From: a bacterium
Lineage (GTDB): Bacteria > ARS69
DNA: 35,862 nt
Assembly: GCA_025774805.1 (NCBI GenBank)
Contig: JALGZR010000029.1
Coordinates: 1-35,862, forward strand
Direction: 5' to 3'
Positions within the stretch are counted from its first letter, which is position 1. Each line of letters starts with the position of its first letter. The translations under genes and the position numbers were made by a program. The notes under the pieces are model-generated. The model was not told the origin of the DNA, searched no databases, and saw only the letters and a list, made by a program, of their open reading frames with translations. Positions 1 through 35,862 of the stretch are shown in pieces.

Positions 1-251
1 AATCCGATTTGTTTCTACTAGTGCTTGATCCTAGTGGCCCCAATCTACGAATCACTCCATACACAAGTAGGCGCGCAAAAGATGCTGCAAGGCACTATCT
101 AGAAGTGGAGCGGAGTATTGTCACGGGCGATGTACGCCAAGCCGTTTTGGTTTCAGTGGAATCCGTTCGGGCATTAAAGACAGCTTATCCGAACTACTTC
201 CTAGACACAACTGCGTTCATCCAAGCTCTGGACAACGCGATCGCATTCTAG
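1..251 (+). CDS. C-terminal fragment of a probable RelA/SpoT-domain (small alarmone synthetase-like) protein
   Basis: The reading frame is open from the first bases of the window to TAG at 249-251, so the gene begins upstream; a TTG at 9 is only an internal codon or weak start. About 82 residues are visible. The tail contains VLVSVESVRALKTAYPNYF followed by LDTTAF, which resembles the C-terminal end of stand-alone RelA/SpoT-domain proteins (an LVSV...L..AYPNYF.DT..F pattern). That is recognition from memory and not proof, because the catalytic part lies outside the window. The stop overlaps, tail to tail, the true end of the neighbouring transposase remnant (stop at 248-250, minus strand). 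Base composition is lower in G+C than the rest of the window. If the call is right, the protein would make or modify (p)ppGpp-type alarmones. Confidence 0.45.
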   Translation, partial: SDLFLLVLDPSGPNLRITPYTSRRAKDAARHYLEVERSIVTGDVRQAVLVSVESVRALKTAYPNYFLDTTAFIQALDNAIAF

Positions 252-1113
252 GACGAGTTGGGCTTTCGTGGTTGTCGATACCGCAGTCTCTTCCCCTGGG
301 ATTGCCGGATGGCACGCGCAGTTCGATCACCGTCGTCCATCTTGCGAGTGTTGTACCGGAACTCGAATTCCGACACATAGCGATGCAGGTGCTTCTTTGA
401 GACCGAGTGAAAAGTGCCATAGACTCCCCTCTTATGTAGCGGTATGGCGGCAGCTCATCGGTCAGAACCCGCGATGAACACTCCGCGTTGGCGTAGATGA
501 AGCCCTTCAGATTGGCCGCGTTGACGCTCGGAACGTGAGCAGCCCGCACTTCGCCCCCTCGCTGGACCATAGCCACGACGGGGGCTTTGGATGTCCCGCG
601 GCCGCTTTTGACGTTCGCGTTCCGGGCTCGATTGGCGCGACGCGGCTTTCCTCCTACATAGGCTTCGTCTATCTCCAGCGTGCCCGAGAGGGGCTCGGGG
701 GCTTCATCAGCCATCGCCCAGCGAATCCGGTGCATGAGGAAGAGGGCAGACTTGTATGAGAGACCCGTCATGCGCTTGATCTGGAGGGCCGAGACACCCT
801 TTTTGGACGAGCAAGCGGCCCAGAACGCATAGCACCAATGCCTGAGTGGGATCTTGGAGTCTTCGAGAACGGTTCCAGTCCTCACTGTGTACTGCTTGCC
901 GCATCCACGGCAACGCCACCGACAGTCCTTCTCGCGCTCTTCTGAGCCCCGCCTCCGCATTTGGTAGACATCCGAGGACTCACAACGCGGACAGATAGGA
1001 GAGTCGCCCCAACGCTGGGTCTCAAAGAACTCCACAGCAGCATCCTCGTCGGCACAAGCCGCTGGGATGTCTCTGAGTACCTTGCTCTTGTCCCTCGCGT
1101 TTCCGTTAGCCAT
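248..1113 (-). pseudogene. IS1595-family (ISXO2-like) transposase remnant with a frameshifting internal deletion
   Basis: From ATG at 1113 the protein has an N-terminal zinc ribbon (C41-x2-C44 and C68-x2-C71), a helical region with KRMTGLSYKSALFLMHRIR, and the start of the ISXO2-like DDE core: the first catalytic Asp in GTLEIDEAYVGGK (D149) and the second in RVLTDELPPYRYI (D219). Right after that the frame is wrong. The next sequence read in another frame gives RGVYGTFHSVSKKHLHRYVS, then EFEFRYNTRKMDDGDRTARA, and stops at 248, which is the normal family C-terminus. The segment that should lie between (roughly 35-40 codons, including the HTN-x-E/FF-x-LLK region with the third catalytic residue) is missing, and the join near 435-445 is out of frame. 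The in-frame continuation to 217 is therefore spurious. The enzyme cannot be active. No terminal inverted repeat can be placed on the left, because the stop overlaps the neighbouring gene. Confidence 0.9.
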
Positions 1114-1242
1114 AGTCTAAATCTACTTCCATTCATCGTTTGCGTCAAGTATAAAGTTAGGCAGAGCCACAAGTATTTACCTGAGCATCTGCCTGGATAG
1201 GCAGGGCCCTTGATAAAGTCCTCCCTTTTGCCGTAGATTAGG

Positions 1243-1345
1243 TGCGAGGGACGGGGCTCAAACCCGCACGGGCCGTGCGTTCTCTAGGCGAGAACGGCCC
1301 ACCGGATCCCAAATCCGATGCGTCTATCAGTTCCGCCACCCTCGC
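1243..1345 (-). tRNA. Unusual leucine-type (type II) tRNA with UGG (Pro) anticodon
   Basis: The minus strand folds as a complete cloverleaf of 103 nt plus CC. The acceptor stem is GCGAGGG/CCCTCGC with discriminator A73 (1243). The D arm is GCG-GAACTGATAGA-CGC. The anticodon stem TCGGA/TCCGG closes the loop TTTGGGA, placing anticodon TGG at 1311-1309. The T arm is GCGGG-TTTGAGC-CCCGT. Body features (TGGCGGAA..TGATAGACGC, A73, long variable arm) are those of tRNA-Leu, yet the anticodon reads proline codons. The variable region is 34 nt, with a ~7-bp stem GGGCCGT/ACGGCCC continued by TCTC/GAGA, against about 15 nt in normal tRNA-Leu. The usual G19-C56 tertiary pair is A19 (1327) and U56 (1260), a double change that keeps pairing. 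The flanking GGT extends the acceptor stem to 10 bp by pairing with ACC. The encoded 3' end is CC followed by T, so CCA would need completion. It could be a functional mistranslating tRNA, a mobile-element tRNA, or a decaying gene; the compensated changes favour function. Confidence 0.8.
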
Positions 1346-1441
1346 ACCAAAGGTGGATGTGCTACATAGGCATCTCCTTACGAGCCCTCTTCGTCTTGCT
1401 GGTGCAGCTCCAAGGCGGGGAGGGCTCGCCGTTTCCCGCCA

Positions 1442-1894
1442 TCATGCCGATCTGCCGCCCGCGGCCAGATTCTCGAACCAAGTGATGGCTGAGTCTATCT
1501 CGGGCCCATGCTTCCAGAGCTTCTTATCCCCTGGAAGCTTCTCTACTGAGTAGATCCTCTCCGGATCGAAGTGGTGATCCTGCAATGCCTTGTTCATGGC
1601 TCGCCGAAGAGGTCCCGTTGCTCGTGCCTCAATCCCCAAATGCCTTGCCACTACTTGAGTTAGCACTCCGCCCTTCTCCTCTCGCAGTAGCTTCAAAGCC
1701 TTGGCGAATTGGGCGGGGTCCTTGAGCGGATTCGTTCCTTCAGCACGCGGAGGAGATTCTGTCTGTCGAGCGGGCCGCTGAGGTCTCCGAGAGTGGGGCC
1801 TTCGGGCCAAATCCAAAGCCGTGTCTAGTGCATCCGCATCCTCGCAGTAGACCTCTTGGCCCCGAACGATTACCTTAAACGGGTAGCGCCCCAT
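1442..1894 (-). CDS. Hypothetical protein, 150 aa
   Basis: ATG at 1894 is preceded on the minus strand by a good ribosome binding site (GGAGGT about 9 nt upstream). The N-terminal ~28 residues (PFKVIVRGQEVYCEDADALD, then TALDLA) look like a short beta-alpha unit. A basic, proline-rich linker (about 32-55) follows. The C-terminal half contains DPAQFAKALKLLREEKGG and a helix-turn-helix-like helical run (VVARHLGIEARATGPLRRAM), ending with an amphipathic stretch around WFENLA. I do not recognise the family. The helical part is compatible with a small DNA- or RNA-binding protein, but nothing shows this directly. It lies beside the odd tRNA and the transposase remnant, in the low-G+C part of the window. 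Confidence 0.6.
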   Translation of the reverse strand: MGRYPFKVIVRGQEVYCEDADALDTALDLARRPHSRRPQRPARQTESPPRAEGTNPLKDPAQFAKALKLLREEKGGVLTQVVARHLGIEARATGPLRRAMNKALQDHHFDPERIYSVEKLPGDKKLWKHGPEIDSAITWFENLAAGGRSA

Positions 1895-1993
1895 TGGGTT
1901 TCGACCTCCATGGCCGGATCATCCGGCCCACGGATAGAATGTATCCGAGGACTCCAATAGAGTCAAGACCCGAGGGGTATGATCGGAGTACCA

Positions 1994-2167
1994 ATGATAG
2001 ATCCCGATCCGAAGAAGCCCGGCCCCGATCCGAACCGCCTCAATATCGACGAGTCGGAGGGATGGGAGAAGGCCGTCAATCGCGCCCTGCGGAAACGACG
2101 TCCTAAGGACGGTTGGCCGAAGCCAGATAAGAGGTCTAAGGAGGACGATCCCCAAAAAGACGGCTAG
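1994..2167 (+). CDS. Small highly charged hypothetical protein, 57 aa
   Basis: The start is taken at ATG 1994 because GGAG (1984-1987) lies at a good distance before it; an in-frame ATG at 1979 would give 62 residues but has no well-spaced site. The peptide is rich in Pro, Asp and Lys (MIDPDPKKPGPDPNRLN..., ending in KRSKEDDPQKDG), with one short amphipathic segment (EGWEKAVNRALRKRR). It is probably largely disordered. It has no recognised domain and no hydrophobic segment. It diverges from the 150-aa gene across a ~100-nt gap. Short ORFs of this kind may be chance, so confidence is modest. Confidence 0.35.
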   Translation: MIDPDPKKPGPDPNRLNIDESEGWEKAVNRALRKRRPKDGWPKPDKRSKEDDPQKDG

Positions 2168-2205
2168 CCCCCACGCCGTCCTTGTCCGCCTCTCCGACGG
2201 GAGTT

Positions 2206-2241
2206 AAGTTGGGTTTGCACAAGGTACATACTTCCTAACTT
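2206..2241. promoter_or_regulatory. Candidate operator/promoter for the Feo operon
   Basis: AAGTTGGG (2206-2213) and CCTAACTT (2234-2241) form an inverted repeat matching at 7 of 8 positions, separated by 20 nt, in the AT-rich island before the DtxR-family gene. The half-site AAGTTAGG resembles half-sites of DtxR/IdeR boxes (TTAGGTTAGSCTAACCTAA type). A TTGCAC (2215-2220) lies within it. Autoregulation by the downstream regulator is an inference. Confidence 0.35.
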
Positions 2242-2292
2242 TCTTGAGCACCAGCCACTCCCATCGACATCCCTCGCCCCGGCGGACGGCCC

Positions 2293-2847
2293 ATGGAGAC
2301 CTGGAAACGATTCAACGAGAAGGAAGTATCGCACTCGATGGCCCACTACCTCCAGGCGGTGGCATCGCTCAAACGTGAGAAGGGATTCGCCCGGGTGGGG
2401 GACATCGCGGAGCGCCTCGGGGTCTCGCGAAGCGGGGTGACCTCGATGCTGCACTCACTCCAGTCACGCGGACTCGTGAACCACGAGCGGTACGCGTGCG
2501 TCGAGCTCACGAGCGCCGGCCGGCGGCTCGCCGAGCGAACCGAGTCGAACCGGCAGATCCTGACCGTCTTTCTTCGCGACATCCTGGGCGTTTCGGGCGG
2601 GACGGCGGAGGAGGATGCGTGCATGATCGAGCACCTCGTCAGCGCCGAGGCGATGGCACGCCTTCTCAGCTTCACCCGACTCATGCGCTCGGACGAGAAG
2701 AGCGCGCGCGAGCTGCGCCGGACCTTTCGGTCGTACGTCCCGTCGTGCGGCGACGACGACGATTCCTGCGAGATCTGCGGCGACACGGAAGACTGCCTGC
2801 GGGAGAGCTACGAGACGGATGCCGCCGGAGGGGAGGACGCGGCGTGA
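2293..2847 (+). CDS. DtxR/MntR-family metal-dependent regulator with C-terminal Cys cluster
   Basis: This is a likely iron-sensing repressor of the feo genes it precedes. The N-terminal winged helix-turn-helix (about 14-80) contains GFARVGDIAERLGVSRSGVT and a wing before ELTSAGRRLAER. The dimerisation/metal domain (about 85-135) has DACMIEHLVSAEA, where C110, E113 and H114 match the primary-site C102/E105/H106 pattern of DtxR. The position of DtxR M10 appears to be His18, and ancillary-site His residues are not evident, so metal coordination may differ (alignment by eye). There is no SH3-like third domain. Instead an acidic tail carries C152-x6-C159-x2-C162-x5-C168, a possible Fe-S or Zn/Fe site. 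At 184 aa it is intermediate between MntR (~140) and DtxR (~226). The next gene, feoA, starts on GTGA overlapping its stop. Confidence 0.88.
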   Translation: METWKRFNEKEVSHSMAHYLQAVASLKREKGFARVGDIAERLGVSRSGVTSMLHSLQSRGLVNHERYACVELTSAGRRLAERTESNRQILTVFLRDILGVSGGTAEEDACMIEHLVSAEAMARLLSFTRLMRSDEKSARELRRTFRSYVPSCGDDDDSCEICGDTEDCLRESYETDAAGGEDAA

Positions 2848-3116
2848 TCAAGGACGAAGGTCCCCCCGGAGGGATGAGCCGGCACGAAGCCCACCGTCTC
2901 GCGGAGTTGAGCCCCGGCCAGCGATGTGTCGTCCGCCAGATCGACGGGGAACCGGCGGTCGTGCTCCGTCTCATGGAGCTCGGCCTGGTCCCCGGAACGA
3001 CCATCGAGTTCGTGCGTCGGGCCCCGCTGGGCGATCCGTACGAGCTGCTCGTGCGCGGCACACACCTGTCCATTCGCCGCTCGGAGGCGGAGGGGGTTCA
3101 TGTCGAGCTCGCCTGA
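2844..3116 (+). CDS. feoA: Ferrous iron transport protein A
   Basis: FeoA is a small cytoplasmic SH3-like protein that works with the FeoB transporter. The core reads LAELSPGQRCVV...VLRLMELGLVPGTTIEFV, then DPYELLVRGTHLSIRRSEAE, the usual FeoA pattern (LxxLxxG, RLxELGxxPG, ...GxxxxLRxxEAxxIxV). I take GTG at 2844 as start: it overlaps the TGA of the regulator by 4 nt (GTGA) and has GGAGG about 7 nt upstream, giving 90 aa. The ATG at 2874 is directly abutted by GGAGGG, too close to act as its own site, but it would give a typical 80-aa FeoA and cannot be excluded. The stop lies 17 nt inside feoB, so the two are translationally coupled. Confidence 0.9.
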   Translation: MIKDEGPPGGMSRHEAHRLAELSPGQRCVVRQIDGEPAVVLRLMELGLVPGTTIEFVRRAPLGDPYELLVRGTHLSIRRSEAEGVHVELA

Positions 3117-5337
3117 GGTCCACCCGGCGAAGATCCGCCGAATCGACTCCCGCGGGAAGGAGCCGGATCGGAGTCGAGAACGGCGGCGGCTCATCGCCAT
3201 CCTCGGGAATCCGAACGCCGGAAAGTCGACACTGTTCAACCGCCTGACCGGGCTCCGCCAGAAGGTCGGCAACTATCCCGGCGTGACCGTGGAGAAGAAG
3301 GTCGGTCTGTGCGAGCTTCCATCCGGGAGCACGGCCGAGATCGTCGACCTTCCCGGAACCTACAGCCTCCGGCCCGGGTCTCCGGACGAGCGCATCGTAC
3401 GGGACGTGCTCTTCGGTCTTGACGAAAACACGCCCTCCCCCGACCTGATCGTGTTCGTCCTCGACGCGACGAAGCTCGATCGCCATCTCTTTCTCGCACT
3501 GCAGATCGTCGAGATCGGACGACCGGTCGTCGTCGCGCTCAACATGATCGACTCGGCGCGCGAGCAGGGTGTCGACGTCGACGAGATCGTGCTCGAGCAG
3601 ACCCTCGGCGTGCCGGTGGTGCCGGTGTCCGCCTCGAAGGGGGTCGGCCTCGGGAACCTGCGGCGGGTCATGGACCGGGACGTCGAGTCGTCCACCGCGA
3701 CGTTCCGGCGGCGCCCCCCGCAGGTCGCTCGGCTCCTCGGGAGCCTCTCCTCTCGCCTGCCGCGGCGCGGTCTCCTCTCCGCGTCGGGTCGGCTCGATCT
3801 CGCGATGGCCCTCCTTCTCGACGACGGGGAGGATGACGACCTCGCCCGCTACGCTCCCCCCGAGGTGCAGGACGACCTGCGCATCCTCCGGCGACGACTC
3901 GACGAGATCGATCCGGGCTGGCGAACGGAGGAAACGGCGGGTCTCTACGAGTCGATCGAGGAGATCCTCGAGCGCGTCGTCCGCCGACCGGACGAGCCGC
4001 AGGACCGGACCCGGGAGCGTCTGGATCGGGTGCTGACCCACCGCGTCTTCGGGCCGGTGATCTTCGTGATCCTGATGGGCGCCGTGTTCCAGTCGGTCTT
4101 CGAGTGGGCATCGCCGGTGATGGACACCATCGACGCCGGCGTCGGCTTGCTCGGCGGGTTCGTCGGCGGCGTGATCCCGGACGGCCCGTTGCGCTCCCTT
4201 CTCGTCGACGGGGTCATCGCCGGAGTGGGGGCGATCGTGATCTTCGTCCCCCAGATCGCGGTGCTCTTCTTCTTCATCTCGGTGATGGAGGACTCCGGCT
4301 ACATGGCCCGGGCCGCGTTCATCATGGATCGCGTCATGGGACGCTTCGGGCTCTCGGGCCGGGCCTTCATTCCGCTGCTCTCCTCCTTCGCCTGCGCGAT
4401 CCCCGGCATCATGGCCACTCGCACCATCGACAATCGACGAGATCGGATCACGACCATCATGATTGCGCCGTTCATGTCGTGCAGCGCCCGCCTGCCGGTG
4501 TACGCGCTCCTCATCGGAGCGTTCATCCCGAATCGCATGATCGGCTTCCTCACGCTTCCGGGCCTCGTGCTCTTCTCGATGTACTTCCTGGGGATCTTCG
4601 CGGCGGTCGGAGTCGCGGCGGCGCTCAAGGGCACCGTGCTCCGGGGAGGCAAGCCGCTCTACGTGATGGAGCTCCCCCCGTACCGCGTGCCCGACTGGCG
4701 CTCGGTCCTGATCACCGTGAAGACCCGTTGCTTCCTCTTCCTGCGCAAGGCGGGGACGATCATCCTGGCCGTCTCCATCGTGCTCTGGTTTCTCGCCTCC
4801 TATCCGAAGGGCGGGGGAGAGGTCGCGGAGCTCGAGGCGCAGCTGAATGCGGCGCGGGCCGCCGGCGAAACCGCGGCGGCCGAGGCTCTCCGCCGGGAGA
4901 TCTCGGGGGAGACCCTGCGCCACTCGTTCGCCGGGGAGGCGGGCCGTTGGCTGGAGCCGGTCATCGCCCCCCTCGGCTTCGATTGGAAGATGGGGATCGC
5001 GCTGATCACGTCGTTCGCGGCTCGCGAGGTGATGGTCTCCACGATGGCGACGGTCTACAACCTCGACGACGGCGACGAGGGCTTCCTCTCCCTCCGAGAG
5101 ACCCTCCGGCGCGCCCGAGACCCGATCACCGGCGAGCGGATCTACTCGCCGCTCGTCGGGATCAGCCTGATGGTCTTCTTCGTGCTGGCGTGCCAGTGCA
5201 TGTCGACCGTCGCGGTGGCCCGGCGCGAGACGAACTCGTGGCGCTGGCCGATCTTCATGATTCTGCTGATGAACTCGATCGCGTGGAGCGCCTCCTTCGT
5301 GGTGTTCCAGGGCGGGCGGGCTCTCGGACTGGGGTAG
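3100..5337 (+). CDS. feoB: Ferrous iron transport protein B (Fe(II) permease, GTPase)
   Basis: FeoB is the inner-membrane Fe(II) transporter. ATG at 3100 follows a purine-rich site (GGAGGCGGAGGGGG) and gives 745 aa. After a ~30-residue basic extension comes the G domain: G1 GNPNAGKS (36-43), G3 DLPGTYSLRPGS, G4 NMID, G5 PVSASKGVG. A helical GDI-like segment (about 190-300) leads to the membrane part, starting near RVLTHRVFGPVIFVILMGAV. Gate motifs are visible: EDSGYMARAAFIMDR, SSFACAIPGIMATRTI, MIAPFMSCSARLPVYALL, and later TSFAAREVMVSTMATVYN and FVLACQCMSTVAVARRET. The cysteines in the gate motifs are retained. The gene overlaps feoA and is followed 3 nt later by a small FeoB-associated protein. 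The long open frame on the opposite strand is a codon-bias shadow. Confidence 0.97.
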   Translation: MSSSPEVHPAKIRRIDSRGKEPDRSRERRRLIAILGNPNAGKSTLFNRLTGLRQKVGNYPGVTVEKKVGLCELPSGSTAEIVDLPGTYSLRPGSPDERIVRDVLFGLDENTPSPDLIVFVLDATKLDRHLFLALQIVEIGRPVVVALNMIDSAREQGVDVDEIVLEQTLGVPVVPVSASKGVGLGNLRRVMDRDVESSTATFRRRPPQVARLLGSLSSRLPRRGLLSASGRLDLAMALLLDDGEDDDLARYAPPEVQDDLRILRRRLDEIDPGWRTEETAGLYESIEEILERVVRRPDEPQDRTRERLDRVLTHRVFGPVIFVILMGAVFQSVFEWASPVMDTIDAGVGLLGGFVGGVIPDGPLRSLLVDGVIAGVGAIVIFVPQIAVLFFFISVMEDSGYMARAAFIMDRVMGRFGLSGRAFIPLLSSFACAIPGIMATRTIDNRRDRITTIMIAPFMSCSARLPVYALLIGAFIPNRMIGFLTLPGLVLFSMYFLGIFAAVGVAAALKGTVLRGGKPLYVMELPPYRVPDWRSVLITVKTRCFLFLRKAGTIILAVSIVLWFLASYPKGGGEVAELEAQLNAARAAGETAAAEALRREISGETLRHSFAGEAGRWLEPVIAPLGFDWKMGIALITSFAAREVMVSTMATVYNLDDGDEGFLSLRETLRRARDPITGERIYSPLVGISLMVFFVLACQCMSTVAVARRETNSWRWPIFMILLMNSIAWSASFVVFQGGRALGLG

Positions 5338-5340
5338 GGC

Positions 5341-5577
5341 ATGGTCGCGGGATGGCAGGAGGTCACCGTCGGGGCGATCGTCGTCGGGGCGGTCGTCCGG
5401 CTCGTCCTGGACCGTCACCGTCGGCGGAGACGCGCCCGGGAGGCGTGCACCGAGTGCGCGCTCAGGTCGAATGCCTTCGGCCGGCCGGGCACCTTCGGGG
5501 CGACGAGTGCGACCGGTGCCACCGGTGCGTCGGGAGGGCCGACCCCGCCGTCGTCGGGCGTCGCGTCTCCCCCGTAG
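5341..5577 (+). CDS. Small FeoB-associated membrane protein
   Basis: This is a 78-aa protein starting 3 nt after feoB. One N-terminal membrane segment (VTVGAIVVGAVVRLVL, about 8-23) is followed by a basic cluster (DRHRRRRRAREA) and a C-x2-C pair (ACTECAL, about 36-40). This matches the FeoB-associated Cys-rich membrane protein layout (single TM then CxxC), although that family usually has more cysteines. The rest is a low-complexity Gly/Ala/Thr/Ser tail (GATSATGATGASGG) ending in Pro-Ser. Its role alongside FeoB (iron hand-off or complex stability) is inferred from position and layout. Confidence 0.7.
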   Translation: MVAGWQEVTVGAIVVGAVVRLVLDRHRRRRRAREACTECALRSNAFGRPGTFGATSATGATGASGGPTPPSSGVASPP

Positions 5578-5586
5578 CGATCCCGC

Positions 5587-5646
5587 CTGGCCTGCATATC
5601 TCACCAGCCGCTGCTGCAGCTGAGGCTGGTGAGGTATGCAGGCCAG
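5587..5646. repeat. REP-like palindrome, copy 1
   Basis: The arms CTGGCCTGCATATCTCACC+AGCC (5587-5609) and the matching right arm ending GGTATGCAGGCCAG (to 5646) are complementary at 22 of 23 positions around a 14-nt GC-rich loop. It lies between the convergent ends of the feo operon and the mmgE gene. It may act as a bidirectional terminator as well as a dispersed repeat. Confidence 0.85.
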
Positions 5647-5653
5647 GGACGGG

Positions 5654-7030
5654 TCAGGAACGATCCGCCGTGAACGTCTTCATCAGCTCCCGGATCGAGG
5701 CCGCGCCCTCCGCTTCCGCGATCGCCCGCTTCACCCCCCGGCTCCGCTCCGCCGACAGCAGGTCTCCTGAGAGCGCGTCGAACTTGTCCTCCATCTGCTT
5801 CTCGGTCATCGGGTTCCGGGGATCGCCCATCGGGTAGTCCATGCGGTCGGTGAGCTCACGCCCGTCGGTCAGCCGGATCGTCACCTCGCAGGGCTGGAGG
5901 CTCGGGAAGAGGCTCTCGAACTCCGGCTCCACCTCGACGCGGATCTTCCGCAGGAGGGGGCGCAGAGCCGGATCGAGGATGCGCTCCTCGCGGAACGACC
6001 GGGTCGTCACCTTGCCGTCCGCGACGGCGACCGCGAGGCAGTAGGGCAGGGAGTGGTCCGCGGTCTCCCTCGTCTTCGGATCGTACTTGCTCGGGTCGGA
6101 GAGGATCTCCGCCGCCCGGGCGATCGTCTTGACGCGAATCTCCTCGACCTGCTCCGCCGTGATCCCGTTCCTCTCCCGCATCGCGAGCACGACCGTGAGC
6201 GGCGTGTGAATCAGCGCCTCCACCGGAGCGCCCTTCATCGAGCACTGGAGGATCCGCCAGGAGTCGCCGAGCCCGTCGGTCACGATCTCCCACCTCCACT
6301 CCTTGCCGATGCAGTGACCCAGACCCTCGCGACCCTCGAAGATCGGCTCCGGACCCTCGTATCCCCCCTGCGCGAGGAGCGCACCCTCGACTCCGGACCG
6401 GCAGGCCATCGGATCGACCGTGTTCTTCATCTTCGTGAGCTTGCCGGCGGTGACCGATCCGAAGCTCGCGGAGTGCGACGCGGAGATTCCGCAGGCGTGG
6501 ATCGTCCGCTCGACGTCGAGGTCGAGCATCTTCGCCGCGACGAAGGGCGACGCGAACGCGGTCAGGGTCGCGTGGTGCCAGCCGACCTCGCGGATCCCGG
6601 GGAACGCCGCCTCGCAGAGACGCATCTCGATCTCGTGGCCGAGCACGATGCCGAGGATCAGATCCTTGCCGCTCTTGCCGTTCAGCTCTCCGCAGGCCAT
6701 GGCCGCCGGCATGATGTCGCTCGGGTGGGAGGGATCCTGCTTCCAGTAGATGTCGTTGAAGTCCAGCGCCCGGATCATCAGGGAGTTTAGGAACGAGGCG
6801 TCGATCGCCGAGACCCGTCGGCCGGAGCCGATGAGGGTCGCCTGGGGGTTGCCTCCGGCCGCCTCGAGGACCTCCGTGGCGATTCGAACGTCTTCCGAGG
6901 CGTAGCCTCCGAAGGCACAGCCGATCGAGTCGAAGAGAAAACGCTTGGCGCACTCCACGACGTCCGCGGGCAGATCCTCGTATCTCAGGGAATGCGACCA
7001 CTCGGCGATCGCGCGGCTGACGGAGCTCAT
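5654..7030 (-). CDS. MmgE/PrpD-family protein (2-methylcitrate dehydratase-like)
   Basis: The start is ATG 7030, preceded by GGGAGGA about 7 nt upstream and overlapping the stop of the NUDIX gene (ATGA); 458 aa. The family contains 2-methylcitrate dehydratase and relatives with unknown substrates. Family features visible are an N-terminal helical part (AEWSHSLRYEDLPADVVECA), DSIGCAFGGYASEDV, a DFNDIYW segment followed by HPSDIMPAAMA, HEIEMRLCEAAFPGI, GWHHATLTAFASPFVAAKM, and TKMKNTVDPMACRSGVEGAL. The length is normal for the family. There are no citrate-synthase or propionate-pathway genes nearby, so the exact substrate is open. It is the last gene of the polX-nth-PIG-L-glgC-NUDIX-mmgE run and ends just before palindrome copy 1. 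Confidence 0.88.
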   Translation of the reverse strand: MSSVSRAIAEWSHSLRYEDLPADVVECAKRFLFDSIGCAFGGYASEDVRIATEVLEAAGGNPQATLIGSGRRVSAIDASFLNSLMIRALDFNDIYWKQDPSHPSDIMPAAMACGELNGKSGKDLILGIVLGHEIEMRLCEAAFPGIREVGWHHATLTAFASPFVAAKMLDLDVERTIHACGISASHSASFGSVTAGKLTKMKNTVDPMACRSGVEGALLAQGGYEGPEPIFEGREGLGHCIGKEWRWEIVTDGLGDSWRILQCSMKGAPVEALIHTPLTVVLAMRERNGITAEQVEEIRVKTIARAAEILSDPSKYDPKTRETADHSLPYCLAVAVADGKVTTRSFREERILDPALRPLLRKIRVEVEPEFESLFPSLQPCEVTIRLTDGRELTDRMDYPMGDPRNPMTEKQMEDKFDALSGDLLSAERSRGVKRAIAEAEGAASIRELMKTFTADRS

Positions 7031-7488
7031 GGGTGTTCCTCCCGGTTCCCGGTGGAAGGGATTCGGATGGATTCGAGGGGACGTCCCTCGCGATGCGCCC
7101 GAACCAGTTCCGCCACGAGGCGGTGGTCCGCCTCGGGGAACGACAGCCGGAGGAGCCCGGGTGGGCTCACCCACCGGAACTCCTCGCACCCCACAGCCCG
7201 CGGCTCCCCGGACCGCCGTTCGGCGAAGTGGAAGCGGATCCGGACCGATCGCTCCGGATAGCGGTGGGCCAATATACCGCAAAGCGGACCGACGCGGATC
7301 TCGAGATCGAGCTCCTCGGCCAGCTCCCGCGCGAGGGCTTCCGCGGGGCTCTCGCCCGGCTCGATCTTTCCCCCCGGGAACTCCCATTTCCCGCCGAGAT
7401 GATCCTCCCGGCGGCGGCGCGCGACGAGAACCCGGTCGCCGTCGACCAGGATCCCGGCCACGACCTCGATCTCCGGAGTCCCGCTCAG
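7027..7488 (-). CDS. NUDIX hydrolase, MutT-like (8-oxo-dGTP diphosphatase type)
   Basis: The protein carries a full NUDIX box: GKIEPGESPAEALARELAEE followed by LDL (pattern GX5EX7REUXEEXGU with the last Gly replaced by Asp). It is preceded by the beta-strand IEVVAGILVDGDRVLVARR and by GGKWEFPGGK, very close to MutT (ANKLEFPGGKIE). The C-terminal part ends with a helical segment around HRLVAELVRAHREG. A MutT role (removing oxidised dGTP) is likely given the box and the neighbours nth and polX. The start is uncertain: no ATG or GTG fits. The best candidate is a CTG at 7488 that overlaps the glgC stop (CTGA), giving 153 aa; the protein may be translated by reinitiation. The stop overlaps the mmgE start by 4 nt. 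Confidence 0.85.
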   Translation of the reverse strand: MSGTPEIEVVAGILVDGDRVLVARRRREDHLGGKWEFPGGKIEPGESPAEALARELAEELDLEIRVGPLCGILAHRYPERSVRIRFHFAERRSGEPRAVGCEEFRWVSPPGLLRLSFPEADHRLVAELVRAHREGRPLESIRIPSTGNREEHP

Positions 7489-8750
7489 ATCTCGGCTCCG
7501 GCCGGCACGGCGTAGTTCTTGGGGATGACGACGATGCCGTCCCTCACGAAGTGGAACGGATGGTCCTCGTCCGTGCCGGGCGGCTTCGGGGTGATGCGCA
7601 CGCCCTCGCCGATGCGGGCGTTCTTGTCGATGATGGCCCCCTCGATGACGCACCCGGGGCCGATGCCGAGGGGAGGATCGCCGGGCTGGCGGGGCACGTC
7701 GCCCTCGTAGCCGTCCGCCCCCATGAGAACAGACCGGCGAACCACGGCTCCCAGACTGATCACCGCCCGGATCCCGATGACCGACTCGGTGATCTCGGCA
7801 CCGTGGATGTAGCAGCCGTCGCAGATCATGGAGTCCGCGACGCGGCAGTTCTCGATGCGGGAGGCGCCGAGGAAGCGCGGCATCGTGTACATCGGGGCGC
7901 CCCGGGTATGAAAGACGAAGGGCGGATCGGGACGCGCGAGGTCGAGGTTCGCCTCGTAAAACGCGCGCATCGTCCCGATGTCCTCCCAGTAGCCCCGGAA
8001 CACGTGCCCCCGGACGTCGGTTTCCCCGACGGCGCGGGGGAGGATGTCCCGCCCGAAGTCGGTGTCCTCCTCGCGCTCGAGCATGTGGCGGAGCGTCTCC
8101 CACCGGAACACGTAGATGCCCATGGAGGCGGCGTACGAAACCGGGGGATCCTCGTGCTCCCGAAGCTCGTCGGGGATCTCGTAGCCCGCGAGGAGCGACT
8201 CGTCCTGCGGCTTCTCGAGAAAGGAGGTCACGCTCCGCGTCGCGTCGATCTTCACCAGGCCGAAGTTCTTCGTCTTCCGAGCGGGCACCGCCTTGGCCGC
8301 GATCGTGACGGCCGCTCGCGAATTACGGTGGAGACGGAGCATCGGGCCGAAATCCATGCGGTAGAGCTGATCCCCGGAGAGGATGAGGACGTCCCGGGGC
8401 CCGTACTCCCGGACGTGAATGAGGCACTGGCGTACCGCGTCCGCCGTTCCCTGGAACCACTCCACGTTCTCGCCGGTCTGCTCCGCGGCCAGGATCTGGA
8501 CAAAGCCCCGATCGAACATGTCGAACTGGAAAGTGCGGGAGATGTGCGTGTTCAGCGAGGCGGAGTTGAACTGGGTGATGACGAAGATCCGACGAATTCC
8601 CGAGTTGAGGCTGTTCGAGACGGGAACGTCGACGAGGCGGAACTTGCCTCCCACCGGAACCGCGGGCTTCGCCCGGTAGCGGGTCAGCGGATCGAGGCGA
8701 GTTCCTCGACCTCCTCCCAGAACGAGACAGACTACGTCGTCGCGGCGCAT
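7485..8750 (-). CDS. glgC: Glucose-1-phosphate adenylyltransferase (ADP-glucose pyrophosphorylase)
   Basis: The enzyme makes ADP-glucose from glucose-1-phosphate and ATP, the committed step of bacterial glycogen synthesis. It is 421 aa from ATG 8750, the normal GlgC length. The nucleotidyltransferase core has LGGGRGTRLDPLTRYRAKPA and FRLVDVPVSNSLNSGI near the N-terminus, EWFQGTADAVRQ, ILSGDQLYRMDF, FLEKP, SMGIYVF and GYWEDIGTMRAFYEANLDL. The C-terminal left-handed beta-helix (about 295-421) has hexapeptide-like repeats (GASRIENCRVADSMICDGCY, AEITESVIGIRA). It follows the PIG-L gene by 9 nt and overlaps the NUDIX gene by 4 nt. No other glycogen gene is in the window. Confidence 0.96.
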   Translation of the reverse strand: MRRDDVVCLVLGGGRGTRLDPLTRYRAKPAVPVGGKFRLVDVPVSNSLNSGIRRIFVITQFNSASLNTHISRTFQFDMFDRGFVQILAAEQTGENVEWFQGTADAVRQCLIHVREYGPRDVLILSGDQLYRMDFGPMLRLHRNSRAAVTIAAKAVPARKTKNFGLVKIDATRSVTSFLEKPQDESLLAGYEIPDELREHEDPPVSYAASMGIYVFRWETLRHMLEREEDTDFGRDILPRAVGETDVRGHVFRGYWEDIGTMRAFYEANLDLARPDPPFVFHTRGAPMYTMPRFLGASRIENCRVADSMICDGCYIHGAEITESVIGIRAVISLGAVVRRSVLMGADGYEGDVPRQPGDPPLGIGPGCVIEGAIIDKNARIGEGVRITPKPPGTDEDHPFHFVRDGIVVIPKNYAVPAGAEI

Positions 8751-8759
8751 GGGCGCATC

Positions 8760-9539
8760 CTAACAGGAATCCAGATTCGCGAGGAGATCGGTCTCGCGCG
8801 GCTCCCCCGCGCGCGGAGACGGGAAGATCCGGACGTAGCACTCCGTCTCGAACGCTCCCGCTTCGTAGAGCTTCCAAAACGGGGGCCCGTCCCGCTGGCT
8901 CTCGTGGGCCTCGATCGCCTTCCATCGCACGTCGGCCCACTCCCTCGTGTCGATGACGGTCGTGATCTCCTCCGGGGGCGAGCCGTAGGTGTGGCGAGGC
9001 CAGTCGACCCGGAAGCCCGCGGCTCCGTCGACCGTGTAGCCGTAGAGCTTCGCGGGCGCATGGGGGGGCAGCGGTGCCCCCTCTCCGCTCGCGTACCACT
9101 CCGGGCGTCCGCTGCCGAGAAAGGCCCCCATCGTCGCGAGCGTGATCACGCGGTGATCGGGATGAAAGGAGATCCCCGACCCGTGGAACGTGATGACCAC
9201 GTCCGGTCGCTCCCGACGGAGAATCGCGACGATCCGTTGCTCCACCTCGAGCACGTCGTGATCGGAGAGGCGGCCGTCCTTCCATCCCCAGAACCCGAGG
9301 TGCGTAACGCCGAGGATCTCACAGGCGCGGACCGTCTCCTGCTCCCGGATCGCCGCCAGACGTTTTCGCCCCCCGTCGTGCTCCGGTCGATCGGCGAAGT
9401 GCCGTCCCGCGTCCCCGGCGGTGGCCGTCGCGACCAGACAGCGGTGACCCGCGGCCGCGTACCGCGCCAAAGTTCCCCCCGGACCCATGGACTCATCGTC
9501 GGGGTGGGCGAAGACGCCCAGGATCGTTCGGACCGGCAC
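8760..9539 (-). CDS. PIG-L (LmbE-like) family deacetylase
   Basis: This is a 259-aa zinc-dependent N-deacetylase of the PIG-L/LmbE family, whose members remove acetyl groups from N-acetylglucosaminyl compounds (for example in mycothiol or bacillithiol synthesis and antibiotic maturation). The metal and catalytic motif AHPDDE is at residues 11-16, and the second metal motif is in the HPDH of GISFHPDHRVITLATMGAF. The preceding VVITFHGSG loop is typical. The substrate cannot be told from sequence. No thiol-cofactor partner gene (bshA/bshC- or mshC-like) is visible nearby. It is packed between nth (13 nt) and glgC (9 nt), suggesting co-expression. Confidence 0.9.
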   Translation of the reverse strand: MPVRTILGVFAHPDDESMGPGGTLARYAAAGHRCLVATATAGDAGRHFADRPEHDGGRKRLAAIREQETVRACEILGVTHLGFWGWKDGRLSDHDVLEVEQRIVAILRRERPDVVITFHGSGISFHPDHRVITLATMGAFLGSGRPEWYASGEGAPLPPHAPAKLYGYTVDGAAGFRVDWPRHTYGSPPEEITTVIDTREWADVRWKAIEAHESQRDGPPFWKLYEAGAFETECYVRIFPSPRAGEPRETDLLANLDSC

Positions 9540-9552
9540 GGGGGAGCTCCTT

Positions 9553-10287
9553 TCAGACCTTTCCGGCGCTCGGACAGCGGTCCTGAACCACGCACTCCTC
9601 GCAGCGAGCCCGGCGCGCCGCGCACGTCTTCCTTCCGTGCAGAATCAGAAGGTGCGAGGAGAGGGTCCACCAGTCGCGGGGGAAGATCTCCATGAGCTCG
9701 CGCTCGATCTTCTCCGCGTTCCTCTGCCGCGTAAAGCCCATCCGGTTCGCGAGACGCGTGACGTGCGTGTCCACGACGAGACCGGGGACGCCGAAGGCGT
9801 TCCCCAGGACGACGTTCGCCGTTTTGCGGCCCACCCCCCTCAGCGCGATCAGATCCTCCATCGTGCGCGGGACCTCTCCCGCGTGCTCGGCGAGAATGTC
9901 CCGGCTCATCTCCCGAATCGCGCGGGCCTTGTTCCGGAAGAAGCCGGTGGATTTCACGTCCTGTTCCAGCTCGGCCGGGTCGGCGTGGGCGAACGCGGCG
10001 ACATCGGGGTACTTGCGGAAGAGACCGGACGTCACGAGATTGACGCGCACGTCCGTGCACTGCGCCGAGAGGATGGTGGCCACGAGAAGCTGGTGAGGGG
10101 TCTCGTACTCGAGCGCGCACTTCGCATCCGGGAACTCCTTCGCCAGACGGCGCAGGATGACCCGGGCGCGCCTCTTCTCCGCGATTTGGCTCCGCGACGT
10201 TCTCTTGCGGCGCGCCGGTCCCGTCGTTCCCTTCCGCTTCGCCTTTCGGTCGGCGGGCCCGGCCCGCACGCTTGCACGCGTCGTCAT
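9553..10287 (-). CDS. nth: Endonuclease III (DNA glycosylase/AP lyase)
   Basis: This base-excision repair glycosylase removes oxidised pyrimidines and cleaves the abasic site. ATG 10287 is preceded by GAGGAGG at short spacing, giving 244 aa. The first ~40 residues are a basic extension (ADRKAKRKGTTGPARRKRTS). The Nth core follows: TPHQLLVATILSAQCTDVRV, the helix-hairpin-helix ALRGVGRKTANVVLGNAFG with the catalytic Lys (GRKTA), the catalytic Asp in GLVVDTHVTRLANRMG, and the C-terminal iron-sulfur cluster ligands C-x6-C-x2-C-x5-C (CAARRARCEECVVQDRC). All key residues are present. It lies 8 nt after polX, in a run with a MutT-like gene. Confidence 0.96.
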   Translation of the reverse strand: MTTRASVRAGPADRKAKRKGTTGPARRKRTSRSQIAEKRRARVILRRLAKEFPDAKCALEYETPHQLLVATILSAQCTDVRVNLVTSGLFRKYPDVAAFAHADPAELEQDVKSTGFFRNKARAIREMSRDILAEHAGEVPRTMEDLIALRGVGRKTANVVLGNAFGVPGLVVDTHVTRLANRMGFTRQRNAEKIERELMEIFPRDWWTLSSHLLILHGRKTCAARRARCEECVVQDRCPSAGKV

Positions 10288-10295
10288 TGTCCTCC

Positions 10296-12095
10296 TCAGG
10301 AGACGGGGTCTCCGTCCCGGTCGTAGCGCATCCGGACGCCCTTCCGCGGCGTCCAGCCCCGGCGCCTCCGCCGGAAGAACGCTTCCACCTGTTTCGCCGT
10401 CCGGCAGTTGAGCACTTCCCTCTTCGTCAACCACCCCTTCCGCGCGATGCCGACCCCGAAGCGCATGTCGTCGAGACCCTCCGTATCGTGAGCATCCGGG
10501 CCTATCGCGATCGTGACGCCCGCGGCGACGGCCCGCCGTCCCGATCGCCAGTCGAGATCGAGTCGCTGCGGATTCGCGTTGAGCTCGACGGCCACCCCGA
10601 GACGGCCCGCCTCGTCGAGCACCCGCCCGAGATCGATCTCGTACGGTTCCCGAGCGAGCAGCAGGCGACCCGTGGGGTGCCCGAGGATCGTGACCGCGGG
10701 ATGTCGAATCGCGGTGAGCACCCGCTCCGTCATCGTCTCCCGGTCCTGCGAGAAGCGGGAGTGAACGGAGGCGATGACAAAATCGAGCTCGGCGAGGAGG
10801 TCGTCGTCGTAATCGAGAGAGCCGTCGTCGAGAATGTCCGACTCGATGCCGTGGAAGACCCGGAAGTCGCCGAGCTCCGGCCGCAACGCCTCGATCTCCC
10901 GCGCTTGTTCCCGGACGCGATCGGCGTCGAGTCCGTTCGCGTAGAACGCGGAGACCGAGTGATCGCTGATCCCGAGGTAGCGGTAGCCGCGCCTTCGCGT
11001 GGCGTCGACCATCGCGCCGAGGGATTCGCGTCCGTCGCTGCCCGTCGTGTGGACGTGGAGGATGCCGCGCACGTCCTCCGGCTCGAGGAGGTCGGGGAGC
11101 TCTCCCCTGTCCGCGGTCTCGATTTCCCCACGATCCTCACGGAGCTCGGGGGGAATCCAGGGCAGGCCGAGGTGCCCGAAGACCTCCGCCTCGTCCCGGG
11201 CCCCGAGCCGTTCCTCTCCGCGGAAGACACCCCACTCGCTCATCCTCAGGCCCATCGCCTTGGCCCGGCTGCGCAGGGCGGTGTTGTGGTCCTTCGAGCC
11301 GGTGAGGTGGTGAAGGGCGTAGGGGAACTCCTCCTCCGCGACGGCGCGCAGGTCCACGGCCAGACCGCCCGCCGTGACGACGCTCCCCTTCGTCGTCCCC
11401 CGTCCCCGGATCCGTTCCACCGACGCCATCGACGTGAACGCGTCCATGACCTCCGGTCGGTCCTCCGGATCGACCGCGACGAGAATGTCGACGTCGTGCA
11501 CGGTCTCGGCGCGGCGGCGGAGACTGCCGGCGAGGCTCACTCGCCTCACCCGGGGGTGGGCCTCCAGCATCTCCACGAAGGGTTCCGCCCCGCGCTCGGC
11601 CTTCGAGGCGAGGACCCGTCCGGCGTATCGCCGCCGGTGCGCGATCCCCTCGAGAATCTTCGCCTCCGACTTGGCTCCGAATCCCGGGAGCGCCCGAAGA
11701 CGGCTCTCCTTCGCCGCGCTCTCCAGAGCCTCGAGGTCGGTGACGTCGAGCTCCTGCCAGAGGGCACGGACCTTCTTCGCTCCGAGACCCGGAATCCGCA
11801 GGATCTCGAGCAGCCCGGCGGGGATGGAGGCCTTGAGCTCCTCGTGATCGGAAAAGCTCCCCCTCGTCGCCAGCTCGGTGATCGCGGCCGCGATCCCCTT
11901 GCCGATTCCCTTCACGCTCTCGAGCCGGTTCTCGATCACGAGCGTCGCGGGATCCTCCTCGAGCGTCTCGAGCGCTCTCGCGCCGTTCGCGAACGCCCGG
12001 CTCTTGAAGGGGTTGGCCCCGGTCAGCTCCAGGAGGAGGGACATCTCCTCCAGCACCGAGGCGATGGCCTTCTTGTCCAGAGAATTCTCAGCCAA
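10296..12095 (-). CDS. polX: DNA polymerase X family with PHP exonuclease domain
   Basis: Bacterial PolX fills short gaps in base-excision repair and has 3'-5' exonuclease and AP-endonuclease activities in its PHP domain. It is 599 aa from ATG 12095. An N-terminal 8-kDa-like domain with helix-hairpin-helix motifs (VKGIGKGIAAAITELA, IPGLGAKKVRALWQEL, ALPGFGAKSEAKIL) leads to the palm: SLAGSLRRRAETVHDVDILV with the Asp pair, and the third Asp in GLAVDLRAV. HHLTGSKDHNTALRSRAK follows. The PHP domain (about 340-580) has HVHTTGSDG, LGISDHS, HGIESDIL, ASVHSRF, ILGHPTGRLL and AIGPDAHD, so all expected metal ligands appear present. It is first in the minus-strand run; nth follows after 8 nt. Confidence 0.96.
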   Translation of the reverse strand: MAENSLDKKAIASVLEEMSLLLELTGANPFKSRAFANGARALETLEEDPATLVIENRLESVKGIGKGIAAAITELATRGSFSDHEELKASIPAGLLEILRIPGLGAKKVRALWQELDVTDLEALESAAKESRLRALPGFGAKSEAKILEGIAHRRRYAGRVLASKAERGAEPFVEMLEAHPRVRRVSLAGSLRRRAETVHDVDILVAVDPEDRPEVMDAFTSMASVERIRGRGTTKGSVVTAGGLAVDLRAVAEEEFPYALHHLTGSKDHNTALRSRAKAMGLRMSEWGVFRGEERLGARDEAEVFGHLGLPWIPPELREDRGEIETADRGELPDLLEPEDVRGILHVHTTGSDGRESLGAMVDATRRRGYRYLGISDHSVSAFYANGLDADRVREQAREIEALRPELGDFRVFHGIESDILDDGSLDYDDDLLAELDFVIASVHSRFSQDRETMTERVLTAIRHPAVTILGHPTGRLLLAREPYEIDLGRVLDEAGRLGVAVELNANPQRLDLDWRSGRRAVAAGVTIAIGPDAHDTEGLDDMRFGVGIARKGWLTKREVLNCRTAKQVEAFFRRRRRGWTPRKGVRMRYDRDGDPVS

Positions 12096-12181
12096 GGGAC
12101 GGAGCTCCGGGAAGGGGTCTACGACAGACGGGCGCCGGCGATCCTACCAGCCGACGCGAGGGGGAGGAAGCGGAAGGAGTG

Positions 12182-12234
12182 GGCCCGCATGTCTCACCGG
12201 TCTCCGCTGCGGCAGCGAACGGGCGAGACTCTGC
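12182..12234. repeat. REP-like palindrome, copy 2 (degenerate)
   Basis: The element GCCCGCATGTCTCACCGGTC ... CTGCGGCAGCG ... GGCGAGACTCTGC is a diverged member. Its left half equals the reverse complement of the right half of the copy at 17467-17530, so it is in inverted orientation. The arms are only partly complementary. It lies in the 193-nt gap between the cupredoxin-like gene and polX, both on the minus strand; the rest of that gap shows nothing I can name. Confidence 0.6.
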
Positions 12235-12288
12235 CGATGAAGAGGTGCCAATGAAGAGCGGACTGTGCGGGGGACTCGCGAGAGAGCG

Positions 12289-12753
12289 CTATTCGCGAGG
12301 AAGGATGTCGTCGAAACGCTGCTTGATCCGCGCCCACGTCGAGTCCTCGATGCCTTCGCGCACCGGGGTGCTGTCGTCGCTGACGCGGATGACGCCGAAC
12401 ATGTTCTCGAACTCGTGGAGGACGCTGAAGTACTCGTACTCCCCGATCTCGTCGAACGTGACCTCGAAAAGACGGCCCGTGGCGACGGCACCCGAGTTCC
12501 AGAGCTCACCCATCCGCGGATCCGCGCTCCCCGTGCCGCTGCAGGTGGAGTGGTCGATGAGCGAGGGATCGACGTTCACCCAGCGCACCGTGTCGCCGGG
12601 TAGGATGGTGAGGTCGCTGGGGACGAACCGGGGCTGGAAGTCGACGCTGGTCATCTGGACGATCACGGTCTCGGCGAAGACCGCGCCGGGAGCGGCGAGG
12701 AGCGCTCCGACGAGCAGAGCCGCGACAACGATGCCGAAAGCACGGTGTCTCAC
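12289..12753 (-). CDS. Exported cupredoxin-like protein lacking the ligand cysteine
   Basis: I choose GTG at 12753 because GGGAGG lies about 7 nt upstream and the signal peptide then starts MRHRAFGIVVAALLVGALLA with cleavage after AVFA (about residue 27); 154 aa. The mature part is plastocyanin/azurin-like: VQMTSVDFQPRFVPSDLTIL, then PGDTVRWVN, with the first histidine in DHSTCSG (H68), and the loop GEYEYFSVLHEFENMFGVIRV. In type-1 copper proteins this loop is Y-x-C-x2-H-x4-M. Here H113 and M118 fit, but the Cys position is Ser110, so the blue-copper thiolate is absent. It may bind copper differently or be a structural domain. A ~35-residue C-terminal tail follows the fold. It lies downstream of the HAD gene. 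Confidence 0.8.
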   Translation of the reverse strand: MRHRAFGIVVAALLVGALLAAPGAVFAETVIVQMTSVDFQPRFVPSDLTILPGDTVRWVNVDPSLIDHSTCSGTGSADPRMGELWNSGAVATGRLFEVTFDEIGEYEYFSVLHEFENMFGVIRVSDDSTPVREGIEDSTWARIKQRFDDILPRE

Positions 12754-12857
12754 GGTCGCCTCCCGGGCGGGGGCCAGGCGCACTCCCGCCACGAAGGAAC
12801 TCTAGCACCCGGCCCGACGCGGGTCAATAGACCCTCCTCAGACCCCTCTGGTCCGGG

Positions 12858-13532
12858 CTAGTCGAGCCCGAGGAGGGCGGACACCGAGCGGTGCGCCAGG
12901 TCCGGGACCGACCAGCGGGCTCCGGCCTTCCGGAGCTCGTCCTCCGACGAGATTCCGGTCGCGACTCCGAGGCACTCCGCCCCGGCCGCCAAGGCGGCCC
13001 GAACGTCGTGCGTCGTGTCTCCGATCACGAGGGCCGGCGTCTCGGGTCCCGCACGCTCCCGACCCCGTTCCACCGCCAGGCGGGTGAGCTCCGCGCGATC
13101 CGCGCTGTCCGAGCCGAAGCCCCCGAAAGCGAAGAACCCGTCCAGACGCCCGCGTCGGAGCTTCGCGTACGCTCCCCGCTCGATGTTCCCCGTCGCCAGG
13201 CCGAGGAGTGTGTCTCCCCGGCGGGCGAGCGCGCTCACGACCTCCCGAGCTCCGGGGAGGAGGCGGAAGCCATCGCCGGTCTCCAGCTCTTCGACGAGGG
13301 CCGTCACGTACTCGTCGCAGACGACCGCGAGCTCGTCCTCCGGCAGCTCGCGACCGAGACTCCGTGTCGCGATCGACTGCAGGATGATGAGGTCGGTCAG
13401 ACCGTGGACCTTCATGCCCTCGGTCACGATCGGGACACCAAAGCGCTCGCCGAAGACGCGCCGAATCGAGCGTAGCCCCGCACCCCCCGAGAGCAACAGG
13501 GTGCCGTCGATGTCGAAGAGCATGATTCGCAT
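12858..13532 (-). CDS. HAD-superfamily hydrolase (phosphoglycolate phosphatase-like)
   Basis: The start is ATG 13532 with GGAGGT about 5 nt upstream; 224 aa. HAD motifs are complete: motif I FDIDGTLL (D7 and D9), motif II Thr in LGLATGN, motif III Lys in the AYAKLRRGRLDGFFAFGGFG region, and motif IV GDTTHDVRAALAAGAECLGV. A helical cap lies between motif I and II (about 15-90). The pattern with GFGSDS and GDTTHD is that of small phosphatases such as phosphoglycolate phosphatase, but HAD substrates cannot be fixed from sequence. Divergent from the DUF6754-like operon across a 318-nt gap. Confidence 0.88.
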   Translation of the reverse strand: MRIMLFDIDGTLLLSGGAGLRSIRRVFGERFGVPIVTEGMKVHGLTDLIILQSIATRSLGRELPEDELAVVCDEYVTALVEELETGDGFRLLPGAREVVSALARRGDTLLGLATGNIERGAYAKLRRGRLDGFFAFGGFGSDSADRAELTRLAVERGRERAGPETPALVIGDTTHDVRAALAAGAECLGVATGISSEDELRKAGARWSVPDLAHRSVSALLGLD

Positions 13533-13850
13533 GGCACCTCCGCTCTCCCCGCGCGGGCGCGCAGCATGCCAGAGCGCAGCGACGCGGTCAACGCGGGCCG
13601 CGTCACCTCCCTCGCGTCGTCGAGGCCGCGCTCCGGCGATTCTCTTGACACCGGGGCGCCGGGCCGGGCAGGCTACACGACCGTTATGCCTCCGGTGCCC
13701 GCGAGCCCGCATTTCTCGCCAGGCTCGTCGCGCGGCTTGCCGCTGCCACCGCAGAGACCGGTGAGAAGAGCGGACCGACCCAGGGCGGGGGAGGCCGCTT
13801 CCGCGTCGTGGCCTGCGCTCGCTCCCTCACCGAGGGGGTACAGGAGGTTC
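13533..13850. other. Divergent intergenic region
   Basis: This 318-nt gap between the HAD gene and the four-gene membrane operon contains a palindrome copy (13705-13773) and otherwise no supported coding sequence. A perfect TTGACA occurs at 13645-13650, but no good -10 lies 16-18 nt downstream; the nearest candidate, TACACG at 13674, is 23 nt away. Confidence 0.5.
13705..13773. repeat. REP-like palindrome, copy 3
   Basis: GCCCGCATTTCTCGCCAGGC at the left end, followed by TCGTCGCGCGGC, a central GCCGCTGCC, and a right arm GCAGAGACCGGTGAGAAGAGC. It is close to the copy at 17467-17530 in the right half and to the copy at 19421 in the left half. The arms are imperfectly complementary. Confidence 0.7.
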
Positions 13851-15095
13851 ATGGGGATCCGACCTCTCGCCGCAGCGGCCGTTCCGGCCCTCCTCGCTCT
13901 TCTCTGGACGGCGGTCACCACGGTTCTCTCCGACCCGGCCCGGGCGCAGGCCACCGACGAGCTCTCCTCCGCCGAGGTTTCTCCGCCCGCACCGCCGGCC
14001 GCCGTCGTGGCCCGCGACGCCCCCAACGACGCGGGAGGGGCCTTGGCCGTGACGTGGACCGCGTCGCGCGACGCCGCCCACCTCGGCGTCCTTGCCGGAT
14101 ACCGCATCCTCCGAGCGACCGCGGGAGGCGACTTCGAGAAGGTCGCCCAGGCCGGGCCCGGCTCGGTGAGCCACACGGACTACGGCGTCGACAACGGAAT
14201 CGAGTACGCGTACCGGGTCGTGGCCTGGGGCCCCGGCGGAGAAGGGGAGTCGGAGCCGTCCGCTCCCGCCGTGGCGAGCGCTCAGTGGTTCGACCGGTCC
14301 CGCGCGAACATCCTGATCCTCATGCTCCTCGTGTGTGGAGCCATCGGCCTGTTCATCTCCCTGGCCCGGGCGGGTCAAGAGCTCTACATCCGCAAGATCG
14401 CCGGGATGGACGCCGTGACCGAAGCGGTGGGACGCGCCACCGAGATGGGCCAACCCGTGCTTTACATCGCCGGAACGCAGGACATGGACAACGTCCAGAC
14501 CGTGACGGGTCTGACGATTCTCGGCTCCATCTCCCGGATGATCGCGGAGTACGAGACGACGCTCTTGATGCCCACGAGCCGCTCTCTCGTGATGAGCACG
14601 GCCCGGGAGACGGTCAAGGAGTCGTATCTCGCGGCCGGCCGTCCCGACGCCTTCCGCGAGGAGAGCATCTACTACGTCTCGGACGAGCAATGGGGATTCG
14701 TGGCTCACGTCGACGGGCTCATGCTCCGCAAGCGACCGGCCACCTGCTTCTATCTCGGAGCCTTCTTCGCCGAGTCGTTGATCCTCGCGGAGACCGGGAA
14801 CTTGATCGGCGCCATCCAGGTCGCGGGCACCGCCCAGCCGACGCAGCTTCCCTTCTTCGTGGCCGCCTGCGACTACACGCTGATCGGCGAGGAGCTGTTC
14901 GCGGCGAGCGCCTACCTGTCCCAGGACGAGAAAATGCTCGGGTCTCTCAAGGGACAGGACTTCGGAAAGCTCCTCTCGATGGTCTTCGTTCTCTTGGGAG
15001 CCCTGTTCGCGACGCTCGGCGTCCTCACGGATGCGGCTCCCGTCGCCACCGTCAACGAATGGCTGCACCGGCTCTGGTCGGGGGCGGCGTCATGA
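13851..15095 (+). CDS. Exported/membrane protein with Fn3 domain and DUF6754-like domain
   Basis: ATG 13851 has AGGAGG 4 nt upstream; 414 aa. An N-terminal signal sequence (about 1-34, ending PARAQA) is followed by a fibronectin type III-like domain (about 45-140: PPAPPAAVVARDAP..., TWTASRD, GYRILRA, EYAYRVVAWGPGGEGESEPS). A transmembrane helix follows (ANILILMLLVCGAIGLFISL). Then comes a conserved-looking domain of about 210 residues (QELYIRKIAGMDAVTEAVGR, VLYIAGTQDMDNVQTVTGL, SLVMSTARETVKESYLAAGR, QLPFFVAACDYTLIGEELFA). A second transmembrane helix near the C-terminus (LLSMVFVLLGALFATLGVLT) ends it. The central domain is what I associate with DUF6754, of unknown function. It is first of four membrane-protein genes on the same strand. 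Confidence 0.75.
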   Translation: MGIRPLAAAAVPALLALLWTAVTTVLSDPARAQATDELSSAEVSPPAPPAAVVARDAPNDAGGALAVTWTASRDAAHLGVLAGYRILRATAGGDFEKVAQAGPGSVSHTDYGVDNGIEYAYRVVAWGPGGEGESEPSAPAVASAQWFDRSRANILILMLLVCGAIGLFISLARAGQELYIRKIAGMDAVTEAVGRATEMGQPVLYIAGTQDMDNVQTVTGLTILGSISRMIAEYETTLLMPTSRSLVMSTARETVKESYLAAGRPDAFREESIYYVSDEQWGFVAHVDGLMLRKRPATCFYLGAFFAESLILAETGNLIGAIQVAGTAQPTQLPFFVAACDYTLIGEELFAASAYLSQDEKMLGSLKGQDFGKLLSMVFVLLGALFATLGVLTDAAPVATVNEWLHRLWSGAAS

Positions 15096-15144
15096 GAGGA
15101 ACGATCCGCTCGGGAAGCGGCCGCGGGGCCGGGAGGGCGGGCTC

Positions 15145-15843
15145 GTGAAGCGCGGAGTTCCGCTCTTCATCACGGCGCTGGTGGGCGTTCTTCTCATCAC
15201 CGCGTACTTCGTTCCGCATGCGCCGTTCGACGACATCGACCGGAAGGTGCCGATCTTCTTCGACATCACCGCCGCGTTCGCCTTCATTCTGGGCGGCGGA
15301 AACCTGTTGCGCATTCACCTGACACGGGTCTCCCGCCGCGATCACGAGTGGCCCTACTCGATCGTCACCGTCGTCGGCTTTCTCGTGATGCTCATCGCCG
15401 GGCTCACGAAGATCGGCACGACGGACGAGGGAGTCGTGGCGAGCGCGAGTCGGGAGCTCTCCGATCCCCGCCTCGCGTTCGCCTGGCTCTACCGGGCCGT
15501 CTTCACCCCCTGCCAGGCCACGATGTTCTCGCTGCTCGCCTTCTTCGTGGCCTCCGCGAGCTACCGCGCGTTTCGGGCCAAGACTCCGGAGGCGACGGTT
15601 CTCCTGGTCGCGGCGTTCGTGATCCTGATCGGGAGAACTCCGGTGGGGCACGCGCTCACCGCCTGGATCCCGGCTCCGTTCTCGGACTGGTTCCACATTC
15701 CGAACTTCTCCGCCTGGATCATGTCCGTGCCGAATCTGGCGGGGCAGCGGACGATTCAGATCGGCATCGCCCTGGGGATCGTCTCGAACTCGCTCCGACT
15801 GATCCTCGGCATCGAGCGCTCGCACCTCGGCGGGAGAGACTGA
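15145..15843 (+). CDS. Multi-pass membrane protein of the DUF6754-like operon
   Basis: GTG 15145 with GGGAGGGCGGG upstream gives 232 aa. About six hydrophobic segments are visible: VPLFITALVGVLLITAYFV, the FFDITAAFAFILGGGNLL region, IVTVVGFLVMLIAGL, TMFSLLAFFVASASY, TVLLVAAFVILIG and QIGIALGIVSNSLRLILG. Between segments 1 and 2 lies HAPFDDIDRKVP. I do not recognise a family, and no transporter, enzyme or channel motif is evident. It begins 49 nt after the Fn3/DUF6754-like gene and ends 3 nt before the next gene, so it is almost certainly part of one transcript and probably of one membrane complex. Confidence 0.7.
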   Translation: MKRGVPLFITALVGVLLITAYFVPHAPFDDIDRKVPIFFDITAAFAFILGGGNLLRIHLTRVSRRDHEWPYSIVTVVGFLVMLIAGLTKIGTTDEGVVASASRELSDPRLAFAWLYRAVFTPCQATMFSLLAFFVASASYRAFRAKTPEATVLLVAAFVILIGRTPVGHALTAWIPAPFSDWFHIPNFSAWIMSVPNLAGQRTIQIGIALGIVSNSLRLILGIERSHLGGRD

Positions 15844-15846
15844 TCC

Positions 15847-16740
15847 ATGAGCGCCTCGGAGAGAGTGACGACGGTTCTCGAGCGGCTCGGCGCCGTCGAC
15901 CGGCGATGGATCTTCCTCTTCATCGCCGTGGCCGTCTCCATCCCGCTGGCCCTGCGACGTCCCGCTTCCGTGGCGCCGAGCCCGATCGTGCAGGATCTCT
16001 TCGACGCGATCGATTCGCTGCCCGCGGGATCCCGGGTCGTCCTCTCGCTGGACTACGCGCCGAGCACGGTGCCCGAGAACGACCCGATGGCCCACGCGGT
16101 CGCCCGGCACGTGCTGAAGAAGAATCAGAAGCTGTACGTCATGACGCTCTGGTCCACCGGTCCGCCGTTGATCCGCCGGCTTCTCGACGAGGTCGTGACG
16201 GTGGACTTTCCCGATCTCGTCTACGGCGAGGACTACGTGAACCTGGGCTACAAGGTCGGCAACCAGGGGGTCATCCACTCGATCACGACCGACTTCCGGG
16301 GGCAGTTCACGTCCGACGCCGGTTACGGCGAGGAGAATCCGGTTCGGGCCGTCGACGAGGTTCCGATGCTCGAGGGAATCACGGTTCTGGGCGATTTCGA
16401 CTTCGTCGTGCCGATCGGATCCGGCTACCCCGGGGTCAAGGAGTGGGTCCAGTTCGGGGGCGACCCGGTGGGAATTCCCATCGGGGGTGGAGTGACCGCG
16501 GTCGAGGCGCCCCTCCTCTATCCGTACTACCCCAAGCAGCTCCAAGGGCTGATGGGGGGATTGCTCGGGGCCGCGGAGTACGAAGCACTCCTCATCTCCC
16601 ACTTTCCGGAGTTCGAGGAGGCGGCTCGGGTCGCGCTCGTCCGGATGTTCCCTCAGACCGTCGCTCACCTCGTCATCGTGGTCTTCGTGGTGCTCGGGAA
16701 CATCTCGTACTTCTTGACGCGCGCCCGGACCCGGAAGTGA
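15847..16740 (+). CDS. Bitopic protein with large extracytoplasmic domain, DUF6754-like operon
   Basis: ATG 15847; 297 aa. One transmembrane helix near the N-terminus (WIFLFIAVAVSIPLAL, about 21-36) and one at the C-terminus (VAHLVIVVFVVLGNISYFLT) bracket a ~220-residue soluble domain. That domain contains GSRVVLSLDYAPSTVPENDP, an alpha/beta-looking stretch with KLYVMTLWSTGPPLI, DYVNLGYKVGNQGVIHSI, and a glycine-rich GGDPVGIPIGGGVTAVEAP. The alternating strand/helix pattern suggests a compact alpha/beta fold, but I do not recognise it. Gap to the previous gene is 3 nt. The placement of two anchors around one soluble domain suggests a subunit of a membrane-bound assembly. Confidence 0.7.
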   Translation: MSASERVTTVLERLGAVDRRWIFLFIAVAVSIPLALRRPASVAPSPIVQDLFDAIDSLPAGSRVVLSLDYAPSTVPENDPMAHAVARHVLKKNQKLYVMTLWSTGPPLIRRLLDEVVTVDFPDLVYGEDYVNLGYKVGNQGVIHSITTDFRGQFTSDAGYGEENPVRAVDEVPMLEGITVLGDFDFVVPIGSGYPGVKEWVQFGGDPVGIPIGGGVTAVEAPLLYPYYPKQLQGLMGGLLGAAEYEALLISHFPEFEEAARVALVRMFPQTVAHLVIVVFVVLGNISYFLTRARTRK

Positions 16741-16771
16741 GGCCGGTCGAGATGCAGGGGAGAGAACGACG

Positions 16772-17467
16772 GTGAGCGAGGCCATCCAGCTCTGGATCGG
16801 GGCGCTGCTGACGCTCATGATCTTCAGCTTCCTCTACCGGGACAATCCGTTCTACAAGTTCGCCGAGCACCTCTTCGTCGGGGTCTCCGCGGCGTACTGG
16901 ATGGTCCAGGGATTCTGGAAGACGATCATTCCGAACCTTTTGGCCAAGCTCTTTCCCCGTCAGTGCGAGAGCTTCGTGGAGGGGGCCCGGGGTCATGATC
17001 CCGAGTACGTGTACTTCATTCCCCTGATTCTCGGGATCCTCCTGCTCATGCGGCTGGTGCCCCCGATCTCCTGGATCTCCCGATGGGCGATGGCGTTCAT
17101 CATCGGGTACACCGCCGGAACGAACCTGCCCCGGTACCTCGTCTCGGACTTCATCCGTCAGACCGAGAAGACGCTGGAGCTCGCGCTCATCCCGTCGGTG
17201 TCGGTCGGAGCGTTTCACGCGATCATGTACACGACGTCCCACCTCATCATCGTCGGGGGCGTGGTGTGCGGCCTCATCTACTTCTTCTTCTCGAAGGAGC
17301 ACTCCGGTGCCTTCGGCCGGGCGTCCCGGGCCGGCATCTGGGTTCTGATGGTCGCGTTCGGAGCCAGCTTCGGGTACACGGTGATGGCGCGGATCTCGCT
17401 CCTGATCGGGAGACTCGAGTTTCTCGGGGAGTGGATCGGGTCCATTGCCTCCTACTTTCTCGCCTAG
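16772..17467 (+). CDS. Multi-pass membrane protein, last gene of the DUF6754-like operon
   Basis: GTG 16772, 31 nt after the previous stop; 231 aa. Six or so hydrophobic segments: IQLWIGALLTLMIFSFLY, FVGVSAAYWMVQGFW, YFIPLILGILLLMRLVPPI, AMAFIIGYTAGTNL, HLIIVGGVVCGLIYFFFS and IWVLMVAFGASFGYTVMA. A charged loop with FPRQCESFVEGARGHDPEY lies between segments 2 and 3. No family is recognised. The stop TAG runs straight into palindrome copy 4, which may serve as the transcript end. Its architecture mirrors that of the second gene of the operon, so the two may be paired membrane subunits (inference). Confidence 0.7.
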   Translation: MSEAIQLWIGALLTLMIFSFLYRDNPFYKFAEHLFVGVSAAYWMVQGFWKTIIPNLLAKLFPRQCESFVEGARGHDPEYVYFIPLILGILLLMRLVPPISWISRWAMAFIIGYTAGTNLPRYLVSDFIRQTEKTLELALIPSVSVGAFHAIMYTTSHLIIVGGVVCGLIYFFFSKEHSGAFGRASRAGIWVLMVAFGASFGYTVMARISLLIGRLEFLGEWIGSIASYFLA

Positions 17468-17530
17468 CCTGCGTTTTTCACCAGGCGCGGTGAGCCGCTC
17501 GCGCGGCAGAGACCGGTGAGACATGCAAGC
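17467..17530. repeat. REP-like palindrome, copy 4
   Basis: GCCTGCGTTTTTCACCAGGC followed by GCGGTGAGCCGCTCGCGCGG and AGAGACCGGTGAGACATGC. The outer arms pair imperfectly. It begins on the last base of the upstream stop codon and contains the ATG (17523) used as start of the following gene. Confidence 0.75.
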
Positions 17531-19421
17531 TGGGTTGCTTCCCGCCGCGAGCACACCCAACGCGCCTCTTCGACTCCGGGGGCTCGCGCTCGCCGTGGCG
17601 GGCTCACTCGTCGCGTTCGACGGCGGCGGAGCCACCCCGGAGAACGCCCCCATCGAGTGGCGGGTGTTCGGCGCGGCGGCCTTCCGCGAGGCCGCCGCCT
17701 CGGATCGACCGGTCTTCCTCCTGATGACCGCGCCCTGGAATCGGGACCACTTCGATCTCGGGCCCCGCTACCTTTCCGATCCCGGGGTGGTTCGTCTCCT
17801 GGGGGAGAGTTTCGTACCGATCCTCGTCTACGTGACGGACCAGCCGGAGCTCTCGGACCTCTACCCGACGCCGACGGGACTCATTCCCGGTTTCCACTTC
17901 CTCGACGTCGACGGGGCGCCGGTGGCGACGTTTCCGCCCCTGGATCCGGAGGAGTTCACGTTCTTTCTGGAGGAGATGCAGGATCCGACCCGCCGTCTTC
18001 CCGCGGAGGCCTCCCCCCGGGAGACCGAGTCCGTCCCCGTCGACCGGTTCGCGGATGTCATCGTCGAACGGATCGTGGAGCGGTTCGAGAGCGGCTCCGC
18101 GCGGCTGGCCCCGCCCCACCGGAACGTCGACCTGGCTTCCGTCGCCTTTCTGGAGGAGTTCGGCGATCAGCGCGCGGACCGGGACGCCCGGCGGAGCGCC
18201 GGACACCTCCTGCGGGAAGTGCTCGAGGGCCCTCTCCACGATCGGGTGGGAGGGGGTTTCCACCGGGCGGCGGCGACCCGCGACGGTCGCGAGCTGCACT
18301 ACGAGAAGACACTGCCGATCAACGCGGCGGCCGGAGGTCTGCTCGCGCGGTGGTATCGGCGGACCTGGGACGCGGCGGTCGGGGCGGACGCACTCACAGT
18401 GCTTCGCTTTCTGAACGAAGCGCTCCGGACTCGCGGCACCACGCTGTACGCGGGATCGATGGCCGCGGACCTTCTCGATCCGGAGACGGGGACCGTCGGG
18501 CTCGAGGGAAGCGTCTACTACAGCCTGGACCCCGATCGCCGCACTCTCGTGGGTCGGCCCCCCGTTTCGGCGGAGGTCCCGGTGGGGGGGAACTTCGTCC
18601 TTCACCAGGCGCTCCGCGATTACTTCCGCGTGTTTCAACAGGCGACGATGGCGGAGGCCTCGGGTCGCGGGGGCAGGCTCCTCCTCGAGGACGGCTTCGA
18701 GGAGGACGGAACCGCGCGTCTTCGTTACGGCGAGCCGGGGCGGGGGGGACTCTGGACGCAGGGCCAAGCCGGACTGGGACTGCTGGCCGTCCACGCGGTG
18801 ACGGGCGATCGGGACGCACTCGCCGCCGCGGAGCGACTCGCCGAGGCCCTGGTCGCACAGTATCTCGACGAGGAGACCGGTCTGTTCCGCCGCCTCTCCC
18901 TCCGAGACGGCGCCCCGGAGTACGTCCGTCGCGCCGCGCCGGACCCGGTGGCGAACGGAATCGCCCTCCGTTTCCTCGCCGATCTCGGCACGGTCACCGG
19001 GGACGCGCGCTGGCTCGAGGTCGCCCGGAACTCACTGACGATCTGGGCGGATCGTCTCCCCGCCGGCGGGATCGACGCGGCCGAGCTCGGTCGGGCCGCC
19101 CTCCGGCTGGAGGGGGCCTATCCCCTGTTGTGCCTCGCGGTTCCTTCCGACGCCCCGAGCGCGGACTCTCTTCGGATCCTGGCCTTCCGTGTCATGGAGG
19201 GCTCCACTCCGGTCCGCTGGATCGACCCGGGGGTGGAAGAGGAGCGCAGGTGGGCCGGCGAGCGCGGCCTCTCTCTCGATACCGAGCCCGCGATCTATCT
19301 GCTCGACCCCGAGGGAGAGCGCCCCTCGGAGGCCATCCGCGCGCAGAGCTCGCTCGCCGAAGTGTACCGCGCGCTCCGCGCGTGGCTGCGCCGACCGCCG
19401 AAGCGATCGGACCGTTTCTAG
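17523..19421 (+). CDS. Exported YyaL/DUF255-type protein without thioredoxin cysteines
   Basis: 632 aa from ATG 17523. A hydrophobic signal-like segment (LRLRGLALAVAGSLVAF) begins near residue 17. Residues ~45-155 are thioredoxin-like (AFREAAASDRPVFLLMTAPW, GESFVPILVYVTDQPELSDL, GLIPGFHFLDVDGAPVA). The CxxC expected in DUF255 proteins after W is replaced by WNRDHFD, so redox activity is not expected. The remainder (about 200-630) is the alpha/alpha-barrel (six-hairpin glycosidase-like) part, with VGGGFHRAAATRDGRELHYE then KTLPINAAAGGLLARWYR, matching the GGGFHRYSVD...HFEKMLYDNA signature of YyaL/SSP411 proteins. No cysteine pair for export oxidation is visible. The ATG lies inside a repeat and lacks a clear ribosome site, so the true start may be a nearby downstream codon. 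Confidence 0.8.
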   Translation: MQAGLLPAASTPNAPLRLRGLALAVAGSLVAFDGGGATPENAPIEWRVFGAAAFREAAASDRPVFLLMTAPWNRDHFDLGPRYLSDPGVVRLLGESFVPILVYVTDQPELSDLYPTPTGLIPGFHFLDVDGAPVATFPPLDPEEFTFFLEEMQDPTRRLPAEASPRETESVPVDRFADVIVERIVERFESGSARLAPPHRNVDLASVAFLEEFGDQRADRDARRSAGHLLREVLEGPLHDRVGGGFHRAAATRDGRELHYEKTLPINAAAGGLLARWYRRTWDAAVGADALTVLRFLNEALRTRGTTLYAGSMAADLLDPETGTVGLEGSVYYSLDPDRRTLVGRPPVSAEVPVGGNFVLHQALRDYFRVFQQATMAEASGRGGRLLLEDGFEEDGTARLRYGEPGRGGLWTQGQAGLGLLAVHAVTGDRDALAAAERLAEALVAQYLDEETGLFRRLSLRDGAPEYVRRAAPDPVANGIALRFLADLGTVTGDARWLEVARNSLTIWADRLPAGGIDAAELGRAALRLEGAYPLLCLAVPSDAPSADSLRILAFRVMEGSTPVRWIDPGVEEERRWAGERGLSLDTEPAIYLLDPEGERPSEAIRAQSSLAEVYRALRAWLRRPPKRSDRF

Positions 19422-19469
19422 CCTGCATTTCTCACCAGGCTCGTCGCGAGGCTGTGGAGATATGCAGGC
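19421..19469. repeat. REP-like palindrome, copy 5 (short form)
   Basis: GCCTGCATTTCTC at the left and GAGATATGCAGGC at the right are complementary at 12 of 13 positions around a 23-nt centre containing ACCAGGCTCGTCGCGAGGC. It starts on the last base of the preceding stop codon and lies between convergent genes. Confidence 0.8.
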
Positions 19470-19549
19470 CAGCCCGCGCTCCGAAGAGCCCGTGGTTCGA
19501 GGAGAGCGGAGGGGAGGCTTGAGAGCGCATCCACGCTCCGGGGAGATCT

Positions 19550-20665
19550 TCACCGCACTCCGGGGGTCGCGCGGCGGATCTCGTCCTGCAGCAGCTCCTC
19601 CAACTCGTCGAGACGCCTCTCCCGGGAGAACTCCCGGCGGATCCGCTCCCGGCCCGCCTCCCCGTCGCGCCGGCGACGCTCCGGATCGCGCAGATACGTC
19701 CGCACCGCCGCTTCGAGCGCCCCGGCGTCGTCCAGGGGAAACAGGAGCCCGGTGTGCCCGTCCTCCACGATCTCGGGCAGGCTGCTCGCGTTCGTCGCGA
19801 CGACGGGAAGCCCCGCGGCCATCCCCTCGGCGACCGCGTAGCCGAAGCCCTCGACCCGGGCGGGGTGCACGAGGAGGTCGGCCGCCCCGAGGAGATCGGG
19901 CACGTCGCGCCGGAAGCCGAGGAGCCGGACGCGATCGGCGATCCCGTTCTCGCTTGCCAGAGCCGCGAGCCGTTCCCGCTCCGGTCCCTCCCCGACGAAC
20001 AGTACCAGTACCTCGGGGTGCCCGCCCAGGAGGCGGGGAAGGATCTCCACGACGAGACCCGGGTTCTTGCGCGGGGTGAGCTCCCCGACGACGAGGAGCA
20101 CCGTGCTCCCGGTCGGGATGTCGAGCTCGGCGCGGACCTCCTCGACCGGCCGCGGCCGCTCGAAGCGGGTCAAGTCGAGGCCGTTGAGCAGCACGTGGAG
20201 CCGCCCGGCGGGCCGCCAGTCGATACGCTCGACCAGCGTGCGCGCCGTCGCCCGGGAGTTCACGATCATTCCGGTCGCGATCTTTCGATAGAAGAAGCGG
20301 TAGGTCGGCGCGCTCTTGATGGGGAACTCGCTGCCCCTCCGGGGGAGAACGACCGCGACCCCCGCCAGACGGGCCGCCGTTCCCGCGAGGCGGAGCACCC
20401 GGTCCGTGTTCAGAACGAGCGCCTCGGGACGATCGCGACGGCAGTGACGGTGGATCCGCCAGAAGGAAGAGAGATCCGCGTCACACCGGAACGAAACCTC
20501 GATGGACGCGATGCCGTCCGCCCGCGCGCGCTCCAGGATGGCCGAGGCGGGCCGCGCCGCGAGGGTCACGGAGTGGCCCCGTCGACCGAGCCCCTCCGCC
20601 GCGGAGAGCATCCACTCCTCTCCGCCGCCCCAGGTCTTGATGCTCGTCGCGAACAGGATGCGCAT
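19550..20665 (-). CDS. Glycosyltransferase, GT4 family
   Basis: ATG 20665 (MRILFATSIKTWGGGEEWML) gives 371 aa. It is a GT-B fold transferase. The N-terminal domain has the GGGEEW acceptor-side loop. The C-terminal GT1/GT4 domain starts at about residue 180 with VLLVVGELTPRKNPGLVVEI and RVRLLGFRRDVPDLLGAADL, and ends with the donor-binding ExxxxxxxE motif in EGFGYAVAEGMAAGLPVVAT, followed by LPEIVEDGHTGLLFPLDD. The sugar donor and acceptor cannot be told. Such enzymes build lipopolysaccharide, exopolysaccharide or glycolipids. It stands alone, convergent with the YyaL-type gene and divergent from thiE. Confidence 0.92.
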   Translation of the reverse strand: MRILFATSIKTWGGGEEWMLSAAEGLGRRGHSVTLAARPASAILERARADGIASIEVSFRCDADLSSFWRIHRHCRRDRPEALVLNTDRVLRLAGTAARLAGVAVVLPRRGSEFPIKSAPTYRFFYRKIATGMIVNSRATARTLVERIDWRPAGRLHVLLNGLDLTRFERPRPVEEVRAELDIPTGSTVLLVVGELTPRKNPGLVVEILPRLLGGHPEVLVLFVGEGPERERLAALASENGIADRVRLLGFRRDVPDLLGAADLLVHPARVEGFGYAVAEGMAAGLPVVATNASSLPEIVEDGHTGLLFPLDDAGALEAAVRTYLRDPERRRRDGEAGRERIRREFSRERRLDELEELLQDEIRRATPGVR

Positions 20666-20787
20666 GGTCTTCCCGCCGAGGCCCGGGCCGTCCTCTCCGC
20701 AGCCCCGGCCTTCCCGGAGCATGGGCAACGACGGTCCGTGCGGTAAAGTGGGAATAGAGCCCGGGCCAGCGATTCCGGGAGAGCGGC

Positions 20788-21411
20788 GTGGCGCGAGCCG
20801 AGCTTCACGTACTCACCGATCGCCTCCGTTCGCGGGGGAGGAGCCACCGGGAGGTGGCGGCGGCGGCCTTCGCCGGAGGGGCGGACGTCGTGCAGCTCCG
20901 GGACAAGACCCGCTCCCCGGAGGCATTGGTCCGCGAGGGGCGTCTTCTCGTCGCGCTCGCCCGCCGGGTGGGGAAGCTCCTCGTGGTCAACGATCACCTC
21001 GAGCTCGCCTTGGCGGTCCGCGCGGACGGACTCCACGTCGGTCCGGACGACCTCCCCGTGGACGAGGCGCGCCGCCTCTGGCCCCGGCCGGCGATCCTCG
21101 GCGGCTCCGCCCGGCATCCCCTTCGGGCGCGCGAGGTCGTCGCCGCGGGGGCGGACTACCTCGGGGTCGGACCCGTCTTCGGAACCACCTCGAAGGCCGA
21201 CGCGCCCGGAGCGCTCGGCCTCGACGGTCTCGCCGCCGTCGTGGAGGCGGTGGAGGTTCCCGTGATCGGAATCGGGGGCATCGACGCCGGCAACGCGCGC
21301 GAGGTCCTGCGCGCCGGAGCGGCCGGGGTGGCGGTCCTCTCCTCCGTCGTGGGAGCCGTCGACGTCGAGGGCGCGACCCGGGCGCTTCGCCGGGCGCTGG
21401 ACGCCACCTGA
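20788..21411 (+). CDS. thiE: Thiamine-phosphate synthase
   Basis: ThiE joins the pyrimidine (HMP-PP) and thiazole phosphate moieties to form thiamine phosphate. GTG 20788 gives 207 aa, the usual length. The TIM-barrel motifs are in order: LHVLTDR, GADVVQLRDK, LLVVNDHLELALAVRADGLH followed by VGPDDLPVDEAR, GGSARHP (in place of the common G.S.H), GADYLGVGPVFGTTSK, and IGIGGIDAGNAREVLRAGAA then GVAVLSSV. The pyrophosphate- and Mg-binding residues appear to be conserved. No other thi gene is adjacent. A weak TAAAGT (20744-20749) upstream could be a -10, but no -35 is evident. Confidence 0.94.
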   Translation: MARAELHVLTDRLRSRGRSHREVAAAAFAGGADVVQLRDKTRSPEALVREGRLLVALARRVGKLLVVNDHLELALAVRADGLHVGPDDLPVDEARRLWPRPAILGGSARHPLRAREVVAAGADYLGVGPVFGTTSKADAPGALGLDGLAAVVEAVEVPVIGIGGIDAGNAREVLRAGAAGVAVLSSVVGAVDVEGATRALRRALDAT

Positions 21412-21569
21412 CCCGCCTCCCGGCCCGGGAACTCTCCGCGCCCCACGAGAGTATAGCCACCACCGGGTGGACCGGTGCCGCCGCGCCGCGCGGCGCACCG
21501 TTCACACCGCCCTCTCCGCCCGATCCGATGTCGTCCCCCGGGCGCGCGACAGGACGCCGCGAACCGGAG

Positions 21570-21598
21570 GTGACGCCCCCGCGTCCCCCCGCTAGAAT
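21570..21598 (+). promoter_or_regulatory. Candidate promoter of the exported repeat-protein gene
   Basis: GTGACG (21570-21575), a 17-nt spacer, and TAGAAT (21593-21598) preceded by GC. The -10 context (GCTAGAAT) matches the two promoters seen before the tandem secreted genes (GCTAGAGT, GCTAGGGT). It lies about 68 nt before the ATG at 21666. The rest of the 254-nt gap after thiE shows nothing else. Confidence 0.45.
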
Positions 21599-21665
21599 GG
21601 GGCCGCTTCACGGCTCGAACCGGCCCCGCCCACGCCTCGTGACCCGGTGACGATCGGGAGGAATC

Positions 21666-22466
21666 ATGAATAGCCTGAACCCCCTCGGGAGGGGCGTCCG
21701 GATCCTGCCGGTCGGCCTCGTCCTCCTCGCGGGTGCGATCGCGCCCGCCCACGCCCAGTACGAGGACCCGGAGCTCGCGGCTCTGATCGCGGAGATCGAT
21801 GCCCTCTCGGCCCGGTTCCCCGCCTTCACTCCTTTCCCCTGGACCGAGGAAGAGGGCCAGACCGCTTTCCTCTACGGCGACACGAAGGGAATCATCCACC
21901 ACATCGTCTCCGACGAGGGGCGGCTGCACGAGCAGTGGAAGAGCTTCCCTCTCGAAGGAACCGTACGCGAGATCTTCGCCGAGGATCTCGACGGAGACGG
22001 ACGTTACGAGATCGTCGCCCATACGACCGGTCTGCGGGTGTACGTGTGGGAGACCGAGAAGTACGAACTCCTCTGGGAGTCGGTGGAGGAGAACTTCGAG
22101 GCCATCCACGCGATGGTGATCGCCGACGTCGATCGCGATCCGGCGCAGGAGATCGTGCTCTGCGCCAACAACAAGATCGCCTACTACGACGGGATCGAGT
22201 TCTTCCGGGAGAAGGAGGGGCGCGACTTCATCGAGCCGACGGTCATGCTCATCGCCGACGTGGACAACGACACGACGGACGAGATCGTCACGAACGACGG
22301 CTACGTGATCGACACGAACTCGCTGAGCATCGAGTGGGCGACCGACGGCTTCGGCTACCCCATGTCGCTGTTCGACATCGACGACGACGGGGTGCCGGAG
22401 GTCGTGGGCGAGATGGGCGGGGCGGTTCAGTTCTGGGACGTCGAGGATCAGCGCGAGATCTGGTAG
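21666..22466 (+). CDS. Exported FG-GAP/VCBS-like repeat protein
   Basis: 266 aa with a signal peptide (VRILPVGLVLLAGAIAPAHA, cleavage near residue 30). The ribosome site is GGGAGGA just upstream of ATG 21666. The mature part contains acidic repeats of the calcium-binding FG-GAP/VCBS kind: EDLDGDGRYEIVAHTTG, IADVDRDPAQEIVLCANN, IADVDNDTTDEIVTNDG and FDIDDDGVPEVVGEMGG, each a strand pair followed by D-x-D-x-[DN]-x3-[DE]. This suggests a partial beta-propeller with bound calcium. There is no C-terminal sorting module. Function is unknown: a periplasmic or surface binding protein is likely. Convergent with the FadJ-like gene, 54 nt away. Confidence 0.75.
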   Translation: MNSLNPLGRGVRILPVGLVLLAGAIAPAHAQYEDPELAALIAEIDALSARFPAFTPFPWTEEEGQTAFLYGDTKGIIHHIVSDEGRLHEQWKSFPLEGTVREIFAEDLDGDGRYEIVAHTTGLRVYVWETEKYELLWESVEENFEAIHAMVIADVDRDPAQEIVLCANNKIAYYDGIEFFREKEGRDFIEPTVMLIADVDNDTTDEIVTNDGYVIDTNSLSIEWATDGFGYPMSLFDIDDDGVPEVVGEMGGAVQFWDVEDQREIW

Positions 22467-22520
22467 GACGTGCGTCGCGCGATTCTCGACGGCGATGCGC
22501 GACCCGCCGCGGGACGCGCC

Positions 22521-24635
22521 CTACGGCGAGGTGCCGAACAGCTCGCTCAGCTCGGCGGCGGGGGTGAATCGGGGACCGTGCCTCTCGGCGAGGCGATCGA
22601 GATCGCCCCGGATCCGGCTCTCCCCCCGGGCGAGCGCCCACCGCCGGACGCCTCCCCGGAACGGGGGGAAACCCGCGCCCAGTACGGTTCCCAGGTCGAG
22701 GTGCGAAGGCTCGAAGACGAGCCCCTCGGCGAGAGCGCGCGCGGCCTCGTTGACCATCCCGGAGAGGAGACGCGAGACGATCTCCTCGTTCCCGGGTGCC
22801 GTCGCGGGGCCGACGATTCCTCCGAGGTCGGCCGTGTTCGGCGTTCGCTCCTTGCCCGTACCTCGCCAGAACCCGCGCCCCGCCTTCGTTCCCAGCGCTC
22901 CCCGGTCGAGCAACGTCTGGAGGAGTCCCGCCGGCTTCGCACGCTCGCCGAACGCGTCCTCCATGACCGCCGAGACCTTCGCCGCGACGTCGATCCCCAC
23001 CTCGTCGAGCACGCGCAGGGGGCCCATCGGCATGCCGAAGGCGAGGAGGGCGCCGTCGACGCGCTCGATCGGCCAACCGTCCTCCACACAGAGCGCCGCC
23101 TCGTTGAGGTAGGGAAGAAGCAGACGGTTGACGAGGAACCCGGGGCGATCCCTCACCACGAGCGGCGTCTTCTTCAGACGGCGCACGAGACCGACCGCGC
23201 GCGAGACGACCGCGTCCCGGGTCGTCTCTCCCGGAATGATCTCCACGAGCGGCATCCGATCGACGGGATTGAAGAAGTGGATCCCGACGAGCCGTTCCGG
23301 TGAGTCGAGGGCCGAAGCGATGCGCGTGATCGGAAGGGAAGAAGTGTTCGTCGCGAGATAGGCGTCCTCCGGGACGAGGCGCTCGAGCTCGCGAAACACC
23401 GTCGTCTTGAGCTCGAGGCTCTCCGGAACGGCCTCGATCACGAAATCCACCCGCCCGACTCCCGTCGTGTCGGTCGTCGGGGAGATCCGAGCGAGGATCG
23501 CGTCCCTCTCCCGGGGTGTGAGCGCCCGCCGCCGCACGCGCCGGTTGAGAGGCGCGGCCGCCCCGGCCATCCCGATTCGGAGAGAGTCCACGGCGACGTC
23601 CCGCATGCGAACCGACAGCCCCCGCGCCGCCAGGGCGCCGGCGATTCCCCCTCCCATGGTGCCCGCGCCGATCACGGCGGCCCGCCGCGACTCCCGGTCG
23701 GCGGGGGAGGACGATCCGGTCCAGGGATGCCGCGCGAGCCCCTCGTTGCCCTCGTAGAGAAAGAGGAGATGGTGGGCGACCTCGCTCGCCGCGAGCCGGC
23801 CGAAGGCGCTCGCCTCGCGCTCCATCGCGCGCCGCCGCGGCGCCCCGTATCCGTCCACGACCCGCTCGATGATCTCGCCCGGGGCGGGGTAGTGCCCTCC
23901 GGTCCGTTTCGTCACGTCCTTGCGGGCGCGGTCCGCGAGGTAGCGCCGTCCCGGGGGGGTGCGGCCCAGGGCGAAGTCGACGAGCCGCGGTCCGAGCTTG
24001 CGCCGCCTTGTCCGGTGTCCGTTCGCGATCATCTCGACCGCGACGCGGTCAAGGAACTCCGGGTGTGTGATCCGGTCGACGAGACCGAGCCGCAGCGCCT
24101 TGCGGGGACGGACGTTCTTGCCGGCGAGAATCAGCGGAAGCCCCGCAGCGATTCCGATGGTCCGTGGCAGCCGCCAGGTTCCTCCGAATCCGGGCAGGAT
24201 GCCGAGCCGGACCTCGGGCAGGCCCAGGATCACGGAGTCGTCGTCCACCGCCACCCGCAGGTCGCAGGCGAGGGCGGTCTCGAGGCCGCCGCCCAGGCAC
24301 GCCCCGTTGATGGCCGCCACCGTCGGGAACGGCAGGTCCTCGATCCGGCTCATCAGATCCTGGCCCCGCCTCGCCTTGGCGGTCGCCTCCTCCGCGCTCT
24401 CGAGCGAGGCGATGAGCGACACGTCCGCACCCGCGATGAAGTTGCCCCGCTTCGCCGAGGCCAGCACCAGTCCCTTCGGACGAGAGGCCTCCGCCTGATC
24501 GAGGGCCTCGGTCATCTGCTCGAGCCAGACCTCGTCGATGAGGTTGACGCGGGAGCCCGCACGATCGAGCACGACCGCGAGCACGTCTCCCGGCCGCTCT
24601 TCGAGGCGCAACCGCCGTTCGGTCGTTTCGTTCAC
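22521..24635 (-). CDS. fadJ: Enoyl-CoA hydratase / 3-hydroxyacyl-CoA dehydrogenase fusion (FadJ/FadB-like)
   Basis: This bifunctional beta-oxidation enzyme hydrates enoyl-CoA and oxidises 3-hydroxyacyl-CoA. GTG 24635 overlaps the thiolase stop (GTGA) and has GGAGAGGA upstream; 704 aa, normal for FadB/FadJ. The N-terminal crotonase domain (about 10-200) has FIAGADVSLIA, INGACLGGGLETALACDLRV with Glu119, and LPEVRLGILPGFGGTWRLPR with Glu141, the two catalytic glutamates. The dehydrogenase domain starts near 318 with AAVIGAGTMGGGIAGALAAR and includes ATNTSSLPIT and GIHFFNPVDRMPLVEIIPGE with the catalytic His. C-terminal dimerisation domains follow (MGPLRVLDEVGIDVA, GTKAGRGFW). It is last in the patatin-thiolase-FadJ operon. 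Confidence 0.94.
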   Translation of the reverse strand: MNETTERRLRLEERPGDVLAVVLDRAGSRVNLIDEVWLEQMTEALDQAEASRPKGLVLASAKRGNFIAGADVSLIASLESAEEATAKARRGQDLMSRIEDLPFPTVAAINGACLGGGLETALACDLRVAVDDDSVILGLPEVRLGILPGFGGTWRLPRTIGIAAGLPLILAGKNVRPRKALRLGLVDRITHPEFLDRVAVEMIANGHRTRRRKLGPRLVDFALGRTPPGRRYLADRARKDVTKRTGGHYPAPGEIIERVVDGYGAPRRRAMEREASAFGRLAASEVAHHLLFLYEGNEGLARHPWTGSSSPADRESRRAAVIGAGTMGGGIAGALAARGLSVRMRDVAVDSLRIGMAGAAAPLNRRVRRRALTPRERDAILARISPTTDTTGVGRVDFVIEAVPESLELKTTVFRELERLVPEDAYLATNTSSLPITRIASALDSPERLVGIHFFNPVDRMPLVEIIPGETTRDAVVSRAVGLVRRLKKTPLVVRDRPGFLVNRLLLPYLNEAALCVEDGWPIERVDGALLAFGMPMGPLRVLDEVGIDVAAKVSAVMEDAFGERAKPAGLLQTLLDRGALGTKAGRGFWRGTGKERTPNTADLGGIVGPATAPGNEEIVSRLLSGMVNEAARALAEGLVFEPSHLDLGTVLGAGFPPFRGGVRRWALARGESRIRGDLDRLAERHGPRFTPAAELSELFGTSP

Positions 24636-25921
24636 CGGATCCTCTCCAAGACGACGGCCGAGCCCTGTCCTCCCCCGACACAGAGACTCGCGAGACCGAG
24701 TCCCTCTCCGGACCGGATCAGCTCGGCCAGAAGGGTGACGACGAGGCGGGCACCGGTCGCACCGATCGGATGACCCAGTGCGATCGCACCGCCGTTGACG
24801 TTGAGCCGCTCGCGGTCGAGCACCCCGGTCGCGCGGGACCGCCCCAGCTCGTCGGTCGCGAAGCGATCGGAGGCGAGGGCTCTCTCGCACGCGATCACCT
24901 GCGCCGCGAACGCTTCGTTGATCTCGATCCGTCCGATATCCGCGATCTCCACTCCCGCCCGATCGAGCGCCTCGGGGATCGCGTAGGCGGGTCCGAGCCC
25001 CATGCGCGCGGGGGACAGGCCGCGGGTGGCGAACGCGCGGATCCGGGCCATCGGCCTTCGACCCCAGCCGGCCGCCGTCTCCTCCGACGCGACGAGAACC
25101 GCCGCGGCGCCGTCCGTGATCTGGCAGGAGTTCCCGGCCGTCACGGTCCCGTCCCTCCGCTCGAACACCGGTCGCAGCTTCGCCAGGGCCTCCGTGCTCT
25201 GGTTCTCGCGAGGTCCCACGTCGTGCTCGACCACCCGGGCGTACCTCGGCCCCACGTGGACGGGCACGATCTCCTCGGCGAAGCGTCCCGCCTCGCGAGC
25301 CGCGCACGCCCGGCGGTGGCTCTCGAGGGCATAGGCGTCCTGCTCCTCGCGGGAGACTCCGAACTCCCGGGCGAGCCTCTCCGCGGTTCGGCCCATGTTC
25401 AGACCGCAGACCGGATCGGTCAGTCCCTCGATGATCGCGGAACGGGGCGCCAGGAGCTTCGGACGCAGCGCCCCGAGGGCCGAGATCTTCGCCCCGATCG
25501 TCTTGGCCTTCGCCCACCGCAGGAACCAGGCGTTCGCCTCCACCGGAAGGTGCATCGGGATGCGGCTCATGCTCTCGGTGCCTCCGGCGACCACGACCCG
25601 GGCGCTTCCCGCCGAGACCATCTGCGCGGCGAGTAGGATCGCCTCGAGCCCCGCCGCGCAGTTCCGGTGCACCGTCAGCCCGGGGACGGACTCGGGGAGA
25701 CCGACCGTCAGTCCGACCACCCGGGCGATGTTCGGGGCATCCGCCGGCGTGGCTGCGTTGCCGAGAACGATCTCGTCGACCGCGGCGGGGTCGACGTCCG
25801 TCCCCTCCAGGAGCTCGCGCACCGCCTGGCGGGCCAGCTCCTTCGCGGGAACCTCCCGCAGATCCTCTCCCGCCCTCACGAGCGGGGTCCGCACCGCACC
25901 CAGCACGACGGGGGTCGGCAT
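24632..25921 (-). CDS. Acetyl-CoA acyltransferase (thiolase)
   Basis: The thiolase cleaves 3-ketoacyl-CoA in beta-oxidation. ATG 25921 shares one base with the patatin stop (TGATG); 429 aa, close to the FadI/trifunctional type length. The nucleophile is Cys88 in TVHRNCAAGLEAI. The C-terminal catalytic pair is present in NVNGGAIALGHPIGATGAR (His) and SLCVGGGQGSAVV (Cys). NEAFAAQVIA and AGNSCQITDGAAAVLVA are also typical. Together with the downstream hydratase/dehydrogenase fusion it provides the last three steps of the fatty-acid oxidation spiral. Acyl-CoA dehydrogenase and acyl-CoA ligase genes are not in the window. Confidence 0.94.
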   Translation of the reverse strand: MPTPVVLGAVRTPLVRAGEDLREVPAKELARQAVRELLEGTDVDPAAVDEIVLGNAATPADAPNIARVVGLTVGLPESVPGLTVHRNCAAGLEAILLAAQMVSAGSARVVVAGGTESMSRIPMHLPVEANAWFLRWAKAKTIGAKISALGALRPKLLAPRSAIIEGLTDPVCGLNMGRTAERLAREFGVSREEQDAYALESHRRACAAREAGRFAEEIVPVHVGPRYARVVEHDVGPRENQSTEALAKLRPVFERRDGTVTAGNSCQITDGAAAVLVASEETAAGWGRRPMARIRAFATRGLSPARMGLGPAYAIPEALDRAGVEIADIGRIEINEAFAAQVIACERALASDRFATDELGRSRATGVLDRERLNVNGGAIALGHPIGATGARLVVTLLAELIRSGEGLGLASLCVGGGQGSAVVLERIR

Positions 25922-26808
25922 CAGGTCTCCTTTCTCTTGGGAGTCCGGAAAGGGGAGTGGTTCTTCAGCCAGCGGACGACCCGCCTCCAATCTCCGCCTC
26001 CGACCGGTTCCCTCTCGCGCTCCCTCAGAAGAGCGAGAATCGAGGGTACCGCCTGTCGTCCGTACTCGTAGCCGACCCGGATCAGCTCGTCGGACCGATG
26101 GAGATCGTAGGGGCCGAAGCCCGAGAGGTCGGGTCGGATGACGTAGTCGGCCCGCTGCTCGGACACACGGGCGTTTCGCTGCGACACGAATCCGACGACG
26201 CGCAGCGCCACCTCCAGGAAGTTCCGCGGATCCTCCATGTGCCAGTTGTGGATCCCGCCCAAGTTCACCGCGATCTTGAAGTCGCACCCGAGCTCCTCGA
26301 GCGTCTCGACGGGCAGGTACTCCACGAGACCGCCGTCGGCGATGAGATTCCCCTCGATCATGAGGGGGGCGAAGAGCTGGGGGATGGAGCAGCTCGCGCG
26401 GATGGGAGGTCCCAGACGTCCCCGGGTGAAGACCGCCTTCCGGCCGGTGGTCAGGTCGGCGGCCACGACCGCGAACGGGATCTTCAACTGCTCGAAGTGA
26501 AGGTCGCCGACGCGCTCCTCGATGAATTTCCCCAGCTTCTCGTTCGAGAGCAGACCCATACGGGGAATCGTGACGCGCGTGAGACGTCTCCAGGAGATCT
26601 CCCGGGCCATCTCCTCCATCTCGTCGATCGAGAACCCGGCCGCGAGAAGGGCCCCGATGATCGACCCGCCGCTCGTGGCCGCGATCGCGTGAATGGGAAC
26701 GGATGCCTCGATGAGGGCCCGGAGGATACCGACGTGCGCCACGACCTTCGCCACCCCGCCCGAGAGAGCGAGACCCACGCGCGGGAGCTCTTCACCGGTC
26801 AAGATCAC
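25921..26808 (-). CDS. Patatin-like phospholipase (RssA/YchK type)
   Basis: 295 aa from ATG 26808. The oxyanion loop is LSGGVAKVVAHVGILRALIE, near residues 15-34. The nucleophile elbow is AATSGGSIIG with Ser46, where the usual GxSxG has Ala at the first position. The catalytic Asp158 is in LIADGGLVEYLP. Typical RssA-like additions are VVAADLTTGRKAVF and IRASCSIPQLFAPLMIEG. The C-terminal ~50 residues are basic (REREREPVGGGDWRRVVRWL). Patatin-like enzymes hydrolyse acyl esters of phospholipids. Here the coupling to thiolase and FadJ suggests that released fatty acids are fed to oxidation. No signal peptide, so cytoplasmic. Confidence 0.9.
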   Translation of the reverse strand: MILTGEELPRVGLALSGGVAKVVAHVGILRALIEASVPIHAIAATSGGSIIGALLAAGFSIDEMEEMAREISWRRLTRVTIPRMGLLSNEKLGKFIEERVGDLHFEQLKIPFAVVAADLTTGRKAVFTRGRLGPPIRASCSIPQLFAPLMIEGNLIADGGLVEYLPVETLEELGCDFKIAVNLGGIHNWHMEDPRNFLEVALRVVGFVSQRNARVSEQRADYVIRPDLSGFGPYDLHRSDELIRVGYEYGRQAVPSILALLREREREPVGGGDWRRVVRWLKNHSPFRTPKRKET

Positions 26809-26864
26809 ATCCCCTCCGCTTGACCGTCACGGAACGCCACGCTAGCATCCGCCGGAATTGCGCG

Positions 26865-26890
26865 AGCGCAGCGGCCCAGCGCAGCGGCCC
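26865..26890. repeat. Short tandem direct repeat
   Basis: AGCGCAGCGGCCC occurs twice head to tail (26865-26877 and 26878-26890) in the 251-nt divergent gap between the patatin and UPF0158 genes. The rest of the gap contains nothing I can name. Confidence 0.6.
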
Positions 26891-27059
26891 GCCGGATGCA
26901 ATCCACCCATCCCGGGCGCGCGTGCTGGGGTGCGCGGGACCGCACGAGTCGTGAGAGTGCGTGAGTGAGCGCGCTTCCGGGTGTCGACACCGGTTACGCT
27001 CTTTCCGCGGTCGTTCGAACGGTGCCGACCCATTCTTCCATGCCGTCGAGAAGGTGTCC

Positions 27060-27512
27060 ATGAACGTCTCGGATCTCGATCTCGCCGCAATCTCGCAGGC
27101 GCTGGACGACCACGATCCCGACCGCGAGCACTACCTGGACTTGCGAGAAGGATCCCTTTGGACTTTCGTCTTTTCGGAGTCGACGGATGAGACCCGATCT
27201 CGCCTCGCCGAGGTGACGGCGGGCGAGGGTTCGACCCACCGCCGGATCCCGTCCATGACGGCGCAAGAGGCCTACGAGGAGGTCGAGGACTTCGTCGAAG
27301 GGCTGACCGACCCGGAGGCGCAGGACCGTCTCTTCGCCGCGCTCGAGAAGAAGGGGGCGCTCCGCACCTTCCGCGAGGCGCTCCTGGTGAGCGCGGAGAC
27401 CCGCCAGGGATGGACCGCTTTTCGGAGGGAGCGCTCGCGAAGCCGCCTCGAACGGTTCCTCGCGGAGCTCGGCATCGAGGGAGCGGAGACGATCGGAGAA
27501 GGCGCGAAGTGA
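27060..27512 (+). CDS. UPF0158-family protein
   Basis: 150 aa from ATG 27060. The N-terminal half includes AISQALDDHDPDREHYLDLR followed by EGSLWTF, like the DALE...DEQVYYLDxxTGEVV pattern of UPF0158 proteins. The C-terminal half is a helical domain (EEVEDFVEGLTDPEAQDRLF, ALEKKGALRTFREAL, GWTAFRRERSRSRLERFLAE) that strongly resembles the family's MEDFIE...L..AL.G.GAFRRFKD. The family is uncharacterised. Its stop overlaps the pfkA-like start by 4 nt (GTGA), so the two are coupled. Confidence 0.85.
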   Translation: MNVSDLDLAAISQALDDHDPDREHYLDLREGSLWTFVFSESTDETRSRLAEVTAGEGSTHRRIPSMTAQEAYEEVEDFVEGLTDPEAQDRLFAALEKKGALRTFREALLVSAETRQGWTAFRRERSRSRLERFLAELGIEGAETIGEGAK

Positions 27513-28612
27513 GCCCCCGGCCCCGGAGAACGAGAATCGCCGTCCTGACCGGGGGAGGGGACGCTCCCGGCCTCAACGCCGTGCTTCGCGCGGTCGTGAA
27601 GGCGGCGTTCCACCGGGGATACGAGGTTCTCGGCGTCGAGGACGGCTTCGAGGGGTTCTTCGACCGGACGTCGATCCGCCCCCTCGAGCTGGACGATGTC
27701 CGCGGCATCCTCCAGACGGGGGGCACGATCCTGCGGACGAGCAACCGGGGCGACCCCTTCTCCTTCCCCAAGGAGAGAGACGGCGAGTTCGTCCGCGAGG
27801 ACCGGTCCGACGAGGTGGTCGCCAGGGTCGAGGGCCTCGGAATCGATGCTCTCGTCGTCATCGGAGGCGACGGGTCCCTCGGGATCGCCCACCGGCTCTC
27901 TCTCAAGGGGGTCCCCGTCGTCGGCATCCCCAAGACCATCGACAACGACGTGGGCGGGACCGACGTCACCTTCGGCTTCAACACCGCCTGCCAGACCGCC
28001 GTGAACGCGATCGACCGGCTCCACACGACCGCGGCCAGCCATCAACGGGTCATGGTCATCGAGGTCATGGGGAGGAACTCGGGATGGATCGCCCTGAAGG
28101 CGGGGGCGTCGGGGGGTGGCGACGTGATCCTGATCCCGGAGATCCCCTTCCGCATCGAAGAGGTGTGCCGGAAGATCCGCGACCGCGAGGCCCGGGGGGC
28201 CCTCTTCTCGCTCGTCGTGGCCGCCGAAGGGGCCTATCCCGAGGGAGGAGAGAAGGTTCGGGTGGTCGACGCCGAGCGGAGCGCCACCGGATTCGAGCGT
28301 CTGGGGGGCATCGGATCGGTCGTGGCGGCCCAGATCGAGGAGCGCCTGCGCATCGAGTCCCGGGTGACCATTCTCGGCCACGTCCAGCGGGGAGGGAGCC
28401 CGACGACCCGCGACCGGATGCTGGGCACGCGCCTCGGGGTGGGGGCGGTCGACCTCGTAGAGGCCGGACACTTCGGCCACATGGTGGGGCTCCGTTGCGA
28501 GCGGATCACCCACGTGCCGCTCGAGGAGGCGCTCGCCCGCCCCAAACGGGTCGACCCCGACGGGGAGGAGGTCCGGGCGGTCGAGGCGATCGGGGTCAGC
28601 TTCGGACGCTGA
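27509..28612 (+). CDS. pfkA: 6-phosphofructokinase
   Basis: This enzyme phosphorylates fructose-6-phosphate in glycolysis. GTG 27509, with GGAGAAGG upstream and overlapping the UPF0158 stop; 367 aa. Motifs: VLTGGGDAPGLNAVLRAVVK (phosphate loop), LQTGGTILRTSNRG, VVIGGDGSLGIAHRL (GGDGS 119-123), GIPKTIDNDVGGTDVTFGFN (PKTIDND 141-147), and VIEVMGRNSGWIAL. The nucleotide-specificity residues are Gly in GGDGS and Lys in PKTIDND. Gly at the first position is the ATP-type state (PPi enzymes usually have Asp there), while Lys at the second is shared by PPi enzymes and some ATP enzymes, so ATP use is likely but not proven. A short hairpin-rich GC stretch and palindrome copy 6 follow. Confidence 0.92.
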   Translation: MSPRPRRTRIAVLTGGGDAPGLNAVLRAVVKAAFHRGYEVLGVEDGFEGFFDRTSIRPLELDDVRGILQTGGTILRTSNRGDPFSFPKERDGEFVREDRSDEVVARVEGLGIDALVVIGGDGSLGIAHRLSLKGVPVVGIPKTIDNDVGGTDVTFGFNTACQTAVNAIDRLHTTAASHQRVMVIEVMGRNSGWIALKAGASGGGDVILIPEIPFRIEEVCRKIRDREARGALFSLVVAAEGAYPEGGEKVRVVDAERSATGFERLGGIGSVVAAQIEERLRIESRVTILGHVQRGGSPTTRDRMLGTRLGVGAVDLVEAGHFGHMVGLRCERITHVPLEEALARPKRVDPDGEEVRAVEAIGVSFGR

Positions 28613-28960
28613 GTCGGGCGCCGGCCGGCCGGCCCCCGGCCCGGGGCTCCGGGAGACCCTGGCCTGCATATCTCACCAGCCTCTGCTGCGGCCGCGGCAA
28701 AGGCGCGCGACGAGCCTGGTGAGAAATGCTGGCAGGACGCGGGCTCCTCTTCACCCCTCAGAAGTTGAAGTGACCGCCCCCGCCGTCCCGCCGCCCCGAA
28801 GGGAGTCGACTCCGGCAATCGCGAATCGAAGCTGTGAAGCATCGTATGAAACAGGTAGGATCCTTTACATATTGCTTGACGGCTTGCATTTCTTGCTATT
28901 TCTTCGGATGTGGTCACGTACGGGAGGCGGCGTGATCCCGACCGACGGGGAGGAGTGGTG
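28613..28960. other. Intergenic region with AT-rich leader
   Basis: This 348-nt gap holds palindrome copy 6 and then a stretch (about 28795-28920) much lower in G+C than the surroundings, for example TTTACATATTGCTTGACGGC. TTGACG at 28876-28881 could be a -35, but the -10 is poor (TTTCTT at 17-nt spacing), so the XRE promoter probably lies here without a clear consensus. Confidence 0.4.
28659..28735. repeat. REP-like palindrome, copy 6 (long form)
   Basis: The left arm is CTGGCCTGCATATCTCACC, continuing AGCC; the right arm is GGTGAGAAATGCTGGCAG, preceded by GAGCCT. A GC-rich centre with GCTGCGGCCGCGGC lies between them. The left arm is identical to that of copy 1. Confidence 0.85.
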
Positions 28961-29632
28961 ATGAGAAGAATCGGCGAGAACATCCGTTTCTATCGGAGCC
29001 TGCGGGGTTTGACCCAGACGGCCCTGGCCCGGAAGGTCCAGGTCGCTCCCGCGTATATCAGCCAGATCGAGGCGAATCAGCGCGTCCCCAGCCTCAAGGT
29101 CACTCGCCGAATTGCCAACGTCCTGGGCATCGAGATGAGCGTGCTCGTCCGGGAAGCGGACCCCCGCGTGCAGGAGGGCCGGCTCTCCGATTCCGAGAAG
29201 CTCGACCTCCTGCGAACGCTGATCATGGCGATCGAAGGGGAGTCTCGGGCTCCGGAAGAATCATCGGCCGAAGAGCGATCGGTGGAAGCTCGAGAGTTCA
29301 TCGCGACCGAGGTGTACAGCGAGCCGGGCTACAGCGTGATCCTGCGGGAATTCTCGGGAAGCGGGCAGTTCGGCCGGGAGCTGTCGGAGATGGACGTCGA
29401 GTGCCACCTCGTTCTCGAGGGATGCGCCCGCGTCGTCGGGTCCTCCGGCAGCCGGGAGATCGGAACGGGCGAGGTCCACTCGCTCAGCCGACCGGGCACC
29501 GATCGTCTGTGCGGTACTCGGGGGGCCCGCATTCTCTCGGTCTACTCTCCCCGAGTGACGCTCCGGACGCTGATCGAGCCGACGCGCCCCACGGAGACGG
29601 TCGCCTCGACCGGAAGCTCGGTGGAGGACTAG
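28961..29632 (+). CDS. XRE-family transcriptional regulator with cupin-like C-terminus
   Basis: ATG 28961 follows GGGAGGAG; 223 aa. The N-terminal helix-turn-helix (about 3-62) is textbook: IGENIRFYRSLRGLTQTALA, RKVQVAPAYISQIEANQR, VPSLKVTRRIANVLGIEMSV. A linker rich in Glu/Ser (about 70-110) follows. The C-terminal ~110 residues have a beta-rich pattern (GYSVILREFSGSGQFGREL, VECHLVLEGCARVVGSSGSR, GEVHSLSRPGTDRL) that fits a small cupin-like sensor barrel, as in XRE-cupin regulators. This is inferred from the pattern. The ligand is unknown. It is preceded by an AT-rich leader and followed 117 nt later by folE. Confidence 0.85.
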   Translation: MRRIGENIRFYRSLRGLTQTALARKVQVAPAYISQIEANQRVPSLKVTRRIANVLGIEMSVLVREADPRVQEGRLSDSEKLDLLRTLIMAIEGESRAPEESSAEERSVEAREFIATEVYSEPGYSVILREFSGSGQFGRELSEMDVECHLVLEGCARVVGSSGSREIGTGEVHSLSRPGTDRLCGTRGARILSVYSPRVTLRTLIEPTRPTETVASTGSSVED

Positions 29633-29639
29633 GCTGGGC

Positions 29640-29682
29640 CTCCCGGCCCCGGTCCCGGCCCCCGTCCTCGGAGGGCCGGGAG
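29640..29682 (+). terminator. GC-rich hairpin downstream of the XRE gene
   Basis: CTCCCGGCC (29640-29648) pairs perfectly with GGCCGGGAG (29674-29682), 9 bp with a 25-nt loop, immediately after the XRE stop. There is no U-tract, so it could be a weak intrinsic terminator or a processing hairpin. Confidence 0.4.
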
Positions 29683-29749
29683 CGGCGCTCGACCGGCGTC
29701 CGCCCGGGAGAGGACCGCCGTCGCACACCCCGCTCAGGAGCCCGAACGG

Positions 29750-30313
29750 ATGAGTGTCTTCCAGGAGAGCGTGCGGACCATTCTGGAGTCCATCGGGGAG
29801 GACCCCGGTCGAGAGGGTCTGGTCAAGACCCCGGAGAGGGTGGAGGACGCCTGGCGAGTCTTAACGGTTGGCTATGCCCAGGATCCCATGGCCACCCTCC
29901 GGAGAGCGGTCTTCGAGGAGCACTGCAACGAGATGGTCATGGTCCGGGAGATCGAGCTCTACAGCATGTGCGAACACCACCTCCTGCCCTTCTTCGGCAA
30001 GTGCCATGTCGCGTACCTGCCCAAGAACCGGATCGTGGGGCTGTCCAAGCTCGCGCGGGTCGTGGAGATCTTCGCCCGGCGCCTCCAGGTCCAGGAACGC
30101 CTCACCACCCAGATCGCCGAGGCGGTCCAGGGGGCGCTGGATCCGTACGGGGTCGGGGTCGTGATCGAGGCCCGCCACCTCTGCATGATGATGCGGGGGG
30201 TGGAGAAGCAGAACAGCCTGGCGGTCAAGAGCTGCATGCTCGGGTCCTTCCAGTCCGACGCGGCGACCCGGAACGAGTTCGTCGATCTGGTGGGCCGAAG
30301 CCACTCACTGTGA
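29750..30313 (+). CDS. folE: GTP cyclohydrolase I
   Basis: FolE converts GTP to dihydroneopterin triphosphate, the first step of folate (and some pterin or deazapurine) synthesis. ATG 29750; 187 aa, a usual length. Zinc ligands are Cys74 and His77 in [20 protein letters not shown] and Cys145 in [17 protein letters not shown]. The substrate-binding segments [31 protein letters not shown] and [15 protein letters not shown] are all typical. No other folate gene is in the window. The following 279-nt gap holds the promoter and leader of the secreted-protein gene. Confidence 0.97.
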
Positions 30314-30400
30314 GACAGAATTTGGATCATTCGGCAAGAGTGGACCTCTCCGGGGAATCCTCGCCAGGAATCCACGGAAAGCTGACGGATGTCAGCATCG

Positions 30401-30429
30401 TTGACGCCCCCTTGCCCGTTTGCTAGAGT
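30401..30429 (+). promoter_or_regulatory. Promoter of the first large secreted-protein gene
   Basis: TTGACG (30401-30406), a 17-nt spacer, and TAGAGT (30424-30429) preceded by TGC (extended -10). The same arrangement with the same spacing precedes the paralogue at 34205-34233, and both drive long leaders of about 160 nt. A ribosome site AGGGGG lies before the ATG at 30593. Confidence 0.7.
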
Positions 30430-30592
30430 TGTCAGGTTGCTGTCCCAAACCGTAACGAATCATGCGCAAGGACCTACCTCAGGAGGTGTGCTTCTCGCTT
30501 CGTCGGAGGAGTCGACGGATGCGGCGGCTCTTCCCCAACCCCGAAATCCTCATCTTGATCCTGTGCTGCAAAGCCCTAGGGGGTCTGCACAA

Positions 30593-33500
30593 ATGACCAA
30601 GCGTTTTCTGACGGGCGTTCTGCTCGGTGGCTTGGCGGTCCTCGTGGCCGCGATGGCCGCGCAAGCGGAGCTTCCGATGCTCAAGGAGTGGAAGCCGAAG
30701 GGCGAGCAGAATCCCATGCTCAACCACGAGCTCCCCCTATTCTTCCGTTCCACCGCCGGTACGACCTGGGTCTTGGTCAGCGACTCGGACTGTGAGGCGG
30801 GGGACACGACCGGCTCTCCGAACGGCCAGACGCCGAACCACGTCTGGTGCTTCGAGGGTGACGGAGGCGACAGCACGTGGCCGGCCAATCCCGGCACTGG
30901 CGACAGCCACAACTGGGATCACTGGTCCCTCTACAATCCTCCCGAGGGATTCGAGAGTCTGTGGCACACGACCACGTTCCTGACCGGCCCGAGCGGCGGT
31001 ACGTACAACGCCTGGTGCGGGTGTGACAGCACCAACACGCCGATCGTCACCTGCCAGGACATGGTCGCGTACTGGACGAACAAGACCGGGTACGGAAACC
31101 GTTGGGACTACACCCTGAATCTGCAGGACGGCGGTGCCAACGCGGCCCTGGGCGGGACGATCGAGTTCGACGTCCGTTACGACGTCGAGTGCAACTACGA
31201 CTACCTCTTCCTGGAGTACCTCAACACCGCGGCAGACCCGGACGAGTGGATGCTCGTCACCGAGTTCCCGAACGGAACTGGACGGGAAGCCATCTTCAAC
31301 GGGGTCTCGGGCCTCGCGCAGCCTGGCCGGCACTGCGGAGAGGATTACTTCAGCTCCTCCGACGAGGACACCGGCGGGGTCAAGCAGCACGGAAACTCGA
31401 GCTGGATCGAGAACGTCCAGTTCCCGATCCCGAACGGGATGATTTCGGGCTTCGAGATCCGCTGGAAGGCCTACTCCGATCAGGCGTGGTCGGACCAGGA
31501 CGCCCGCGGCGACACGGACGGGATCGGCGCCGTCGACAACGTGCTCATCACGTTCACCTCCGGTACCGACTCGATCGCGGACGACTTCGAGAGCAACAAC
31601 TTCGTCATCGAACCGGGAAATGACGGATCCGGCGCCGCCCAGTGGGTGCGGGGCGTCTCGGGGAGCTACTACGACGGTTGGCACCTCGAGCTCGATCCCC
31701 AGTACAAGAACAAGGGGAACACCTGCACGTTCTCCGACGACTGGATGTGGGCGGCCAAGCCGGCCGGCGAGGCGATCCCGGAGAACAACTTCGACTACAT
31801 CATCTCCTCTCCGGTCATCGACACCAACGGATGGTCCGGCGGCGTAGTGGAGTACGCCGCGTACCAGTGCGCGGACGGTGCCCGCGAAGACTACATGAAC
31901 CAGTACCTGCGGATCTTCAGCACCGTGAACAACCGCTGGTCGATCTGGCTCGACTTCGACGGCAGCGTCTGGTACTCGGGCTGCGACTTCTGGAACATGA
32001 ACGACAACGACGACGTGACCGAGTTCCTCGGTCCGGAAGTCGACTCGTTGCAGTTCTCGTTCGAGATCATCGACGTGTCGCAGGCCGGCGAGTGGTCCTG
32101 GGGCAAGCACGGTGGCGTTCAGTACCTGATCGACCACGTCTCGTTCGGTTCGTTCGACGGGACGGCGACGATCTTCGACAACATCAGCCCCTTCTGTGAC
32201 ACGTTCTCGAAGTCGGATCCCGCCCACACCGCATTCCTGCAGAACAAGGAGCAGGGGAACTGGATCGGGATCCACGGGGGCGGCCGTCTGTTCACGAACG
32301 CGGACTCGATGAATATCGAGATCCACGATCAGGACGGCATCAGCCAGAGCAACGTGACTCTCTACTGGCGTCACGACGCTCCGGACAGCACTCCGACCGG
32401 GCCGAAGGACTCCCAGCAGGTGTTCACGTCCTGGTTCTCCAAGACCATGGACTTCGCCGTTCCGGATCCTCAGTCCGATACGGACGAGGGAACCTACCGG
32501 GCCATCATCGGGAACGACGGTGGAACCGGCGAGGACTACAGCTTCGGCAAGGGGCACACTCCTCCGTCCGAGCCCGACAGCCTCATCTGGGTGGCCGGGA
32601 CCACGGTCGAGTACTACGTCAAGGCGCGGGACAACGCCACGCCCACCCCGAACTTCTCGACGTGGCCGTCGTCGGCGTCGGACACGACGGGCAACGCGGA
32701 GTTCTCGATCCTGCCCTTCGGCCTGACGGCCGGTCCGGGCAACGAGAGGATCCTCGTCGTCGACGACTTCCCGCGCGTCTACGTCGACTGGGAAGCCTCG
32801 AGGGCCAGCTTCAATCCCTCGGGCGGTCTGGGCTTCGGCGCATTCGATGCCGGCGCAACCTTCGACGCGGCCGAGGACTTCATCGAGAGAGCGCTCGCGC
32901 TCCTCTACGGCGGGTCGGAGGAGGACCCGAACTGGGACAAGTACGACGTCTCCGGTGCGGGCTCGAACACCCAGATGGAGCCGCGAGGGGTCTCCGTGGC
33001 GGCCCGGGGTCTCGGTGCGTACATGGACGACCTGAACCAGCCCGTGTACGACCTGATGATCTGGACCAACGGTCGCTTCGACACGTACGCGTTCTACGAC
33101 ACGACGCGCATCGAGCTGATGAACTACCTCGAGCGCGGTGGGAACCTGTTCCTCACGGGTGACGAGATCGCGTACGCGCTCGGTCCGGTCGCCGGGCAGG
33201 CGGCCGACTCGGTGATCCACTTCATCGACCAGTACCTCGGGATCGTGTTCGCGGCGGACGCCGACAACACCACCGACGACAAGGTCCTCAACGTCGAAGG
33301 TATCCCCCTCACGTCGCTGGCCGACGTCAAGCTCGGGATCTACGGTGAGTGCCCGCTGCGCCTGACCTGGGACCGCCTGAGCGTGTCGACGTTCCCGGAT
33401 CTCGACGTCGTGCCGCTCGCGACCTACCAACAGAGTTCCGGGACCGACAACGGCCGAATCGCCATCATGAAGGCGACCCGGACCGACTTCCCGCAGGCCG

Positions 33501-33940
33501 GGTCCGCGGTGACGACAGGCTTCGACCTGTCGTGTCTGCTGAGCGACGCTGCCCGGGCCTGCATCCTGGGTCGGGTCATCGTGGCCGACTTCGGAATGTC
33601 GGTCTCGAACACTCCCGACTGCTTGCAGCGGGGCAACGATGCGCCGCAGATCGCGAGCGGGTTCGGATTCAACCTGGCCGCGGCCTCGCCGAATCCGTTC
33701 TCGAATTCGACCTCCATCCGGTTCAGCGTTCCGGGCCGTACGCACGTCAAGATCGACGTGTTCAACATCCTCGGTCAGAGGGTGCGTACGCTCGTCGACG
33801 AGCCGCTGGAGGCGGATTCCTACGTCCGCGAGTGGGACGGCCGCGCCGATGGCGGTGAGTGGGTCTCCAGCGGGATCTACTTCTACAAGATGGTCGCCGG
33901 GGAATACGCCGCCACGAAGAAGGCGGTGCTGCTGCGGTAG
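30593..33940 (+). CDS. Large secreted multidomain protein with FlgD-like C-terminal sorting module (paralogue A)
   Basis: 1115 aa from ATG 30593, chosen because a signal peptide starts there (MTKRFLTGVLLGGLAVLVAA, cleavage after AQA at 25) and because the sequence before it (AGGGGGTCT...AAATGA) is shared with the paralogue downstream. Residues ~35-130 are Trp/Cys-rich. About 140-300 and 310-530 look like two jelly-roll domains (GGTIEFDVRYDVECNYDYLF, DTDGIGAVDNVLITF; GWHLELDPQYKNKGN, WNMNDNDDVTEFLG) similar to lectin-like domains of secreted peptidases. About 700-940 is an alpha/beta segment with ERILVVDDFPRVYVDW and GGNLFLTGDEIAYALG. The last ~95 residues are the FlgD-like type-IX-style module (ASPNPFSNSTSIRFSVPG, NILGQRVRTL, SSGIYFYKMVAGEYA). 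No catalytic triad is recognised. Likely surface-bound or released. Confidence 0.88.
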   Translation: MTKRFLTGVLLGGLAVLVAAMAAQAELPMLKEWKPKGEQNPMLNHELPLFFRSTAGTTWVLVSDSDCEAGDTTGSPNGQTPNHVWCFEGDGGDSTWPANPGTGDSHNWDHWSLYNPPEGFESLWHTTTFLTGPSGGTYNAWCGCDSTNTPIVTCQDMVAYWTNKTGYGNRWDYTLNLQDGGANAALGGTIEFDVRYDVECNYDYLFLEYLNTAADPDEWMLVTEFPNGTGREAIFNGVSGLAQPGRHCGEDYFSSSDEDTGGVKQHGNSSWIENVQFPIPNGMISGFEIRWKAYSDQAWSDQDARGDTDGIGAVDNVLITFTSGTDSIADDFESNNFVIEPGNDGSGAAQWVRGVSGSYYDGWHLELDPQYKNKGNTCTFSDDWMWAAKPAGEAIPENNFDYIISSPVIDTNGWSGGVVEYAAYQCADGAREDYMNQYLRIFSTVNNRWSIWLDFDGSVWYSGCDFWNMNDNDDVTEFLGPEVDSLQFSFEIIDVSQAGEWSWGKHGGVQYLIDHVSFGSFDGTATIFDNISPFCDTFSKSDPAHTAFLQNKEQGNWIGIHGGGRLFTNADSMNIEIHDQDGISQSNVTLYWRHDAPDSTPTGPKDSQQVFTSWFSKTMDFAVPDPQSDTDEGTYRAIIGNDGGTGEDYSFGKGHTPPSEPDSLIWVAGTTVEYYVKARDNATPTPNFSTWPSSASDTTGNAEFSILPFGLTAGPGNERILVVDDFPRVYVDWEASRASFNPSGGLGFGAFDAGATFDAAEDFIERALALLYGGSEEDPNWDKYDVSGAGSNTQMEPRGVSVAARGLGAYMDDLNQPVYDLMIWTNGRFDTYAFYDTTRIELMNYLERGGNLFLTGDEIAYALGPVAGQAADSVIHFIDQYLGIVFAADADNTTDDKVLNVEGIPLTSLADVKLGIYGECPLRLTWDRLSVSTFPDLDVVPLATYQQSSGTDNGRIAIMKATRTDFPQAGSAVTTGFDLSCLLSDAARACILGRVIVADFGMSVSNTPDCLQRGNDAPQIASGFGFNLAAASPNPFSNSTSIRFSVPGRTHVKIDVFNILGQRVRTLVDEPLEADSYVREWDGRADGGEWVSSGIYFYKMVAGEYAATKKAVLLR

Positions 33941-34204
33941 GGCCGCGCGATCGTCACGTACGAAGGGATGAGGAGAGGGGCCGGTCCTTCGGGATCGGCC
34001 TCTTCTCCTTGCCTCCGATCCGCCCCGCCGTGGACCCGCCTCCCCGCCCTCGCGAGCGGTCTCCGGGTCCGCCAGGCCCCGTGTCGGCCAGGCCCCGTGT
34101 CCGCCGACCCCCGTCTCCGTCGCGCGGTGCCGCCCTCCGCGCCTCTCGGCGTGGCCCGGACCCGGTGCGGGTGGGCTCTGCCCGGTCGGCAGAACTGGGC
34201 GTTC
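33941..34204. other. Intergenic region between the secreted paralogues
   Basis: The 466-nt gap to the next ATG opens with a strong terminator (33971-34009). The stretch after it to 34204 is GC-rich, with a repeated GTGTCGGCCAGGCCCC/GTCCGCCAGGCCCCGTG pattern near 34065-34105, and no supported gene. Confidence 0.4.
33971..34009 (+). terminator. Intrinsic terminator of paralogue A
   Basis: A hairpin of about 17 bp: AGGAGAGGGGCCGGTCC, UUCG tetraloop (33988-33991), GGATCGGCCTCTTCTCCT, with two G-U pairs, 30 nt after the stop codon. The U-tract is short (TT), but the stem and UUCG loop are strong. Confidence 0.8.
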
Positions 34205-34233
34205 TTGACCTTTTAGTCGCCTCTTGCTAGGGT
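34205..34233 (+). promoter_or_regulatory. Promoter of the second large secreted-protein gene
   Basis: TTGACC (34205-34210), a 17-nt spacer, and TAGGGT (34228-34233) preceded by TGC. It is the same architecture as the promoter at 30401-30429, and it also precedes a leader of about 165 nt ending in AGGGGGTCT...AAATGA before ATG 34407. Confidence 0.7.
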
Positions 34234-34406
34234 TGTTAGCGCTGGTGCGGGCCCGATCCGCCCTGTCCCCGGGTCGGGGATTCCCGTGATCGCGAGGTAC
34301 GTGAGGCGGCCACCGGGGAGACCCGAGTCCCGGCGACTGCTGAGGACCGATCTGCGACGTCCTCGTCCCGGGAACCGGCGACTACAACCTCAGGGGGTCT
34401 CAGCAA

Positions 34407-35862
34407 ATGATGAAGCGCCTCATGACCGGCTTACTGCTGGGCGGCCTTGTCGTGTTCGTCGCGTCACTGGCCGTGCAGGCAGAGCTCCCGAAGATTCGGG
34501 AATGGAAGCCGAAGGGCACACAAAACCCGATGATCAACCACGAGCTTCCGCTCTTCTTCCGATCCGCGCCGGGCACGACCTGGGTGTTGGTCGGGGACAC
34601 GGACTGCGACGCGGGGGACACTACCGACTCTCCGAACGGACAGACGCCGAGTCACGTCTGGTGCTTCGAGGGGGACGGAGGTGACAGCACCTGGCCGGCC
34701 AATCCGGGGTCGGGCACGAGCCACCACTGGGACCACTGGTCTCTCTGGAACCCGCCCGAAGGGCTCGTCAACCGGTGGCACACCTCCACGTACATGACGG
34801 GGTCGAACGGCGGGACCTACAACGCCTGGTGCGGCTGCGACAGCGTCGGCACGGTCCAGGCCTGCACGGACGACCAGGTGTTCTGGGTCTACAATGTCGG
34901 CTACGGGAACATGTGGAGCTACACGCTGAATCTGAGGGATTCCGGAGCCGACGCGAACTCGGGCGGAACGATCGAGTTCGACGTCCGCTATGACGTCGAG
35001 TGCAATTATGACTACCTTTTTCTCGAGTATCTCGACACGTCCGTGTTTCCCAACGAGTGGAAGCTCGTCACGGAGAACGCGGACGGTAGCGGGTTGGAGG
35101 CCATCTTCAACGGGGTGTCGGGGAATTACGAGGGCCGGCACTGCGGAGACGACTACTTCGGCGCCTCCGACGAGGACTCCAACGAGGTCAAGGTGCACGG
35201 GAACTCCCAGTGGATCGAGAACGTACAGATCCCGATCCCGAACGGAATGGCCTCCGGATTCGAGATCCGCTGGTCGGCCCAGTCGGACCAGCTCTGGTCG
35301 GACGAGGAAGGTGGCGCCAACATGGATACCGACGGCATAGGCGCCATCGACAACGTCCTAGTCACTTTCTCCTCCGGTACCGACTCGATCGCGGACGACT
35401 TCGAGAGCAACAACTTCGTCATCGAACCGGGAAACAACGGATCCGGCAACGCCCAGTGGGTGCTTAAAACCGCGGCGAGCACCTACGACGGATGGCACCT
35501 CGAGCTCGATCCCCAGTACAAGAACAAGGGGAACACCTGCACCTTCTCGAACGATTGGATGTGGGCCGCCAAGCCGGCGGGGCAGGCGATCCCGGAGAAC
35601 GACTTCCGGTACGTCGTCACGACTCCGGTCTTCGACGTTTCCGGGTGGTTGGGAGCCGTCATCGAGTACGCCGCCTACATGTGCGCGGACGGAGCCCGGG
35701 AGGACTTCGTCGATCACGACATCCGGGTGTACAACGACAGCCTGGCACGCTGGACGGCCTGGCGCGACCACGACGGCAGCATCTGGTACGCGGGGTGCGA
35801 CTTCTGGAACATGAACCAGGACCGGGACGATCTGACGGAGTTCCTGGGATCGAGGGTCGACT
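34407..35862 (+). CDS. Large secreted protein, paralogue B (3' end beyond window)
   Basis: The frame is open from ATG 34407 (ATGATGAAGCGC; a second ATG follows at once) to the window end, at least 485 residues. The signal peptide (MMKRLMTGLLLGGLVVFVAS, cleavage after VQA) and the whole visible region align with paralogue A: ELPLFFRS..GTTWVLV, HVWCFEGDGGDSTWPANPG, GGTIEFDVRYDVECNYDYLF, DSIADDFESNNFVIEPGN, CDFWNMNQDRDDLTEFLG. By eye the proteins are roughly two-thirds identical, but two nucleotide tracts of 64 and 50 nt are perfectly identical between the copies. The Cys positions in the N-terminal part are mostly conserved, suggesting disulfides. The C-terminal sorting module, if any, lies outside the window. 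Confidence 0.85.
   Translation, partial: MMKRLMTGLLLGGLVVFVASLAVQAELPKIREWKPKGTQNPMINHELPLFFRSAPGTTWVLVGDTDCDAGDTTDSPNGQTPSHVWCFEGDGGDSTWPANPGSGTSHHWDHWSLWNPPEGLVNRWHTSTYMTGSNGGTYNAWCGCDSVGTVQACTDDQVFWVYNVGYGNMWSYTLNLRDSGADANSGGTIEFDVRYDVECNYDYLFLEYLDTSVFPNEWKLVTENADGSGLEAIFNGVSGNYEGRHCGDDYFGASDEDSNEVKVHGNSQWIENVQIPIPNGMASGFEIRWSAQSDQLWSDEEGGANMDTDGIGAIDNVLVTFSSGTDSIADDFESNNFVIEPGNNGSGNAQWVLKTAASTYDGWHLELDPQYKNKGNTCTFSNDWMWAAKPAGQAIPENDFRYVVTTPVFDVSGWLGAVIEYAAYMCADGAREDFVDHDIRVYNDSLARWTAWRDHDGSIWYAGCDFWNMNQDRDDLTEFLGSRVD

Follow-up and report, generated by a model that had tools for sequence, protein, structure and literature searches.

The window, a stretch of 35,862 bp that makes up the entire contig C137, comes from a draft genome of 5.1 Mb with only four relatives from its phylum in the collection. 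Near the left end of the window lies a tRNA gene of 103 nt (1243–1345, minus strand). The Rfam tRNA model RF00005 matched exactly this interval with 44.7 bits (gathering threshold 29) and, together with a structure parse and a fold of the variable arm, identified a class II tRNA with a leucine-type body and the anticodon UGG, which reads proline codons. The cloverleaf is intact, as had been described from the letters alone: the acceptor (7/7), D (3/3), anticodon (5/5, one U.G) and T (5/5, one G.U) stems are all paired. A73, A14, A15-U48 and the long variable arm are features of a tRNALeu, but the anticodon is not of the leucine type, which has A35. Instead, G35 and G36 of a tRNAPro are found in an anticodon loop reading UUUGGGA, and the combination of a leucine body with a proline anticodon put forward in the preliminary description is hereby confirmed. 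A tRNAPro body would have a short loop, C1-G72 and G15-C48, whereas the window tRNA has the long arm, G1-C72 and A15-U48; the tRNAPro genes of the host have C1-G72. The variable arm, described before as 34 nt with about 11 bp, does have this length and pairing, with an additional 4-nt bulge (z of -3.75 compared to shuffled sequences). Two further traits singled out in the preliminary description fared less well. The corner pair A19-U56 is real but no special clue, since phage tRNALeu genes have it and other transposon tRNAs differ. GGU and ACC can indeed pair to extend the acceptor stem to 10 bp, but judged from the flanks by eye, related tRNAs apparently do not share this pairing and it is, hence, probably due to chance.

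The closest full relatives of the window tRNA are tRNALeu(UAG) genes, found in the host itself as well as in other bacteria. The tRNALeu(UAG) of genome G002 matches it at 56 of 67 core positions and the host copy at 54 of 67, the difference in the anticodon being A35G. Descent from a duplicated host tRNALeu(UAG) locus was considered and found unsupported, as the flanks have no second copy in this genome. The host encodes five Leu and three Pro isoacceptors, a complete set that includes tRNAPro(UGG), and the window tRNA is therefore unnecessary for completing the code. ARAGORN did not detect the gene because of its long arm. The program overlooks long-armed tRNAs of this kind and calls others tRNA-Pro, leaving them hidden from standard tools.

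The tRNA gene is part of a transposon. Contig C4 ends with the same 44 bases with which the window begins, and this exact 44-bp overlap joins the two contigs and is the basis for the left part of the element. The joined sequence contains an element of the IS1595 family, 3,063 bp long, that is bounded by terminal inverted repeats of 13 nt and flanked by a perfect target duplication of 8 bp, AACTTTCT. According to the overlap, the repeats and the duplication, its right 2,236 bp occupy positions 1–2236 of the window and its left end lies at C4:37701, where it starts with GGGAAGTATGTAC; it ends with the inverted match GTACATACTTCCT, the core of the right repeat being AGGAAGTATGTAC when read inward (2224–2236, minus strand). 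The duplication is present on either flank, at 2237–2244 and at C4:37693-37700. A motif of the right-terminal-repeat kind also ends six further loci (L103, L264, L267, L268, L269 and L256). The transposase gene (217–1113, minus strand; tblastn) encodes the zinc-ribbon (PF12760, 1.3e-9) and DDE_Tnp_IS1595 (PF12762, 2e-17) domains of the family, but it is broken: homology extends from 1083 to 442 and from 439 to 269, with a frame break at which residues about 230–265 (~36) are missing. Consequently, the window copy cannot move itself. The preliminary description had the tRNA next to a dead IS; the IS is dead, but the tRNA lies inside the IS1595-type element, and a mobile-element origin is supported.

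Further genes were found in the element. A RelA/SpoT-domain protein of 356 aa (PF04607, 1.8e-15) starts on C4 and ends with its C-terminal part in the window (1–251, plus strand). It matches the PADLOC candidate defence protein PDC-S33 (6e-115), a model that also matches ordinary RelA/SpoT proteins. Just upstream of the tRNA lies an orphan ORF of 150 aa with no family match (1442–1894, minus strand), and a 57-aa ORF with the motif GWExAV..KxRPxxGWP, conserved in related elements, is located close to the right end (1994–2167, plus strand). No synthetase gene was found within the element. Its G+C content is 56% compared to 68% for the contig, and the element lies immediately upstream of a gene for a DtxR-type regulator (2293) and of a feoA/feoB-like operon. 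Similar 5' flanks around the island resemble promoter or operator sequences. The GTTAGG motifs that surround the island had been considered as marks of an integron cassette, a reading dropped after the terminal repeats and the 8-bp duplication were found. To the left of the transposon, contig C4 carries a MITE-like structure, an inverted repeat of about 27 bp (CTAGCCTCGATCCGTCAGAAAATCTCG) around 150–200 bp (L074:145-350).

tRNAs of this kind were searched for in two ways, starting either from the tRNA or from the transposase. With a strict pattern of Leu-type D arm and TTGG loop, no intact tRNA was recovered from 84,980 species genomes, and with looser patterns none of this kind from roughly 980 other whole genomes. 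Leu-type D arm and TTGG loop patterns did recover several intact tRNAs from viral contigs, and their neighbours were IS1595 transposases. Of eight distinct viral loci with a Leu body and UGG, five have IS1595 genes nearby, compared to one among 33 other loci with a Leu-type D arm (p = 4e-4). As this search preselected UGG, only the finds from the transposase side are unbiased. There, 48 viral IS1595 loci were collected by transposase profile with no condition on the anticodon. Besides those already known, scanning them revealed class II tRNAs designated Pro(UGG) at five loci, L264, L268, L269, L275 and L277, and Infernal added L278 (UGG) and L267 (AGG, likewise proline). In this anticodon-free scan class II tRNAs in or beside such elements had NGG anticodons only, a UGA tRNA (L340) being undelimited. 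Altogether, a class II tRNA with A73 and a proline anticodon is present at 12 IS1595 loci including the window (UGG in 11, AGG in one), the eleven others coming mostly from IMG/VR viral contigs with unassigned host. Terminal repeats with perfect 8-bp duplications surround the tRNA in seven of them (window, L264, L268, L269, L103/L270, L277, L108/L283) and terminal repeats alone in four (L256/L263, L257/L271, L275, L267); random anchors gave repeats plus duplication in 3 of 400 cases. IS1595 elements of named plasmids (Mesorhizobium, Methylobacterium, Roseomonas, Methylocystis, Sulfitobacter and Pseudosulfitobacter) contained no such tRNA, nor did twenty chromosomal IS1595 loci with 1.5-kb flanks.

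The searches also brought up other arrangements. An IS1595-related element (L143:140-4003; repeats 16/16, duplication AAAAAGTC) carries a Leu-type tRNA with the anticodon UGU (Thr), and an IS1595 element at L281:4420-6718 encloses a short-arm tRNA with the anticodon GGA. In bacterial genome G938, the UGA tRNA mentioned above (L340:2480-2567; Leu-like body, A73) lies beside an IS1595 transposase, around which convincing terminal repeats were not found. Thus, IS1595 elements can have other tRNAs as cargo too, perhaps including that of L340. Plasmid-borne IS1595 elements of Methylobacterium (L342) and Roseomonas (L344) have in common a hypothetical gene, a PIN/VapC gene and a small ORF as cargo, and L284 is arranged similarly. 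Matches to a Leu body with UGG in Clostridia were rejected, being 5' half-tRNA repeats rather than intact tRNAs: L054 and L055 (also L051–L053) hold many 5'-half copies of tRNALeu(UAG) with a common tail (GATTTGGGCAGCGTTACTACAGTGGA), interspersed with small genes in the vicinity of the true tRNALeu gene, which looks like serial insertion at a tRNA.

To what extent the transposon tRNAs are conserved was analyzed in an alignment of ten of them with the variable arm left out. At a mean identity of 68%, 99.1% of the pair cells hold standard pairs, both partners vary in 16 of 22 pairs, and the score for covariation is 0.713 compared to 0.231 after shuffling. A14, A15, A73 and the anticodon are among the invariant positions, the anticodon having been preselected for about half of the sequences. 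Atypical members are L268 with a non-standard D/T loop and L275 with C33. Several variable arms are unusually long (34, 46, 31, 29 and 24 nt). On the transposase tree, the 12 tRNA-bearing rows require 5 changes, compared to 10.4 when shuffled (0 of 500), and within the eight-member clade of the window (support 100/100) seven members have the tRNA. The tRNA, hence, follows the transposase phylogeny. The 57-aa GWP ORF is present in six elements of this clade, with blastp E-values of 1e-10 to 1e-16 between the window ORF and those of L264, L268 and L103, and also in L263 and L269.

These data bear on whether the gene is a decaying pseudo-tRNA, a functionless passenger of an old capture, as it would be if homologues were absent or had broken stems. 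The window tRNA has the lowest score among the 43 tRNAs of the genome, it is followed by CCU with no CCA encoded, and the adjacent transposase is broken. However, the tRNALeu(UAG) of the host is likewise encoded without CCA, the stems are all intact and the tertiary pair is compensated, and the relatives in the transposon loci are strongly paired and covarying with a fixed proline anticodon. We therefore regard decay as very improbable.

Apart from the tRNA and the small ORF, the cargo varies and is often defence-like, comprising SLFN_AlbA_2 (L103), RmrA (L264) and HARE-HTH-like proteins besides the PDC-S33 match of the window. RelA/SpoT, Schlafen/AlbA_2 and RmrA are tRNA-directed or translation-blocking enzyme types, and the tRNA might act outside translation as their decoy, sensor or antitoxin-like partner, a role to which the unusually long variable arms would also be suited. 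Yet, the cargo protein changes with every element while the kind of tRNA is constant, L268 and L277 carry the tRNA with little other cargo, and the conserved proline anticodon suggests decoding. Such a role is, hence, improbable.

Bacterial LeuRS recognizes A73, A15-U48, G18/G19, A20a and the D/T pairs and ignores the anticodon, and bacterial ProRS wants G72 and G15-C48 (PMC9976931). Because LeuRS reads A73 and the D/T corner, the sequence of the window tRNA makes it most likely that LeuRS would charge it and that CCA, perhaps CCN, would then be read as leucine. G19 is among the leucine determinants and the window tRNA has A19-U56, which keeps the D/T corner pair; the efficiency of charging is therefore uncertain. 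G49-U65 had been considered as a proline signature and was dropped, as it is present in other viral tRNAs too.

Codon use was compared between host and elements. CCA accounts for 4 of 367 proline codons in host genes and for 28 of 81 in the transposases of tRNA-bearing elements. Since the codon is rare in the host, damage from misreading would be limited. We also considered that CCA is recoded as leucine in the transposases themselves. This was not seen: the consensus is proline at 18 of 27 CCA codons and leucine at none, and leucine at these sites would thus harm the element's own protein. The same numbers fit a tRNA that is charged with proline and helps to translate the CCA-rich genes of the element in hosts where CCA is rare, in line with the ProRS determinants G35, G36 and A73 and with an anticodon that is always of the proline type, even in the AGG variant of L267. 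Nevertheless, we consider such compensation unlikely, as C72 in place of G72, A15-U48 in place of G15-C48 and the class II arm all disfavour bacterial ProRS (PMC9976931), and the host already has a tRNAPro(UGG).

To our knowledge, very few cases of dual-identity tRNAs are known in bacteria. Nearest in kind are tRNAProX and the allo-tRNAs, neither of which is transposon cargo. tRNAProX of Streptomyces and Kitasatospora is likewise a natural bacterial dual-identity tRNA with predicted misreading of a codon family, but combines a body of the proline type with A34-containing anticodons for Ala, Asn or Thr, and adjoins its own synthetase, ProRSx (PMC10365949, PMC11415595). In contrast, the window tRNA has a leucine body, a proline anticodon with U34, and resides on a transposon without a synthetase gene. 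Allo-tRNAs share the class II structure and an anticodon foreign to the body, but have an 8/4 or 9/3 acceptor branch and serine identity (PMC7609411), compared to 7/5 and A73 in the window tRNA. Those phage tRNAs that have a Leu-type D arm and a His, Gln or Asn anticodon are likewise located on mobile DNA and unite a 5' half of the Leu type with an anticodon for another amino acid. Their discriminator is often C73 or G73 or the long arm is lost, suggesting that they are re-tooled for a new amino acid, whereas the tRNAs with proline anticodon keep A73, G1 and the long arm. Pattern searches gave at least 120 matches to phage tRNAs in which a Leu-type D arm goes with an Asn, His, Gln or other anticodon (L111–L222, e.g. 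L119, L145 and L123; L262 from Caulobacter phage CcrColossus), often with an altered discriminator or a short variable loop. One Leu-type tRNA (L105:774-882) has a greatly extended anticodon arm. As to the transposon, the element resembles known IS1595-family elements with passenger genes in its zinc-ribbon and DDE_Tnp_IS1595 transposase, terminal repeats, 8-bp duplication and cargo, and differs in that the cargo includes a tRNA gene. In a literature search, with subscription papers mostly outside its reach, no transposon with a tRNA among its cargo came up.

Taken together, we favour, on the grounds of sequence comparison, the explanation that a lineage of the IS1595 family probably carries the tRNA as a conserved cargo gene, that the leucyl-tRNA synthetase of the cell would charge it, and that the charged tRNA would insert leucine at CCA, possibly at all CCN, proline codons. 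The transposon would thereby disseminate a missense tRNA along with genes of the defence type. Our guess as to the benefit for the element is, for instance, a conditional effect, linked to the defence cargo, that damages translation or confers tolerance. That the lineage maintains the leucine-charged, proline-reading tRNA as a working part, amounting to programmed mistranslation spread between bacteria and phages along with defence genes, is a conjecture to which we would give somewhat less than an even chance.

Whatever the function, a tRNA conserved as transposon cargo and a proline anticodon fixed on a leucine body need explaining, and the question arises what an element gains from misreading proline codons. 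If the proposal is correct, these loci would also provide natural Leu/Pro tRNAs, as a defined set, on which synthetase identity could be tested, and a transposon with a conserved dual-identity tRNA would make mistranslation a horizontally transferable trait.
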